Source of the DNA: an uncultured Paracoccaceae bacterium
GTDB taxonomy: Bacteria; Pseudomonadota; Alphaproteobacteria; Rhizobiales; Rhizobiaceae
Length of the DNA: 64,000 nt
Assembly: GCA_937873685.1 (NCBI GenBank)
Contig: CALMYO010000088.1
Span: 1 to 64,000, forward strand
Reading direction: 5' to 3'
Numbering within the stretch: the stretch's first letter is position 1; each line of letters begins with the position of its first letter. The notes below the pieces were generated by a model, which saw nothing but the letters and a program-made list of their open reading frames with translations, was not told the origin of the DNA and did no database searches. Of the stretch, positions 1-64,000 are shown piece after piece. Position numbers and translations under genes: made by a program.

Positions 1-45
1 AGAAACTTCCGCAGGCGCGGTGGTATACCCACGAGTCGGTGGATT

Positions 46-2028
46 TTGATGTGCATCGCCGTGGTGCCAGCCTTGCGGCGGGGCAGGGAGGCCGGCCCGT
101 TTTCCGTCTCGACCGCGCCCCGATCATCGTCTCGCTGGGGGGGGGTTTCCCCCGCCGCAGCCGAAAAAGTCACCCTGATGGACCTGCTGTTCGGCGGCCG
201 CAACAAGCCGGCAAAGGAGCGCAGCGTCCAACAGCCGCGCAAGCAGCAGAAGGCGACCAAAGTCTACCCGAAGGCGCCGAAAGCAAACCGAACCACCGAA
301 AAGCGGCGAGCCGCCCCTGCCGACGCCGATCCGCAGCCGACGATCACGGGCCCGGAATACTATGCCTACAAGGCGTCGCCCGTCGTCGCGTTCGATTTCT
401 CCAAGCTGGCGCGAGACCCGCAGGTCAGCGGTGAGATTACCGGTGCGACCGGTCTTCCGTCGCTGGCTATGCCATCGCAATTCGCCGAGGCGGCGCGCCA
501 TTTCGAAGGCTTCAAGCCGGTCGCAGAGAAGGACATCGCCAAGGCGGTGCTCGATCACTACAGTTCCAGCCCGAAATTCCTCTGGGTCAGCGGTTTCGGC
601 ATTTCGCAGCATGCCGAGGCGGTGCTGAAGCTGCTTGGCGAGGCCGACGCCTGGGGATTGTCGGCGCAGGATTACGCGGTGGCGCCGCCGCCGGCCGCCT
701 GGTCGATGAACGACACGGCCGGCCGTTTGGCCGACCTTGCGCGCTTCGATGCGATGCTGACGCTGCGCGCGGTGCGTTATGCGCTTGACGCCTCGAACGG
801 CATTGTCGATCCGAACAAGATCAGCGGCTATCACGACTTTCCGAGGCGGGGCCTTTCGGTAGAGGAAGCCGTCGAGAAGCTTGCGGCAAGCGACGATCCC
901 GCAGCCTGGCTGAAGGCGCAGCATCCGCAGATGCCGGAATTCGCGGCGCTGAAGGACGAGCTGGCCGCGCTCGGCAAGCAGACGGACACAGTCATTCCCT
1001 TGCCCGACAAACTGTTGCTGAAGGCTGGCGGTGAAAGCGAGCACCTTGCGGCGATCGTCGCGGCGGTCGGTCGGCGCGGCACGGCGCAACTCAAGGAGAA
1101 GCATGCCGAGGCGCTGACGTTGGGCGAATCCGCCTCGGTCTACGACGAGAAACTCGTGGCGCTGGTCCGCGATTTCCAGAAGGAAAACGGCCTCAGCCCT
1201 GATGGTGTGATCGGCCCGCGCACGCTTTCGAAAATGACCGATCTTTCGGTCGCAGACCGGATGACGCGTGTGCGCCACGCCATGGAGCGGCTGCGCTGGC
1301 ATCCTCAGGTTTTCGGCGCGCGCCATGTGCTGATCAACCAGCCGGCCTTCACCGCAACGTACTACGAGGACGACAAGCCTGAACTGTCCATGCGCGTCGT
1401 CGTCGGCACAAAAGCGAACCAGACCTATTTCTTCCATGATGTCATCGAGACCGTGGTCTACAACCCCTATTGGGGCGTACCGCAATCGATCATCGTCAAC
1501 GAGATGCTGCCAAAACTCAGGCGCGATCCGTCCTGGCTCGACCGGCAGGGCTATGAGGTCGTCAGCGCCTCGGGCAAGCAGGTGTCGTCGAGTTCGGTCA
1601 ATTGGTGGCGGGTCGGCAAGAGCGTGCCCTATGGCGTGCGCCAGAAGCCGGGCTCGTCCAATGCGCTTGGCGAACTCAAGATCCTGTTCCCGAATTCGCA
1701 CGACATCTACATGCACGACACGCCGGCCAAGGCGCTGTTCCAGCGTGACGAGCGCGCCTTCAGCCATGGCTGCGTGCGCTTGCACGAACCGCGTCGCATG
1801 GCGGCGGCGCTGCTCAAGGTGCCGGAGGCGGAAATCGATGCGAGGATCGCCGGAGGCAAGAACCAGCAGGTCGTGCTGAATGAAAAGGTTCCGGTCTATG
1901 TAGCGTACTTCACGGCCTGGCCGGATGTCGACGGGAAGATACAGTATTTTACCGACATCTACGACCGCGACATGTATCTGGAACGCGCGGTCACAGCCAC
2001 GTCGCAAGCCCGCAATCCTCAGGGATGA
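46..2028 (+). CDS. L,D-transpeptidase (YcbB/LdtD type), N-terminus uncertain
   Basis: This periplasmic enzyme makes 3-3 cross-links in peptidoglycan or attaches proteins to it through a cysteine active site. A peptidoglycan-binding domain is visible around residues 365-400 (VYDEKLVALVRDFQKENG). The YkuD catalytic domain follows from about residue 410 to 600. Its signature is HDIYMHD, then SHGCVRLHEP, with the catalytic Cys at about residue 576. The middle region (residues 110-330) matches the scaffold domain of the large YcbB class. The first 45 residues do not look like a signal peptide, although the enzyme must be exported. The reading frame is open back to base 1, and a run of nine G lies at 137-145, just before the AAAEKVTLMDLLFGG segment that looks like the start of the mature protein. 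The true start may therefore lie upstream of the window, or the G run may hide a frameshift. The family assignment is secure; the start is not. Confidence 0.9.
   Translation: MMCIAVVPALRRGREAGPFSVSTAPRSSSRWGGVSPAAAEKVTLMDLLFGGRNKPAKERSVQQPRKQQKATKVYPKAPKANRTTEKRRAAPADADPQPTITGPEYYAYKASPVVAFDFSKLARDPQVSGEITGATGLPSLAMPSQFAEAARHFEGFKPVAEKDIAKAVLDHYSSSPKFLWVSGFGISQHAEAVLKLLGEADAWGLSAQDYAVAPPPAAWSMNDTAGRLADLARFDAMLTLRAVRYALDASNGIVDPNKISGYHDFPRRGLSVEEAVEKLAASDDPAAWLKAQHPQMPEFAALKDELAALGKQTDTVIPLPDKLLLKAGGESEHLAAIVAAVGRRGTAQLKEKHAEALTLGESASVYDEKLVALVRDFQKENGLSPDGVIGPRTLSKMTDLSVADRMTRVRHAMERLRWHPQVFGARHVLINQPAFTATYYEDDKPELSMRVVVGTKANQTYFFHDVIETVVYNPYWGVPQSIIVNEMLPKLRRDPSWLDRQGYEVVSASGKQVSSSSVNWWRVGKSVPYGVRQKPGSSNALGELKILFPNSHDIYMHDTPAKALFQRDERAFSHGCVRLHEPRRMAAALLKVPEAEIDARIAGGKNQQVVLNEKVPVYVAYFTAWPDVDGKIQYFTDIYDRDMYLERAVTATSQARNPQG
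137..145 (+). repeat. homopolymer of nine G in the 5' part of the L,D-transpeptidase gene
   Basis: Nine consecutive G residues followed by TTTCCCCC fall between the poorly conserved N-terminal codons and the recognisable mature protein. Runs of this length are prone to slippage, both in vivo and in sequencing. The other forward frame is also open across the first 430 bases, so a one-base change here would alter the leader peptide without hitting an early stop. Confidence 0.6.
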
Positions 2029-2124
2029 TGATCGGCCATTGGTCGATTACGGTTAACCAAAGGTTGAGGTTTCCGCCCATCGCAGGCTGGAACCCTTTAC
2101 TTCCCAACGTAAATACACAACCAT

Positions 2125-5064
2125 TTATTGCGCGATCAACTCGTCTGGTCGCGGTCGGAACTGGCGGTGTTCCGAAACGCTGGGGGAGCCGGAGGCGGCG
2201 AAAGCAGCGAGTCGCCGCTTCCGGTCCAGCATCTCGACATCGCTTGCCGTGTTGCATCGCCGTGGCATCGTTTCGCCAAGCGGGCCGCTGTCGACTGCGA
2301 AGGCATTCCACTCCCGCAACCGTCCCACCGAGGCAAAGAGCCACCGGAAGGGATCGTTGGGGTCGCGATGACGGGCGTCGAGATCACCGCCTTGCGCATG
2401 CCCGGCAAGATAGAAGACACCGTTCGACGGCGACAGGCGGGTGACGACATACAACTCGCACCCGAAATTCGGATGGTCGAGCGCGACCAGATCGCCGCGG
2501 CCAAGGCGCATGACGAGTTTTGCGCCCATCCGCTGCGTTTCCCAGATGGGCCGCCAGCCCGCGATCCGCGCATCCCGCTCCAGCGCGGGATAGCTGCGCC
2601 ATGTTCCGTCACGCATCTGGACGACATCGATGAACCGGACGCGCGGCCGCGCATGGGCGCGCATCCGGGAAGCCTTGCTTTCGACAACGGCCAGATCGAC
2701 CGCGTGAAGCCGTCTTTCAACACGGACCCGTTTGCATCGCGCCTGCAAGGCCTGAACGCCGCCGGCAAGCGCCAGATCGCGCAGGCGCCGGTCGGCAATG
2801 CGGGGAAGGTCGGTCGCGGTCAGGTCGCGCAGTGCCGTGCGAACAACGAAACGTTCGCTGCCCCGGCCATCCCGGCGAAAGCCGATCGGTGTTTCATCGT
2901 GCAGCTTGATGCGGTGTTTAGCCATGCAGCCGCGGATCAGTGAAACGCCCCACGTCCCGGCCAACCGCCCTGTATCGGCGCGAACCTTCTCATCGCATGC
3001 AGTCGCACCTGGAACTTTTTCCCTTTGCGGCGCAGCATGGCGGCAGGCAAGCTCCAAGGCGTCCTCGCCATGATGGCGCAGGTCGCGCCGGTCCTTTGCA
3101 CCCGGCCTTGCTGGAACCGGCGCAAGGAAGAAACGGGCTTGCGGCGCCAGTTCCTCGGCAGTTTCGATGGCGTCGCGCAGCAATTCCGAGGTCTCTGCGA
3201 TGCGCGCAGTGTTGGACACCGGCTCTGTCGATCCATAAATGGCGTCGCGGCGCTGCGGATCGAGAAGCGCCGCCCGCATGACGATACCCGGCCATGTCGG
3301 CAGTGCGCCGAAGGCTTGAACCGGCGTGCGGTCGCCTTTCCACGCATTCATGGCGGCATGGCAGAGCACAGTGTTTGCGCGATCCGCGCTACCGCCTTGC
3401 GACCTTGGCGCGATATGGTCGATCTCGATCGTCGGCCCAACCAGCGCCTCGGGATGGATTGGCAAACCCGAATAGGGGCAAGTAACCTTGCCGTCCGCGC
3501 CGCGCTGATCCAGCCACAGCGCCGCGCGCCTGCGATTTGCAGGCGTGGCGCGGGCGCCGATGCGATGCAGAAGCTCCGCGACATCGGCTGCCCTCTGCGG
3601 CGTGCGCCGCGATGCGGCGGCATGGATGTTTTCGAACACGATTTCGTCCGGTTGACCGAAACCGGCGATCATGGCCTGCAGCAGCCGGGCAAAAGCCGAC
3701 TGCCCCGGATGAGTGCGCCACGGTGGCCGCGGCGGTTCTTGCAGCACAATGCCGAGCCGGTCGAGATCGGCACGGGCGATGCGCCAGGCTTGTCGCGGCG
3801 AATGCGCAGGTCTGCCCGCCTCGCCGCCGAAGGCGAACAACAACGCGGCGCCGAGATCGGCAGGCAAGGCCTTGCGCGGGCCCTTCGGCAGTTGATCGAC
3901 GACCATACGCAGGCAGCGCGCAAGCGCGGCAAATGCCGGCACGGAAAGGTTTGCGTCCGGCGTTCGTTGCGTGCCGAGCGCGGCGGCAAGGATGGCGTCG
4001 CGACTGCCAAGCGGCAAAGTCGCCCAGAGCGCGCCGTTACGGGGAAAACGGCGCAACGCGGCCGATATACGGCACGAGACAATCACGGGCGGTGAATGAC
4101 CGGTCATGGCCGAAATCCGTTCGTTCTCATCGAGGCCGAGCGCAACGCCGGCCCTTCGCGCGGTCATCACCTCGCCGCGCAGGGCCATGTTGGCCAGGGT
4201 ATTGCGTTCTCTGCGCGACAGGCGGCGAAATGCGCCGTCGGATTGGCGAACGCGCAGCCGCGACAGGGCAAACAGCACGCGCACCGCCTCTTGCGATGGC
4301 AAGGCCGGCATTTCTCCATGCCCGCCCGGGGAGCTCCGTCCCGGTCCGGCGGAACGGCGTGGAGACGCGAAAGCCGCCGCCTCGATAGCCGCACGCAACC
4401 CATCCGTGAAGATCTCCGGGTTGAAGCGCATCTGGGCGCGCCACAACGCATCGAATTCGTTACGAACCTGGTGCGCCATGCGTTCCGGGATGCCTTGCAG
4501 ACTGTCCGTCGAAAGATGCGCGCGCCGGATCACCGCAAAGCGTTGCCTGACCGGTCCGGCATGACGTTGCCATAGCCTTTCGCCGAAGGTGCGGCTTGCG
4601 GGCGGCCGGTCGGTTGCTTCGTCGTCTGGTCCGCTCCCCAGCAGGTCGCCGTCCTCTGGTGGAGCTGGCTGCGAAGGCCGGCCGGTACGACGAAGCAAAT
4701 GCAGCAGGGCCCGGCCCGCCTCGTGCGGCGCAAGCGCACGGTCGAGCGCCTCGGCGCGTAACAGCCAGGGATCGCGCTCGAACGCATCATCGCAGGATTG
4801 CCCGGCCGGCGGCAGCAGACCGTTACGGCGCATAATCTCCACCAGCCGTTTGCGCCTGCGGCGCATCAGCCTGCGGCGTTGCTGGCGACGACGCAGGCGG
4901 CGGAACCGGTCAAGCGTTCTCGCGCCGTCATGCGCATCGTGCACGACAACACCGCACCAAACCGGCCCAGCGCTCACTGCCCCCGTCGCAGGCGCATTGC
5001 CCGAGCGGACCGCCGCCGCCCCGATCGAACGGGCTCCGATGTCGAATGCAAACACCAGTCCCAT
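2125..5064 (-). CDS. cas9: type II-C CRISPR-associated endonuclease Cas9, stand-alone
   Basis: RNA-guided DNA endonuclease of 979 residues, close to the compact type II-C size. RuvC-I is FAFDIGARSIG with D8. An arginine-rich bridge helix covers residues 51-81. RuvC-II is EIVFENIHAA with E478. The HNH domain has CPYSG, then EIDHIAPRS with H550, and N573 in AMNAWKGDRTP. RuvC-III is RHHGEDAL with H664, H665 and D668. All nuclease residues are therefore present. The C-terminus carries the type II-C hallmark DARHRDPNDPF followed by SGPLGE, as in the WED/PAM-interacting end of Neisseria-type enzymes. The ATG at 5064 is preferred because it places RuvC-I at residue 8; a TTG at 5091 would add nine residues. 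It lies convergent to the L,D-transpeptidase gene, with 96 bp between them and no cas1, cas2, csn2 or array on either side. A tracrRNA-like gene starts about 70 bp upstream on the opposite strand. What the protein targets, and its PAM, cannot be read from sequence. Confidence 0.95.
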   Translation of the reverse strand: MGLVFAFDIGARSIGAAAVRSGNAPATGAVSAGPVWCGVVVHDAHDGARTLDRFRRLRRRQQRRRLMRRRRKRLVEIMRRNGLLPPAGQSCDDAFERDPWLLRAEALDRALAPHEAGRALLHLLRRTGRPSQPAPPEDGDLLGSGPDDEATDRPPASRTFGERLWQRHAGPVRQRFAVIRRAHLSTDSLQGIPERMAHQVRNEFDALWRAQMRFNPEIFTDGLRAAIEAAAFASPRRSAGPGRSSPGGHGEMPALPSQEAVRVLFALSRLRVRQSDGAFRRLSRRERNTLANMALRGEVMTARRAGVALGLDENERISAMTGHSPPVIVSCRISAALRRFPRNGALWATLPLGSRDAILAAALGTQRTPDANLSVPAFAALARCLRMVVDQLPKGPRKALPADLGAALLFAFGGEAGRPAHSPRQAWRIARADLDRLGIVLQEPPRPPWRTHPGQSAFARLLQAMIAGFGQPDEIVFENIHAAASRRTPQRAADVAELLHRIGARATPANRRRAALWLDQRGADGKVTCPYSGLPIHPEALVGPTIEIDHIAPRSQGGSADRANTVLCHAAMNAWKGDRTPVQAFGALPTWPGIVMRAALLDPQRRDAIYGSTEPVSNTARIAETSELLRDAIETAEELAPQARFFLAPVPARPGAKDRRDLRHHGEDALELACRHAAPQREKVPGATACDEKVRADTGRLAGTWGVSLIRGCMAKHRIKLHDETPIGFRRDGRGSERFVVRTALRDLTATDLPRIADRRLRDLALAGGVQALQARCKRVRVERRLHAVDLAVVESKASRMRAHARPRVRFIDVVQMRDGTWRSYPALERDARIAGWRPIWETQRMGAKLVMRLGRGDLVALDHPNFGCELYVVTRLSPSNGVFYLAGHAQGGDLDARHRDPNDPFRWLFASVGRLREWNAFAVDSGPLGETMPRRCNTASDVEMLDRKRRLAAFAASGSPSVSEHRQFRPRPDELIAQ

Positions 5065-5096
5065 CGCGTCGTCCCGCAAGGGGTGTCGCAAGGGAA

Positions 5097-5125
5097 TTGC
5101 CGTTTCGTCCAGAGATTGCTATGGA
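5097..5125 (+). promoter_or_regulatory. putative promoter of the tracrRNA-like gene
   Basis: TTGCCG (5097-5102) and TATGGA (5120-5125) are separated by exactly 17 bp, and the second box is preceded by TGC, as in an extended -10. Transcription would begin near 5132, precisely where a 35-nt anti-repeat would have to start. The box lies between the cas9 start codon (5064) and the RNA, so divergent promoters would overlap. The -10 match is only partial. Confidence 0.4.
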
Positions 5126-5131
5126 ACACGG

Positions 5132-5212
5132 CGTTCCACCAGCGGAACACTGCCGCCCTCCGCCGACAAGGCTGAAGAGCCGCAACGCGAGGCGGGCTCC
5201 GGTCCGCCTCGC
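5132..5212 (+). ncRNA. tracrRNA-like RNA divergent from cas9
   Basis: The segment has the order of parts expected of a type II-C trans-activating CRISPR RNA. Bases 5132-5166 are a putative anti-repeat of 35 nt. Bases 5165-5181 form a nexus: GAC-AAGGC, then a small hairpin GGCT-GAAG-AGCC. The linker GCCGCAACGC follows (5179-5188), the same ten bases found at this place in the Neisseria meningitidis tracrRNA as I recall it. A hairpin with 11 paired bases and a UCCG loop ends it (5187-5212, GCGAGGCGG pairing with CCGCCTCGC). No T run follows, so termination efficiency is uncertain; a weaker GCCCT/AGGGC hairpin comes next at 5217-5239. The anti-repeat contains an internal GTTCC/GGAAC inverted repeat. 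No matching CRISPR repeat was found in the window. The call rests on structure, position beside cas9 and the nexus sequence; expression is unproven. Confidence 0.75.
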
Positions 5213-5244
5213 ACACGCCCTACAGTCTGTCTACAGGGCCTAGA

Positions 5245-5319
5245 GCGTTGTTCGATCAAATTGAATCGTTTGGACGCCGGGATCTTGTGTCCAAACAATT
5301 CAATTTGACCGAACGACGC
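5245..5319. repeat. imperfect 31-bp inverted repeat between the cas9 locus and pobA
   Basis: Arms 5245-5275 and 5289-5319 pair over 31 bp with three departures from perfect pairing (one of them G-T), around a 13-base loop. CTAG motifs lie just outside both arms (5240-5243 and 5321-5324), and the right side reaches the pobA stop codon. The core is much more AT-rich than its surroundings (TCAAATTGAAT). It resembles the dispersed intergenic palindromes common in Rhizobiales genomes, which is an inference without a search. As RNA it would fold into a strong hairpin and could end pobA transcription. It also marks the outer edge of the cas9/tracrRNA locus. Confidence 0.8.
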
Positions 5320-5320
5320 C

Positions 5321-6520
<1,200 letters not shown>

Positions 6521-6540
6521 TTACAGTCGAAGCGCGGACA

Positions 6541-6577
6541 AGAAAAAGGCCGCGGAGCGATTGCGCGCTCCGCGGCC
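6541..6577 (-). terminator. intrinsic terminator of rpsA
   Basis: A perfect 12-bp stem (6548-6559 with 6566-6577, GGCCGCGGAGCG) with a six-base loop is followed on the minus strand by a T-rich run. It lies 27 bp beyond the rpsA stop and before the pobA start, so it isolates pobA from rpsA transcription. Confidence 0.85.
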
Positions 6578-6603
6578 CGTATCGTTTGGATCACCGGGCA
6601 AAC

Positions 6604-8307
6604 CTACTCGCCGCCGCCCTGCTTCTTCAGCGCGGCGCCGAGGATGTCGCCGAGCGAAGCGCCGGAATCCGACGAACCGAACTGCGCCACCGCTTCCTTC
6701 TCCTCGGCGATTTCCAGCGCCTTGATCGAAAGTTGGACCTTGCGGTCCTTCTTGGAGAAGTTGATGACTCGCGCATCGACCTTCTGGCCGACGGCGAAGC
6801 GCTCGGGACGCTGCTCGTCGCGGTCGCGCGACAGGTCGGAACGACGGATGAAGCTCGTCAGGTCGTGATCGACCAGTTTCACCTCGATGCCGCCGTCGTT
6901 GATCGCGGTGACTTCCGCCGTGACGACGGCGTTCTTGCGCAGTTCGCCGGACGCCGCCGCCTCGCTGACGCGGTCGCGGCCGAGCTGCTTGACGCCGAGC
7001 GAGATGCGCTCCTTCTCCACATCGACATCGAGCACCACGGCGCGAACCATGTCGCCCTTGTTGTACTCCTCGATGACCTGTTCGCCCGGACGGTTCCAGT
7101 CGAGGTCGGAGAGGTGGACCATGCCGTCGACATCGCCGTCGAGGCCGATGAACAGACCGAACTCGGTCTTGTTCTTGACCTCGCCCTCGACTTCCGAACC
7201 CACAGGATGGTTCTGCGAGAAGCTCTGCCACGGGTTGTCGAGCGTCTGCTTGAGGCCAAGCGAGATGCGGCGCTTCACCGGATCGACCTCGAGCACCACC
7301 ACGTCGACTTCCTGGCTGGTAGACAGGATCTTGCCGGGGTGGACATTCTTCTTCGTCCAGCTCATTTCCGAGACGTGGATCAGCCCCTCGATGCCCGGTT
7401 CGATCTCGACGAACGCGCCGTAGTCCGTGATGTTGGTGACGCGACCGGTAATCTTCTTGCCGATCGGATACTTGGCGCCGATGCCCTCCCAGGGGTCGGA
7501 CTCCAGCTGCTTCATGCCAAGGCTGATGCGGTGGGTTTCCTGGTTGATGCGGATGATCTGCACCTTGACCGTCTGGCCGATGTTGAGGATCTCGGTTGGA
7601 TGGTTGACGCGCCGCCACGCCATGTCGGTGACATGCAGCAGGCCGTCGATGCCGCCGAGATCGACGAAAGCGCCGTAGTCGGTGATGTTCTTGACGACGC
7701 CGTCAACCACCTGGCCTTCCTCGAGGTTCTGCACGATCTCCGAACGCTGTTCGGCGCGGCTTTCCTCAAGCACGGTGCGGCGCGAGACGACGATGTTGCC
7801 GCGGCGCTTGTCCATCTTCAGGATTTCAAACGGCTGCGGGATGTTCATCAACGGCGAGACGTCGCGGATCGGGCGGATGTCGACCTGGCTGCGCGGCAGG
7901 AAAGCCACGGCGCCGTCGAGGTCGACGGTGAAGCCACCCTTGACCTGGTTGAAGATGACGCCTTCGACGCGCTCGCCCTTGCCGAATTTTTCTTCCAGCT
8001 TGACCCAGCTTTCCTCGCGGCGCGCCTTGTCGCGCGAGAGCACGGCTTCGCCAAGCGCATTTTCCACGCGCTCGACATACACCTCGACAGTGTCGCCGAC
8101 CTTCAGCACGGCATCCTTGCCCTTGGCGCCGAATTCCTTCAGCGGTACGCGGCCTTCGACCTTGAGGCCGACATCGATGATCGCCATGTCCTTTTCGATG
8201 GCGACGACCGTGCCCTTCACGACGCCGCCTTCGTAGGATTCCTGGGCATGGAAGGATTCTTCCAGCAGGGCTGCGAAATCGGCGGTGGGGGGATTGTATG
8301 GTGACAG
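6604..8307 (-). CDS. rpsA: 30S ribosomal protein S1
   Basis: The largest ribosomal protein, which binds mRNA and helps bring it to the 30S subunit. Six S1 (OB-fold) repeats are visible, for example GFTVDLDGAVAFLPRSQVD, YGAFVDLGGIDGLLHVTDM and YGAFVEIEPGIEGLIHVSEM. The C-terminus FGSSDSGASLGDILGAAL is the typical rhizobial end. The conserved rhizobial start region (FAALLEESF) begins at residue 11 here. A perfect Shine-Dalgarno AAGGAGG lies at 8318-8312, but no ATG, GTG or TTG follows it in frame before the conserved region. The only plausible initiator at the right distance is CTG (8307-8305), giving 567 residues, the normal family length. The frame is open further upstream, but those residues are not S1-like. 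cmk lies upstream on the same strand, the usual cmk-rpsA order. Confidence 0.95.
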   Translation of the reverse strand: MSPYNPPTADFAALLEESFHAQESYEGGVVKGTVVAIEKDMAIIDVGLKVEGRVPLKEFGAKGKDAVLKVGDTVEVYVERVENALGEAVLSRDKARREESWVKLEEKFGKGERVEGVIFNQVKGGFTVDLDGAVAFLPRSQVDIRPIRDVSPLMNIPQPFEILKMDKRRGNIVVSRRTVLEESRAEQRSEIVQNLEEGQVVDGVVKNITDYGAFVDLGGIDGLLHVTDMAWRRVNHPTEILNIGQTVKVQIIRINQETHRISLGMKQLESDPWEGIGAKYPIGKKITGRVTNITDYGAFVEIEPGIEGLIHVSEMSWTKKNVHPGKILSTSQEVDVVVLEVDPVKRRISLGLKQTLDNPWQSFSQNHPVGSEVEGEVKNKTEFGLFIGLDGDVDGMVHLSDLDWNRPGEQVIEEYNKGDMVRAVVLDVDVEKERISLGVKQLGRDRVSEAAASGELRKNAVVTAEVTAINDGGIEVKLVDHDLTSFIRRSDLSRDRDEQRPERFAVGQKVDARVINFSKKDRKVQLSIKALEIAEEKEAVAQFGSSDSGASLGDILGAALKKQGGGE

Positions 8308-8645
8308 GAGTCCTCCTTGACCGCCGCCGCAACGGGGCAGCGCGCGCCGGGGGTTGGTGTTGCGTTCGTATGCGCCCGCCCCCCGCCGGTCTTCGGCGGG
8401 CATGTCCGGCGCCTGGCCGGCCGCAAACCTTGTTACTTGGACCGTGTTGCGGCCGCGCCGTTGTGGCGCTCCGTCGCTTGGCCCGTCATTGCCGCGTTGA
8501 TGCGACGCCGGGAATACGCCCGGCCCGAAAACGCGCAGGGGGCGAAACGCCTCTCGCGCCGCCCCTTGGCCTGTCAAATTCGCGGAACACCGCGCGGCTT
8601 CCGCGAATCTGCATCCCGGAACCGTGTCTGCGGTCCATTGGACCG
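8308..8645. other. 338-bp spacer between cmk and rpsA with a 10-bp perfect hairpin
   Basis: This stretch holds no credible gene. It is the leader of rpsA and the trailer of cmk. At 8578-8608 a perfect 10-bp inverted repeat (ATTCGCGGAA / TTCCGCGAAT, 11-base loop) lies 37 bp beyond the cmk stop. It could be a cmk terminator without a clear T run, or structure in the rpsA leader, where S1 is known in other bacteria to regulate its own translation. The rpsA promoter was not identified with confidence. Confidence 0.5.
8311..8318 (-). promoter_or_regulatory. strong Shine-Dalgarno of rpsA that decides the start
   Basis: The minus strand reads AAGGAGGA here, a full complement to the 16S rRNA 3' end. 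The CTG codon three bases further on is the only near-cognate initiator at a workable distance in the S1 frame, which is why the start is placed at 8307. Confidence 0.75.
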
Positions 8646-9293
8646 TCAGTTCGAGGCACGAGCCGTGACCGGATCGATCAATGCCCGGGCCGCCTGGAAC
8701 GCGGTCTCTATAGTCATTTCGGTGGTGTCGAGCAAGTGCGCGTCATCGGCCGGTTTCAGGGGCGAGTCTGCGCGCGTCATGTCGCGCTGGTCGCGCCGCT
8801 TGAGGTCGGCGAGGATCGCCGCCTCGTCCGCGTCTCCGCCGCCGCCGAGGATCTCGTGGAAGCGTCGCCGCGCCCGCTCTTCGGGTATGGCGGTGACATA
8901 AAGCTTCACATCGGCATCAGGCAGCACCACGGTACCGATGTCGCGCCCGTCGAGCACGGCGCCGGGCGCTCGCGCGGCAAAACGGCGCTGCGCCTCCACC
9001 AGTGCCCGGCGCACGGCGGGCATCACCGCCACCTTTGATGCTGCTTCGCCGACGGCATGGGCGGATAGAACCTGCCGGTCCATCGCCATGAAATCGATCG
9101 TGCCTGCAATTTGCGCCGCCGCCGCCTCGTCATCGAGCGGCAGGCCGTCGCAAAGCAGCGCATGGGCGACGGCACGATAAGTGAGGCCGGTATCGAGATG
9201 GCGCAGTCCGTAATGGGCGGCGATGCGGCGCGCCAGAGTTCCCTTGCCCGAGGCGGCGGGGCCGTCGATGGCGATGGCGATCACATGCGTCAT
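8646..9293 (-). CDS. cmk: cytidylate kinase
   Basis: Phosphorylates CMP and dCMP with ATP in pyrimidine nucleotide metabolism. The 215-residue protein opens with [15 protein letters not shown], the P-loop typical of Cmk. [12 protein letters not shown] near residue 33 and [20 protein letters not shown] near residue 114 are substrate-binding signatures of the family. Cmk lies upstream of rpsA in the conserved order. The usual aroA neighbour before cmk is absent; a divergent MFS transporter is there instead. Confidence 0.96.
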
Positions 9294-9546
9294 GTCGTTC
9301 GTTCCTGGCGGCGGGCGAAGGTCTTGTTTCGCCGCATCCGCTCAACAACTCCGGTTTCGTCCGGCGGATGGCCCTGCTCCGCCGTCGTGGGGACGATTCG
9401 CCGCAAGCCCGGCGATTCGTCCCGGTCGTTTACGGCATCGCGGCCGTGCGCGCCACCTCCCGTGCCGATCGGCTTGGCGGAAGCAAGGCGATCGGCTATT
9501 TCGTGTCAAGGACAAGTCGACCCCGGGGCGGGCAGGACAATCGGAC

Positions 9547-10758
9547 ATGGAACCGGGAGCTATGGGCCGCGGATGGGCGACGACGGTTGCGCTCGGAGTG
9601 TCGATGACCGTCAGTTACGGCACGCTGTTCTACTCCTTTGCGCCGCTCGCCGCATCCTTCATGGCGGAGTTCGGCTGGTCGCGCAGTTTCGTCTTCGGTG
9701 TGTTCTCTGCGGCCTTGCTGGCGGGCGGCGTCGTTGCGCCGATCACCGGTTGGCTGATCGACCGTCATGGCGCGCGCCCTGTGATGAGCGCGGGCAGCAT
9801 CGCTGCGGCCATCGCGCTCCTGTTCCTGTCGAGAGCGGATGGCGAGGCGCAATTCATTGCGGCCGTCATGATTTGCGAAATGACGGCGCTTGCAGTGCAA
9901 TACGAGGCCGGGTTTGCCGCGCTGGCCCGGATTCACGGTCGCGAAGCACGCGGGCCGATCACCGGCGTGACGTTGATCGCCGGTTTCTCCTCCACCGTGT
10001 TCTGGCCGCTGATCGGCTGGCTGCTGCATTTGACCGACTGGCGCACGATCTACCTGATCCTTGCGGCCCTGAACCTCATTGTGTGCCTACCGATCCATCT
10101 CGCCTTGCCGCGCCGGTGCGCCGGTCCGGCCACAGGATCGCCCGATCTTTCCCCGTCGCCGCTGTCACATGACCTTGCGGCATTGTCCGGGCGGAAGCGT
10201 CGGCGCGTGCTCTGGCTGATGCTGCTTGCGTTCACCGCATCCGGCTTCGTGGTTTCTGCGGTGCAGTCCGGATTTCTCGTCATCCTTGCCGATTTCGGCT
10301 ATGCGCCTGCCGTGGCGGCCACAATCGGGGCGCTGATCGGTCCGTCCCAGGTTGGAGCGCGAGTGGTGGAAATGATCTGGGGCCGGCGCGGCAGCCCGGT
10401 CCTGGTCGGCCTGCTGGCCAATGCCAGCGCCGCTTTCGGCGTGCTGTGCCTGCTTTTCGCCGCTTCAGGCGAGGCCATCGCGATCCTGTTTGCGATTGCC
10501 TACGGGGCCGGTCAGGGCCTCGCCTATATCGTGCGCGGCGTCATCCCGTTGCATTTTTTCGGGCCGCAGGGCTACGGCGCCCTCACCGGCAAGCTGTCTG
10601 CGGTGCGAATCGCCTTTTCCGCCGCCGCGCCGGTCAGCGTCGCTGTGCTTTCCGACACCTTCGGCGTGGAGGCCGGGATCGCCCTGATGCTGCTTGCCGC
10701 GTTCATCGGCGTCGCTGCGATGGCCGGGCTTCTGGCCATCGATCGAAAGGTTACCTGA
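9547..10758 (+). CDS. MFS transporter
   Basis: A major facilitator superfamily protein of 403 residues with about twelve predicted membrane segments. The cytoplasmic loop motif GWLIDRHGARPVM between helices 2 and 3 is the classic MFS A-motif. The N-terminal half (YSFAPLAASFMAEFGWSRSFVFGVF) resembles the monocarboxylate/oxalate-type branch, so an organic acid substrate is possible but unproven. The start at ATG 9547 places the first helix about 12 residues in; an ATG at 9562 is an alternative. The reading frame stays open upstream to 9223 without family-like sequence. The last 8 bp overlap the 3' end of the convergent BTLCP gene. Confidence 0.85.
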   Translation: MEPGAMGRGWATTVALGVSMTVSYGTLFYSFAPLAASFMAEFGWSRSFVFGVFSAALLAGGVVAPITGWLIDRHGARPVMSAGSIAAAIALLFLSRADGEAQFIAAVMICEMTALAVQYEAGFAALARIHGREARGPITGVTLIAGFSSTVFWPLIGWLLHLTDWRTIYLILAALNLIVCLPIHLALPRRCAGPATGSPDLSPSPLSHDLAALSGRKRRRVLWLMLLAFTASGFVVSAVQSGFLVILADFGYAPAVAATIGALIGPSQVGARVVEMIWGRRGSPVLVGLLANASAAFGVLCLLFAASGEAIAILFAIAYGAGQGLAYIVRGVIPLHFFGPQGYGALTGKLSAVRIAFSAAAPVSVAVLSDTFGVEAGIALMLLAAFIGVAAMAGLLAIDRKVT

Positions 10759-11374
10759 CTGATCCGACGACGACGGGTGCTTCGCTCTCGATGGAAACCC
10801 AGCGTCCGGAATGGGTCGTCGACTGCCGCTTGAGGAAATTGTAGCCGGTATCCGACCACAGCTTCACGGTGGAGGTCAGATTGTCGAGCACCAGATCGCC
10901 GCGGTCGGTGCGCACGGTCAGCACCGCATGGCCTTCGCCGTCGGGCTTGCGCACAACGGTGATCAGCAGGGCGGAGGCCGGGATGCCGTCCTCCATCAGC
11001 AGATGGCGCTTGAGCAGGACGTAATCTTCGCAATCGCCGACGCCGTCCGGATAGGTCCAGACCTCGTCGCGTCCGTAGATGTCGAGGTCGCTCATGGGGC
11101 GTATCGCCGCATTGATGCGCGCATTGATGTTGAGGATGGCGTTCCACGTCTTGCGGGTCAGTCGCATTGGCGGCGCTTCGCGCGAGCGAACCGAGCATTC
11201 GCCGGCATAGACCTTGCAGAACTCGTAGTGGCCTATCGGTTGCGAGGTGAGTTCGCCCGTGCGCATGGTGCCGGAGGTTTCCGCCGCCCCGACCGTTGCG
11301 CAAAGCGCCATCGAACTCGCCAAAACCGCGATTGCTCCAAACAATCCCGGGCGGAATCCTCCCCGCGCTCGCAT
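10751..11374 (-). CDS. bacterial transglutaminase-like cysteine proteinase (BTLCP family)
   Basis: A secreted protein of 207 residues with a signal peptide (hydrophobic core about residues 11-30, probable cleavage after VGAAE). It has the papain-like triad of the BTLCP family: C115 in GDCEDYVLLKR, H149 in GEGHAVL and D164 in LVLDNL. Rhizobial BTLCP members resemble the periplasmic protease LapG, which cleaves surface adhesins, but most are uncharacterised. No LapD-like partner or adhesin lies beside it. A glycine-rich surface protein gene begins at 61581, too far away to imply linkage. It shares 8 bp with the convergent MFS gene. Family is well supported; substrate is unknown. Confidence 0.88.
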   Translation of the reverse strand: MRARGGFRPGLFGAIAVLASSMALCATVGAAETSGTMRTGELTSQPIGHYEFCKVYAGECSVRSREAPPMRLTRKTWNAILNINARINAAIRPMSDLDIYGRDEVWTYPDGVGDCEDYVLLKRHLLMEDGIPASALLITVVRKPDGEGHAVLTVRTDRGDLVLDNLTSTVKLWSDTGYNFLKRQSTTHSGRWVSIESEAPVVVGSVR

Positions 11375-11496
11375 GCCGCTACTCCGTACCGCCGCCTCGT
11401 ATCGTTAATGAAAGGTTAAGGGGCGAGGCGCGGTCAAGTCAACACTGAGGCGAAATCTTGTTGGCAACATGGTTTACGCCGGCAGGCGGATGGACA

Positions 11497-11562
11497 GGCC
11501 CTGCGGATGGATTGGAGATAGAATTCGCCGGCGAAATCTATCTCCAATCCATCCGCAGGGCC
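11497..11562. repeat. 66-bp near-perfect palindrome downstream of truA
   Basis: The whole segment is self-complementary around 11529/11530. All 33 base pairs match except one A-A pair (11523 with 11536), and the centre is TTCGCC/GGCGAA with no loop. It lies 3 bp beyond the truA stop (minus strand) and upstream of the BTLCP gene. As RNA from either strand it would form a very stable hairpin, and it could end truA transcription although no T run follows. As DNA it could extrude as a cruciform or be a dispersed palindromic repeat. It is unrelated in sequence to the palindromes at 5245 and 23247. Confidence 0.9.
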
Positions 11563-11565
11563 GAG

Positions 11566-12318
11566 TCAGTCGTCGTAGTCGACCTGCATCAGGTACAGAC
11601 CGTCGGGCGGCGCAACCGCGGCGCAGGCCGTGCGGTCGCGCGCTTCAAGCGCCGCGACAAGGTCATCGTCGCTCCACTTGCCGTCGCCGACCAGCTTCAG
11701 GCTGCCGACCATCGAGCGCACCTGGTTGTGCAGGAAGGAGCGCGCCGAGGCGCGGATCTCCACCATGTCGCCGTCGCGCGTCACGTCGAGACGGTCGAGC
11801 GTCTTGACCGGGCTTGGCGCCTGGCACTGCGTGGCGCGAAAGGTGGTAAAGTCGTGCCGGCCAAGGAGGCGCTGCGCGGCTGCATGCATCGCCGCAGCGT
11901 CCAGGATACCCTTCTTCACGTGCCATGCGCGCCCGCGCTCCAGCGCCGGCGGCGCGCGGCGATTGAGGATGCGATAGAGGTAGTGGCGCGCCGTGGCCGA
12001 GAAACGGGCATGAAAATCGGGACTGGCAGCGGCGACATCGAGAATGGCGACCGTCTCGTCCGCCTCGACGAGATGGGCGTTGAGCGCCTCCATCAGCCGG
12101 AAAGGCGTCCAGGTGCGCGACAGGTCGACATGGGCAACCTGGCCGGTCGCATGCACGCCGGCATCCGTCCGCCCGGCGCCGTGCAGCGTCGGCTGTTCGC
12201 CGGCGAATGCCGAGAACGCGGTTTCGATCGCCTGCTGGACGCTCGGCGCATTTTCCTGCCGCTGCCAGCCGGCATAGGGGCGGCCGTCATACTCGACCGT
12301 CAGGCGGTAGCGGTGCAT
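11566..12318 (-). CDS. truA: tRNA pseudouridine synthase A
   Basis: Converts uridines 38-40 of the tRNA anticodon stem to pseudouridine. The 250-residue length is standard. The N-terminus [18 protein letters not shown] and the catalytic segment [17 protein letters not shown], with the essential Asp in RTDAGVH near residue 52, are textbook Tru[14 protein letters not shown] near residue 205 is the conserved C-terminal motif. In many alphaproteobacteria truA follows fmt; here the divergent neighbour is trpS. Confidence 0.97.
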
Positions 12319-12508
12319 GGGATTGCGAAAAGCGGCGTATCGGACATGCCGGCGTCATTGCCGCAGCAGGCGGTGCGTTGCAAGCCGCGCGACCGGCACG
12401 CGGTCGAACCGGCCTTGCAAAGCCGGCGGCGACCCGCCATAAGCGGCGCGATTTTTCGACGGCCGGTCAATGCCGCCCGCCACCCGCTCCGATCCCGCGA
12501 AAGACCTC

Positions 12509-13573
12509 ATGAGCACGTTTCACCCCAGAGTTTTTTCCGGCGTCCAACCGACCGGAAACCTGCATCTCGGCAACTATCTCGGCGCCATCCGCAAGTTCGT
12601 GGCGCTGCAGCAGAGCCATGATTGCATCTACTGCATCGTCGACCTGCATGCGGTGACCGTTTGGCAGGATCCCGTCGAACTGATGAAGTCGACGCGCGAG
12701 GTGACCGCCGCGTTTCTCGCCGCCGGCATCGACCCCAAGGCGCATATCGTCTTCAACCAGAGCAGGGTGCACCAGCATGCCGAGCTTGCCTGGGTGTTCA
12801 ACTGCATCGCCCGAATGGGCTGGCTGAACCGCATGACCCAGTTCAAGGAGAAAGCCGGCAAGGATCGCGAGAACGCATCGGTCGGGCTGTTTGCCTATCC
12901 GACGCTGATGGCGGCCGACATCCTGCTCTATCGCGGCACGCATGTGCCGGTCGGCGACGACCAGAAGCAGCATCTGGAACTGACGCGCGACATCGCGCAG
13001 AAGTTCAACAACGACTTCTCCGACCGCATTCGCGACCTTGGCCTCGGCGTGGAGATGATGGTGGGTGAAGAAAAGGTGAATGGATTCTTTCCGCTCACCG
13101 AGCCGCTGATTGAAGGCCCGGCGACGCGGGTGATGAGCCTGCGCGATGGCGGCAAGAAGATGTCGAAATCCGATCCGTCGGACCTCTCGCGCGTCAACCT
13201 GACCGATACCGCCGACGACATCGCCAAGAAGATCCGCAAGGCCAAGACCGATCCCGAGCCGCTGCCGCTGGACATGGAGGGGCTTGCCGCGCGCCCGGAG
13301 GCCGACAACCTTGTCGGCATCTTCGCCGCGCTGGCTGATCGCAGCAAGGAGGACGTGCTCGCGGAATTCGCCGGCAAGCCGTTCTCGGTCTTCAAGCCGG
13401 CTCTGGCCGATCTTTCGGTTGCCGTGCTCGCGCCGATCGCCAACGAAATGCGTCGACTTACAGCCGATCCGGGCCATATCGACACCGTCCTTGCCGATGG
13501 CGCAGAGCGCGCTTCGGTGATCGCCGAGGAGACGATGAAGGGCGTGCGCGCCATCATGGGCTTTCTTGGATGA
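12509..13573 (+). CDS. trpS: tryptophan-tRNA ligase
   Basis: Class I aminoacyl-tRNA synthetase charging tRNA-Trp, 354 residues. The HIGH-like motif is [12 protein letters not shown] (residues 12-23) and the KMSKS loop is intact in [15 protein letters not shown] 12509 is chosen because the family starts just before [13 protein letters not shown]; the open frame extends back to 12470 with unrelated residues. A universal stress protein gene follows 53 bp later, an arrangement common in Rhizobiales. The murJ gene often found upstream is missing. Confidence 0.97.
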
Positions 13574-13626
13574 AGCGCCAAACCGGCTCGCTTGCGGTCG
13601 CCGGACGGAAAATGTAGGTTGCCGCC

Positions 13627-14118
13627 ATGGTCACCAGACGACTTTTCAACGAGGCAGGCCACCGGCGCAAGTTTCTCGCTGTCGTCGACGAAACGCCGGA
13701 ATGCGAGCGCGCCATCGTTTACGCCTCGCGGCGCGCCGCGGCGATCGGTGGCAAGCTGCTTCTGGTCTACATCATCGAGCCCGGCGACTTCCAGCATTGG
13801 TTGGGCGTGGAAGAGGTAATGCGGGCCGAAGCGACAGAACGCGCCAACAACGCGCTCGCGAAACATTCCGCCCTTGCGCGCGAGAAATCCGGTTCGGAAC
13901 CGGAAACCGTGATTCGCGAGGGCAAGCCGGTCGACGAAATCCGCGCGCTGATCGAGGAAGACCAGGACATCGCGATCCTGGTGCTGGCGGCCGGTTCAGG
14001 CAAGGAAGGACCGGGACCGCTGGTCTCGTCGATTGCCGGCGGCAAAGCGCCGTTCCCGATACCTGTCACCGTTGTGCCACAGGCGATGTCCGACGAGGAT
14101 ATCGAGGCGCTGAGCTGA
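13627..14118 (+). CDS. universal stress protein (UspA family)
   Basis: A 163-residue single-domain Usp protein. The fold is visible in KFLAVVDETPECERAIVYASRRA at the start and in ILVLAAGSGKEGPGPLVSSI near residue 120. The latter contains the glycine-rich ATP-binding pattern G-x2-G-x-GPLVS, in a variant form typical of rhizobial members beside trpS. It probably binds nucleotide and acts in stress tolerance; the precise role is unknown. It follows trpS closely and may be cotranscribed. Confidence 0.85.
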   Translation: MVTRRLFNEAGHRRKFLAVVDETPECERAIVYASRRAAAIGGKLLLVYIIEPGDFQHWLGVEEVMRAEATERANNALAKHSALAREKSGSEPETVIREGKPVDEIRALIEEDQDIAILVLAAGSGKEGPGPLVSSIAGGKAPFPIPVTVVPQAMSDEDIEALS

Positions 14119-14131
14119 TCCGGGCGGCGGT

Positions 14132-14809
14132 TCATCCGCCGTGCTGACCGATTGCGCCGATTGCCGTGCAGATCTCCGCAAAGCTGCCCGCGATCTGCGT
14201 CGCGCCGGCCTGCGTCAGGCGGTCGCCGTGGCTGTCATCGCAATGCCCGCCGCCGCAGAAGCCGATCACCGCCATGCCGGCTGAACGGCCAGCCAGAACG
14301 CCGTTGACACTGTCTTCGACGACAATGCAGCGCCCCGGTTCATGGCCGCAGGCCTTCGCCGCGTACAGGAAGAGATCAGGCGCAGGCTTTCCCTTCGCCA
14401 CCATGGAGGCGGAAAAGACGCGGTCGCCAAAGAACGGCGAGAGGCCGGTCCTGTCCAGTTTCCAATGCAGGCGCTGCAAGGGCGTCGACGACGCCACGCA
14501 GATCGGCACGCCGAGCGCGGCGAGCGTCTCGGGAACGCCGGCAATTGGCGCAAGCCGCCTGTCCATCTCGGCATGGACGGCTTCGGCAAGCAGGTCGAAG
14601 AATCGCGCCGCGGGTCCCACACCGGTCGCATCGGCAACCAGATCGGCGATACCTGCGCGCCAGTCTGCCGGCGAAAGGCCCATGAAGCGGCGCATGTAGT
14701 CGGCGCGGTCCAGCACCACGCCCTGCCGGGCCAGATGCGCCAGTTCGGCCTCAATGTAGATGGCTTCCGAATCGACAAGCACGCCGTCGCAATCGAAGAT
14801 CACAAGCAT
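14132..14809 (-). CDS. HAD-superfamily hydrolase, beta-phosphoglucomutase-like
   Basis: A 225-residue HAD subfamily IA phosphatase. Motif I is FDCDGVLVDSE, with nucleophile D6 and acid/base D8. Motif II lies in VASSTPL. Motif III/IV is AKGKPAPDLFLYAA followed by CIVVEDSVNGVLAG. The helical cap between motifs I and II is of the phosphoglycolate / beta-phosphoglucomutase type. The substrate is likely a small sugar phosphate but cannot be assigned. It lies 11 bp downstream of nrnC on the same strand, so the two may form an operon. Confidence 0.85.
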   Translation of the reverse strand: MLVIFDCDGVLVDSEAIYIEAELAHLARQGVVLDRADYMRRFMGLSPADWRAGIADLVADATGVGPAARFFDLLAEAVHAEMDRRLAPIAGVPETLAALGVPICVASSTPLQRLHWKLDRTGLSPFFGDRVFSASMVAKGKPAPDLFLYAAKACGHEPGRCIVVEDSVNGVLAGRSAGMAVIGFCGGGHCDDSHGDRLTQAGATQIAGSFAEICTAIGAIGQHGG

Positions 14810-14820
14810 GGCGTTGCGCG

Positions 14821-15456
14821 TCAGCTATGGGCGAAGATGTCTTCCTCCGCCCAGCCCATCAAGTCCAGCATGGCGCGGGTCGGCAGGAAGTCGAAGCATT
14901 GTTCGGCGATTTCCAGCCGGTCCTCGCGCTCCAGCCGCGCTTCCAGCGCGTCCATCAGCGCATGCAGGTGCAGCACGTCAGAGGCCGCGTATTCGAGTTG
15001 CGCCTGGGTCAGCTTTTCCGCCCCCCAATCGGAGGATTGCTGTGTCTTGGAGATCTCGATGCCGAGCACCTCGCGCACCAGATCCTTCAGCCCGTGCTTG
15101 TCGGTATAGGTGCGTGCTAGCCTGGAGGCGATCTTGGTGCAGAAGATCGGCGCGGTTCCAACCCCGAGATAACGCGCAAGGACCGCCACGTCGAAACGGG
15201 CGTAGTGGAAGATTTTCAGGATGTTCTCGTTTTCCAGAAGCGAAACCAGATTGGGAGCGTTGTCTCGCAGTTCGAGTGGGGCACTTCCATCCATCTGCAC
15301 GATGTCGGCAGAGCCATCGCCGGGAGAAAGCTGCACCAAGCACAGCCGGTCGCGGTGCGGGTTGAGCCCCATCGTCTCGGTGTCGACCGCGGCGCGATCC
15401 TTGTAGAGCTTCAGCGCCGCTTTCGAGATGTCGCCCTTGTGAAACCGTATGGTCAT
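14821..15456 (-). CDS. nrnC: NrnC-type nanoRNase / short ribonuclease D
   Basis: A 3'-5' exoribonuclease of the DEDDy class that clears dinucleotides left by RNA decay. It is the alphaproteobacterial substitute for oligoribonuclease. The 211 residues comprise only the exonuclease domain, without the HRDC domains of full-length RNase D, which identifies the NrnC branch. Catalytic motifs are AVDTETMGL (Exo I), FHYARFDVAVL (Exo II) and YAASDVLHLHAL (Exo III). Bartonella NrnC is known to form an octameric ring. It sits upstream of the HAD gene on the same strand. Confidence 0.93.
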   Translation of the reverse strand: MTIRFHKGDISKAALKLYKDRAAVDTETMGLNPHRDRLCLVQLSPGDGSADIVQMDGSAPLELRDNAPNLVSLLENENILKIFHYARFDVAVLARYLGVGTAPIFCTKIASRLARTYTDKHGLKDLVREVLGIEISKTQQSSDWGAEKLTQAQLEYAASDVLHLHALMDALEARLEREDRLEIAEQCFDFLPTRAMLDLMGWAEEDIFAHS

Positions 15457-15484
15457 CGTGCCGCTCCGTTCGTCGAGGCAGGCG

Positions 15485-16429
15485 CTACAGCCGCGCCAGC
15501 CGGTCCGTCAACAGGGCAAAGAAGCCGTCGGCGTCTACGTCGCGCACAACACGGGCGTTCTTCGGCCTCTCGGTCACGTCCCACCAGTCAACCACGGTCA
15601 GGCCCAGCGTCAGTTCCGAGCCGGTCTCGATCTCCACATTGCAGTCGCGTCCAGCATAGAGGGACGGCTCGAGCATGTACGCGATCACATTGGGATCGTG
15701 CAGCGGCCCGCCATCGGTGCCGTACTTGCGCTCATCGAACCGCTCGAAGAAATCGAGCAATTCTGCCGTGGCGATGCCGACCGGTGTGCCGAGCGCGCGG
15801 ATCGCCTCGACGCGCGCCCGCGTCGTCAGCGCCTTGTGCGTCACGTCGAGCGGCAGCATGACGATGCGCACGCCAGAATCGAATACGGTTTTGGCCGCAT
15901 GCGGATCGACATAGATATTGAACTCGGCTGCCGGCGTGGTGTTGCCGCCCTCGAAAAAGCCGCCACCCATCATCACGATCTCGGCGATGCGCGAAGCGAT
16001 GTCGGGGGCCTTGACCAGCGCAAGCGCGATGTTGGTGAGCGGCCCGAGCGTCGCCATCGACACAGTGCCGGCAGGGCGGGCGCGCAAAGTCTCGACGATG
16101 AAATCGACCGCGTCCATCTCCTGCAGCGGCATGGCCGGTTCGGGCAGCACCGGACCGTCCAGCCCGGTCTTGCCGTGCACGTATTCCGCCGTCACCAGCT
16201 TGCGCACCAGTGGCCGGGGCGCGCCGGCGAAGACGGGAATGTCGGTGCGCCGCGCCAGTTCGCAGATCTTTCGGGCATTCTTTTCGGTCAGCGCCAGGGG
16301 CACGTTGCCGGCCACGGCGCAGATGCCGAGAACCTCGAATTCCGGGCTCGCCAGCGCAAGCAGGATGGCGACCGCATCGTCCTGGCCAGGGTCCGTGTCG
16401 ATGATAATGGCGCGGGGATGGCTGGACAT
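15485..16429 (-). CDS. inosine-uridine preferring nucleoside hydrolase family
   Basis: Cleaves the N-glycosidic bond of ribonucleosides for nucleoside salvage. The 314-residue length is standard when started at ATG 16429, directly before AIIIDTDPGQDDAVAILLAL, the calcium and ribose-binding aspartate cluster. VSMATLGPLTNIALAL near residue 120, EFNIYVDPHAAKTVFDSG near residue 160 and the C-terminal HDPNVIAYMLEP, with the active-site His, are all in place. Specificity within the family (purine, pyrimidine or mixed) cannot be read safely. No nucleoside transporter lies beside it. Confidence 0.92.
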   Translation of the reverse strand: MSSHPRAIIIDTDPGQDDAVAILLALASPEFEVLGICAVAGNVPLALTEKNARKICELARRTDIPVFAGAPRPLVRKLVTAEYVHGKTGLDGPVLPEPAMPLQEMDAVDFIVETLRARPAGTVSMATLGPLTNIALALVKAPDIASRIAEIVMMGGGFFEGGNTTPAAEFNIYVDPHAAKTVFDSGVRIVMLPLDVTHKALTTRARVEAIRALGTPVGIATAELLDFFERFDERKYGTDGGPLHDPNVIAYMLEPSLYAGRDCNVEIETGSELTLGLTVVDWWDVTERPKNARVVRDVDADGFFALLTDRLARL

Positions 16430-16535
16430 GCGCGTGTGTTCCCTTGATTCGAGGCTTTGCCTCGACCATATCAAGGCCAAGGGGGATTGCCATGGGCTTT
16501 TCACCATACTGACGCTCGGTTTCGGGACAGCCGCC

Positions 16536-16955
16536 ATGACGCGCATGTCGCAATTCTCAAGCCCCCTGATGCTTGGCTTCGAGTCGATCGAGCGGTCGCT
16601 GGAACGGGTCGCCAAGTCGGGCGACGGCTATCCGCCCTACAATATCGAACGTCTGCAAGGCGAACAGGGCGACCGGCTGCGCATCACGCTTGCGGTCGCC
16701 GGCTTTGCGCTCGACGATCTCGATATCACAACCGAACAGGGACAGCTGGTCATCCGCGGTCGCCAGAAGGATGAAGGTCCACGCGATTACCTGCATCGCG
16801 GCATCGCCGCCCGGCAGTTCCAGAAGGCCTTCGTGCTGGCGGACGGCATGCATGTGCTCGGCGCGGAATTGCGCAACGGTCTGCTGTCAATCGAACTGGA
16901 ACGCCCGGAACCGGAGCCGCAAGTTCGCCGCGTGCGCATCGTCGAGGCAGAATAA
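16536..16955 (+). CDS. small heat shock protein, Hsp20 / alpha-crystallin family
   Basis: A 139-residue ATP-independent chaperone that holds unfolding proteins. The alpha-crystallin core runs from about residue 33 (YPPYNIE) through LRITLAVAGFALDDLDI to LLSIELERPEPEP. It includes the conserved A-x-LxNGLLxIxL pattern as AELRNGLLSIEL. The start at ATG 16536 fits the rhizobial group beginning with SSPLMLGFESIERSLE; ATG 16545 is an alternative. It is divergent from the nucleoside hydrolase. No ROSE-type thermosensor hairpin was recognised upstream. Confidence 0.9.
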   Translation: MTRMSQFSSPLMLGFESIERSLERVAKSGDGYPPYNIERLQGEQGDRLRITLAVAGFALDDLDITTEQGQLVIRGRQKDEGPRDYLHRGIAARQFQKAFVLADGMHVLGAELRNGLLSIELERPEPEPQVRRVRIVEAE

Positions 16956-17071
16956 AACGGGCGCGCCGGCCCGTTTCACCCAAACGTGAGTCGCTGATCA
17001 GGCTTGCAACGTTGACCGCGCGCGCGCGTCATGGTCAACGGCGTTCAGGACATGCCAATCCGGAGCTTGCC

Positions 17072-18298
17072 ATGCGTATCGCCCGCCTTGCCCTCGCCGT
17101 CGTCTTCGGCCTTTTCGCCACGTCGGCCGCCCGCGCCGCCGATCCCGATCCGGCCAACTGGGATGCAGTGCTGGAAAAGGCGCGCGGCGAGACCGTGTAT
17201 TTCAACGCCTGGGGCGGGTCGGAGCAGATCAACGCCTATGTCGAGTGGGCAGGCGGCGAACTTGCCGAGCGCTACGGCGTCAAGCTCAAGCATGTGAAAC
17301 TGGACGACACCGCCAACGCTGTCGCAACCGTCGTCGCCGAGAAGGCTGCCGGCAAGCTGGAAGGCGGCTCAATCGACCTGATCTGGATCAACGGCGAGAA
17401 TTTCGCGTCGATGAAGCGGCAGGGCTTGCTGATGAGCCCTGGCTGGGCGGAAAAACTGCCGAACTGGTCCCTTGTCGATGTCGAGAACAAGCCGACGATC
17501 CGCACCGATTTCACGGTTCCGGTCGAGGGGCTGGAATCGCCGTGGGGCATGGCGAAGCTGGTGTTCTTCTTTGACGGCGCCCGCACGCCGGCCGACAGTC
17601 TTCCCGATTCAGCAGCCGGCCTTCTGGCCTGGGCGAAGCAGAATCCCGGCCGCTTTTCCTATCCGCAACCGCCGGATTTCATCGGCTCGTCGTTCCTCAA
17701 GCAGGTGCTGGCCGAAACCGTCGCCGACCCCTCCGTCCTGCAGGCGCCGGTTGTCGACGCCGAATTCGAGACCGTCACGAAACCGCTGTTCGACACTCTC
17801 GACGCCCTGCATCTGCTGATGTGGCGCCAGGCCCGCGCTTATCCCAAGAACTACCCGGCGATGAAGCAGATGCTGGCCGATGGCGAGGTCGACATCATCT
17901 TCGCCTTCAACCCGGCCGAAGCGTCGAATGCCATCGCCAGTGGCGAACTGCCGGACACGGTGCGTTCCTTCACCTTCTCCGGCGGCACCTTGTCGAACAC
18001 CCATTTCGTCGCCATTCCGTTCAACGCTGCCGCCAAGGCCGGCGCGCTGGTTGTGGCAAACTTCCTGCTTTCGCCGCAGGCGCAGGCGCACAAGCAGAAC
18101 CCGACCGTGTGGGGCGACCCGACCGTGCTGGCGATGGACAAGCTGGCGGAACAAGACCGCGCCCGTTTCGATGCGCTCGACCTCGGCATCGCGACGCTGA
18201 AGCCGGCCGATCTCGGCCCGGCGCTGCCGGAACCCCACCCGTCATGGATGGAGCGGCTCGAGACCGAGTGGGCGAAGCGCTACGGCGTCGCGAATTGA
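17072..18298 (+). CDS. ynjB: ABC transporter substrate-binding protein, YnjB-like
   Basis: Periplasmic solute-binding component of a YnjBCD-type importer, 408 residues. A clear signal peptide (IARLALAVVFGLFATSAARA) is cut near residue 22. The mature part opens with WDAVLEKARGETVYFNAWGG, a mark of the COG4134 group. Two further genes follow in the expected order, permease then ATPase, making a complete operon. The natural ligand of this transporter group is not established. ATG 17072 is chosen because it begins the signal peptide; the frame runs open to 17012. Confidence 0.88.
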   Translation: MRIARLALAVVFGLFATSAARAADPDPANWDAVLEKARGETVYFNAWGGSEQINAYVEWAGGELAERYGVKLKHVKLDDTANAVATVVAEKAAGKLEGGSIDLIWINGENFASMKRQGLLMSPGWAEKLPNWSLVDVENKPTIRTDFTVPVEGLESPWGMAKLVFFFDGARTPADSLPDSAAGLLAWAKQNPGRFSYPQPPDFIGSSFLKQVLAETVADPSVLQAPVVDAEFETVTKPLFDTLDALHLLMWRQARAYPKNYPAMKQMLADGEVDIIFAFNPAEASNAIASGELPDTVRSFTFSGGTLSNTHFVAIPFNAAAKAGALVVANFLLSPQAQAHKQNPTVWGDPTVLAMDKLAEQDRARFDALDLGIATLKPADLGPALPEPHPSWMERLETEWAKRYGVAN

Positions 18299-18371
18299 CG
18301 GAAGGCGGCGTGGCGCATGTGTTGACGAGCGAGTGCGCCGCTCCACCCACCGCCGCGTGACGTCGTCGACC

Positions 18372-20051
18372 ATGCTGACCCGCCTCGCCCCGGCTGTCGC
18401 CATCGCCCTTCTGGCCGGGCCGGTGCTGTTCGGCCTGTTCGGCACGGCGCTGCCGGCCTTCGGCTACCTGCCGGCGCTCGGTGGCGACGCTTTCTCGATT
18501 GACGCGTTTCGCGCGCTCGCCACCCAGCCGGGGCTGTCCCGTTCCGTGGCGCTGTCGCTGTTGACCGGTTTGGCCAGTTCAATCATTGCCGTCGCCATTG
18601 TCGCGCTGCTCACGGCGGCGTGGTCCGGCACGCGCGCCTTCACCGTGATGCGCCATCTGATCTCGCCGCTGCTGGCGGTGCCGCATGCGGCGGCCGCCTT
18701 TGGCCTTGCCTTCATGATCGCCCCGTCCGGCTTCCTGGCGCGGCTGTTCTCTCCTTGGGCGACCGGCTGGACGCGCCCGCCCGATTGGCTGATCGTCAAC
18801 GATCCGCTTGGCCTTTCGCTCGTCGCCGGGCTGGTGGTGAAGGAAGTGCCGTTCATCCTGCTGGTCACGCTGGCCGCGTTGCCGCTGATGCGCGCCGCGG
18901 AAACGCTGCATGTGGCGCAAGGGCTCGGCCATGGCCGCATCGCAGGCTTTCTGCTGACGGTGTGGCCGCAGGTCTACCGCCAGATCCGGCTCGCAGTCTT
19001 CGCCGTCGTCGCATTTGCCACCTCGGTTGTCGATGTCGCTGCGATCCTCGGACCGACGACGCCGGCCCCGCTCTCGGTGCGGCTCGTGGAGTGGATGGCC
19101 GATCCCGATCTGGCGATGCGTTTCATGGCCAGCGCGGGCGCGCTTCTGCAACTCGGCGTCACTCTCACGGCGCTGGCGATCTGGATAGCGCTTGAGCGCT
19201 TGGCGGCGGGCATTGCGCGGGCGATCGCATCGCGGGGGATGCGGTTTTCCCGCGACGCTGCTGCACGCAATGCGGCGCTCGGCGTCAGCCTTGCCAGCAT
19301 GGCGGTTGTCGCCGGTGGCCTTCTTGTTCTGGCGCTGTGGTCAGTTGCCGGGCTGTGGCAGTTTCCCGATGCGCTGCCGACCAAACTCGTCGTCAAGACT
19401 TGGGTCGACACCGCGCCGCGGATCGTCGACCCGCTCTGGTCCACAATCCTAGCCGCTTCTTTCGCCACGATCGTGGCCGTTGTCCTGGCAGTGCTCTGCC
19501 TGGTCCGCGAACTCGAAACCGGCAAGACCGGCGGGACGCGCGCGCTGCTGTTCATCTACCTGCCCCTGCTGATGCCGCAGGCGGCATTCCTGTTCGGCCT
19601 GCAATTCCTGTTTCTTTCGGCCGGCGTCACGCCCGGTCTTGTTGCGGTGAGTTTCGCGCATCTTGTGTTCGTGCTGCCTTACGTATTCCTTTCGCTCTCC
19701 GATCCGTGGCGGGCCTTCGATCGCCGATACGAGGCGGTGGCCGCCGGGTTGGGAAAATCGCCCCGGGCGACGGGTCTGCGCGTGCGCCTGCCGATGTTGC
19801 TGCCGGCGATCCTCACTGCGGCAGCGGTCGGATTCGCCGTGTCGGTCGGCCAATACCTGCCGACGTTGCTGATCGGGGCCGGTCGCGTGCCCACCATCAC
19901 AACCGAGGCTGTGGCGCTGGCGTCTGGCGGCAACCGCCGCGTCATCGGCGTCTACGCCTTCCTGCAGATGCTGTTGCCGTTTCTCGGCTTTGCGCTGGCG
20001 ACCGGCCTGCCGGCGCTGCTGTTCGCCAACCGCCGCGCGATGAGGGCGTGA
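18372..20051 (+). CDS. ynjC: ABC transporter permease, double-length YnjC-like
   Basis: Inner-membrane permease of about 559 residues containing two fused binding-protein-dependent transport domains, each with about six membrane segments. The first EAA-like loop is ETLHVAQGLGHGRIAGFLLTVWP, and the second is RYEAVAAGLGKSPRATGLRVRLP. One polypeptide therefore supplies both halves of the channel. The start could be ATG 18372 or GTG 18357. The stop overlaps the ynjD start by one base (TGATG), which indicates translational coupling. Confidence 0.87.
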   Translation: MLTRLAPAVAIALLAGPVLFGLFGTALPAFGYLPALGGDAFSIDAFRALATQPGLSRSVALSLLTGLASSIIAVAIVALLTAAWSGTRAFTVMRHLISPLLAVPHAAAAFGLAFMIAPSGFLARLFSPWATGWTRPPDWLIVNDPLGLSLVAGLVVKEVPFILLVTLAALPLMRAAETLHVAQGLGHGRIAGFLLTVWPQVYRQIRLAVFAVVAFATSVVDVAAILGPTTPAPLSVRLVEWMADPDLAMRFMASAGALLQLGVTLTALAIWIALERLAAGIARAIASRGMRFSRDAAARNAALGVSLASMAVVAGGLLVLALWSVAGLWQFPDALPTKLVVKTWVDTAPRIVDPLWSTILAASFATIVAVVLAVLCLVRELETGKTGGTRALLFIYLPLLMPQAAFLFGLQFLFLSAGVTPGLVAVSFAHLVFVLPYVFLSLSDPWRAFDRRYEAVAAGLGKSPRATGLRVRLPMLLPAILTAAAVGFAVSVGQYLPTLLIGAGRVPTITTEAVALASGGNRRVIGVYAFLQMLLPFLGFALATGLPALLFANRRAMRA

Positions 20052-20692
20052 TGACCGGTGAGGGGCTTGTTCTCGAACGCGTGCGCATCGCACTTGGGAC
20101 CCGTGAACTGCTTTCGCTCGACGCCAATGTGCAACCGGGCGCAGTGTTGACCGTGATGGGCCCCGCCGGTTCCGGCAAGTCGTCGCTGTTGGCCTTTCTC
20201 GGCGGGTTTCTCGATCCCGCCTTCACCGCAAGCGGAAGCGCCTTCGTCGGCGGGGTCGAGATCACCGCGCTTGACGCCAGTCTGCGCCGCGCCGGCATCC
20301 TGTTCCAGGATCCGTTGCTGTTTCCGCACATGTCGGTCGGCGGCAACCTGCTGTTTGCCCTGTCGCCCTCGGTCCGGGGTCGTGCCGCCCGGCGCGAGAG
20401 GGCTGAAGCCGCGCTTGCCGATATCGGTCTTGACGGGATGTTCGAGCGCGACCCGGCAACGCTGTCGGGAGGGCAGAAGGCGCGGGTGGCGCTGGCGCGG
20501 GTGCTGCTCGCCGAGCCGCGCCTGCTGTTGCTGGACGAACCGTTTTCAAAGCTCGACACGCAGTTGCGCCAGCAGGTGCGCGAACTCGTCTTTGCAAGGG
20601 CTGAGGCGCGCCGGCTGCCGGTGGTGCTCGTCACCCATGACGAGGCCGATGCCACAGCGGCCGGCGGGCGACTCGTAACCATAGGCGATTGA
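20051..20692 (+). CDS. ynjD: ABC transporter ATP-binding protein, YnjD-like
   Basis: Cytoplasmic ATPase of the importer, 213 residues and a single nucleotide-binding domain. Walker A is MGPAGSGKSS, the Q-loop is in ILFQDPLLFPH, the signature is LSGGQKARVALARVLL, Walker B is LLLLDEPFSKLD, and the switch His is in LVTHDEADA. It is short for an importer ATPase and lacks a C-terminal regulatory domain, as in YnjD. It is coupled to the permease by a one-base overlap. Confidence 0.92.
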   Translation: MTGEGLVLERVRIALGTRELLSLDANVQPGAVLTVMGPAGSGKSSLLAFLGGFLDPAFTASGSAFVGGVEITALDASLRRAGILFQDPLLFPHMSVGGNLLFALSPSVRGRAARRERAEAALADIGLDGMFERDPATLSGGQKARVALARVLLAEPRLLLLDEPFSKLDTQLRQQVRELVFARAEARRLPVVLVTHDEADATAAGGRLVTIGD

Positions 20693-20722
20693 CCTTTGGT
20701 GCATGACGACGCAAGTGCGGCC

Positions 20723-23212
20723 ATGACCGTGCTGCCCGATCTTCCCGTAACCGAGGCCCTGCCCGCGCTCGATGGAGCACTGGCGAAGAACGGCGCTGCG
20801 GTGCTGATCGCCCCGCCTGGCGCCGGAAAGACGACGCTGGTGCCGCTGCACCTGCTCGGCGCGCCATGGCGCGGCGACGGCCGCATCGTGCTCTTGGAGC
20901 CGCGCCGCCTCGCCGCGCGCGCGGCAGCCGCGCGCATGGCGTCGCTGTTTGGCGAAGCGGTCGGCGAGACGGTCGGCACGCGCATGCGCCTCGACAGCCG
21001 GATCGGGGCAAAGACCCGCATAGAGGTGGTGACCGAAGGCGTGTTTGCGCGCATGGCGCTGGATGACCCGGAATTGTCCGGGGTTTCGGCCGTGCTGTTC
21101 GACGAATATCACGAGCGCAGCCTCGACGCCGATTTCGGCCTGGCGCTGGCGCTCGACATCCGCGCAGCGCTGCGGCCCGACCTTCGGCTGCTGGTGATGT
21201 CGGCAACGCTCGACGGCGCGCGCGTTGCCGCAAGCCTTGGCGATGCGCCGGTGGTCGAGAGCGCCGGCCGGGCCTTCCCGGTCGAACTGCGTTACGTTCC
21301 GAGAAGCCCCGGCGAACGCCTTGAGGACGCAGTTGCGCAAGCGATCCGTTCGGCGGCGGCTGGCGAAACCGGCTCGATCCTTGCTTTCCTGCCGGGTCAG
21401 GCGGAAATCCTGCGCACGCAAGAGCAGTTGCAGGATCGTTTGCCGGCGAATTGCTTTCTGGCGCCACTGTTCGGTCAAATGGAGATCGCGGCGCAGGATC
21501 GCGCCATTCGCCCGGCGCCGGACGGCGCGCGCAAGATCGTGCTGGCGACGTCGATTGCCGAAACCTCCATCACCATCGATGGCGTGCGGGTGGTAGTCGA
21601 CAGCGGTTATGCCCGGCTGCCGCGCTTCGAACCCGGCAGCGGCGTGACGCGGCTGGAAACGGTTCGGGTCTCGAAGGCCTCTGCCGACCAGCGCGCCGGT
21701 CGCGCCGGTCGCACCGCGCCCGGCGTGGCGATCCGCCTGTGGAGCGAAGCCCAGACCGCGGCGCTTGTCCCTTTCCATCCGCCGGAGATTTTCGAGAGCG
21801 ACCTGTCGCGGCTGCTGCTGGATTGCCTCGCCTGGGGCGTCACCGATCCCGCCGCGGTGCCATTTCCCGACCCGCCGCCGAGGCCAGCGCTGATCGAGGC
21901 GCGCGCCTTGCTGACCGCACTCGGCGCCATCGACGCAGACGGGCGGCTGACCGCGGCCGGCAGGGCAATTCGCGCGCTGCCATTGCCGGTCCGTCTGGCG
22001 CACATGGTCGCCGAAGGCGCGAACCGCGACGACAGAAAGGCGCGCGCCGAACTGGCCGTGCTGCTGACCGAGCAGGGACTCGGCGGCGTCGATGTCGATC
22101 TCGAGCGCCGGCTCGACAGGTTTCGCCGCAATCGCTCCGAGCGCGCACAGGGCGCGCGACGGCTTGCAACGCGTCTTGCTGAGATCGCGTCTGTTGGAGG
22201 CGTAACCGGGAAGAAACCGGAAACGAAGCCGGCGGAAGAGATCACGCCTTCGTCGGTCGGCTCGATGCTAGCCGACGCCTGGCCGGACCGCATCGCCGCG
22301 GCGCGCGGCGCGCGCGGGCGCTATGTGATGGCGAACGGACGCGGCGCGATACTGGACGAGACCGATCCGCTTGCCGCGTCACCGTATCTTGTCGTCGCCG
22401 ACCTGACCGGTTCGGCGGCCGCCGCGCGCATTCGCGCCGCCGCCGCCCTCACCGGCACCGAGTTGGGAGAGATCGCCGCCGGTCGCATGGAGACGCGCAA
22501 CGCGTTGCGTTTCGGCGAGGCTGCGCGGGCGATCCGCGCCCGCCGCACGGTGCGGCTTGGGGCCATCACGCTCGAAGACCAGCCAGCCGCTGTCACGCCC
22601 GGCGAGGAAGCCACAGCGGTGCTGCTTGCGGCGTTGCGCCAGCGCGGCCTGTCGTCGCTGCAATGGCCGAAGGCGGTGGCCACGCTGCGCCGCCGTCTTG
22701 CCTGGTTGCACGATTCGCTCGGCTCCCCATGGCCCGATGTCGGCGACGAGGCCTTGGCCGAAACACTGGAGGAATGGCTGCTGCCCTTTGCGCCTTTGGC
22801 GACTTCTTTTGCGCAAGTGGAGGAAGGGCCGCTCGGCGAAGCGCTCGCGGCGTTGGTCCCGCCCGCCTTGCACCGCGACCTCGACCGGCTGGCGCCGACG
22901 CACTTCGCCGCCCCTTCGGGCTCGCATGCGCCGATCCTCTATGAGGACGGGCAGCCGTTGCTGTCGATCCGGGTGCAGGAACTGTTCGGGCTGAAAACCC
23001 ATCCGGCGATTGCCGGCGGCAAGGTTCCGCTGATGCTGGAATTGCTGTCGCCGGCGCACCGGCCGATCCAGAAGACTGCTGACCTGCCCGGCTTCTGGGC
23101 CGGTTCCTGGGCCGATGTGCGCGCCGAGATGCGCGGCCGCTATCCCCGCCATGAATGGCCGGAGGATCCCGCCAGCGCGAAGGCCACTAACCGCGCCAAG
23201 CCGCGAAGCTGA
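20723..23212 (+). CDS. hrpB: ATP-dependent RNA helicase HrpB
   Basis: DEAH-family helicase of about 829 residues. Motif I is APPGAGKTT, motif II is LFDEYHERS (D-E-x-H), motif III is VMSATLDG and motif VI is QRAGRAGRTAPG. The long C-terminal HrpB-specific domain ends with FWAGSWADVRAEMRGRYPRHEWPEDP, a conserved tail. Its cellular role is not well defined. ATG 20723 fits the family start (VLPDLPVTEALPAL); an in-frame TTG at 20696 would overlap nothing and is less likely. It follows the ynjBCD genes by 30 bp and may be read through. Confidence 0.94.
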   Translation: MTVLPDLPVTEALPALDGALAKNGAAVLIAPPGAGKTTLVPLHLLGAPWRGDGRIVLLEPRRLAARAAAARMASLFGEAVGETVGTRMRLDSRIGAKTRIEVVTEGVFARMALDDPELSGVSAVLFDEYHERSLDADFGLALALDIRAALRPDLRLLVMSATLDGARVAASLGDAPVVESAGRAFPVELRYVPRSPGERLEDAVAQAIRSAAAGETGSILAFLPGQAEILRTQEQLQDRLPANCFLAPLFGQMEIAAQDRAIRPAPDGARKIVLATSIAETSITIDGVRVVVDSGYARLPRFEPGSGVTRLETVRVSKASADQRAGRAGRTAPGVAIRLWSEAQTAALVPFHPPEIFESDLSRLLLDCLAWGVTDPAAVPFPDPPPRPALIEARALLTALGAIDADGRLTAAGRAIRALPLPVRLAHMVAEGANRDDRKARAELAVLLTEQGLGGVDVDLERRLDRFRRNRSERAQGARRLATRLAEIASVGGVTGKKPETKPAEEITPSSVGSMLADAWPDRIAAARGARGRYVMANGRGAILDETDPLAASPYLVVADLTGSAAAARIRAAAALTGTELGEIAAGRMETRNALRFGEAARAIRARRTVRLGAITLEDQPAAVTPGEEATAVLLAALRQRGLSSLQWPKAVATLRRRLAWLHDSLGSPWPDVGDEALAETLEEWLLPFAPLATSFAQVEEGPLGEALAALVPPALHRDLDRLAPTHFAAPSGSHAPILYEDGQPLLSIRVQELFGLKTHPAIAGGKVPLMLELLSPAHRPIQKTADLPGFWAGSWADVRAEMRGRYPRHEWPEDPASAKATNRAKPRS

Positions 23213-23246
23213 CAATCGACCCGCCACACGGACGTTCCACTGGAGC

Positions 23247-23300
23247 GAATTTGACATTCGGCGCCCGCCTGCCTCCGGCGCCGAGCCAAATGTCAAATTC
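23247..23300. terminator. hairpin between convergent hrpB and mutS
   Basis: Outer arms GAATTTGACATT (23247-23258) and AATGTCAAATTC (23289-23300) pair perfectly over 12 bp. Inside them CGGCGCC and GGCGCCG can pair as well. It lies between two converging genes, as expected of a bidirectional terminator, although T runs are weak. It could equally be a dispersed palindromic repeat. Confidence 0.65.
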
Positions 23301-23310
23301 CGAAGCGCCA

Positions 23311-26163
23311 CTACCTTTGCTTGCGCACGGAAAGCGCCTTCAGACTGTACAGCGCATCGAGCGCCTCGCGCGGCGTCAGCTCGTCGGGATTGAGCGCCGC
23401 CACCGCCTCCGCGACCGGATCGGATCCGGTTGCGGGCTTCGCCGCCGCCTGCTTCACCGGCACCGAGAACAGCGGCAGGTCGTCCACGAGCTGCGCCCGC
23501 TCCGATTTCGACGATCCCGTCTCGAGTTGTTCCAGCACCGCGCGCGCGCGCTCCACCACCGACGGCGGCAGCCCGGCAAGGCGCGCCACCTGCACGCCGT
23601 AAGACCGGTCCGCGGCGCCGGCCGCCACCTCGTGCAGGAAGATCACGTCGCCATGCCATTCCTTCACCTTCATCGTGACATTGGCGAGACGCGGCAACTT
23701 GGCGGTCAGAGCCGTCATCTCGTGGAAATGCGTGGCGAAAAGGGCGCGGCAGCGGTTCGCCTCGTGCAGGTACTCGATCGCCGCCCAGGCGATCGACAGG
23801 CCGTCGAAGGTCGCCGTGCCGCGGCCGATCTCGTCGAGGATCACCAGCGCCCGCTCGCCGGCCTGGTTCAGGATCGCCGCTGTCTCCACCATCTCCACCA
23901 TGAAGGTGGAGCGGCCGCGCGCCAGATCGTCGGAAGCGCCGACGCGGCTGAACAACCGGTCGACGACGCCGATGCGCGCCGAACCCGCCGGAACGAACGA
24001 TCCCATCTGCGCCAGGATCGCGATCAGCGCGTTCTGCCGCAGGAAGGTCGATTTGCCGCCCATGTTCGGTCCGGTCAGCAGCCAGATCGCGCCATGGCGG
24101 GCGTCACCCCTGGGCGACAGGTCGCAATCGTTGGCGACAAAGGGATCGGCCGCCTGGCGGCGCAACACCTGCTCGACGACGGGATGCCGGCCGGCGACGA
24201 TCGCGAAATCGAGCGAATCGTCGACAACCGGGCGGCACCAGCCTTGCGTTTCCGCCAGTTCCGCCAGCGAGGCAGCGACATCGATCTCGGCAAGCGCGTC
24301 GGCGGCAGCGCGGATCGCGTCTGCCGCATCGAGTATCTCGGCCTGCAGCGCCTCGAAGACGTCGAGTTCGAGCCCGAGCGCGCGGTCGGCGGCAGACGAG
24401 ATGCGGCTTTCAAGCTCCGCCAGTTCGGTGGTGGTGAAGCGCATCGCATTCGCCATCGTCTGGCGGTGGATGAAGCGGGCGCGCGCTTCCGCCGTCTCGG
24501 TCAGCGCGGCGCTGGCAAGCTGCGTCACTTCGATATGGTAGCCGAGGATGTTGTTGTGGCGGATCTTCAGCGCCTTCACTCCGGTTTCCTCGGCATAGCG
24601 CGCCTGCAACGCGGCGATGACGCGCCGCGATTCGTCGCGCAGGCCGCGCGCCTCGTCGAGCCGGTCGTCGTATCCCGGGGCGATGAACCCGCCGTCGCGC
24701 TTCAGCAGCGGCAGGTCAGGATGAAGAGCGCGCGCCAGGTGCGCGGCAAGCGCCTGCGGCGACGCGGCAAGGCGTGCAGCGGCATCCTCCACCTGCGGCG
24801 GCAACAGGTGCCCGGCAAACAGCCGCGCCAGCGCCGCCGCTGCTTCCAGCCCCTTGCCGATGGCGTCGAGATCGCGCGGGCCGCCGCGGTTGAGCGACAG
24901 GCGCGCCAGCGCGCGCGGCATGTCGGGCGCGACCTTCAGCGCGGCGCGCACGGCTTCGGCAAGCCGGCTCTCGGCGAGGAACAAGGCGACAGCATCCTGC
25001 CGCGCGGCGATCTGCTTCGGATCGGTCAGCGGCGCGACGAGGCGGGCCGCCAGCAGCCTTGCGCCTCCGCCGGTCACGGTGCGGTCGATAGCGGCGAGAA
25101 GACTGCCGTCACGGCCGCCGGACAGGGTGCGCAGGATTTCGAGGTTTGCCCGCGTCGCCGGGTCGATGAACAGGGTCGATCCCTGCGCCTCGCGTTCCGG
25201 CCGCTTCAGCGCCGGGCGCTCGCCGATCTGCGTCTTCTCGACATAGGCGATCGCGGCCGCGGCCGCCGCGAGTTCGGCGCGGCTGAACTGGCCAAAGCCG
25301 TCGAGCGCCGCGACGCCGAAGAAGCGGGCGATCCGGTTCTCGGCAGCGGTCGAATCGAACAGTTGCGCCGGCTGCGGCGAGGCGATGCGGCCGAGCGCGT
25401 CGAACACCGGGCGCAGAGCGGGATCGTGAAACACCGCATCGGCCATGATCGCTTCGCGCGGGTCGATGCGGGCGATATCGGCCAGCAGCCGGTCGGGTGT
25501 GGTTTCGGCAACCCTGAAATCGCCGGTCGATATGTCGATCCAGGCGATCGCATAGTCGCCTTCCCCAGCGCCTTTCAGACGCGCCAAGGCAAGGAGATGG
25601 CACGCGTCGCCGGGCGCGAGCAGCTTTTCCTCGGTGATGGTGCCGGGCGTCACGAGGCGGATGACATCGCGGCGCACCACCGACTTGGAGCCGCGCTTCT
25701 TCGCCTCGGCGGGGTCCTCCACCTGTTCGCACACCGCCACCCGGTGCCCGAGCGCGATCAGCTTCTGCAGGTAGTCATCGGCGGCGTGCACCGGCACGCC
25801 GCACATCGGAATGTCCTGGCCGGCGTGCTTGCCGCGCCGCGTCAGCGTGATGCCGAGCGCCCGGCTCGCCACCTCGGCGTCGTCGAAGAACAATTCGTAG
25901 AAATCGCCCATCCGGTAGAACAGCAGCGAATCCGGATTGGCCGCCTTGATCTCGATGTATTGCTCCATCATCGGCGTCGCCCCGGCAGCGTCGAGCCAGG
26001 GCGGCGAAGCCGGCAATTTTTCTTCAGGCTTGTCGGCGTACTCGATCACGGGCTTGTCGGAGGCTCCCGGCAGTGTCGGCGCAGAAAAATCGGTCGAGAA
26101 GTGTTGTTGCCGGATTGCGGTTGCGAAGTGTAGCCTGTTTGCCAACGCTCCACAAAGAAGCAT
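23311..26163 (-). CDS. mutS: DNA mismatch repair protein MutS
   Basis: Recognises mismatches after replication, about 950 residues. The mismatch-binding domain begins at [30 protein letters not shown], with the Phe-x-Glu motif in DFYELF. The ATPase domain has Walker [37 protein letters not shown], Walker [17 protein letters not shown] and [11 protein letters not shown]. The start is ambiguous. ATG 26163 lies 24 bp from the divergent maeB start, while a GTG at 26049 would trim 38 poorly conserved residues. No strong ribosome-binding site separates the two. Confidence 0.96.
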
Positions 26164-26187
26164 CGTCCGGGGAGGACACCGACCGTC

Positions 26188-28470
<2,283 letters not shown>

Positions 28471-28475
28471 GTTCG

Positions 28476-28913
28476 ATGACGTCGCTCCTTGGCCCTTGGT
28501 TCGTCTGGGCGCTGTTGGCCGCGCTGTTTGCGGCGGCAACGGCGCTGCTGGCCAAGGCGGGCGTCGAAGATGTCAATTCCGATCTTGCGATGTTGATCCG
28601 CACCGCCGTCGTGCTTGTGGCGGCGGGGATGCTCGTGGCGTTCACCGGCAAATGGCAACCCGTGCGGGCGATCTCCGGGCGCACGTGGCTCTTCCTTGTC
28701 GCGTCGGGCCTTGCGACCGGCCTGTCCTGGCTGTGCTATTTCCGCGCGCTCAAACTGGGGGACGCTGCGCGCGTCGCCTCCGTCGACAAGTTGAGCGTGG
28801 TGTTCGTCGCCGTGCTCGCCGGGCTGCTGTTTGCCGAGCGGCTGTCGCCGCTCAACTGGCTCGGCGTTGCGCTTATCTCAGCCGGAGCGATGCTTGTGGC
28901 GTGGAAAGGCTGA
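28476..28913 (+). CDS. single-domain EamA/DMT family membrane protein
   Basis: A 145-residue membrane protein with about five hydrophobic segments, corresponding to one EamA repeat. Typical exporters of this superfamily have two repeats, so this one probably works as a dimer. ALFAAATALLAKAGVEDVNSDLAMLIRT at the start and SVDKLSVVFVAVLAGLLFAERLS near the end are characteristic of the short family (COG2510). The substrate is unknown. It begins 5 bp after the maeB stop and is likely cotranscribed. Confidence 0.85.
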   Translation: MTSLLGPWFVWALLAALFAAATALLAKAGVEDVNSDLAMLIRTAVVLVAAGMLVAFTGKWQPVRAISGRTWLFLVASGLATGLSWLCYFRALKLGDAARVASVDKLSVVFVAVLAGLLFAERLSPLNWLGVALISAGAMLVAWKG

Positions 28914-28935
28914 ACCCCGGCGGGGCGCTTTCAGT

Positions 28936-29835
28936 TCAGGCAAACCGGCTGGCGTCGGCGCCGTAGTAGTTCACATAGCGCGGGCTGATCGTCGAGACCG
29001 GCAGGATGACCAGCACGTCGGTGGTGCCAAATTCGGCGTCGATCACCGCCCCGTCGCCGATCTTTGCGCCGAGCCGCAGGTAGCCCTTGATCAGCGGTGG
29101 CACGGTGGAAAGTGCGGCGCGCTCGTCCAACGCCTCGGCAGGCATCAGGTCCATCTCCACCCGGCGATGCGGCAGGGCGCGCGCATACCAGTCGCCGCAT
29201 GCGGCAAAACGGTTATGCAGGAAGGTCAGCGCCAGCGCGTGCGCCGCCGGCACCGTACCATGGAACGAGGCGCAGCCGGTCATCACGTCGATGCGATGGC
29301 GCAGGCAATAGGCCCAGATGCCCTGCCACAGCAGTTCGATGGTGCGCTTGGAGCGATACTGCGGCAGCACGCAGGAGCGTCCAAGTTCGAGGAAATTCTT
29401 GCCCGGGTGGCGGGCGATCAGGGCGCCGATCTCGAACTCGTCGGCGGTGTAGAAGCCGCCGCTGCGCTCGGCCACCTCCTGGCGCAACAGGCGGTATGTG
29501 CCGACGATCTGCGCCTCGTCATTGCCCGGCAATTCGCGGTCGAGCACGATCAGGTGATCGCAGATATCGTCGAAGCGATCGGAATCGGCATCGTCCAGCG
29601 CATGCACATCGGTCCGGTGCGCGCCGAGTTCTTCGTAAAAAACCTTGAAGCGAATCGACTGCGCCGCGCGAAGCTCGTCGCCATCGCGCACCAGCCTGGT
29701 TTCCAGGGAGCCGATCCGACCAAGCGTCTCGGGTCCCGCCGCGATTGCCCGCTCCACGCCGCCTGAAGCCCTCAGATATGCCGCCGTCGGTGATGCGGTA
29801 TCGCGTATCGCGACGTCAGACAAGGCGGAAGTCAT
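28936..29835 (-). CDS. olsB: L-ornithine N-alpha-acyltransferase (ornithine lipid synthesis)
   Basis: Forms lyso-ornithine lipid from ornithine and an acyl-ACP, the first step to phosphorus-free ornithine lipids. The GNAT-like fold is recognised from RDGDELRAAQSIRFKVFYEELGA, then DDICDHLIVLD, NFLELGRSCVLPQYRSKRTIELLWQGIWAY and the C-terminal ALSTVPPLIKGYLRLGAKIGDGA. The 299-residue length fits OlsB. ATG 29835 is favoured; the frame extends upstream without family similarity. The second enzyme, an O-acyltransferase of the PlsC family, may be the gene at 60601, as olsA and olsB are often unlinked. Confidence 0.88.
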   Translation of the reverse strand: MTSALSDVAIRDTASPTAAYLRASGGVERAIAAGPETLGRIGSLETRLVRDGDELRAAQSIRFKVFYEELGAHRTDVHALDDADSDRFDDICDHLIVLDRELPGNDEAQIVGTYRLLRQEVAERSGGFYTADEFEIGALIARHPGKNFLELGRSCVLPQYRSKRTIELLWQGIWAYCLRHRIDVMTGCASFHGTVPAAHALALTFLHNRFAACGDWYARALPHRRVEMDLMPAEALDERAALSTVPPLIKGYLRLGAKIGDGAVIDAEFGTTDVLVILPVSTISPRYVNYYGADASRFA

Positions 29836-30019
29836 CCGGAGGCTCCGAAAGCTGAATTGCAGAGCGAACCAAAGCCGGTTTCGCACCGATTCCCGTCGGA
29901 TATTGCGCCATTGCGACAGGTCGATGACATGGAGCGGTCGAACCGCCGCAGCCATTGCCGCTTTTCCGCCATCGCTTCACCTGATAACGAAAGGAAGCGG
30001 CTTGGCGAACGAGGAACCC

Positions 30020-30997
30020 ATGGCAGAAACGGCTGACCACATCATCGACCGGCGTCGCCTGCGCAGGAAACTGACGCTCTGGCGCAGTTTCACGTTTCTG
30101 GCGTTGCTTGCGCTTGTCGCTGCCATCGCCGGCTTCGTTGCCCGTGATTTTGGCGGCGACCAAGGCCGTGATCACATCGCGCAATTGCGCATCGAAGGCG
30201 CGATCGTGGAAGACGACGAACTGCTTGAACGCATCGAGAAGATCCGGAAAAGCGATGCGGTCAAGGGCGTGATCGTCACCATCGATTCGCCGGGCGGCAC
30301 GACGGCCGGCGGCGAGGCGATCTTCGTTGCGCTGCGCAAGCTTGCCGCCGACAAGCCGATGGTCTCGCAGGTCGGCACGCTTGCGGCCTCGGCCGGCTAC
30401 ATGATCGCATCCGCCTCCGACCACATCATCGCACGCCAGTCCTCGATCGTCGGCTCAATCGGCGTGCTGTTCCAGTATCCCGATGTTTCAGGCCTGCTCG
30501 ACAAGGTCGGCGTCAAGGTGGAATCGATCAAGTCGTCGCCGATGAAGGCCGAACCCTCGATCTTCGGCAATGCGCCGGAGGAATCGAAGCAGATGATCCG
30601 CGCCATGATTCTTGACAGCTTTGACTGGTTCAAGAACCTTGTCGACGAGCGCCGGCCGCTGGACCGCGCCGAGGTTGACCGGCTGGCCGACGGCTCGATC
30701 TTCACTGGTCGCAAGGCGCTGGACCTTAAGCTGGTAGACGCGCTTGGCGGACGCGACGAGGCCAAAGCCTGGCTGGTTGGAAAAGGCGTCGACGCCGATC
30801 TCGACATCGTGGAGTGGAAGAAGAAAGCCACGCCATCGAACCTGCTTCTGGCCCGCGCCGGCTTCGGCTGGCTTGCCGGCCTGTTCGGCATCGATGCCGG
30901 GTTGGCCAGCGCACTCGCGGAGCAGGCGGCGGACCGTGTTGCGCTTGACGGTCTGGTTTCAGTTTGGCACGTTGAACAACCTGTCGCCGGTCAATGA
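30020..30997 (+). CDS. sppA: signal peptide peptidase SppA, 36-kDa type
   Basis: Membrane serine protease that degrades cleaved signal peptides. The 325 residues include one N-terminal membrane segment (SFTFLALLALVAAIAGFVA, residues 24-42) and one protease domain, so it is the short form. The catalytic Ser is in GTLAASAGYMIA, the Lys in SSPMKAEPSIF, and VTIDSPGGTTAGG forms the oxyanion strand. ATG 30020 is preceded by a GAGGAA ribosome-binding site. ihfB follows after 12 bp; sppA-ihfB-lapA is a standing rhizobial cluster. Confidence 0.94.
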   Translation: MAETADHIIDRRRLRRKLTLWRSFTFLALLALVAAIAGFVARDFGGDQGRDHIAQLRIEGAIVEDDELLERIEKIRKSDAVKGVIVTIDSPGGTTAGGEAIFVALRKLAADKPMVSQVGTLAASAGYMIASASDHIIARQSSIVGSIGVLFQYPDVSGLLDKVGVKVESIKSSPMKAEPSIFGNAPEESKQMIRAMILDSFDWFKNLVDERRPLDRAEVDRLADGSIFTGRKALDLKLVDALGGRDEAKAWLVGKGVDADLDIVEWKKKATPSNLLLARAGFGWLAGLFGIDAGLASALAEQAADRVALDGLVSVWHVEQPVAGQ

Positions 30998-31009
30998 GGG
31001 GATTGACCC

Positions 31010-31300
31010 ATGATCAAGTCCGAACTCGTTCAGATCATCGCCAACAAGAACCCGCATTTGTTCCAGCGGGATGTCGAGAACATCGTCAACGCGGTGCTCG
31101 GCGGCATTGCCGATGCGCTGGCGGAAGGCAACCGCGTCGAGTTGCGCGGTTTCGGCGCGTTCTCGGTGAAGAACCGGCCGGCGCGCACCGGCCGCAATCC
31201 GCGCACTGGCGAATCGGTCGATGTCGAGGAGAAATGGGTGCCGTTCTTCAAGACCGGCAAGGAACTGCGCGAGCGCCTGAACCCGGGCGACGGCAAATGA
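31010..31300 (+). CDS. ihfB: integration host factor subunit beta
   Basis: DNA-bending protein that forms a heterodimer with IhfA and helps sigma-54 promoters, among others. The 96 residues match the family. [26 protein letters not shown] (about residues 45-70) is the beta-arm with the proline that intercalates into DNA. The start [18 protein letters not shown] is typical of IhfB rather than HU. rpoN lies 8 kb further on in this window, but no direct link is visible. Confidence 0.97.
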
Positions 31301-31401
31301 CCGCAGGCAGGGCAACTGTACCCGCCCTTGCCAATTGACATGCCGCGGCGCTATGCGCCGGAAACGATACCGTCCCCGTCGAACTGCAAGGAGCCGGGCC
31401 G

Positions 31402-31740
31402 ATGCTCAACCGCCTTGTCACCGTCCTGATCGTCATTCCGGTTGCGATCGTGCTGATCGCGTTTTCGGTCGCCAATCGCGCGCCGGCGGTTGTCAGCCTC
31501 GACCCTTTCAATCCGGCCAATCCCGCACTGTCCTGGGCGGCGCCGATGTTCCTGTGGCTGTCGGCTGCGCTGGTGACCGGAGTTCTGGTCGGCGGCGTGG
31601 CATCGTGGTTTGCGCAGGGTCATCACCGCAAGGCCGAACGCGCCTATCGCAAGGAAGCGAAGACGCTGCGCAGCGAGACCGAGGAACTGAAGAAGCAGGT
31701 CGTTTCGACCGGCAACGGCTTGCCGGCGGTGCGCGCCTGA
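31402..31740 (+). CDS. lapA: LapA-domain (DUF1049) membrane protein
   Basis: A 112-residue inner-membrane protein with two membrane segments (residues 5-22 and 45-66). A charged coiled-coil tail follows (AERAYRKEAKTLRSETEELKKQVV). It resembles LapA, which with LapB controls LpxC degradation and so LPS level in Escherichia coli, but rhizobial members are not well studied. In many relatives trpF follows; here an RNA methyltransferase gene does. Confidence 0.8.
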   Translation: MLNRLVTVLIVIPVAIVLIAFSVANRAPAVVSLDPFNPANPALSWAAPMFLWLSAALVTGVLVGGVASWFAQGHHRKAERAYRKEAKTLRSETEELKKQVVSTGNGLPAVRA

Positions 31741-31834
31741 CTGTTCCGTATTCAACCACGGCAACGCCACTGACGCGCGCCATCTCGCGCGGTGGTGCCC
31801 TAAAGACGGCATTTGCGAAGCGAGGACCATTTGC

Positions 31835-32881
31835 TTGAAACCGCGCTCCGCAAAGCCCCCGGCACGGCGAAAGGACGATAAGCCCCGCGCACCGAAACCG
31901 CAGGGTTTCCGGCCGCAACCGAAATTCGCCCGCGTTGAATCCCCGGTTTCGGCAACTCCGCGTCGCGCGCCGGCGCAAGGCCCGTTGCCGGACGGCATCG
32001 CCCCGGTGATCCTGACCGCGCCCGACAATGGCGACTACGCGCTTCTTGACAGCGGCGACGGCCGCAAGCTGGAGCGCTACGGCAAGCTTGTGATCGTGCG
32101 GCCGGAGGCGCAGGCGCTGTGGCGGCCGGCCCTTTCGCCGGAGCGCTGGGCCGCAGCCGACGCGGTCTTCTCCGGCGGCGCTGAAGAGGACGGCGCCGGC
32201 CGTTGGCGTTTCGCTTCCGAAACAATGCCCGAAACCTGGCCGCTTGAATTCCTTGGCGTGCCTTGCCTCGGCCGTTTCACCTCCTACCGCCATGTCGGAG
32301 TTTTCGCCGAACAGGCGGCGCACTGGGAAGCCATTGCCGGTGCGATCCGCGCCTCGAACCGTCCATTGCGGCTGCTCAACCTGTTCGGTTACACCGGCGT
32401 CGCCTCGCTGATCGCGGCGAAGGAAGGCGCGCAGGTCACCCATGTCGACGCCTCCAGGAAGGCGATCGGCTGGGCGCGCGAGAACCAGGCGATTGCGGGG
32501 CTGGACGACAGGCCGATCCGCTGGATCTGCGACGACGCGATGAAGTTCGTCGAACGGGAGGCGCGCCGCGCCAGCCGCTACGACATCATCCTGCTCGATC
32601 CGCCTGCCTATGGCCGCGGTCCGGCCGGCGAGGTGTGGCAGTTGTTCGAACACCTGCCGGCGATGCTCGACGCCTGCCGCGCCATCTTGTCCGACCGGCC
32701 GGTCATGCTGATCCTGACAGCCTATGCGATCCGCGCTTCTTTCTTCGCCATGCATGAGCTGGTGCGCGACGTCTTTGCCGGCGCGGGCGGTTCGGTGACC
32801 TCCGGCGAACTGGTGCTGCGCGAACAGGCGTCGGGGCGTCAACTCTCCACCTCGATGTACAGCCGCTGGACGCCGCAATGA
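31835..32881 (+). CDS. class I SAM-dependent rRNA methyltransferase, RlmI-like
   Basis: A 348-residue predicted methyltransferase. The SAM-binding motif I is LLNLFGYTGVASLIAAKEGA, followed by VTHVDASRKAIGWARENQ (motif II) and DIILLDPPAYGRGPAGEVWQ (motif IV, the D-PP-x-Y of 23S rRNA methylases). The basic N-terminal 45 residues are low-complexity. The start is TTG 31835, preceded by GCGAGGA; no ATG lies between it and the conserved part. It overlaps the next gene by 4 bp (ATGA), so two RNA methyltransferases and lspA form one tight operon. Confidence 0.85.
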   Translation: MKPRSAKPPARRKDDKPRAPKPQGFRPQPKFARVESPVSATPRRAPAQGPLPDGIAPVILTAPDNGDYALLDSGDGRKLERYGKLVIVRPEAQALWRPALSPERWAAADAVFSGGAEEDGAGRWRFASETMPETWPLEFLGVPCLGRFTSYRHVGVFAEQAAHWEAIAGAIRASNRPLRLLNLFGYTGVASLIAAKEGAQVTHVDASRKAIGWARENQAIAGLDDRPIRWICDDAMKFVEREARRASRYDIILLDPPAYGRGPAGEVWQLFEHLPAMLDACRAILSDRPVMLILTAYAIRASFFAMHELVRDVFAGAGGSVTSGELVLREQASGRQLSTSMYSRWTPQ

Positions 32882-33729
32882 CCGGAAAGCGGCCGACAGG
32901 CGCACCGGGACGCGTGCGCGAGATCACCAGCCTTGCCAATCCGGAGATCAAGGCGATCCGGGCGCTTGCGCTGAAGAAGCACCGGGCCGAGACCGGGCTT
33001 TTCATGGCCGAGGGCCTGAAGCTCGTCATCGACGCGCTCGATTCCGGCTGGACGATGAGCACATTCCTGCATGCGAAATCGGCCACACAACAGCCGCTGG
33101 TGGAGCGCACCGCCGCCCGCGCCGTCGCCGCCGGGGCGGATGTGTTGCAGGTGAGCGAAAAGGTGCTTGCCGCGATCGCACGCCGCGACAATCCGCAAAT
33201 GGCGATGGGCGTGTTCGAACAGCGCTGGACGCCGCTTGCCGCCATCCGGCCGAAGGACGAGGAGGTGTATGTCGCGCTCGACCGGGTGCGCGACCCCGGC
33301 AATCTCGGCACCATCATCCGCACCGCCGACGCGGTTGGCGCCAAGGGCGTCATTCTCGTCGGAGACTGCACGGATCCTTTCGCAACCGAAACAGTGCGGG
33401 CGACGATGGGTTCGATCTTCGCCATGCCGCTTTCGCGCGCCAGCGCAGCCGAATTCCTGCGCTGGAAGGCATCGGCCGGCGCACTGGTCGCGGGAACGCA
33501 TCTGCAGGGCGCGGTCGATTATCGCACGATTGCCTGGCCCGGCCGGCCGGTCGTCCTGCTGATGGGCAACGAACAGGCAGGGTTGCCGCCGGAACTGGCG
33601 CTGGGTTGCGAGGCGCTGGCGCGAATCCCGCAAGCCGGCAGAGCTGATTCGCTCAACCTCGCCGTCGCCACCGGCGTGATGCTGTTCGAGATTCGTCGCC
33701 ACACCCTGAAACTGGAGCCGACACCGTGA
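32878..33729 (+). CDS. SpoU/TrmH-family RNA 2'-O-methyltransferase
   Basis: A 283-residue SPOUT-class methyltransferase. An N-terminal substrate-binding domain (ITSLANPEIKAIRALALKKHRAETGLFMAEGLKLV) is followed by the knotted catalytic domain. Motif 1 is DPGNLGTIIRTADAVGAKGVIL, motif 2 is VLLMGNEQAGLP and motif 3 is RIPQAGRADSLNLAVATGVMLFE. It probably modifies rRNA or tRNA; the position is not predictable. It overlaps the upstream methyltransferase by 4 bp and lspA by 4 bp. Confidence 0.92.
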   Translation: MTGKRPTGAPGRVREITSLANPEIKAIRALALKKHRAETGLFMAEGLKLVIDALDSGWTMSTFLHAKSATQQPLVERTAARAVAAGADVLQVSEKVLAAIARRDNPQMAMGVFEQRWTPLAAIRPKDEEVYVALDRVRDPGNLGTIIRTADAVGAKGVILVGDCTDPFATETVRATMGSIFAMPLSRASAAEFLRWKASAGALVAGTHLQGAVDYRTIAWPGRPVVLLMGNEQAGLPPELALGCEALARIPQAGRADSLNLAVATGVMLFEIRRHTLKLEPTP

Positions 33730-34211
33730 AGTCGCGCCGCGCCTCGGGCGCCCTTCTTGTCGCGTTGACGGTAGCGCTCGACCAGTCGATCAAGGCGTGG
33801 GTGGTTGCCGCGATGCCGTTGCATTCCAGCATCGAAGTCCTGCCTTATCTCGCCTTGTTCCACACCCGAAACGAAGGTGTCGCCTTTTCCTTCCTGACCG
33901 GAATTGGCACGACCCTCCTGCTTGTGATCACGGCGGCAGTCGCGGTCTTCATCGCCTGGCTGTGGCGCTCCAACCCGCCGCAGCGCGTCTTTGCCCATCT
34001 GGGCTTTGCGATGATCGTTGGCGGCGCGATCGGCAATTTGATCGACCGGGCGCTACGCGGCAATGTGGTGGATTACGTCTATTTCCACACTCCGGTCTGG
34101 TCCTTCGCCGTCTTCAATCTGGCCGATGCGGCAATCACGATCGGTGCAGGGCTGGTCTTGCTTGACGAGTTTCTCGACTGGCGGAGCAGCCGCCGCGCCG
34201 CCGACGGTTGA
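33726..34211 (+). CDS. lspA: lipoprotein signal peptidase II
   Basis: Inner-membrane aspartyl protease that cuts the signal peptide from diacylated prolipoproteins. The 161 residues contain four membrane segments. The catalytic aspartates are in GGAIGNLIDRALRGNVVDYV and FNLADAAITIG, with the family motif LDQSIKAWVV near the start. It is translationally coupled to the methyltransferase before it. It works between Lgt and Lnt, and lnt is also present at 43098. Confidence 0.96.
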   Translation: MKSRRASGALLVALTVALDQSIKAWVVAAMPLHSSIEVLPYLALFHTRNEGVAFSFLTGIGTTLLLVITAAVAVFIAWLWRSNPPQRVFAHLGFAMIVGGAIGNLIDRALRGNVVDYVYFHTPVWSFAVFNLADAAITIGAGLVLLDEFLDWRSSRRAADG

Positions 34212-34272
34212 CCGCCGGGCGTTCCGCCGTTCATAAGCCGGAAACGCCAGTCAACCGCCAAGGGGAATTGCG

Positions 34273-35274
34273 ATGTCGCACACATTCAAGGCCATCCTGA
34301 TCTCGCGCGACGAGAACAAGAAGCAGTCGGTCGGTGTCGCCGAACTTCGCGTCGAAGACCTGATGGAAGGCGATGTGACGGTGGCGGTGGAGGCGACCAC
34401 GGTCAACTACAAGGACGGGCTGGCGATCACCGGCAAGTCGCCGGTGGTTCGGCGCTGGCCGATGATCCCCGGTATCGATTTCGCCGGCACAGTGACGCAA
34501 TCGACGCACAAGGACTGGAAGCCCGGCGATGCGGTGATCCTGAACGGCTGGGGCGTCGGCGAGGTGCATTACGGCGCCTATGCCGGGATGGCGCGGGTCA
34601 ACGGCGACTGGCTGGTTCCGCTGCCGGCGGGCATGAGCGCTCTCGATGCGATGGCGATCGGCACCGCCGGCTACACGGCGATGCTGAGTGTGATGGCGCT
34701 GGAAAAGCACGGCCTGACGCCGGAACGCGGTCCGGTAGTCGTCACCGGCGCGGCCGGCGGCGTCGGGTCGGTCGCCGTCGCGCTGCTGTCGAAGCTTGGC
34801 TTCCATGTCATCGCCTCGACCGGCCGTCCGCAGGAAGCCGGTTGGCTGAAGGATCTCGGCGCGGCCGAGATCATCGACCGGGCGGAACTTTCCGAACCCG
34901 GACGCCCGCTCGGCAAGGAGCGCTGGGCCGGCGGTGTCGACGCGGTCGGCAGCCACACGCTCGCCAATGTACTGGCGCAGACGCAGTACGGCGGCGCGGT
35001 TGCCGCCTGCGGCCTCGCCCAGGGCTTCGATCTGCCGGCAACGGTGATGCCGTTCATCCTGCGCGGCGTGGCTTTGCTCGGCATCGATTCGGTCAATGCG
35101 CCGAAGGCGCTGCGGCTGGAAGCGTGGAAGCGGCTCGGAACCGACCTCGATGCCGGAAAGCTGCGCGCGATTTCGAGCACGATCGGTTTTGCGGGAATCG
35201 TCCAGGCGGCGCATGACATCATCGACGGCAAGGTGCGCGGACGCGTTGTCGTCGACATGACAGCCACCAGCTGA
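34273..35274 (+). CDS. acuI: acrylyl-CoA reductase / YhdH-type MDR oxidoreductase
   Basis: A 333-residue zinc-free medium-chain dehydrogenase using NADPH. TTVNYKDGLAITGKSPVVRRWPMIPGIDFAG near the start, VVVTGAAGGVGSVAVALLSKLG at residues 155-176 (Rossmann motif) and GGVDAVGSHTLANVLAQTQYGG further on are typical of AcuI/YhdH. AcuI reduces acryloyl-CoA to propionyl-CoA in 3-hydroxypropionate and DMSP catabolism and detoxifies it elsewhere. A good ribosome-binding site (AAGGGGAA) precedes ATG 34273. No dddA or prpE neighbour supports a DMSP role here. Confidence 0.88.
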   Translation: MSHTFKAILISRDENKKQSVGVAELRVEDLMEGDVTVAVEATTVNYKDGLAITGKSPVVRRWPMIPGIDFAGTVTQSTHKDWKPGDAVILNGWGVGEVHYGAYAGMARVNGDWLVPLPAGMSALDAMAIGTAGYTAMLSVMALEKHGLTPERGPVVVTGAAGGVGSVAVALLSKLGFHVIASTGRPQEAGWLKDLGAAEIIDRAELSEPGRPLGKERWAGGVDAVGSHTLANVLAQTQYGGAVAACGLAQGFDLPATVMPFILRGVALLGIDSVNAPKALRLEAWKRLGTDLDAGKLRAISSTIGFAGIVQAAHDIIDGKVRGRVVVDMTATS

Positions 35275-35361
35275 CCGAACGAAACCGGCGGCGAATCGAA
35301 CGCGCCGCAGTTCCTGCCCTGCCGCAAGCATATCGTAACGGCGCTGTGCCATCCTGCCGGC

Positions 35362-36957
35362 ATGAGCGGCATGGCGAATATCGTGGAGAAGGCTGGCGAC
35401 ACGCCGGCGCCGGAAGGTATGGCCGCGCCCGAGCAGCGCGAGCAATCGCGCTTCCTTGCGATGGTCAGCCATGAGATGCGAACGCCGCTGAACGGCATCA
35501 TCGGCATGGCCAAGCTGCTGGCCGACACGCCGCTGACCGCCGAACAGCGCAGCTACGCCGACGCCATTGCAGCTTCCGGCGATGCGTTGCTGGCGCTGGT
35601 GGAGGATGTGCTCGACCTGTCGCGCATGGAGGCAGGCAAGCTGGAGATATACGCCGCGCCGGCCGATATCCGCCAAATCACGAGCGGCATCGTCGAGTTG
35701 CTGGCGGCGCGCGCCTATGCGCGCGGCGTCGCGCTCGGTTACCATATCGACCCGCACATCGCAGAATCGGTGGTGGTGGACGCCGGGCGCCTGCGCCAGA
35801 TCCTGTTCAACATCGTCGGCAATGCGGTGAAATTCACCGAGGCCGGCGGGGTTCTGGTCGAGATTATCGCAATTGGGGCGCCGGACGGGTCTCCGCGTAT
35901 GGCGATCCGGGTTCAGGACAGCGGGCCGGGCATCCCGCTAGCCGATCGCGGGCGCATCTTCGCCGAGTTCGAGCAGGTCGACAACGCTTCGACCCGCAAG
36001 GCCGGTGGCGCAGGACTCGGCCTGGCGATCGCGCGACGCTTCGTCGAGGCGATGGGCGGCCAAATCGGCCTTACGTCCGTATCGGGGGCGGGATCGGTGT
36101 TCGAGATCGTGCTGCCGACTGGCGCGCCGCATCGGGCGCTGGCGCGACCGCTCGCCGGACAGCGTGTGCTTGTCGCAACCGGCAGGGCGGTGGAGGCCGA
36201 GGCGCTTTGTCGCACAATCGAGATGGCCGGCGGCGCGGCCTTCGTGCACGCCGATGGCGCGACGTCAGGCGGTCACAGGGCTGACGTCGTCATTTGCGAC
36301 CACGGCGAAGCGCCCTGCCCTGACGGCGCGGCCAGTTGCGCATCGCGTTCGCTGGTGCTGGTGGAGGCGCGAGAGCGCGGCCGGCTTGCCGACATCCTGA
36401 CCGAGGGCGGGCATGACGGGTTTCTGGTGCGCCCGGTTCGCCCCGACACGGCGTTGCGCATGCTGGCGGAGGGGCGCATGCATTCGGCTGAAGCCGGCGG
36501 CGCGGCGCGCGACGACTGGCGACGCGTCAGCGGCCCGGACTTGAGCGCGAGCGACGATCAACCGGCAAGCCTGTGCCTTAACGTGCTGCTTGCCGAAGAC
36601 AACGCCGTTAATGCCATGTTGGCGCGCGCGGCGCTGACGCGATTCGGACACCGTGTCACCCATGTCGGCGACGGGGCAGCGGCGCTCGCCGAGGCCACGC
36701 GCGCGGACGTCGCCTACGACGCCGTGCTGATGGATCTGCACATGCCGGTGATGGACGGGCTCGACGCGATCGCCGCGATCCGCGCGGTTGAGGAGGAAAC
36801 CGGACGTCCGCACCTGCCTATCCTCGCGCTGACCGCTGACGGGCAGACGGCGACCCGGGACGCGGTGCTTGCCCATGGCGGCGATGACTGTCTGGTCAAG
36901 CCTGTCGATCCCGCCGCCTTGCAGCGTGCGGTCTCCGCCCTGGCAAGGACGTGCTGA
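35362..36957 (+). CDS. soluble hybrid histidine kinase / response regulator
   Basis: A 531-residue cytoplasmic hybrid sensor kinase. No membrane segment or recognisable sensor domain precedes the HisKA domain: FLAMVSHEMRTPLNGIIG, phosphorylated H37, starts almost at the N-terminus. The HATPase domain follows (FNIVGNAVKFTEAGG, then RVQDSGPGIPLADRGRIFAEF and GGAGLGLAIARRF). A degenerate receiver-like segment is at residues 260-370. A complete receiver follows, LNVLLAEDNAVNAML to LVKPVDPAAL, with phospho-acceptor D458 in LMDLHMPVMDG. With no input domain it must be activated by a partner or by metabolic state. The output partner is not nearby. Confidence 0.9.
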   Translation: MSGMANIVEKAGDTPAPEGMAAPEQREQSRFLAMVSHEMRTPLNGIIGMAKLLADTPLTAEQRSYADAIAASGDALLALVEDVLDLSRMEAGKLEIYAAPADIRQITSGIVELLAARAYARGVALGYHIDPHIAESVVVDAGRLRQILFNIVGNAVKFTEAGGVLVEIIAIGAPDGSPRMAIRVQDSGPGIPLADRGRIFAEFEQVDNASTRKAGGAGLGLAIARRFVEAMGGQIGLTSVSGAGSVFEIVLPTGAPHRALARPLAGQRVLVATGRAVEAEALCRTIEMAGGAAFVHADGATSGGHRADVVICDHGEAPCPDGAASCASRSLVLVEARERGRLADILTEGGHDGFLVRPVRPDTALRMLAEGRMHSAEAGGAARDDWRRVSGPDLSASDDQPASLCLNVLLAEDNAVNAMLARAALTRFGHRVTHVGDGAAALAEATRADVAYDAVLMDLHMPVMDGLDAIAAIRAVEEETGRPHLPILALTADGQTATRDAVLAHGGDDCLVKPVDPAALQRAVSALARTC

Positions 36958-37186
36958 ACTCTCCTGCGTCGCTGTTCTGTCGCAATGTCATGCCAGTAGC
37001 GGCCAGCAGTCGTGCAGGACGCGAACGATTTTTTTGCGATTTCGCCCTTGATCACCGCCGGATTTCGGCTTTCAGTCGTCGACCGGGGCAATTGGCAAGA
37101 CACCGTTCGCGCAGAAACCAAAAAAACACCATATTACCGGACAAAGGAAACGGGCATTCCTGCTTCTGTAACCGGCAAGAAGGGCC

Positions 37187-37900
37187 ATGACCTTGGCGAC
37201 ACTGGACATCGACGCCCCGATGATGACGTCCGGCCAAAACGGCAGGCCGACGCGGCGCGAGCGCGAGTTCCGTCGCGCACGACGCCATTCGCTGACGGTG
37301 CGGGTGCTAAAATTCGCATTGCCGCTGATCGGGCTGGTCGGCGCCGCCGGCTTCGGCGCTTGGACCTGGGTTCTCTCCGAAGTCCCGGTCTCGGTCGACC
37401 TTTCGGATTCGACGATCAAGGACGGCAAGCTGGTGATGAGCAACCCGAAGCTGAACGGCTTCACCCAGGATCGCCGGCCCTACGCCATGACCGCGGCGCG
37501 CGCGGTGCAGGATCTGTCGCAACCTCAGATCATCGCGCTGGAGAACATCGTCGCCAAACTGCCGATCGACGCGAAGAACGAGGCGCAGGTTCGCGCGCCA
37601 GCAGGCGTGTTCGACAACGGGGCCAACACGCTTGAGCTCAAAGGCGCCTTTGTGGTCAAGACCACGGACGGCATGACGGCGAAAATGCAGTCGGCCTTCA
37701 TCGACATGAACTCCAACGACCTGAAAACCGCCGATCCTGTCGACATCACCCTTGACGACACGCACATTGTCGCCGATTCGATGAATGTGACAAAAGGCGG
37801 CAAGGTGATGACCTTCGAGCGCAATGTGCGCGTGGTCATGCAGCCGTCAGCTATCCGCAAGCCGGGCGACGGGGCCGACCGGCAAACGACACAGGATTGA
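37187..37900 (+). CDS. lptC: LPS export ABC transporter periplasmic protein LptC
   Basis: Bitopic inner-membrane protein that receives LPS from LptBFG and passes it to LptA. The 237 residues have a membrane segment at about 43-64 (LKFALPLIGLVGAAGFGAWTWV). An LptC/OstA-like beta-jellyroll follows (NPKLNGFTQDRRPYAMTAARAVQDL). The basic N-terminal 40 residues are usual in rhizobial members. lptA starts 2 bp later and lptB follows, completing the export cassette before rpoN. Confidence 0.92.
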   Translation: MTLATLDIDAPMMTSGQNGRPTRREREFRRARRHSLTVRVLKFALPLIGLVGAAGFGAWTWVLSEVPVSVDLSDSTIKDGKLVMSNPKLNGFTQDRRPYAMTAARAVQDLSQPQIIALENIVAKLPIDAKNEAQVRAPAGVFDNGANTLELKGAFVVKTTDGMTAKMQSAFIDMNSNDLKTADPVDITLDDTHIVADSMNVTKGGKVMTFERNVRVVMQPSAIRKPGDGADRQTTQD

Positions 37901-37902
37901 CC

Positions 37903-38445
37903 ATGCACGTCAAGACTTTTCCGGCCCGCGCCGTGTCTGGGGCCATACTCGGCGCCCTGCTTCTTTCCGCACCCGCGCTGGCGCAGAGTTCCGGGCCGCG
38001 CGGCCTGCAGCTTTCCGGCGACCAGCCTGTACAGATCGAGGGCGACCGCCTTGATGTGCTGGAGGACCAGGGCCAGGCTATCTTTTCCGGCAATGTCAAG
38101 GTGGTTCAGGGCAGCACGCTGCTCCAGACCGAGAAGTTGACCATCTACTATGCGCAAGGGTCCGGGGGCGTTTCGGGCGGCGGCGATATCGAGAAGCTGG
38201 TTGCCAACGGAAAGATCTACGTACGTTCCGGCACCCAGGAAGCAACCGGCGACCAAGGTCATTTCGACATGAAGAGCGAAGTGCTGACCCTGACCGGCAA
38301 GGAAGTGGTGCTTTCCGATTCCGGCAACGTTCTGGTCGGTTGCAAGCTTGTCGTGCAGATGAAGACCGGCAAGGCGAATTTCGACGCCAGCGCCTGCGGC
38401 GGTCGCGTCTCCGGCGTTTTCGTTCCCGGCTCCAGGAAGAACTGA
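37903..38445 (+). CDS. lptA: LPS transport periplasmic protein LptA
   Basis: Periplasmic bridge protein carrying LPS to the outer membrane, 180 residues. A signal peptide ([18 protein letters not shown], cut before QSSGPRG) is followed by the OstA-like domain ([28 protein letters not shown] to [27 protein letters not shown]). ATG 37903 is taken rather than TTG 37897, which would overlap the lptC stop. lptB begins 5 bp after the stop. Confidence 0.93.
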
Positions 38446-38450
38446 CGCTG

Positions 38451-39254
38451 GTGGGTGAAGCGGTTTTCGAGCGCGGGCCGGCGTATCCCGCGATCACGCC
38501 GGAGGGACTGCCGGTCGAAGGCGAGGATCTTGCCGGCACCTTGGTGGCGCGCGGCTTGAGCAAGAGTTATCGCGGCCGCAAGGTTGTGAACGGTGCCTCG
38601 ATGGCAGTGCGCGCCGGCGAGGCGGTAGGCCTGCTTGGACCGAATGGTGCGGGAAAAACCACCTGCTTCTACATGGTCACGGGCCTCGTGCCCGTCGACG
38701 CAGGCACGATCCAGATCGACGGCCACGACATCACCCGCCTGCCGATGTATCGCCGCGCCCGCCTGGGCATCGGCTACCTGCCGCAGGAAGCCTCGATCTT
38801 TCGCGGCCTTTCGGTGGAAAAGAACATTCTCGCCGTTCTCGAAGTGACCGTGCGCAGCCGCAAGGAGCGCATGGCGAAGCTCGACGCGCTGCTGGAGGAG
38901 TTCCACATTTCCCATCTGCGCAAGGCGCCGTCGATCTCGCTTTCCGGCGGCGAGCGCCGTCGCTGCGAAATCGCCCGCGCGCTGGCGACCGATCCGAACT
39001 TCATGCTGCTCGACGAACCGTTCGCCGGCGTCGACCCGATCGCGGTGGCCGACATCCAGCAACTGGTGCGCCACCTGACCGCTCGTGGCATCGGCGTGCT
39101 GATCACCGATCACAATGTGCGCGAAACGCTCGGCCTGATCGACCGCGCCTACATCATTCACGCCGGAAGTGTACTCACCCACGGCCGCGCCGCCGATATC
39201 GTCGCCAATCCCGACGTGCGCCGGCTCTATCTCGGCGAGCAGTTTACGCTTTAG
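38451..39254 (+). CDS. lptB: LPS export ABC transporter ATP-binding protein LptB
   Basis: ATPase driving LPS extraction, about 267 residues. Walker A is [15 protein letters not shown], the Q-loop is in [19 protein letters not shown], the signature is [17 protein letters not shown], Walker B is [20 protein letters not shown], and the switch His is in [11 protein letters not shown]. These are LptB-specific wordings. The start is placed at GTG 38451, just after lptA; an upstream open frame overlaps lptA and is not LptB-like. Confidence 0.94.
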
Positions 39255-39360
39255 CAGGCCGATATCCCTATTGTGCGCTTGACAAGCAAGGAACGGGCCA
39301 TTTTCAAGAGCCCGGGACGTGCGGCTTGCGACCGCGCAGGTGACGGGAAAGGACAGACGG

Positions 39361-40890
39361 GTGGCGCTGGCGCAACGCCTCGACATCAAGCTCGGCCAAT
39401 CGCTGGTGATGACGCCGCAATTGCTGCAGTCGATCCGGCTGTTGCAATTGACCCATGCCGAATTGTCCCAGTTCATCGCCGAGGAGATCGAACGCAACCC
39501 TTTCCTCGAGATGACCGGCGCCGCGGGTGAAGCGTCGGGCGAACCGCAACCGTCGGCGCCGGCCGAAATGCGCGCCGAAGCCGGCGATTGGGTCGCGCCG
39601 GAGCTTTCCGCCGAGACCAGCGCTGAATCAATCGCCGATCGCCTCGACACCTCTCTTGAAAACGTCTTTCCCGACGATCCGGGCGCAGCCGAGCCATTGG
39701 CGCCGGATATGGCGGCGCACTGGAAGCAGACCGCGACCGGCAACGGCGCAACATCTGGCGAGTTCGACCTGGAGGCCGTTTCCGCCGCGCCGGTGACGCT
39801 TGGCGACCATGTGCGCGAGCAGATCGCCTTTGCCCTCCCGGATTCCGGCGACCGGTTGATCGCGCTCGAACTGGCCGACATGCTTGACGAGACCGGTTAC
39901 CTGCGCGGCGATTTGGGCGACGTCGCCGCCCGGCTCGGCGCCGCCGAGGCGCAGGTCGCGCGGGTGCTGTCGACGCTGCAGCGATTCGACCCGCCGGGGC
40001 TGTTTGCCGCCTCCCTGAAGGAATGCCTGGCGATACAGTTGCGACAACGCGACCGGCTCGACCCTGCGATGGCGACGCTGCTGGACCATCTGGACCTGCT
40101 GGCCAGACGCGACTTTGCGTCGCTTACGAGGCTTTGCGGGGTGGATACGGCAGACCTTGTCGACATGCTGGCCGAAATTCGCGCGCTTGACCCCAAGCCC
40201 GGCCTCGCCTTCGCGCATGAGGGCATGGAGACGGTGGTTCCCGATGTCGCAGTTCGCGCCGCGCCCGACGGCAGTTGGCTGGTGGAACTGAACGAATCCG
40301 CCATGCCGCGCGTGCTGGTCAACCACGCCTATCACGCCCGCGTCTCGCGCAGCGCGCTCGACAACGCCGACAACGTATTTCTTTCCGAATGCCTGCAATC
40401 GGCAAACTGGCTGGAACGCAGCCTCGACCAGCGCGCCCGCACCATCCTGAAGGTGGCGACGGAGATCGTACGGCGACAGGACGGATTCCTGATCAACGGC
40501 GTGGCGGGCTTGAAACCGATGACGTTGAAAGCGGTCGCCGACGCGATCGCGATGCATGAGTCAACCGTCAGCCGCGTTACCGCAAACAAGTTCATGGCGA
40601 CGCCGCGCGGCACGTTCGAGCTGAAGTACTTCTTCACCGCCGCGATTGCCGGATCTTCGGATGGCGAGGCGCATTCGGCCGAAGCGGTGCGCCACCGCAT
40701 TCGCCAGCTCATTGATGCGGAAACCGTGCAGAAGATCCTCTCGGACGACGACATCGTCGCGCGGCTCGGCGACGAAGGCATTGAGATCGCGCGACGCACC
40801 GTGGCCAAGTACCGGGAGGCGATGAACATCGCCTCGTCGGTGCAGCGACGCCGGGAAAAACGGGCACTCGAAGCGGTCGCCGCCGCGTAA
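39361..40890 (+). CDS. rpoN: RNA polymerase sigma-54 factor
   Basis: Sigma factor for nitrogen-related and other enhancer-dependent promoters, about 509 residues. Region I is ALAQRLDIKLGQSLVMTPQLLQSIRLLQL, rich in Gln and Leu. The core-binding region spans about residues 140-330. The helix-turn-helix includes KAVADAIAMHESTVSRVTANKFM, and the C-terminal RpoN box is present as ARRTVAKYREAMNIASSVQRRR. GTG 39361, with AAAGGA ten bases before, is preferred over GTG 39319. lptB precedes it, and hpf and ptsN follow, the conserved rhizobial order. Confidence 0.95.
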   Translation: MALAQRLDIKLGQSLVMTPQLLQSIRLLQLTHAELSQFIAEEIERNPFLEMTGAAGEASGEPQPSAPAEMRAEAGDWVAPELSAETSAESIADRLDTSLENVFPDDPGAAEPLAPDMAAHWKQTATGNGATSGEFDLEAVSAAPVTLGDHVREQIAFALPDSGDRLIALELADMLDETGYLRGDLGDVAARLGAAEAQVARVLSTLQRFDPPGLFAASLKECLAIQLRQRDRLDPAMATLLDHLDLLARRDFASLTRLCGVDTADLVDMLAEIRALDPKPGLAFAHEGMETVVPDVAVRAAPDGSWLVELNESAMPRVLVNHAYHARVSRSALDNADNVFLSECLQSANWLERSLDQRARTILKVATEIVRRQDGFLINGVAGLKPMTLKAVADAIAMHESTVSRVTANKFMATPRGTFELKYFFTAAIAGSSDGEAHSAEAVRHRIRQLIDAETVQKILSDDDIVARLGDEGIEIARRTVAKYREAMNIASSVQRRREKRALEAVAAA

Positions 40891-41103
40891 CGCAGAGGCA
40901 AGCGTTACACCGCGCGACATTGCTTGACTTTGCTCCGTCGCACTCCTATCCACCCCCCTCATTCGTCGCCGGAAGGCGAAGGCCCGGTGCGCGGCGCCCG
41001 GGCAGATCCGCAGAAAGCGGTGTGTTCACCTCTGCAAGCGCTTCCAGCAAATTTCCCCGGCGGCTAGAACTTGGACAAGAGATTTGTTCGGAGCAAGAAT
41101 GAC

Positions 41104-41691
41104 ATGACCCTGCGCATTTCTGGAAAACACATGGACATCGGCGATTCCTTTCGCGCCCGCATCGAGGAGCGCATCGCCGAAGCCGTGGAAAAATACTTCG
41201 ACGGAAGCGTATCGGGCCATGTGACTGTGGAAAAGGCCAACTCGCGCTTCATTGCCGACGCCATGGTGCATCTCGACACCGGCACGGTGCTGCACGCCAC
41301 CGGGCAGGCGAAGGATCCGCAGGCATCGTTCGATGCGGCAGCCGAGAAGATCGAGAAACGCCTGCGCCGCTACAAGCGTCGCCTGAAGTCGCACAAGGCG
41401 GATGCGGTCGGCAGCGCCATAGCCAGCCTGTCCTACCCGGTTTTCGAAGCGCCCGCGGAAGACGATGATGCGGCCGTCGACGATTTTTCGCCGGCAATCA
41501 TTGCCGAGACCTCCATCGCCGTGCGCACAACAACGGTCGCTTCCGCAGTGCTCGAACTTGATTTGAAGGACAACCCTGTCCATGTTTTCCGCAATGCGGC
41601 GAACGGCGCCGTCAACATCGTGTACCGCCGCGCAGACGGCAACATCGGATGGATCGACCCGTCGCTGATCCGCGAGAATGCAGGCAACTGA
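41104..41691 (+). CDS. hpf: long-form ribosome hibernation promoting factor
   Basis: Binds the 30S decoding centre and pairs ribosomes into inactive 100S dimers in stationary phase. The 195 residues contain the S30AE domain (LRISGKHMDIGDSFRARIEERI, AAEKIEKRLRRYKRRLKSH). The C-terminal dimerisation domain (NPVHVFRNAANGAVNIVYRRADGNIGWIDP) marks the long form. It lies between rpoN and ptsN as in most rhizobia. The 213-bp gap from rpoN suggests it may have its own promoter, but none was identified with confidence. Confidence 0.93.
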   Translation: MTLRISGKHMDIGDSFRARIEERIAEAVEKYFDGSVSGHVTVEKANSRFIADAMVHLDTGTVLHATGQAKDPQASFDAAAEKIEKRLRRYKRRLKSHKADAVGSAIASLSYPVFEAPAEDDDAAVDDFSPAIIAETSIAVRTTTVASAVLELDLKDNPVHVFRNAANGAVNIVYRRADGNIGWIDPSLIRENAGN

Positions 41692-41732
41692 ACCAGTTCG
41701 CCGGATTTGCGGAAACAAGGATACGGGCGATC

Positions 41733-42197
41733 ATGGAACTGCATGACATACTTGGCTACGACGCCGTGTTGCCACGCCTGAAAGCCAGCTCAAAACGTCA
41801 ATTGCTGCAGATTCTGGCTGAAAGGGCAGCGGTTCTGACTGGGCATGGCGAGCGTGAAATCTTCGATTCCCTGTTGCAGCGCGAGCGCCTGGGATCGACG
41901 GGCGTCGGCAACGGCGTCGCCATCCCCCACACCAAGCTCAAGGCGCTCAACCGTCTTGTCGGCGTGTTCGCCCGGCTGGAAACGCCGGTCGATTTTGATG
42001 CCGTGGACGATCAGCCGGTCGATCTCGTCTTTCTTCTCCTTGCGCCGGAAAGCGCCGGTGCCGATCACCTCAAGGCGCTGGCAAGAATCGCCCGCGTGTT
42101 TCGCGATCCTGCAAGGGTGTCGCTTCTGCGCGCAACCTCGGACGGCTCAATGCTCCACGACGCCGTGACCGCGTCGCCGACGCCGCACGCCGCCTGA
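41733..42197 (+). CDS. ptsN: nitrogen-regulatory PTS EIIA component PtsN
   Basis: EIIA-Ntr protein of the regulatory phosphotransferase system, 154 residues. The phosphorylated His is H66 in [23 protein letters not shown] and [29 protein letters not shown] are standard. In rhizobia PtsN affects potassium transport and metabolism, and is phosphorylated through PtsP and PtsO, which are not in this window. It follows hpf by 41 bp. Confidence 0.94.
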
Positions 42198-42330
42198 AAG
42201 GCCGTTTGCCCGCGCGGCCGAATGGACGCGCTTGTTTAGGCAACACGCGCATGATAGGCCGCCAGCGGCTTCCGCGGGACGCGGGATGACGAAACAAGGG
42301 GAGCAGCCCCGGGGAACAAGGAAAAATTCG

Positions 42331-42831
42331 ATGGCGGACGAAACGACGCAAGGTGCGGCTGGCGCGCAGCAGGCGGGCAATGGCGCACAGCCGGTGCTGA
42401 GCGTGCTGACGCAGTACATCAAGGATCTGTCCTTCGAAAATCCGGGCGCGCCCGGCTCGCTGCGCGGGCGCGACAAGGCGCCGGCGATCGGAATCAACGT
42501 CAATGTGAACGCCAACGCCCTGAGCGAGCAGGAGTTCGATGTCGTCCTTACATTGAACGCCAAGGCGGAAGACGGCTCTACTGTCTTGTTCAATGTCGAG
42601 CTGGTCTATGGCGGGGTGTTCCGCGTTGCGAATTTCCCGAAGGAGCACATGCTGCCGCTGCTCTTCATCGAATGCCCGCGAATCCTCTTCCCCTTCGCCC
42701 GGCAGATCCTTTCCGATTGCACCCGCAACGGCGGTTTCCCGCCGCTTCTGATCGATCCGATCGATTTTGCGACCATGTTCCAGCAGCGCATGGCCGAAGA
42801 ACAGGCGCGCGCCAAGGTTCAGACCAACTGA
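42331..42831 (+). CDS. secB: protein-export chaperone SecB
   Basis: Tetrameric chaperone that keeps preproteins unfolded for SecA, 166 residues. The core [43 protein letters not shown] and [36 protein letters not shown] is clearly SecB. ATG 42331 precedes an Ala/Gln-rich leader common in rhizobia. It is usually near dnaQ or fxsA; here it sits between ptsN and lnt, an uncommon position. Confidence 0.96.
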
Positions 42832-43097
42832 CCACGCGATGTCCGGCCGCCAAGGGCGCAGCGACTGTCGACCAATCAAATCCTCGTCAAGCGGGCGGTT
42901 TCGTGACGGACACTGCCCGTTTGCCTTCTCGTGCGGCTCGTTTGTGAGCCGGAAGACTCTTCCGCTCTCCTGAGCCCTTGCCCGAAAGCTATGTGGCAGG
43001 AGATTGCCGGGCGGTCGATCGCCTGACGCTCCACCTGCACGAATGCGTTTCGCCGGCCGCGTCGTCCTGTTACCTGTGTTTGCAGTGATTCGCGACG

Positions 43098-44711
43098 GTG
43101 GAAGCACGCTTGGAACGGCTGGCGAGTTCGATACTCCTGCTCTGGGGCTGGCGGCGATGGGCTGTGGCGGCGCTCGCCGGCGCCGTGCTCGCTCTCGCAC
43201 AGGCGCCGTTCGACCTGATCATCGTCGCCTTCGCCAGTTTTCCCGTGCTGGTGTGGCTGCTCGACGGCGCGGCGGGGGAACCGGGTGCGGGCTTCTTGCG
43301 TCGTCTCTTTCCCGCAGCCGTCACCGGCTGGTGGTTCGGCTTCGGCTATTTCGTCGCCGGCACATGGTGGATCGGCAACGCCCTGCTGGTGGAGAGCGAC
43401 CGGTTTGCCTGGGCGCTTCCCTTGGCGATTGTCGGCCTGCCGGCGGTGCTTGCGATGTTCCACGCCCTCGCCTGCGCTCTCGCCCGGCTGTTGTGGTCCG
43501 ATGGCCATGGCCGTATTGCGGCGCTCGCGGCCGCTTTCCTGCTTTGCGAATGGTTGCGCGAATGGGTGCTGACGGGTTTTCCCTGGAACGCAATCGGCTA
43601 TGCGGCGATGCCGACGCCGATCCTGATGCAAGTCGCCTCCGTGATCGGGGTAAGTGGAATGAACGGGCTGGCCGTTCTGGTGTTCGCCACGCCGGCGGTG
43701 TTCGGATCGCGCCGCCGTATTGTGCTTCCGGCGATGCTTGCCGTCATTCTCTTGGCGACGCAGATCGGCTATGGCTGGTGGCGAATTGCCCAGCCCTTGC
43801 CAGAGGAGACCGCTTTTTCGGCGCGCCTCGTTCAGCCGGCGATCGCGCAGGATCGCAAGTGGGACCAAGGGTTCCGCGATGCCATCTTCTCCGACCTGTT
43901 GGCGCTGACGACGGCGGCGCCGGCCGATGGCGACAAGCGCCCGGACCTGGTGATCTGGCCGGAAACGTCGATCCCGTTCCTGCTCACCGAACGGCCGGAC
44001 GCTGTCGGCGCGATCGCCGATGCGCTACAACCGGGCCAGATGCTTTTTGCCGGCGCGGTTCGCGCAGAAGGGACGGAGGGCGTCGAGGCGCGATATTATA
44101 ACGCGATCTACGCCTTTGACGATTCCGGCCAGATCGTCGGCGCGGCCGACAAGCTTCATCTTGTGCCGTTCGGCGAGTACCTGCCGTTTGCCGGCCTGCT
44201 GCGCCAGGCCGGTCTGGAGGCGGTTGCGTCGCGCGGCGCCCCGTTCGTGGCCGCTTCCCAGACCGGCGCCCCGCCGCTTCCCCGCGGGAAGGCCGCCCCT
44301 CCCCCGGTTTGCTATGAAATCATCTTTCCCGCCGAAGTCGATGCGCGCGGACACCGTGTCATGGCCAATGTCACAAACGACGCCTGGTATGGCGACACCG
44401 CAGGCCCATACCAGCATCTTCGCCAGGCACAGCTTCGCGCCGTGGAACAGGGCGTGACGATGCTTCGCGCCGCCAACAACGGCATTTCCGCCGTGATCGA
44501 TCCGTTCGGGCGAATCACTGGCGCCATCGGTTTCGGCGAAAAGGGTGCGGTCGACCGGAAGGTAACGCCATATTCGATCGCTACACAGGATTTGCGATTT
44601 CGGCCATTAAACTATTGGTTGATTTTTACCATCCTTGCATGTTATGCCCTGTTCCAGTCGCTCCCTTACCGGCGCGCCAAGATTGACATCAACGGCATGT
44701 CACACCCATAG
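43098..44711 (+). CDS. lnt: apolipoprotein N-acyltransferase
   Basis: Inner-membrane enzyme that adds the third acyl chain to lipoproteins. The 537 residues have six N-terminal membrane segments and a nitrilase-like periplasmic domain. The catalytic triad is Glu in VIWPETSIPFLL, Lys in DKLHLVPFGEYLPF and Cys in PPVCYEIIFP. The last membrane segment is LIFTILACYALFQSLPY. The start is GTG 43098. The usual CorC-like gene upstream is absent. It is followed by the praR-type regulator and metK, as in other rhizobia. Confidence 0.95.
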   Translation: MEARLERLASSILLLWGWRRWAVAALAGAVLALAQAPFDLIIVAFASFPVLVWLLDGAAGEPGAGFLRRLFPAAVTGWWFGFGYFVAGTWWIGNALLVESDRFAWALPLAIVGLPAVLAMFHALACALARLLWSDGHGRIAALAAAFLLCEWLREWVLTGFPWNAIGYAAMPTPILMQVASVIGVSGMNGLAVLVFATPAVFGSRRRIVLPAMLAVILLATQIGYGWWRIAQPLPEETAFSARLVQPAIAQDRKWDQGFRDAIFSDLLALTTAAPADGDKRPDLVIWPETSIPFLLTERPDAVGAIADALQPGQMLFAGAVRAEGTEGVEARYYNAIYAFDDSGQIVGAADKLHLVPFGEYLPFAGLLRQAGLEAVASRGAPFVAASQTGAPPLPRGKAAPPPVCYEIIFPAEVDARGHRVMANVTNDAWYGDTAGPYQHLRQAQLRAVEQGVTMLRAANNGISAVIDPFGRITGAIGFGEKGAVDRKVTPYSIATQDLRFRPLNYWLIFTILACYALFQSLPYRRAKIDINGMSHP

Positions 44712-44821
44712 TGCCTCCGCGCGCATCTGACCGGCCTCGACGACCTCAGCACCGGCTTGGACACGCAATTCGAGAGCACAGCACGAACAGCCGCCCGAAA
44801 AAGTGGCGGCGGAGAGAAGAA

Positions 44822-45229
44822 ATGATCGTCAACAAGAAGAAACCGAATCCGATCGACATTCACGTCGGCTCCCGGATTCGCCTCCGACGCACAATGCTCG
44901 GCATGAGCCAGGAGAAGCTGGGTGAGAGCCTCGGCATCACCTTCCAGCAAATCCAGAAATACGAGAAGGGAACGAACCGCGTCGGCGCCAGCCGCCTGCA
45001 GAACATTTCCTCAATCCTCAATGTCCCGGTGTCGTTCTTTTTCGAAGACGCACCCGGCGATGTTCCGGTTTCCGGCGGCCTGCAGGAGAATTCGTCCTCC
45101 TATGTGGTAGACTTTCTGTCGAGCTCCGAGGGCATCCAGCTCAACCGGGCCTTCGTCAAGATCGGCGACGTCAAAGTGCGCCGCAAGGTCATCGACCTTG
45201 TCAAGGCGCTCGCATCGGAAGAAGAGTAG
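44822..45229 (+). CDS. praR: XRE-family transcriptional regulator, PraR-like
   Basis: A 135-residue DNA-binding protein. The helix-turn-helix is in RIRLRRTMLGMSQEKLGESLGITFQQIQKYEKGTNRVGASRLQNIS (residues 19-64). It closely resembles PraR of Azorhizobium and Rhizobium leguminosarum, which represses surface adhesin, biofilm and quorum-sensing genes and sits beside metK there too. The C-terminal half (VDFLSSSEGIQLNRAFVKI to VIDLVKALASEEE) is also conserved. A strong ribosome-binding site (GGAGAGAAG) precedes ATG 44822. Confidence 0.9.
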   Translation: MIVNKKKPNPIDIHVGSRIRLRRTMLGMSQEKLGESLGITFQQIQKYEKGTNRVGASRLQNISSILNVPVSFFFEDAPGDVPVSGGLQENSSSYVVDFLSSSEGIQLNRAFVKIGDVKVRRKVIDLVKALASEEE

Positions 45230-45354
45230 CCGAAACGCCTACTCGCCGGGAGATTGCGCACGCCCGTCTGCCAAGGGTGGACGGGCGGGAGATTCTGACG
45301 ACTTTCAAGGCGCTTCGGCGCTTATTTCATTGAATCGGCCAGCGCGAAGCGGTA

Positions 45355-45426
45355 TTGAGCGCGCCATCCTGCGGCATAATGATATAAACAAAACTTTATA
45401 TGTCGCTTTCGTAACGGGCGAAAGGA
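45355..45426 (+). promoter_or_regulatory. metK leader: possible promoter and a hairpin at the ribosome-binding site
   Basis: A TTGAGC box (45355-45360) lies 16 bp before TAATGA (45377-45382), a plausible but imperfect promoter. Further down, CTTTCG (45406-45411) and CGAAAG (45419-45424) form a perfect 6-bp hairpin. Its 3' arm covers most of the AAAGGA ribosome-binding site (45421-45426) of metK. This could dampen or regulate translation. It does not match the SAM-II or SAM/SAH riboswitch patterns I know. Confidence 0.35.
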
Positions 45427-45432
45427 ACCAAC

Positions 45433-46698
45433 GTGGCGCGCACGAACTACCTCTTCACCAGCGAATCCGTATCCGAAGGCCATCCTGACAAGGTTTGCGA
45501 CCGCATTTCAGACGAGATCGTCGATCTTGTCTATCGCGAGGCGAAGAAGGCCAAAGTCGACCCGTGGGGCGTGCGCATCGCCTGTGAAACGCTGACGACA
45601 ACAAATCGCGTTATCATCGCCGGCGAAGTCAGGGTGCCAGAAACGCTGCTGAAAAAGGACAAGAAAGGCCAAGTCGTCATCAACGGACGCGGCGAGCCGG
45701 TCATCAACCCGTCGAAGTTCAAGTCTGTCGCCCGCAGGGCGATCCGCGAAATCGGATACGAGCAGGACGGCTTCCATTGGAAGACAGCCAAGATCGACGT
45801 TCTTTTGCATAGCCAGTCGGCCGATATCGCCCAGGGCGTCGACAACGCCGCCGACGAACAGGGTTCGGAAGGCGCGGGCGACCAAGGCATCATGTTCGGT
45901 TACGCCTGCCGCGAGACGCCGGACCTGATGCCGGCGCCGATCTACTATTCGCACAAGATCCTCGAACTGCTCGCGGCCGCGCGCAAGAAGGGTGAGGGCG
46001 AAGCCGGCAAGCTCGGCCCCGACGCCAAGAGCCAGGTCACGGTTCGCTATGCCGACGGCAAGCCGTCGGAGGTGGCATCCGTCGTGCTGTCGACACAGCA
46101 TCTTGACGCCAATTGGGATTCCAGGAAGGTCCGTTCGGTTGTCGAGCCCTATATCCGCGAGGCGCTCGGCGATCTGGCTATCGCCGCCGATTGCAAATGG
46201 TACATCAACCCGACCGGCGCTTTCGTGATCGGCGGACCGGATGGCGACGCCGGGCTGACCGGGCGCAAGATCATCGTCGACACCTATGGCGGCGCTGCGC
46301 CGCATGGCGGCGGTGCGTTTTCAGGCAAGGACACGACCAAGGTGGACCGCTCGGCCGCCTACGCGGCGCGCTATCTCGCCAAGAACGTCGTTGCAGCCGG
46401 TCTGGCCGACCGTTGCACGATCCAGCTCTCCTACGCGATCGGCGTCGCCCAACCCTTATCGATCTATGTCGACCTGCACGGCACCGGCAAGGTGGGCGAG
46501 GAGCAGGTAGAGGCGGCGTTGCGCAAGGTGATGGATTTGACCCCGCGCGGCATCCGCAAGCACCTCGACCTCAACAAGCCGATCTATGCGCGCACCTCCG
46601 CCTATGGGCATTTCGGCCGCAAGCCCGGCCGCGACGGTTCCTTCTCCTGGGAAAAGACCGATCTCGCCAAGGCGATCAAGGCGGCGGTCGCCGCCTGA
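45433..46698 (+). CDS. metK: S-adenosylmethionine synthetase
   Basis: Makes S-adenosylmethionine from methionine and ATP. The 421-residue length is usual for alphaproteobacteria. [25 protein letters not shown] at the start holds the ATP-binding His. [12 protein letters not shown] is the methionine-binding signature, and [27 protein letters not shown] is the phosphate-binding loop. The start is GTG 45433. It precedes trmB by 13 bp and follows the praR-type gene, the conserved order. It supplies the donor for the many methyltransferases in the window. Confidence 0.97.
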
Positions 46699-46711
46699 TC
46701 GAAGGACTGCG

Positions 46712-47410
46712 GTGACATCTGGCTCGAAAGACGGAAATGCGACGGCGTTTTTCGGCCGTCGCCATGGCAAGACGCTGCGTGAGGGGCAGGCGGAGCGGTT
46801 CGAAACCCTCTTGCCGCGGCTTTCGATCGACCTCAGCGCGCCGCCGCCGCATCCCCTGGAATCGCTTTTTGCCGCTCCGATCGAGGCGGTGCGTCTAGAG
46901 ATCGGCTTCGGCGGCGGCGAGCATCTGCTGAGCGAGGCGCGTCGCCTGCCTCGCATCGGCTTTATCGGCGTGGAGCCTTTCGTCAATTCGATGGCGAAGC
47001 TGCTTGGCGCGCTGGACGCCGAGCCGCTTCCCAACATCCGCCTGCACGATGACGATGCGATTGCCGTACTCGACTGGCTGCCCGAAGCCAGTCTATCCGG
47101 CATCGATTTGCTGTATCCTGATCCTTGGCCGAAGAAGAAGCACTGGAAGCGCCGCTTCGTCAACGCCGGCAATCTCGACCGCTTCGCGCGCGTACTGAAA
47201 CCCGGCGGCCTGTTCCGTTTCGCGTCGGATATCGACGGTTATGTCAACTGGACGCTTGTCCGGTGCGCGGCCCATCCGGCTTTCGAATGGACGGCCAAAA
47301 CGGCCGATGACTGGCGCAAACCCTTCGAGGCATGGCCCGGCACCCGCTACGAGGCCAAGGCGGTGCGCGAGGGGCGCACGCCGGCCTATCTGACGTTTCG
47401 AAAAAAATAA
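46712..47410 (+). CDS. trmB: tRNA (guanine-N7-)-methyltransferase
   Basis: Methylates G46 in the variable loop of tRNA, 232 residues. [18 protein letters not shown] is SAM motif I, and [22 protein letters not shown] is the diagnostic TrmB motif. [11 protein letters not shown] is the usual C-terminus. The start is GTG 46712, 13 bp after metK. In most rhizobia rimP follows directly; here three additional genes (47489-49546) separate them. Confidence 0.95.
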
Positions 47411-47488
47411 TTCGCCGTTGTCGATTCGGCGCATCGCCGACCGTCTTTGTCACGTCCGGGCGTTCCGGACATGGCAAAGGAGACGACT

Positions 47489-47881
47489 ATGGCACCAACC
47501 CTGACAGCCCACTATGCGGCGGCGCTAGGCGTGATGATGATCGTGCTCGGCGCGCAGGTGATCGTGATGCGCGCACGAACGGGCATCTCGATCCTCGACG
47601 GCGGCAACATGGCGCTCGCGGAATCGATGCGCCGGCATGGAAACTTCATCGAGAATGTCCCGATGGCGCTGATCCTCATGGGTCTCGCCGAGGTGCAGGG
47701 CGCGCCGGCCATGCTCCTGCACGGCGTCGGCATCGCCCTCATCGCGGGTCGCATCCTGCATGCGACCGGCATCGATCACCAGAAGCCGGCCAATCCGGCG
47801 CGCATCGTCGGCGCCACGTTGACGACGCTCTCCATGCTGGCGACCATCGCCTTCATCGCATGGCGCGCAGTGTCCGGCTGA
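47489..47881 (+). CDS. MAPEG family membrane protein
   Basis: A 130-residue integral membrane protein with four predicted membrane segments. It belongs to the family of glutathione- and eicosanoid-related membrane enzymes; bacterial members are mostly glutathione-dependent or uncharacterised. The recognisable stretch is RARTGISILDGGNMALAESMRRHGNFIENVPMALILMGL, with the conserved Arg-His-x-Asn pattern at the glutathione site. AAAGGAGA precedes ATG 47489. It lies just upstream of the DGPF/ECF42 pair and may be part of that unit. Confidence 0.85.
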   Translation: MAPTLTAHYAAALGVMMIVLGAQVIVMRARTGISILDGGNMALAESMRRHGNFIENVPMALILMGLAEVQGAPAMLLHGVGIALIAGRILHATGIDHQKPANPARIVGATLTTLSMLATIAFIAWRAVSG

Positions 47882-47924
47882 CATTGCCCGCGACGCATCG
47901 AAACAAAAGGAAAGGAACATCACA

Positions 47925-48308
47925 ATGAAGTACATGGCTCTCATCTACAGCGACCCGGCGCGCGAACCGAAGCCCGGCACGGCGGAGTTCGGCGCCTACA
48001 TGCAGGGCTTCTACAAAGCCAATGAAGCCTACGCGGCGGCGGGCGTACTGGTTTCCGGCGATGCGCTCGCGCCAGTCCACACGGCAACGACCGTCCGCCG
48101 CCGCTCCGGCCGCATGGAGACGATGGACGGTCCGTTTGCCGAGACCAAGGAGCAGCTCGGCGGGTACTACATCCTCGATTGCGCCGATCTCGACGAGGCG
48201 CTGCGCTATGCTGCGATGATCCCGACCGTCAACCATGGATCCGTCGAAGTGCGTCCGCTGGCGGACATGAACCCGGAAGCCCTGAAGCAACTCATGGCTG
48301 GCGCTTGA
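47925..48308 (+). CDS. YciI-related DGPF-domain protein
   Basis: A 127-residue cytoplasmic protein. MKYMALIYSDPA at the start and METMDGPFAETKEQLGGYYI carry the name-giving DGPF motif. DGPF proteins are the conserved partners of ECF42 sigma factors, the next gene here. Their biochemical role is not settled; unlike anti-sigma factors they do not appear to inhibit the sigma factor. The stop overlaps the sigma factor start (TTGA), implying coupling. Confidence 0.9.
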   Translation: MKYMALIYSDPAREPKPGTAEFGAYMQGFYKANEAYAAAGVLVSGDALAPVHTATTVRRRSGRMETMDGPFAETKEQLGGYYILDCADLDEALRYAAMIPTVNHGSVEVRPLADMNPEALKQLMAGA

Positions 48309-49546
48309 ACACGCCGCACGACGAGATCGCGCGTATCGTGCGCCATGAGTGGGGGCGGTTGATCGCCGCCTCCACCCGCCTGTTCGGGGATCTCGGCCTG
48401 GCGGAGGATTGCCTTCAGGATGCGGCCGAAGCGGCGCTGCGCCACTGGGCGCGCAACGGCGTTCCCGCGTCCCCTGCCGGCTGGCTGCTGCAGGTGGCGC
48501 GGCGCAAGGCGATCGACCGCATCCGGCGCGAGAAGATCGCCCTGCGCCATGAGCAGGAACTGGAGCGGCTGCTTGAACTGGACCAGAACGCGACCGCGGC
48601 CGAGCCGGAGGAAATACCCGACGAACGACTGCGCCTGATCTTCACCTGCTGCCACCCGGCGCTCGACCGCAGGTCTGCGACGGCGCTGACGCTGCGCATG
48701 TTGGGCGGGTTGACGACGGCGGAAATCGCCCGCGCCTTTCTCGATGCGCCGGAGACGCTGGCGCAGCGGCTCGTGCGCGCTAAGGCGAAAATCCGCGCGG
48801 CGCACATTCCTTTCGAGACACCGGGACCGGAAGCCTGGCCAGAGCGGCTGGCCGCGGTGCTCGACGTCGTCTACCTTGTTTACAACGAAGGCCATGCGGC
48901 AATGCACGGCGCGGCCTACACGCGTCCGGATCTGTGCAACGAGGCAATCCGTCTGGCGCGGCTGTTGAACAGCCTGAAACCGGGACAGGCGGAGATCGAG
49001 GGTCTACTGGCGCTGCTGCTGCTGACCGAAAGCCGCCACAAGGCGCGTTTGCGACCGGACGGCGCGCTGGTTCCGCTCGAGGCGCAGGATCGCTCGCTAT
49101 GGGATCGCATTCTCATTGCGGAAGGCGAGGCGCTGGTGGTGCAGGCGCTGAAGCGCGGCCGACCGGGGGCGTTCGTCCTGCAAGCTGCGGTCGCCGCTGT
49201 CCATGCCATGGCCGCCAGCTTCGAGGCGACCGACTGGATGCAGATCGTGTTGCTTTATGACGAGTTGGAGAGGGCCTCGGCCAATCCCGTTTTCGCACTG
49301 AACCAGGCGGTTGCGCTGTCCTATGCCGACACGGTCGACGCAGCGCTTTTGCGCCTCGCGACGATCGGCGACCGGCTTGACGGCTACCAGCCGTTCCATG
49401 CCTGCCTGGCCGATCTGCACCGGCGCGACGGCAACCAGCGCGAAGCGGCGTCGGCCTATCGTCGGGCGATTGCGATGACCGACAACGAGGCAGAGCGGCG
49501 TTTCCTTGCCGAAAGACTGGCTGCGCTTTGCGAGGATAGCGGCTGA
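48305..49546 (+). CDS. ECF42-group RNA polymerase sigma factor with C-terminal extension
   Basis: A 413-residue extracytoplasmic-function sigma factor. Sigma region 2 is EDCLQDAAEAALRHWARNGVPASPAGWLLQVARRKAIDRIRRE. Region 4 is RSATALTLRMLGGLTTAEIARAFLDAPETLAQRLVRAKAKIR. A long helical, TPR-like extension starts about residue 185 (VVYLVYNEGHAA, typical of ECF42). In this group the extension is needed for activity and no anti-sigma factor is encoded. The start is TTG 48305, overlapping the DGPF stop by 4 bp. No ECF42 target promoter was sought beyond the immediate neighbourhood. Confidence 0.9.
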   Translation: MNTPHDEIARIVRHEWGRLIAASTRLFGDLGLAEDCLQDAAEAALRHWARNGVPASPAGWLLQVARRKAIDRIRREKIALRHEQELERLLELDQNATAAEPEEIPDERLRLIFTCCHPALDRRSATALTLRMLGGLTTAEIARAFLDAPETLAQRLVRAKAKIRAAHIPFETPGPEAWPERLAAVLDVVYLVYNEGHAAMHGAAYTRPDLCNEAIRLARLLNSLKPGQAEIEGLLALLLLTESRHKARLRPDGALVPLEAQDRSLWDRILIAEGEALVVQALKRGRPGAFVLQAAVAAVHAMAASFEATDWMQIVLLYDELERASANPVFALNQAVALSYADTVDAALLRLATIGDRLDGYQPFHACLADLHRRDGNQREAASAYRRAIAMTDNEAERRFLAERLAALCEDSG

Positions 49547-49616
49547 TTGCCGCTTTTTGCTTGCAATGGCGGGCGCAAGGAATTATGTGGCAGCCAAATT
49601 CTTGGTCGGTTTGACG

Positions 49617-49648
49617 AAGAGTGGGCCCTCGCGGACCCGCTCTTTTTT
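49617..49648 (+). terminator. intrinsic terminator or attenuator in the rimP leader
   Basis: A 9-bp stem AAGAGTGGG (49617-49625) with CCCGCTCTT (49636-49644), loop of ten bases, runs into six T (49643-49648). It ends 35 bp before the rimP start and 70 bp after the sigma factor stop. It may simply end the upstream unit. It may also be an attenuator in the leader of the nusA operon, which in other bacteria is controlled by NusA at leader terminators. Confidence 0.85.
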
Positions 49649-49683
49649 GTTGGCCGGCCCGACAGGACGGACCGAAACGACAC

Positions 49684-50316
49684 GTGACGCTCAACGCCCC
49701 TCTCCCGGCAATCGCAGATGACGAACCACGGCTGGTCGCCGAGACCGGAGTCGATGCGCGCGTCGCCGCGATCGTCGAGCCGCTGATACTGTCTGCCGGA
49801 TACCGGCTGGTGCGGGTGCGTCTTTCGGGCATGAACGGTCTGACGCTGCAGATCATGGCTGAGCGCGAGGACGGCGCGATGAGCGTCGAGGATTGCGAGA
49901 CGCTCAGCCGGCTGGTGTCGCCCGCGCTCGATGTCGCCGATCCGATCGACAAGGCCTATCATTTGGAGGTCTCCTCGCCCGGCATCGACCGGCCGTTGGT
50001 GCGACGCTCCGATTTTACCCGCGCGAGCGGCCACCTTGCCAAGATCGAGACGTCGCAGATGCTGGCGGAGCGCCGCAAGTTTCGCGGCAAGATCGAGTCC
50101 GTCGACGAGGACGGCTTCGTGCTGCGCGCCGATGCGCCGGTCTATGGCGACAGCCCGACGGTGACGATCCCGTTCTCGCTGCTTTCGGAAGCGCGGCTGA
50201 TCCTGACCGACGAACTGATTCGCGAATCGCTTCGCGCCGACAAGGCCCGCCGGCACGGTCGCGAAGAAGACGGGGAAGCATCCGCCGATGAAACCGGCGG
50301 CAATGAGGGAGACTGA
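49684..50316 (+). CDS. rimP: ribosome maturation factor RimP
   Basis: Assists 30S subunit assembly, 210 residues. [30 protein letters not shown] and [29 protein letters not shown] are RimP signatures. The last 30 residues are an acidic and basic tail common in rhizobia. The start is GTG 49684, just downstream of the leader terminator hairpin. nusA begins 2 bp after its stop. Confidence 0.94.
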
Positions 50317-50318
50317 CC

Positions 50319-51917
50319 ATGGCCGTCAGCGCCAACAGGCTTGAACTGATGCAGATCGCCGATGCGGTCGCACGAGAGAAATCGATCGACAAGGAGATCG
50401 TGATCGCCGCAATGGCCGATGCGATCCAGAAGGCGGCGCGCCAGCGCTACGGACTGGAGACCAACATCCGCGCCGACATCAATTCCAAGACCGGCGAAAT
50501 CAAGCTGCAGCGACTGCTGGAGGTGGTCGACGAGGTGGAGGATCCGACCCTGCAGATCGGCGTCGAGGCCGCGCGCGACCGCAATCCCGATGCGTTGCCG
50601 GGCGATTTCATCGCCGAGCAACTACCGCCAATGGATTTCGGCCGCATCGCCGCCCAGTCCGCCAAGCAGGTGATCGTGCAGAAGGTGCGCGAGGCAGAGC
50701 GCGACCGCCAGTACGAGGAATACAAGGACCGCATCGGCGAGATCGTCAACGGCTCTGTCAAGCGCGTCGAATACGGCAATGTCATTGTCGATCTTGGCCG
50801 CGGCGAGGCGATCATCCGCCGCGACGAACTGATCCCGCGCGAATCCTACCGCTACGGCGACCGGGTGCGCGCCTATGTGTATGACGTGCGCCGTGAGCAG
50901 CGCGGGCCGCAGATTTTCCTGTCGCGTACGCACCCGCAGTTCATGGCCAAGCTGTTCATGATGGAGGTGCCGGAGATCTATGACGGCATCATCGAGATCA
51001 AGTCGGTCGCCCGCGATCCGGGCTCGCGCGCCAAGATCGCGGTGATCAGCCGCGATTCCTCCATCGATCCCGTTGGCGCCTGCGTCGGCATGCGCGGCAG
51101 CCGCGTGCAGGCCGTGGTCGGCGAATTGCAGGGCGAGAAGATCGACATCATTCCGTGGTCGCCGGACCCGGCTTCCTTCATCGTCAATGCGCTGCAGCCG
51201 GCGGAAGTCGCCAAGGTCGTGCTCGACGAAGAGGCCGAGCGCATCGAGGTGGTGGTTCCCGACGACCAGCTCAGCCTGGCGATCGGCCGTCGCGGCCAGA
51301 ACGTGCGGCTTGCCTCGCAGCTGACCGGCTGGGACATCGACATCCTGACCGAGGACGAGGAATCGGCTCGTCGCCAAAAGGAGTTCGTCGAGCGCTCGAA
51401 GCTGTTCATGGAAGGCCTCAACGTCGACGAGATGGTTGGCCAGATTCTCGCCTCGGAAGGCTTCGCCACGATCGAGGAAATCGCCTATGTCGAGGCAAGC
51501 GAGATTGAATCCATCGAGGGTTTCGACGAGGCGACGGCAGAGGAAATCCAGCGCCGCGCCCATTCCTGGATCGAGGCCCGCGAGGCGGAATTCGACGAAC
51601 AGCGCCTGGAACTCGGCGTGGAGGACGATCTTCGCGAGGTTCCATACCTGACCACCGAGATGATGGTCGCCGTCGGCAAGGACGGGGTGAAAACGATGGA
51701 GGATTTCGCCGGTTACGCCGTTGACGATCTGGTCGGCTGGCGCGAGCGCAAGGACGGCGAGACCAAGGTTCACGAGGGCGTGCTGAGCGCCTTCGATATC
51801 GGCCGCGCCGAGGCCGAGCAGATGGTTCTGGCCGCGCGTCTCGCCGCCGGCTGGATCACCGCCGAAGACCTCGCCCCGGCCGAAGAGGCCGGCGAGGATG
51901 CGGAAGCGATGGCGTAA
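50319..51917 (+). CDS. nusA: transcription termination/antitermination protein NusA
   Basis: Binds RNA polymerase and nascent RNA to set pausing, termination and antitermination. The 532 residues contain the NusA N-terminal domain (1-125), an S1 domain ([31 protein letters not shown], about 132-200) and two KH domains, the first with [19 protein letters not shown] and the second with [16 protein letters not shown]. Acidic C-terminal helix-hairpin-helix repeats follow. It lies between rimP and ylxR as expected. Confidence 0.97.
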
Positions 51918-51946
51918 GGCGATGCGGGCGCGGGGCGGAGCGGGCA

Positions 51947-52609
51947 ATGAGGCAGGCGCGAGACGAGATGAACGACCGCACCTGCATCGTCACGCGAAAG
52001 GCAGGGGACGCTGACGCCCTGATCCGCTTTGTCGCGTCGCCCGACGGGCGCGTGACGCCGGATCTGAAGCGCAATCTGCCGGGCCGCGGCTGTTGGGTTA
52101 CCGCCGAACGCGGCAAGGTCGACAAGGCGGTGGCGCGCAAGTTGTTTTCGCGCGCTTTGAAGGCCGAGGTGGAAACGCCCGCCGATCTCGGCGAAACGGT
52201 GGACGTACTGCTCGCTGCAAGTGCGCTCGGCAGCCTCGGTCTCGCCCGCAAGGCCGGCCAGGTTTTGACCGGCGCCGCGCAGGTCGAAAAGGCCGTGCGT
52301 TCGGGCAGCGCCGCGCTGGTGTTGCACGCACTTGAGGCGGCGCAGGACGGAGTGCGCAAGATCACCCAGGCCCGCAACGCCGTTGTGCATATGGAAGGAC
52401 CGGATATCCCGGCGCTGAAACTGTTTCGCGAAGAAGAAATGGGTTTGGCAACAGGAACCGGAAATGTGATACATGTCGCCGTGCTGGACGGGCAGGCGGG
52501 CGCCGCATTTTCGCGGCGCGCCTTTGCGCTTGCCCGCTATCGCGGTATAGAGCCCGCGGATCGCGTCCCGTCGACATCGGGAAATGCGAAAGAAACGGAT
52601 AGTCAATGA
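51947..52609 (+). CDS. ylxR: YlxR-family RNA-binding protein with L7Ae-like C-terminal domain
   Basis: A 220-residue predicted nucleic acid-binding protein. The YlxR domain ([19 protein letters not shown], then [10 protein letters not shown]) covers residues 8-90. An L7Ae/L30e-like domain ([24 protein letters not shown]) follows. In other bacteria YlxR influences nucleoid and transcription functions. ATG 51947 or 51968 could be used. The last 4 bp overlap infB. Confidence 0.9.
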
Positions 52610-55608
52610 CCGATACCAAGACCGGCGACGAGACGCTGCACGTCAACACCAAGAAGACGCTGACCCTGAAGATGGGCGGCGGCGACCAGTCGACCGTGCG
52701 CCAGAATTTCAGCCACGGCCGGTCGAAATCCGTCGTGGTTGAAACGAAGAAACGCAAATTCACGCGTCCCGACGAAAAGCCCGTCACGCCAGTGGTGTTG
52801 CGGCCGCAACCCGCACCCGCCGCCGCCCAGCCAGCGCCAGCCGCAGAACCGTCGCCGCCAAAGCCCGCGACGGAGCAGGCACGCGTCGCGCCCGCGGCGA
52901 CTGCGTCGGAACGTCCGCAACCGGCCGCGCATGCCCCTGCACCCGCCGCATCCATGCAAGAACCGGCCGCAGAACCTGCGCCGGAAGCGCCGGCGGTTGT
53001 CGCGCGCGCGACCGAGCCCGAGGCCGCACCGGCGCCTTTGGTCTCCGCCGCTGCGGCCGCTCCCGTGGCGACGCCGGCCGAGCCGTCGCGCGCCCAGGCA
53101 TCCCCTGCCCAGGCCGCACCGCAGCGCCCGCAGGCGTCCGGCGCGCCGCAACGCACAGGCGCCGTCCAGGCGGGTCCGGCGCGTGCGGGTGCGCCGCAAC
53201 AGACGCGCCCCGGCGGCCAGCCGCAACGTTCGGGTCGCCCCGAAGGCGGACGTCCGGGCAACCGGCCGCAGCAGCGCGGCGGCGGCATGGTTTTGAACCA
53301 GCTTTCGCCAGCTGAAATCGAGGCCAGACGCAAGGCGCTGGTGGGCGCCAAGGAACGCGAGATCGTCGAACGCCGTCGCGCGGTCGAGGATGCGCAGCGC
53401 CGCGCCGTCGAGGAGGAACAACGCCGCCGCGAAGCCGAGGAATCGGCGCGTCGCCAGGCGGAGGAAGAAGAGCGCCTGAAAGTCGAGGCCGAGGCGAAGC
53501 GCCGGGCCGAGGCCGAGGCCGAGCGGCGTCTGCCTGCATCCGAGCAGTCCACCGCGGGCGGCGCTGCGGCGCCCGGCCGCACCGGTGTCCTTGGCGCGCG
53601 CGGCCGGACCGCGGGCGATGACGACGACGATCGCGGCGACCGGCGCGGCGGCGACCGGCGCAGCCCCGTCAAGAAGGTTGAACCAGCGAAGGCGCCGCGC
53701 GCCAAGGTGGATGACAACCGCCGTCGCGGCAAACTGACCCTGTCCTCGGCGACCGGCGACGATGAGGGGCGCGCGCGCTCGCTGTCGTCGATGCGACGCC
53801 GTCAGGAGAAGTTCAAACGCTCAATGAGCCAGGACAGCCGCGAGAAAATCGCGCGCGAGGTTATCCTGCCCGAGACGATCACCATCCAGGACCTGGCCAG
53901 CCGCATGGCCGAGCGTTCCGTCGAAGTCATCAAGTTCCTGATGAAACAGGGCCAGATGATGAAACCTGGCGACCTGATCGACGCCGATACGGCTGAGCTG
54001 ATCGCCAGTGAATTCGGCCATAGCGTCAAGCGGGTGACCGAGGCCGATGTCGAGGAAGGCATCTTCGACATCGCCGACAAGGCGGAGGACCTGAAGCCTC
54101 GCCCGCCGGTGGTTACGATCATGGGCCATGTCGACCACGGCAAGACATCGCTGCTCGACGCGATCCGCAACGCCAATGTGGTGGCGGGAGAGGCTGGCGG
54201 CATCACCCAGCATATCGGCGCCTACCAGGTGGAGAAGGACAGCAACCTGATCACCTTCCTCGACACGCCGGGTCACGCGGCCTTCACCGCGATGCGCGCC
54301 CGCGGCGCGCAGGCGACCGACATCGCGGTGCTGGTCGTCGCCGCAGACGACTCGGTGATGCCGCAGACGATCGAATCCATCAATCACGCCAAGGCGGCCA
54401 AGGTTCCGGTGATCGTCGCGATCAACAAGATCGACAAGCCTTCGGCCAATGCGCAGAAGGTGCGCACCGAACTGCTGCAGCACGAGGTGTTCGTCGAATC
54501 GATGGGCGGCGAGACGCTGGATGTCGAGGTTTCGGCGACCAAGGGCACCAATCTCGACAAGCTGCTGGAAGCCATCCTGCTGCAGGCCGAAGTGCTCGAC
54601 CTCAAGGCCAATCCGGATCGCACCGCCGAGGGCGTGGTGATCGAGGCCAAGCTGGACAAGGGCCGCGGCCCGGTGGCGACGGTGTTGGTGCAGGCCGGTA
54701 CGCTGAAGCCGGGCGACATCGTGGTTGCCGGCGACGAATGGGGCCGCGTGCGCGCCATTGTCAACGATCGCGGCCAGACGCTGCGGGAAGCGCTACCGTC
54801 GCTTCCGGTGGAAATCCTCGGCCTGCAAGGTACGCCGCAGGCTGGCGACCGGGTAGCCGTGGTGGAAAGCGAGGCGCGCGCCCGCGAGATTTCCGAGTAT
54901 CGCCAGCGTCTCAGCCGCGACAAGGCCGTGGCGCGTCAGACCGGCTCGCGCGGTTCGCTGGAGCAGATGATGAGCCAGCTGCAGGACGCCGGCATGAAGG
55001 AGTTCCCGCTCCTCATCAAGGCCGATGTGCAGGGTTCGGTCGAAGCGATCATCGGCGCGCTGGACAAGATTGGCACGTCGGAAGTGCGCGCGCGCATCGT
55101 TCATTCCGGCGCCGGCGGCATCACCGAGACGGATGTCAGCCTGGCGGAATCCACCGGCGCCTCGATCCTCGCCTTCAATGTTCGCGCCTCGCGCCAGTCT
55201 CGTGATGCGGCAGAACAGGCGGGCGTCGAAATCCGCTACTACAATATCATCTACAACCTGCTCGACGATGTGAAGGCGGCGATGAGCGGCCTGCTGACCC
55301 CGGAGCGACGCGAAACCTTCCTTGGCAACGCCGAGATCCTGGAGGTGTTCAACATCTCCAAGATCGGCAAGGTCGCGGGTTGCCGCGTCACCGAGGGCAA
55401 GGTGGAGCGCGGCGCGGGCGTGCGCCTGGTGCGCGACAATGTCGTCATCCACGAGGGTACGTTGAAGACGCTGAAGCGCTTCAAGGACGAGGTCTCCGAA
55501 GTGCCCGTCGGCCAGGAATGCGGCATGGCCTTCGCCAATTACGAGGACATTCGCGCCGGCGACGTGATCGAGTGTTTCCGTGTGGAGCATGTGACGCGGA
55601 CGCTGTGA
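52606..55608 (+). CDS. infB: translation initiation factor IF-2
   Basis: GTPase that brings initiator tRNA to the 30S subunit, 1000 residues. A long Ala/Pro-rich N-terminal region (about 60-230) and a charged coiled coil (about 240-300, [24 protein letters not shown]) precede the core. G1 is GHVDHGKTS (507-515), G3 is DTPGH (from D553) and G4 is NKID (607-610). The C-terminal domains II-IV follow. The unusually long low-complexity N-terminus is usual for alphaproteobacteria. rbfA and truB, which normally follow, are missing; a terminator ends the operon here. Confidence 0.97.
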
Positions 55609-55640
55609 TTGCGCGTCATGCTCTGATTTTGTTGAAGTTG

Positions 55641-55670
55641 AACGGCCCCGTTGTGGGGCCGTTTTGTTTT
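55641..55670 (+). terminator. intrinsic terminator after infB
   Basis: ACGGCCCC and GGGGCCGT pair over 8 bp around a five-base loop, followed by TTTTGTTTT. It begins 32 bp after the infB stop, in the position where rbfA would start in related genomes. Confidence 0.9.
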
Positions 55671-55825
55671 CGCGCTGGTGGCTCAACCCGACAGAGCCGA
55701 CGCGATGGCTGTCTTGCAACCGCTCACATTAACCGCGTTGCCATATTGCCGCCCCCAAGGGCATGGCAGGATGGTGAACAAAGCGTTAAGCTCGGCGCCT
55801 CAATACCGAGTGCGGGAGAGTATGC

Positions 55826-57187
55826 ATGTCGCAACCGCTGAAACAGGGGGTCGCCGGGCTTGAGCTGACCGGCAAGGCCACTTTGGCGATCCTCGCGCTG
55901 GCTTCCGGCGTGTACACCTATCTCGGCGTGCGCTCCCTACTCGACGGCACGGCGGCGATTGTGTTCTTTGCCGCGGTCATCTATTCGGTCGCCGTCTCGG
56001 TAGGCATCTACGCCTTCTGGTCCTATCTTGCCCGGCTGTTTCCACATGTGCGCGACGCCAAATCCCGCGTCGCGCTGCTTGGCGCCATGGGTCTTGGTTC
56101 GGCGATGATCGTCGCCATGTCGTCCTGGCTGAACGCGGCGGCGTTGGCCGGCTCGGCGGCGCTTGAACAGCATCTCGCCGTGACGTTGCAGGATTATTCG
56201 CGCGATCTCGACCAGGCCCATTCCAACGCGCTCGCCGCGCAGAGCCTGTTGCCCGACATCCGCCTTGCCTCCGGCCGTTTCGCGCGGCTGGCGGAACAGG
56301 AGCAGGCCAGCGGTTCGCTCACCGGCACCTCCGGCTCCGGCAGCGTCGTGCAACTGCTCAGCCAGATGTCGGCGCAGCTCGACGGGCTGGCCGACAGCGT
56401 CGAGACCTCGCGGGCGCGGGTGCAGACCCTGTTCGAGGAAGGCGGAGCGAAGCTCTCCGCCATGCGCGAACTGGTGACGGCGAGCGGGCCGGTGGAGCCG
56501 CGCTCCGATGCCTTCGCCGAGCAGGCCGTCGCGCTGACCGGCGTGATCGCAGCGCTGCAGCAGACCTCGGTTGCGCCCTCGGTGAAACGGGCGGCGGAGG
56601 ATCTTGCCCGCGGCTTCATCGCACCCGCCGCCAACGGCACCGTCGGCGATCTCGCCAGCCGCCAGACAGCGGTGATGGATTCGGTGCGCGAGGCGGTGGC
56701 GGCGCAATCGGCGGCGCTGGCCGGCGCGGCCGACGAGATCCTCGCCCAGCCGAAGGTGGAGACGAAGCGGTTCGTGCCGCTGTCCACCGCCGAGGCCGTG
56801 CTGCGCTATGCCCGCGATTTCCTGCCCTCCTGGGCCGGTGCGATCTCGATCGATCTGCTGCCGGCGGTGATGATCTTGATCATCGCCATTGTTCAGGGCG
56901 TGATCCGCCGCGAGGCCGAGGCGCAGCCCGACGCCAACGCCATGACGGCTGCCGAAATCCTGCGCGCGGTCGTGCTCTACCGCATGATGGAGGGGGCCGG
57001 GCGGCGGCCGGCCGCGGGCGCCGAGCCCTATTTACCGCCGGAGCGGGGCGCAGCGCCTGCCTATTCGGCCGCCGCCGAGCCGTCACGCGTGGAGCCTTTG
57101 CCGCAAGCGTCCCCCCTGGAGGCGGGTTTCGCCAACGCCGGCGGCAAGGTTTCGCCGCTACCGCGCGCCGCCGGCGAGCGCGGGTGA
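55826..57187 (+). CDS. membrane protein of unknown function with long helical periplasmic region
   Basis: I do not recognise this 453-residue protein. It has about three hydrophobic segments near the N-terminus (residues 18-35, 43-65 and 84-104). About 215 mostly helical residues, rich in Ala, Ser and Gln and probably periplasmic, follow. Another membrane segment lies at about 343-362 (ISIDLLPAVMILIIAIVQGVI). A cytoplasmic tail ends in a Pro/Ala-rich stretch (from about 390). The layout resembles chemoreceptor-like or polar organising membrane proteins without signalling domains. The next gene, encoding a Clp-fold secreted protein, begins 9 bp later, so the two are probably made together. ATG 55826 follows GGGAGAG. 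Confidence 0.75.
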   Translation: MSQPLKQGVAGLELTGKATLAILALASGVYTYLGVRSLLDGTAAIVFFAAVIYSVAVSVGIYAFWSYLARLFPHVRDAKSRVALLGAMGLGSAMIVAMSSWLNAAALAGSAALEQHLAVTLQDYSRDLDQAHSNALAAQSLLPDIRLASGRFARLAEQEQASGSLTGTSGSGSVVQLLSQMSAQLDGLADSVETSRARVQTLFEEGGAKLSAMRELVTASGPVEPRSDAFAEQAVALTGVIAALQQTSVAPSVKRAAEDLARGFIAPAANGTVGDLASRQTAVMDSVREAVAAQSAALAGAADEILAQPKVETKRFVPLSTAEAVLRYARDFLPSWAGAISIDLLPAVMILIIAIVQGVIRREAEAQPDANAMTAAEILRAVVLYRMMEGAGRRPAAGAEPYLPPERGAAPAYSAAAEPSRVEPLPQASPLEAGFANAGGKVSPLPRAAGERG

Positions 57188-57196
57188 GACGCAGCC

Positions 57197-58033
57197 TTGG
57201 CCGCCACCAACGACAATCTCCACAATGCGCCGCCGCAGCGTACGGTTGGGCGGTTCGAACTTCTGTTCATGTCGCTTGATGACGGACGCATCCTGCGCAC
57301 GGGATTTTACGCTCTGCTTTTGACGGCAACCGCCGTACTCGGGGCCGACCTGCGCGGCATGCTCGAAAACGATGCGCGCGACGCCGACATCCCCGCGGTG
57401 ATCGTGCCGCAAACTGGCCTGCCCGCCGCGGCGCCTGCAGGCCCGGACGGCAGCGACAATGCCCGCGCCGCGCCTGCCCTGTTGTCAGATCCCGACGCGA
57501 TGCGCGGCGCGATGCGCTTTGCGCTTGTTGGCGGCGGCGTGTTGCGCGCTGAAGGCACGATCGGCTTCGGCTCGGCGAAGCAGTTCGCGGCCGAAGTGGC
57601 GGCGCGCGGCGAGTACATCACCACGGTGTGGCTCGATTCGCCCGGCGGATCGGTGACCGATGCGCTCGAAATGTCGGAACTGATCCGCGAAAAAGGCTTT
57701 GCGACGCAGGTCGATGACGGGCGACTTTGCGCCTCGTCCTGCCCCATCGTGTTTGCCGGCGGCAAGCAGCGCTTTGCCGGCGCGCAGGCCGCGATTGGCG
57801 TGCACCAGATCTTTGCCGCGGCAGAGCCCGGCGAAAAGCCGTCGCCCGCCGCCGCAATGGCGCAGGCGCAGACGATGAGCGCGGCGATCGCACGGCACCT
57901 GACGGCGATGGGAATTGCCCCGGAGCTTTGGCTGCACGCCATGGAAACGCCGAAGGAACAGTTGTTCTACCTGACACCGAAGGCGCTGAAGGAGACCGGG
58001 CTGGCGACGAAGATCGTGAGCGCCAAGGGGTGA
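57197..58033 (+). CDS. Clp-fold periplasmic protein (COG3904-like)
   Basis: A 278-residue protein with one N-terminal membrane anchor (about residues 35-50, GFYALLLTATAVLGADL). A domain with the ClpP/crotonase fold spans about residues 110-275. TTVWLDSPGGSVTDALEMSELIREKG matches the oxyanion strand and helix of ClpP and SppA. Candidate catalytic residues are Ser in CASSCPIVFAGGKQRF and His in AIGVHQIF. Two cysteines flank the Ser region (C-A-S-S-C), fitting a periplasmic location. The substrate is unknown. The start is TTG 57197; no ATG lies before the membrane anchor in a better place. It is tightly linked to the membrane protein upstream. Confidence 0.8.
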   Translation: MAATNDNLHNAPPQRTVGRFELLFMSLDDGRILRTGFYALLLTATAVLGADLRGMLENDARDADIPAVIVPQTGLPAAAPAGPDGSDNARAAPALLSDPDAMRGAMRFALVGGGVLRAEGTIGFGSAKQFAAEVAARGEYITTVWLDSPGGSVTDALEMSELIREKGFATQVDDGRLCASSCPIVFAGGKQRFAGAQAAIGVHQIFAAAEPGEKPSPAAAMAQAQTMSAAIARHLTAMGIAPELWLHAMETPKEQLFYLTPKALKETGLATKIVSAKG

Positions 58034-58284
58034 CAGACGCCGGGCTTTTGCGATGCGGCCTACGGTGCAAACAAGGGCGGTGGCCGTCATTGCGGGTCAA
58101 TCCTGCCCACCATCGGCAAAGCATATTGTTCCTGGAGAAGCCTCCGGATTCCGGTCGCTGATTTCCCTTCTTCGGCTTGTGAAGGGCGATCCTCGCCATC
58201 GCCGCCCCCTGCAACAATTGACTTCTGAATCCCAAGCGCGCTTCTTCTGGAGAAAAGGCGGATGCGACTCGCGGAGGCAAACCC

Positions 58285-59319
58285 ATGTCCAACATGATGA
58301 GGGCGTTGGTAAAGGCGAAGGCCGAACCCGGGCTCTGGATGGAGCGCGTGCCCCTGCCGGAACCCGGCCCGAACGACGTTCTGATCAAGGTGCGCAAGTC
58401 GGCGATCTGCGGCACCGACGTGCATATCTGGAACTGGGACGAATGGGCGGCGAAGACGGTGCCGGTCAGCCTCGTCACCGGCCATGAGTTCGTCGGGGAG
58501 GTCGCAGCGACGGGCGCGGCGGTAACGGGCTATGCGCTGGGCCAGCGCGTTTCCGGCGAGGGGCACATCGTCTGTGGCCAGTGCCGCAACTGCCGCGCCG
58601 GGCGGGGGCACCTGTGCCGCAACTCGCGCGGCGTCGGCGTGCAGCGGCCGGGATCGTTCGCCGAGTACGTCTGCCTGCCGGCGCACAATGTGGTGCCGGT
58701 GCCCGACACAGTGCCGGACGAGATCGCCGCGATCTTCGACCCGCTTGGCAATGCGGTGCACACCGCGCTCTCCTTCGATCTCGTCGGCGAGGACGTGCTG
58801 GTGACCGGCGCCGGGCCGATCGGCATCATGGGCGCGCTGGTGGCGCAGGCGGTCGGCGCGCGCAAGGTGGTGATCACCGACATCAACCCGGTGCGTCTCG
58901 ATCTCGCCCGCCGCCTCGGCGTCCATCACGTCGTCGATGCGTCAAAGGAAAACCTGCGCGAGGTGATGCGCGAAGAGGGCATGAAGGAAGGCTTCGATGT
59001 CGGGCTGGAGATGAGCGGCGCGGCGCCGGCGATGAACGACATGATCGACGTGATGAACAATGGCGGCAAAATCGCCCTGCTCGGCATCGCGCCGACCGGC
59101 TTCGGCATCGACTGGAACAAGGTGATCTTCAAGATGCTGACCATCAAAGGCATCTACGGCCGCGAGATGTTCGAGACCTGGTACAAGATGATCGCGCTGG
59201 TGGAGGGTCCGCTCGACGTATCGGGCGTCATCACGCACCGGATCGGCATCGATGACTTCGAAGCCGGGTTTGCGGCAATGCGCACGGGCGCGGCGTCGAA
59301 GGTCGTGATGGACTGGTAG
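58285..59319 (+). CDS. tdh: L-threonine 3-dehydrogenase
   Basis: Zinc enzyme oxidising threonine to 2-amino-3-oxobutyrate with NAD. The 344 residues start at [22 protein letters not shown]. The catalytic zinc ligands are in [13 protein letters not shown] and GHEFVGE. The structural zinc cysteines are [15 protein letters not shown]. The Rossmann motif is [16 protein letters not shown]. The partner gene kbl (glycine C-acetyltransferase), usually adjacent, is not in the window. A GGAGG ribosome-binding site precedes ATG 58285. A TTGACT element about 70 bp upstream could be part of a promoter. Confidence 0.96.
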
Positions 59320-59390
59320 CCGGCCGGATCGTCCTGCTGGCGCACTTGCCCGCTTGCCGCTTTGGTGCGGCTGGGCTAACCAAAAACCCC

Positions 59391-60068
59391 ATGCCATTGC
59401 TTGTGATCGATACCGCCGCCAATCTCTGTTCCGCCGCCGTGGCGGATGAAAGCGGCGGCGTGATCGCCGCACGTAGTGAAGACATCGGCAAGGGTCACGC
59501 CGAGGCGCTGATGCCGGCTGTGGACGCTGTTATGCGCGAAGCGGGCATTGGTTACGGCGATCTGACCGGTCTTCTCGTTTCTGTCGGGCCGGGTTCGTTC
59601 ACCGGCATCCGCATCGGCGTTGCGGCAGCGCGCGGCTTTGCGCTGGCGCTCGGTATTCCGGCGCAAGGCGACACCACGCTGGCCGCTCTGGCGCACCATG
59701 TCCGCGCAGAAGCAAGAGAAGCGCCGGTGCTTGTCGCGATCGACGCCAAGGCGGGCGAGGCGCATGTCGCGGCGTACGGGCCCTCAGGCGAAAAAATCCA
59801 CGCGCCGGCCGTGATGGCGCTCGGCGATGCCGCCGCGCTGATCGAGCCCGGTATGCTTGTGGCGGGTTCGGCTGCGCCACTACTGCTTGATCTTGCGCCA
59901 AAGGCCGGCGCACGGACAGGGCCGACGCTTGCCACCGCGCCAATTGCGGCATTCTGCGCGCTGGCAGCGCAACCCTCCCGGTTGTTGGAGCCGAAGCCGC
60001 TCTATCTGCGCGGCTCGGGCGCCAAACCGCCCGGACGCGGCGCAATTCTCACCCATAGGGCGGCCTGA
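59391..60068 (+). CDS. tsaB: tRNA threonylcarbamoyladenosine biosynthesis protein TsaB
   Basis: Partner of TsaD in making t6A37 on ANN-decoding tRNAs. The 225 residues show LLVIDTAANLCSAAVADESG, HAEALMPAVDAVMREAG and VSVGPGSFTGIRIGVAAARGFALALGIP, which are diagnostic. rimI begins 4 bp after the stop, the common tsaB-rimI arrangement. Confidence 0.95.
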   Translation: MPLLVIDTAANLCSAAVADESGGVIAARSEDIGKGHAEALMPAVDAVMREAGIGYGDLTGLLVSVGPGSFTGIRIGVAAARGFALALGIPAQGDTTLAALAHHVRAEAREAPVLVAIDAKAGEAHVAAYGPSGEKIHAPAVMALGDAAALIEPGMLVAGSAAPLLLDLAPKAGARTGPTLATAPIAAFCALAAQPSRLLEPKPLYLRGSGAKPPGRGAILTHRAA

Positions 60069-60072
60069 CGCG

Positions 60073-60597
60073 ATGCGTTGGTCTTTCACTTCCGCACCCG
60101 CCTGGACTTTGCGGGAATTGACGGCTTCCGACACCGCCGACTGCGCCCGATGGCATGCGCAAACATTCGCCCGCCCATGGACCGATGGCGAGTTCCAGGA
60201 CCTGCTCGCCAATCCGGGCGTTTCGGGATTTATGGCTAGACCGGCCCAGACCACAAGAAATGGCGAGACGCAGCCGGGCGGCTTTGTGCTGACGCGCGCA
60301 GTGCTCGACGAAGCGGAGATCCTCACCGTCGCCGTCAGTCCTTCGGCGCAAGGCGCAGGGCTCGGCGCCGCCTTGATGGAGGCAGCATTGCGGGCGCTGC
60401 ATACGGCCGGCGTTGCAAGCGTTTTCCTTGAAGTCGATGTGCACAACACGCCGGCGCTACGCCTTTATGCTCGGCTCGGCTTTCACCGCGTCTCGATGCG
60501 ACCGGATTACTACGCCCATGACAACGGTGCGCGCAGCGATGCGGCGCTGATGCGGCTCGACCTGCGCCAGCCGCCCGGCGCCGCGGCGCGCGGCTGA
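60073..60597 (+). CDS. rimI: ribosomal protein alanine N-acetyltransferase
   Basis: GNAT-family acetyltransferase of 174 residues, acting on the N-terminus of S18 in the model organism. Motif A is ILTVAVSPSAQGAGLGAALMEAAL, with the acetyl-CoA pyrophosphate loop. VFLEVDVHNTPALRLYARLGFHRVSMRPDYY is the RimI C-terminal signature. It is followed 3 bp later by the acyltransferase gene, so tsaB-rimI-plsC form one operon. Confidence 0.93.
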   Translation: MRWSFTSAPAWTLRELTASDTADCARWHAQTFARPWTDGEFQDLLANPGVSGFMARPAQTTRNGETQPGGFVLTRAVLDEAEILTVAVSPSAQGAGLGAALMEAALRALHTAGVASVFLEVDVHNTPALRLYARLGFHRVSMRPDYYAHDNGARSDAALMRLDLRQPPGAAARG

Positions 60598-60600
60598 GGG

Positions 60601-61407
60601 ATGGCGATGCGTCCGCGCAGCATCGCAGCCCTGGCGGCGATCGGCGCAGCGACGCTCGTCCTGTTGCCGATGCAAATGGCGGCGTTGCGGTTCCTGCCGG
60701 GGCTCGCCGCGCGCATTCCTCGCCTGTGGCACCGGATTGCGCTCGCCGCGCTTGGCATAAGGGTAACGGTGCGCGGCGCGCCGAGCGCCAACCAACCGCT
60801 GTTCCTCGTTTCCAATCACATTTCCTGGACCGACATTCCGGTTCTCGGTTCGCTGCTTCCGCTGAGTTTCATCGCCAAATCGGAGGTAAGCGGCTGGCCG
60901 GGCGTCGGACATCTGGCGCGCATGCAGCGCACTGTTTTCGTTGAGCGCGAGGCCAGAAGCCGAACCGGCCGCCAGGCTGGCGAGATCGCCGCGCGGCTGG
61001 TCGAAGGCGACACGATGGTCCTTTTTGCCGAGGGCACCACCTCGGACGGAAACTATATCTATCCGTTCCGCACCGCGCTGTTCGGCGCTGCGCAACAGGC
61101 GTTGCGTGACAGCGACGCTGAGAGCGTGGCGATCCAGCCCGTCGCCATTGCCTATGTCGGGTTGCAGGGCATGCCGATGGGACGCTATCACCGGTCGCTG
61201 ATCGCCTGGCCGGGCGATGTCGCACTTGGGCCGCACCTGAAAGGCGTGCTCGACGAAGCCGCGATCGACGTCATCGTCAGCTTCGGTGAGGCGATTGTGT
61301 TCGATGCTTCGACGGTTCGCAAGTCGGCGGCGCGCGACGCCGAGGCGTCGGTGCGCGCCTTGTTCGAGAACGCGCTGCGGACCTCATCGCCGGTGTGGCG
61401 CAGATGA
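60601..61407 (+). CDS. 1-acyl-glycerol-3-phosphate acyltransferase family (PlsC/OlsA-like)
   Basis: A 268-residue membrane-anchored acyltransferase. The catalytic H-x4-D motif is NHISWTDIPVLG, FVEREARSR is the second block, and LFAEGTTSDGNYIYPFRTALFG is the third. In rhizobia this position beside rimI is held by an enzyme that can acylate lysophosphatidate or, as OlsA, lyso-ornithine lipid. The olsB gene at 28936 makes the second role worth considering. Membrane segments occur at residues 10-35. Confidence 0.88.
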   Translation: MAMRPRSIAALAAIGAATLVLLPMQMAALRFLPGLAARIPRLWHRIALAALGIRVTVRGAPSANQPLFLVSNHISWTDIPVLGSLLPLSFIAKSEVSGWPGVGHLARMQRTVFVEREARSRTGRQAGEIAARLVEGDTMVLFAEGTTSDGNYIYPFRTALFGAAQQALRDSDAESVAIQPVAIAYVGLQGMPMGRYHRSLIAWPGDVALGPHLKGVLDEAAIDVIVSFGEAIVFDASTVRKSAARDAEASVRALFENALRTSSPVWRR

Positions 61408-61580
61408 CATCGTGTCGCCCCGCTCGCCAGCAGCCGGCTTTATTGTTAATGCCCTGGACTGGAATTCTTTTTAGAAAATTATGGAGAACAGTCGCCTCAA
61501 CCTGGACAAAACCGGGATAAACCGGCGGTTAACCATGTTCGCTTAACCCCTGTTCAGGATCGCACTGTCTGGAGTTTGGC

Positions 61581-64000
61581 ATGGGCAAGGGGAATCTGGC
61601 GGGGCATCGCTATCGCAGGACCGCAAACATCGTCCGGCCACTTGCGACAGCGCTTGCGGTCTCGACAGTTCTCGCCGGACCGGCGCTGGCCGATTCCTTT
61701 GGCCGCAAGTCGATTGTGGTGAACGCCAAGGGCAGTGTTCACCTTACCTCGACGCCCGAAAAGCCCATTGTGGTGACAGGCGAAGTCCGTGGTTCGGTCT
61801 CGAGATCCTATGATCCACTGGGTTCCATTTTCTCAAGCTCACCGATTGATATCCTTGTCCAGGGCAAGAGCGACGCCGAGATCAAGCACGATATCATCGA
61901 GGGTCTTTTTGGCCATCGGAGGCATATTCCCCGTTTGGCGGGCCTCAGTCTCGCCTCGCCGGAATTCGGCGTCAAACCGGCCGTCGATCTGGCGAGTTCG
62001 GCAACGCTTACCTCAACCGGCGTGCACGACTCTTTCGGAACGGGCCGCGCGCGCCCGGCGGTGAAGATCATTTCGCAAGCGCCGAATGGCGCAAACGGAT
62101 CGCACGGAAGCTTCTTCCGTTCGGGCCACCCGGGCCATCCGGGCGGAAACGGCGCCGACCTGGTCTTCACCAATTCCGGCGACATCTCCGTTTCGGGCCC
62201 CGGTGACGGGAGAGCAGCAATTCTCGTCGAGTCGCTGGCGGGCAATGGCGGCCACGGCGGCAAAGCCGGCGGGGGCGCCGCTGGCGGTCATGGCGGCGCG
62301 GGTGGGCGCGGCGGTGACGGCGGCAAGGTTGCGGTCAACAACGTCTCAGCGGGAACGATCACCACAGATGCGAAAGGTTCCGACGGCATTCGCGTGAGAT
62401 CGGCCGGCGGCGAGGGCGGCTCGGCGGGCGGCGCAAGCTTTGCATCCTCCGGCAATGACGGCGGCGTCGGCGGAAATGGCGGCGAGGTCTGGGCCAACAA
62501 CGACGGAACCATCGTCACCAAGGGCGAGATCTCCGACGGCATCGAGGCAGAAAGCGTTGGCGGCGGCGGCGGCTCGGGATCGGGCGGCGGCTGGTTCGGC
62601 GGCTCGGGCCACGGCGGCAGCGGCAACAACGGCCACAAGGTCAGCGTCGCCAACACCGGCTCGATCTCGACTTCGGGCGGCTCGTCCGTCGGCATGCTCG
62701 GCTCCAGCGTCGGCGGCAATGGCGGCGATGGCGGTTCCGGCAATGCGGCATTCGTTGCGGTCGGCGCATCCGGCGGCAAGGGCGGCAAGGGCGGCGAGGT
62801 GAAGCTCGCCAATACCGGCTCGGTCACCACGACTGGTGGCAATGCGACCGGCGTCTACGGCCACTCCGTTGGCGGCGGCGGCGGGCGCGGCGGCGGCGCC
62901 AATTCCGGCGGCGGGCTCGTCAGCCTCTCCGTCGGCGGCAGCGGCGGCGGCGGCGGCAAGGGCGGCGCCATCAGCTACGACGCCAAGGGCGGTTCGGTGA
63001 CGACAAGCGGCGACGGCGCCGATGGCGTGTTGCTGCATTCGGTCGGCGGCGGCGGCGGCAAGGGTGGCCATGCGGTGGCGGTGGCGGCGGGGCCGCCCCG
63101 GGCCGGCGGGGCGGGCGGCGGCAGGGGCGCGTCGGGCTTGATGCGACGCTCGACAGCGCTTCGTCGATCCGCACCGGCTCGATGACCACCGACGCTTCCG
63201 GCGCTGTTACATACGCCGGAGACAACTCCGCCGGCCTGGTGGCGCAATCGGTCGGCGGCGGCGGCGGTCGTGGCGGACTTGCGGTCGCGGTCGGCGTCGG
63301 GATCAATCCGGTCGAAGGGCCGGGCGTCGGCATATCCGTTGCGGTCGGCGGATCGGGCGGTTCGGGCGGCCATGGCGGCGGCGTTCAACTCGACAATTCC
63401 GCTTCGATCGAGACCTTCGGGCGCAACGCCCCCGGCCTGCTGCTGCAGTCGACCGGCGGCGGCGGTGGCCATGGCGGAAACGCGATCAGCGTTGCCGCAG
63501 GCGCCGGCGAACAGGGCGCGGCAGCGGCGATCGGCGTCGGCGGATCCGGCGGGGACGGCGGCAAGGGCGACGACGTGATTGCCTGGAGCGGTGGCGCGAT
63601 CACCACCCATTCGGCGCTCTCCACCGGCATCGTGGCGCAATCCACCGGCGGCGGCGGCGGTCATGGCGGCAACGTGGTGACGGTTGCAGCAGCGTTCGGG
63701 CAACAGGGCGGTTCGGCCTCGGTCGGCGTCGGCGGCACCGGCGGCAAGGGCGGCGGCGCGGGCAAAGTCAATGTCGAGAACACCGGCTCGGTTACCACTT
63801 TCGGTGACCATGCAGACGGCGTACTGGTCCAGTCGACCGCCGGCGGCGGCGGCTTCGGCGGCGACGTGCACAGCTATTCGCTGACCGCCACGGCAGGCGG
63901 GGGCGGCGGCGGCAAGAGCATGGCCTTCAATGTCGCAGTGGGCGGCAAGGGCGGAACCGGCGATTCCGGCAACGACGCGGTCTTCACCAACAACGGTTCG
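61581..64000 (+). CDS. glycine-rich autotransporter-like surface protein, frameshifted and cut by the window end
   Basis: A signal peptide (ATALAVSTVLAGPALA, about residues 22-37) begins a very long protein built from imperfect repeats. Each repeat is 45-70 residues: an SVGGGGGxGG-type core, a GG-rich turn, and a short strand such as VANTGSISTSG or LANTGSVTTTG. This is typical of beta-helical passenger domains of rhizobial autotransporters. The first frame is repeat-like up to about 63085 (GGKGGHAVAV) and then ends at 63183. The repeats resume in another frame from about 63134 (GLDATLDSASSIRTGS) and stay open to 64000. The slip falls in an extreme G/C stretch, 63086-63134, so it may be a sequencing error or a real frameshift. 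No beta-barrel is visible because the gene is incomplete here. Confidence 0.8.

What the first reader, a model, noticed from the sequence alone, without database searches (positions are those of the whole stretch)
2125..5064. Catalytically intact type II-C Cas9 standing alone in core genome
A 979-residue Cas9 has all six key nuclease residues or clusters (D8, E478, H550, N573, H664-H665 and D668), an arginine-rich bridge helix and the type II-C C-terminal DARHRD-DPF motif. It lies between an L,D-transpeptidase gene and pobA. Neither cas1, cas2 nor an array occurs within 2.0 kb on the left or 59 kb on the right. Intact active sites argue against decay, so the protein is probably under selection. 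It may serve a distant array or do something other than classical immunity. Cas9 is well known; a conserved stand-alone copy in a rhizobial core setting is the unusual part.
Basis: partly seen in the sequence, partly recalled or inferred. Interest (0 to 1): 0.92.

Follow-up and report, generated by a model that had tools for sequence, protein, structure and literature searches.

The report
Array-less Cas9 that kept its tracrRNA
Besides an ordinary CRISPR-Cas9 immune system on another contig, this bacterium carries a second, very divergent Cas9 with intact cutting sites that has no memory array or adaptation genes beside it but still has its partner RNA gene (tracrRNA); three related bacteria carry the same kind of stand-alone Cas9, which suggests a Cas9 lineage kept for something other than ordinary adaptive immunity.

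Summary
Window 2125-5064 (-) encodes a 979-aa, catalytically intact, divergent Cas9 with no cas1, cas2 or array beside it. (1) The same genome has an ordinary cas9-cas1-cas2 locus, with its own tracrRNA and a first repeat, on contig C190; that Cas9 is only ~26% identical. (2) The solo Cas9 belongs to a supported clade (100/99) with stand-alone Cas9s in Zhengella mangrovi, a Notoacmeibacter MAG and a Phyllobacteriaceae MAG, at different loci by genus; those three share a ~230-aa REC deletion. (3) Each has a tracrRNA just upstream on the opposite strand (window 5141-5214 +), found by a covariance model built only from cas1-linked loci. No matching crRNA repeat was found in the three genomes searched, and the tracrRNA hairpins lack the usual T-run. 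dN/dS of 0.28-0.38 and retention at one site in two species argue against a pseudogene, but evolution is fast and one copy is frameshifted. Best reading: a derived type II-C Cas9-tracrRNA lineage freed from adaptive immunity, guide source and function unknown; slow decay is the main rival. 'Core-genome conserved' is not supported (4 of 398 sampled family genomes).

The parts
2125..5064 (-). solo cas9, 979 aa (TTG start at 5091 would give 988 aa); RuvC-I D8, bridge helix, RuvC-II E478, HNH H550/N573, RuvC-III H665/D668, C-terminal WRPIWE..AKLVMRL..GD and RHRDPNDPFRW motifs; REC lobe still present
5141..5214 (+). tracrRNA core, divergent from cas9: part of the anti-repeat, lower stem, nexus and terminator-like hairpin
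   Evidence: hit of covariance model R2, built only from cas1-linked II-C loci: 28.2 bits, E 5.5e-7; shared with the three other solo loci
5170..5181 (+). tracrRNA nexus hairpin GGC-TGAAGA-GCC, preceded by GACAA (AACAA in ordinary loci)
   Evidence: sequence; alignment with ordinary tracrRNAs
5189..5210 (+). terminator-like hairpin GAGGCGGG-CTCCGG-TCCGCCTC, letter-for-letter that of Rhodovulum PH10 but without the T-run behind it
5240..5324 (.). 36-bp inverted repeat at the 3' end of pobA; probably belongs to pobA or is a repeated palindromic element, not shown to belong to the Cas9 locus

Best explanation
This is a member of a small lineage of stand-alone Cas9s in the family of Zhengella and Notoacmeibacter, derived from the Rhodovulum PH10-like branch of alphaproteobacterial type II-C. 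Shown by sequence: adaptation genes and array are absent beside it; nuclease and bridge-helix residues and the divergently placed tracrRNA are kept; three relatives have lost most of the REC lobe. Inferred: the Cas9 still binds its tracrRNA through bridge helix, nexus and 3' hairpin and acts as an RNA-programmed DNA-binding or DNA-cutting protein in a role other than adaptive immunity, for example control of a host or resident-element locus. The guide would come from a diverged trans crRNA or from the tracrRNA transcript itself. Guide source, target and cleavage are not shown.
For: One clade, support 100/99, apart from 21 other alphaproteobacterial II-C Cas9s, 19 or so of them in loci with cas1. 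All four keep the catalytic residues although they are only 35-55% identical. tracrRNA found in all four by a model trained only on cas1-linked loci; covarying hairpin. Zhengella and the SP17 MAG keep cas9 and tracrRNA at the same place between LysR and a cryptochrome-like gene, with the tracr core 93% identical over 70 bp. Codon-position identities 0.66/0.72/0.43 and dN/dS 0.28-0.38. No cas1 in Zhengella; the arrays found beside cas1 in Notoacmeibacter and SP17 have unrelated, type I-C-like repeats. No matching crRNA repeat and no mini-array in the flanks. The fold of the compact Zhengella protein matches Cas9 structures.
Against: No guide RNA is found, so RNA-guided function is inferred. The 5' part of the tracrRNA does not fold better than shuffled sequence or ordinary tracrRNAs. 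The T-run of the tracrRNA terminator is gone in all four. The protein evolves two to three times faster than its neighbours. SP17's copy is frameshifted. No expression data.
Confidence: 0.55

Rival explanations
1. A slowly decaying remnant of a type II-C locus: array and adaptation genes were lost first, then REC lobe and terminator eroded; the frame is still open because GC-rich genomes have few stop codons.
For: Loss of REC in three members, loss of the T-run, fast evolution and long branch, a frameshift in SP17, lower GC3 than neighbours, no crRNA partner found.
Against: All catalytic residues kept in four diverged copies; codon-position pattern and dN/dS well below 1 over a long divergence; tracr core more conserved than its surroundings; kept at one site in two species. 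The SP17 frameshift lies in an A-run of a MAG and may be a sequencing error.
Confidence: 0.27
2. Split but ordinary immunity: the solo Cas9 uses crRNAs of an array elsewhere in the genome, for example the C190 II-C array or an unassembled array of its own.
For: The genome has cas1, cas2 and at least one CRISPR repeat on C190, and the assembly is 92% complete in 298 contigs, which favours loss of arrays.
Against: The anti-repeat side of the solo tracrRNA does not match the C190 repeat (sequence); the expected repeat occurs nowhere else in G000 at up to 3 mismatches of 24; Zhengella, rated 100% complete, has no cas1 and no repeat match beyond background.
Confidence: 0.1
3. The tracrRNA transcript is itself a natural single guide, as tracr-L of Streptococcus pyogenes, and directs Cas9 to repress its own or another promoter.
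For: tracr-L shows that a tracrRNA isoform can act as a single guide for repression (PMC11417352). In the solo loci tracr and cas9 diverge from one short promoter region and no crRNA is found.
Against: Folding z-scores of the anti-repeat side are near zero, as in ordinary tracrRNAs. No self-match longer than 13 nt between the 5' extension and the flanks, except the palindrome in Notoacmeibacter. The 5' extension is not conserved between Zhengella and SP17.
Confidence: 0.08

Closest known systems
Type II-C CRISPR-Cas9 of Rhodovulum sp. PH10 and kin (L078, L019, L071, L020, L021)
   Same: Cas9 domain order and active sites, PAM-interacting-domain motifs, tracrRNA upstream of cas9 on the opposite strand, identical terminator hairpin
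   Different: Those loci have cas1 (the ones examined) and arrays or tracrRNAs with a T-run; the solo loci have neither cas1 nor array beside them, and three have lost REC
Ordinary II-C locus on C190 of the same genome (L002)
   Same: Cas9 plus divergent tracrRNA of the same general design
   Different: ~26% identical Cas9; has cas1, cas2, a CRISPR repeat and a T-run
Type II-D Cas9d / Cas9c2 compact nucleases (PMC9755519)
   Same: Compact size (600-1050 aa) with reduced recognition lobe; adaptation genes often missing beside them
   Different: They are encoded next to CRISPR arrays in all cases according to that paper and form a different branch; Cas9d profile scores 61-86 bits against a cut-off of 375 here
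IscB / omegaRNA
   Same: One RuvC-HNH protein with one RNA gene beside it and no array
   Different: Protein is Cas9 by profile and tree, RNA is tracrRNA on the opposite strand; no transposon ends sought or seen
tracr-L of Streptococcus pyogenes (PMC11417352)
   Same: Shows that a tracrRNA without crRNA can guide Cas9 for repression
   Different: tracr-L belongs to a full II-A locus; no single-guide fold or target found here

Membership tests
Cas9 protein family | RuvC and HNH catalytic residues, bridge helix, Cas9 profile | tested here: met
   PADLOC E 2.7e-19. TIGR01865 97.2 bits, just below its cut-off of 100, for the window; 110 and 188 bits for two relatives
Cas9 protein family | RNA-guided binding or cleavage of DNA | not testable with these tools
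   needs biochemistry
Type II-C CRISPR-Cas system | cas1 and cas2 in the locus | tested here: not met
   None beside the window cas9 (2.0 kb left, 59 kb right) nor beside the three relatives; the only cas1 of G000 is on C190 with another cas9
Type II-C CRISPR-Cas system | CRISPR array whose repeat pairs with the tracrRNA | tested here: not met
   None in window or flanks; no repeat match in G000, Zhengella or SP17; genomes are draft, Notoacmeibacter was not searched genome-wide
Type II-C CRISPR-Cas system | tracrRNA near cas9 | tested here: met
   R2 hit 5141-5214 (+), E 5.5e-7
Type II-C CRISPR-Cas system | Cas9 within the II-C tree | tested here: inconclusive
   Groups apart from 21 alphaproteobacterial II-C Cas9s on a long branch; motifs and tracrRNA link it to the PH10 branch; no other subtypes were in the tree
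Type II-D Cas9d | Cas9d profile above cut-off | tested here: not met
   80.5, 85.8 and 60.8 bits against 375
IscB / omegaRNA | IscB profile above cut-off | tested here: not met
   30.6 and 20.9 bits against 175
tracr-L-like natural single guide | tracrRNA 5' extension that folds onto the anti-repeat and matches a target | tested here: inconclusive
   No fold better than shuffled, no clear local target; transcript ends unknown

The most novel reading that the evidence does not exclude
A lineage of Cas9 has left adaptive immunity for good: it keeps only a nuclease-intact, in part REC-less Cas9 and its tracrRNA, uses no CRISPR array, and works as an RNA-guided chromosomal regulator or DNA-processing factor with a guide of a kind not yet described.
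Probability: 0.3. Interest if true: 0.87.

Novelty: new variant of a known kind. Interest (0 to 1): 0.62.

Why it matters
RNA-guided nucleases are known to have moved from transposons into CRISPR systems. A Cas9 lineage that moved out of CRISPR while keeping its RNA partner would be the reverse step; my searches of the held open-access literature found no description of one, though most subscription journals are not held. If the protein works without an array it is a natural compact Cas9 of about 725-750 aa with one RNA, and it would make directly testable how Cas9 is repurposed. Zhengella mangrovi X9-2-2 is an isolate, so the experiments are possible.

Tried and rejected
Close orthologues by single-protein scans of GTDB and viral contigs: none; phages none; plasmids only annotated, more distant Cas9s. 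Rfam: nothing. Reading the upstream element as an RNA on the cas9 strand, like an omegaRNA: rejected, because an invariant pair is G-U on the tracr strand (it would be A-C on the other) and because tracrRNA models match. Other R1 hits in the four genomes: the ones read look like generic terminators without nexus. Natural single guide by folding: no support. Self-targets of the tracr 5' extension: nothing longer than 13 nt except the palindrome in Notoacmeibacter. AlphaFold: Zhengella model pLDDT 71, pTM 0.36, best Foldseek hits SaCas9 and Nme1Cas9; window model too poor to use (pLDDT 59). Empty-site comparison in relatives of the window genome was not possible (its genus holds one genome).

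Full report
Observation. The window is the left 64 kb of contig C88 (67,642 bases) of a 298-contig, 92% complete genome. The ORF at 2125-5064 (-) encodes 979 aa. It matches Cas9 profiles (PADLOC E 2.7e-19; TIGR01865 97.2 bits, just under the cut-off of 100). D8, E478, H550, N573, H665 and D668 are invariant in an alignment with nine other Cas9s. It lies between an L,D-transpeptidase-like gene and pobA. There is no array in the window. The left limit of the window is a contig end.

Rest of the genome. A Cas1 search finds one hit, on contig C190. That 5.4-kb contig carries an ordinary locus: cas9 (1105 aa), cas1, cas2, a tracrRNA with T-run, and a first CRISPR repeat at the contig end. Its Cas9 groups with an ordinary Cas9 of the same family (60% identity) and is ~26% identical to the window protein.

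Relatives. Among 398 sampled genomes of the family the best matches outside the genome itself are three further stand-alone Cas9s: Zhengella mangrovi X9-2-2, Notoacmeibacter sp. MAG_40 and Phyllobacteriaceae bacterium SP17 (names). A second set of 397 relatives of Zhengella, overlapping the first, gave no others. The Zhengella (about 724-749 aa) and Notoacmeibacter (751 aa) frames are open; the SP17 copy has one frameshift near an A-run. All three lack about 230 residues of the REC lobe. Zhengella has no cas1; the other two have cas1 beside arrays whose repeats I recognise as type I-C-like. Neighbours differ: transpeptidase and pobA here, a phospholipase D-like gene in Notoacmeibacter, LysR and a cryptochrome-like gene in Zhengella and SP17 (gene names from my reading of the sequences). 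In a tree of 25 Cas9s the four are one clade (100/99), with a long window branch, so long-branch attraction cannot be fully excluded; the shared tracrRNA design and the motifs of the PAM-interacting domain, which match the Rhodovulum PH10 branch of II-C, point the same way.

tracrRNA. The upstream regions of all four solo cas9 genes share a block. In ordinary alphaproteobacterial II-C loci the tracrRNA lies at this place on the opposite strand: anti-repeat, CCGTTAAC, AAGGC...GCC nexus, hairpin with CUCCGG loop, T-run. The solo block reads the same way on that strand. Model R1 (solo plus ordinary) also finds tracrRNAs of ordinary loci it had not seen. Model R2, built from nine cas1-linked loci only, finds the window element (5141-5214 +, 28.2 bits, E 5.5e-7) and the other three (33-39 bits). 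The hairpins covary: 13 cells with changes on both sides against 4.0 in shuffles. The terminator-like hairpin of the window is letter-for-letter that of PH10. In all four solo loci the T-run behind it is missing (0-3 T in 8 bases against 4-7 in ten ordinary loci).

Guide. A 24-mer of the expected repeat occurs only once in G000 at up to 3 mismatches; a 17-mer gives only background in Zhengella and SP17. Each of the three relatives has a single tracrRNA, and G000 has two, with C190. Notoacmeibacter was not searched genome-wide for a repeat. The 5' part of the tracrRNA does not fold better than shuffled sequence, so a built-in guide is not supported either. The guide source is open.

Selection. 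Between Zhengella and SP17 the solo cas9 shows codon-position identities of about 0.66/0.72/0.43 and dN/dS of 0.28-0.38, against 0.145 and 0.148 for the two flanking genes (from dN and dS). The tracr core is 93% identical over 70 bp while most of the other DNA between LysR and cas9 does not align. This is constraint, relaxed compared with the neighbours. dS is near saturation, so the ratio is rough, and the test bears on the Zhengella pair, not on the window copy itself. GC3 of the window cas9 (0.72) is below its neighbours (0.80-0.86), and the C190 cas9 is lower still (0.67).

Judgement. The finding is real, more interesting than stated in one respect (a clade with retained tracrRNA) and less in another (rare, not core-conserved). 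I favour a functional, array-independent RNA-guided protein at 0.55, decay at 0.27. Expression, RNA binding and cleavage are untested.

Noticed in passing
L002 (G000:C190:1-5442): Ordinary II-C locus cas9-cas1-cas2 with tracrRNA and the first CRISPR repeat at the contig end, in the same genome as the window; GC of its cas9 (0.58) is well below the window's (0.67).
   Followed up: partly
L018 (G016:C227), 7107-9865: II-C locus with cas1, cas2 and a 5-repeat array but only about the last 280 residues of a Cas9; the N-terminal part is not found on the 9.9-kb contig.
   Followed up: partly
L055 about 8570-8625, L056 about 10440-10490, L057 about 8150-8200: Palindrome AATGGYG...CRCCATT between tracrRNA and cas9 in the three compact solo loci (15+15 bp and perfect in Notoacmeibacter); not evident in the window.
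   Followed up: no
window 5240-5324: 36-bp inverted repeat with 13-nt loop behind pobA, rich in GATCAAATTGAATC; looks like a repeated palindromic element or a terminator.
   Followed up: partly
L079 (IMGVR_UViG_2576861810_000003): A contig classed as viral carries a full II-C locus: cas9, a cas1/cas2 match, tracrRNA and an array of about 33 repeats in which several spacers recur many times.
   Followed up: no

Follow-up and report, generated by a model that had tools for sequence, protein, structure and literature searches.

How does a Cas9 whose gene lies beside a tracrRNA obtain its guides when no cas1, cas2 or CRISPR array is found in the 64-kb window, that is, in the whole stretch of DNA analysed here? 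The genome of origin (G000) is a draft of 4.13 Mb in 298 contigs, rated 92% complete, and its GTDB family is that of Zhengella mangrovi, which we take to be Rhizobiaceae. An earlier note on this DNA had pointed to the RNA upstream of cas9 and to the repeat that it might predict, and we follow up both here.

Results

The locus and its Cas9

The cas9 gene and the tracrRNA are divergent and adjoining (Table 1). On one side cas9 is neighboured by an L,D-transpeptidase gene and on the other by genes for an FAD-dependent hydroxylase and ribosomal protein S1, and these flanking genes look like chromosomal housekeeping genes. The sole cas1 of G000 lies on contig C190 with another Cas9, in a second, canonical II-C system (L005, G000:C190:1-5442) that comprises cas9 (1105 aa), cas1 and cas2 together with its own tracrRNA (minus strand, near 529-611) and an array end, which lies at the edge of the contig. 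Downstream of the window tracrRNA, where the convergent hydroxylase gene ends, there is also a 36-nt inverted repeat (5240-5324, 89% complementary, 13-nt gap), of which no further copy was found within the window; it may serve as a terminator for both transcripts or represent a palindromic repeat element.

Table 1. Features of the Cas9-tracrRNA locus (positions in the window)
Feature	Position	Strand	Basis
Orphan Cas9-like gene, 979 aa	2125..5064	-	NCBIfam and Pfam profiles, catalytic residues
Possible promoter: TTGCCG (5097-5102), 16 nt, CTATGG (5119-5124)	5097..5124	+	By eye, analogy
tracrRNA (anti-repeat, nexus, 3' hairpin), ends inferred	5131..5212 (about)	+	Covariance models, canonical relatives, stem covariation
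Anti-repeat; reverse complement is the predicted lost repeat	5131..5167	+	Alignment with G087 anti-repeat
Small hairpin GTTCC-ACCAGC-GGAAC within the anti-repeat	5133..5148	+	Folding, G087 alignment
Nexus AA-GGCT-GAAG-AGCC	5168..5181	+	Pairing comparison of eight RNAs
3' hairpin GCGAGGCGGGC-TCCG-GTCCGCCTCGC	5187..5212	+	Comparison with canonical relatives; their T-run absent here

Over its whole length the window protein scores 97.2 bits against NCBIfam cas_Csn1, just below the cut-off of 100, and it scores 44.5 bits against Pfam HNH_4. The RuvC and HNH catalytic residues are present (D8, E478, H550, N573, H665, D668). Judged from its sequence, the window Cas9 is type II-C-like. A type II-D (Cas9d) identity was rejected at 80.5 bits against a profile cut-off of 375, as was an IscB/OMEGA identity at 30.2 bits against 175. 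AlphaFold models were poor, with a mean pLDDT of 58 and pTM of 0.27 for the window Cas9, and 62 and 0.36 for that of Zhengella; Foldseek with the Zhengella model returned Cas9 structures (best E 8e-22) at low TM-scores, which supports the assignment at the level of the fold only.

The RNA beside cas9 is very probably a tracrRNA

We used a covariance model (R1) of eight tracrRNAs from other Cas9 loci, six of which were checked for an array and none of which is among the array-less (orphan) loci described below. Its best match in the 64 kb is at 5156-5211 on the plus strand, with 22.4 bits and an E-value of 7e-4, which is rough since the model was short-calibrated; the next match reaches 10.9 bits. 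The first three pairs of the nexus form in all eight RNAs compared, the third being C-G, A-U or U-A, and the stems of the tracrRNA stay paired despite changes on both sides. In three canonical Hyphomicrobiales type II-C systems (G200, G087 and G633), whose Cas9s are homologous to that of the window, the tracrRNA lies in the same divergent place upstream of cas9 and has the same parts: an anti-repeat of 35-37 nt ending ...CTCTCCG(T/A)TAAC, an AAGG nexus and, at the 3' end, a hairpin whose loop is GCTCCGGT. These systems differ from the window in that cas1 and cas2 are present, the 36-nt repeats of an array match the anti-repeat, and T is more frequent after the hairpin. Because of the R1 match, the nexus and 3' hairpin common to the canonical relatives, and the similarity of the whole anti-repeat to that of G087, we are highly confident that the RNA at about 5131-5212 is a genuine tracrRNA, as the earlier note had supposed, and much surer of this identity than of any mechanism.

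A gathering-threshold search of the window with Rfam gave zero matches, and a sigma-70 scan found no promoter site; nor was a terminator-like site found. In the canonical relatives the tracrRNA promoter lies directly before the anti-repeat. By weak analogy with them, 5097-5124 is a plausible, putative promoter for the window tracrRNA, with a predicted start near 5131. T after the 3' hairpin is rarer in the orphan RNAs (0-4 in 10) than in canonical ones (4-8 in 10). A second covariance model (R2) was built with the orphan RNAs included and so necessarily scores high at their four loci (59-69 bits); in the remaining sequence of 394 genomes its matches reach 39.8 bits at most. With scores elsewhere this low, there is one such RNA per genome, beside Cas9; blastn found no second copy in G000. 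The R2 matches below 40 bits in other genomes were set aside, as they resemble ordinary terminators or canonical tracrRNAs.

The anti-repeat predicts a lost repeat

The segment 5131-5167 reads GCGTTCCACCAGCGGAACACTGCCGCCCTCCGCCGAC, and its reverse complement is GTCGGCGGAGGGCGGCAGTGTTCCGCTGGTGGAACGC. The earlier note had divided the predicted repeat into two sequence blocks; both are present, and they overlap by one G (...CAGTGTTCC...), so that one base had been counted twice. The 37-nt anti-repeat aligns end to end with that of G087 with a score of 30, both having GTTC(C/T)...GGAAC; none of 1000 shuffles aligned as well, and 7 of 1000 did so when only the 5' 25 nt were shuffled. G087 has an 18-repeat array, and the sequence of its repeat is known. 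The place, length and sequence pattern of 5131-5167 are those of a full anti-repeat, which predicts a repeat of 36-37 nt, and the idea that this RNA foretells a missing repeat holds up, since the alignment with G087 runs from end to end and the repeat core occurs in G000 only at the tracrRNA.

The words GTTCC (5133-5137) and GGAAC (5144-5148), and a further GGAAC at 5123-5127, are real and can be read directly. What had been drawn from them fares less well. Self-complementarity had been thought unusual for a repeat, but this does not hold: the actual array repeat of G087 ends GTTCCTTGCTAGAAC. The hairpin 5133-5148 alone has -4.9 kcal/mol, and its counterpart in the anti-repeat of G087 is GTTCT...GGAAC. 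Self-pairing probability in the window anti-repeat is 0.59 against 0.38-0.55 in four canonical tracrRNAs, a small difference from few comparisons. With the palindrome common to array-bearing G087 and self-pairing this close, the proposal of a self-contained regulatory guide is not supported. The upstream GGAAC, proposed as a folding partner, is probably not transcribed, because it lies at the -10 position of the weak candidate promoter.

No fitting array found in the draft genome

The 14-nt core of the predicted repeat has 1 exact occurrence in G000, at the tracrRNA itself. With one mismatch there are 91 matches against 53 for a reversed control pattern; we did not take these as array copies, since they are mostly consistent with a GC-rich genome. 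No array with a fitting repeat was found in G000, a draft in whose unassembled part one could sit, and the array that would have contradicted the prediction of the earlier note did not appear. The C190 repeat was rejected as a partner of the window anti-repeat: their duplex has -27.0 kcal/mol, near chance, as 38 of 500 shuffles are as good (shuffle mean -22), whereas the C190 repeat and the tracrRNA of its own system pair at -44, and cognate duplexes in general range from -44 to -67 kcal/mol.

Array-less relatives form one clade

Relatives were sought by protein and profile searches of 397 genomes of the order and 394 of the family, with one scan of named genomes, and were searched for the predicted repeat, for arrays near the locus and for cas1. 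Three further orphan loci came to light, in Zhengella mangrovi X9-2-2 (NZ_PDVP01000010.1), Notoacmeibacter sp. MAG_40 and the MAG Phyllobacteriaceae SP17, with no cas1-cas2 or array within the 14-15 kb examined at each. Among the other Cas9 relatives at the loci inspected, all have cas1 beside cas9 and most have an array, some contigs being cut off before an array could be seen. The Zhengella genome, rated 100% complete, has no cas1, and the cas1 of Notoacmeibacter is type I-C. In Zhengella and SP17 the corresponding repeat core, extended by adjacent bases, is confined to the locus; Notoacmeibacter has it there and in one other place. A degenerate pattern gave four more exact matches in the Notoacmeibacter genome, one being its own 14-mer (G321:C135); as they lack array structure, they were not accepted as an array and are taken as chance. 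This second exact 14-mer (L131, G321:C135:6474-6487, minus strand) lies near a possible gene start; it is probably chance, yet a candidate non-array partner.

The three relatives' Cas9s are of about 720-750 aa (Zhengella 724 aa, Notoacmeibacter 751 aa). Between the REC block and RuvC-II, canonical Azospirillum-type Cas9s have 292-296 aa, the window protein has 254 and the small Cas9s have 51-55; the distance from RuvC-III to the PAM-domain block is shortened in the orphan clade from 192 to 147-154 aa. Type II-D Cas9d (PMC9755519, PMC11706934), at 747 aa, is equally small; unlike it, the relatives of the window Cas9 belong to a II-C-like clade and owe their small size to the loss of REC sequence. 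The four orphan Cas9s form one clade (support 100/99), in which the window Cas9 sits on a long branch (2.2). Its position may be affected by long-branch attraction, against which the shared motifs, few as they are, speak: all four have lost W in SIGW and the xRELK-like segment after the RuvC-II glutamate, and have GG in the HNH loop.

The nuclease residues are kept across the four proteins where readable. The SP17 Cas9 (G414:C30, L057 about 7240-7290) is split by a frameshift in HNH, which is probably recent or an assembly error because identity and dN/dS are similar on both sides. Between Zhengella and SP17, dN/dS is about 0.3-0.4 (0.29-0.37) by crude counts, which, at the level of sequence, shows purifying selection acting between these Cas9s.

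Two of these loci, L056 and L057, have the same placement: an mmsA-like dehydrogenase gene, a LysR-type regulator, the tracrRNA and cas9, and a photolyase-related gene (DPRP). The small-Cas9 loci also carry a palindromic stretch between tracrRNA and cas9 (L055 about 6590-6625, L056 about 7430-7490, L057 about 6150-6200), such as ATGGTGCGATCGCG...CGCGATCGCACCAT or AATGGCG...CGCCATT, which is absent from the window and is perhaps an operator.

Discussion

From these results, we propose an origin and a mode of action for the Cas9-tracrRNA pair of the window. The pair would descend from a type II-C-like CRISPR-Cas that lost its array together with cas1-cas2, and would be one of the four found members of an array-less clade. 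Cas9 would still bind and use the tracrRNA, which would make up a dual guide together with a separate, non-array RNA that pairs with the anti-repeat, e.g., a cellular transcript. This dual-guide step, drawn by analogy, is our best guess, favoured because the full anti-repeat and the likely start near 5131 are as in the canonical relatives. For one Cas9, noncanonical crRNAs that derive from cellular transcripts are described (PMC8224270); like our proposal, they draw on a guide source without an array, but the Cas9 in question has an ordinary system, unlike the array-less pair of the window. Taken whole, this explanation, with a genuine tracrRNA anti-repeat, a stand-alone Cas9, a lost array and a dual guide, strikes us as evenly balanced between right and wrong. 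We found no prior report of this particular lineage in the part of the literature that was covered.

The main rival is that the pair is a relic, slowly decaying without function after the loss of the array and adaptation genes. It is in keeping with the missing array, the lack of a T-run after the 3' hairpin, the shrunken REC lobe of the relatives, the long branches and the HNH frameshift in SP17. However, three of the four reading frames are open at 35-40% mutual identity with catalytic residues kept, the dN/dS of about 0.3-0.4 extends to both sides of that frameshift, and the RNA is retained beside Cas9 in every member, so we think decay rather unlikely. The guides might also be crRNAs supplied in trans, either by the second II-C array of G000 itself, on C190, or by one in sequence that is missing from the assembly. 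G000 does carry a further II-C operon that includes cas1, cas2 and the end of an array, but the near-chance duplex with the C190 repeat counts against this source, as does Zhengella, which keeps the pair without cas1 in a genome rated complete; such supply seems improbable.

It is distinctly improbable, in our judgement, that the RNA is a natural single guide, folding on itself in place of a crRNA and carrying its own guide as does tracr-L of Streptococcus pyogenes (PMC11417352). There too a tracrRNA lies beside cas9, and a regulatory use is conceivable here; tracr-L, however, belongs to a II-A system with an array, whereas the search here yielded no 5' guide that has a target close to the cas9 promoter. 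Hairpins can form inside the anti-repeat, and three of the four orphan RNAs could form a short CGGA...TCCG hairpin immediately ahead of the nexus; yet self-pairing of the anti-repeat is near that of canonical tracrRNAs, 5' segments match the surrounding 12 kb (6 kb each side) no better than random stretches do, and the sequence 5' of the anti-repeat is unconserved between members. Array-less II-C2 Cas9s of phages have been proposed to act as anti-CRISPRs (PMC10910872, PMC12669027), and the window Cas9 might similarly be a decoy that sequesters crRNAs, having a tracrRNA without an array, as in phage II-C2 (PMC10910872), in a genome that also has a II-C system. Phage II-C2 Cas9, however, has an inactivated RuvC, is encoded in phage genomes with an SNF2 helicase and has an anti-repeat that matches the host repeat, whereas the window Cas9 keeps D8, E478, H665 and D668, lies among genes resembling chromosomal housekeeping genes and has an anti-repeat that mismatches the host C190 repeat. 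We regard a decoy as very improbable indeed.

Returning to the dual-guide explanation, the absent T-run and the reduced REC lobe point to changes in guide recognition and in the RNA ends after the loss of the array. It seems that an immune enzyme has been retained although its memory is gone. More tentatively, and as something we would sooner doubt than assert, it could be a domesticated, array-free pair held in several related genera, which has shed most of the REC lobe in some members, takes its guides from non-array cellular RNAs and plays a role other than adaptive immunity. The array normally supplies the guides of Cas9, and the array-less clade offers a natural test of Cas9 outside immunity, with one member that has no cas1 at all; it also tests how small a II-C-like Cas9 can become. 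The question is made testable by the predicted repeat, by there being a single RNA per genome and by a cultured member, Zhengella mangrovi.
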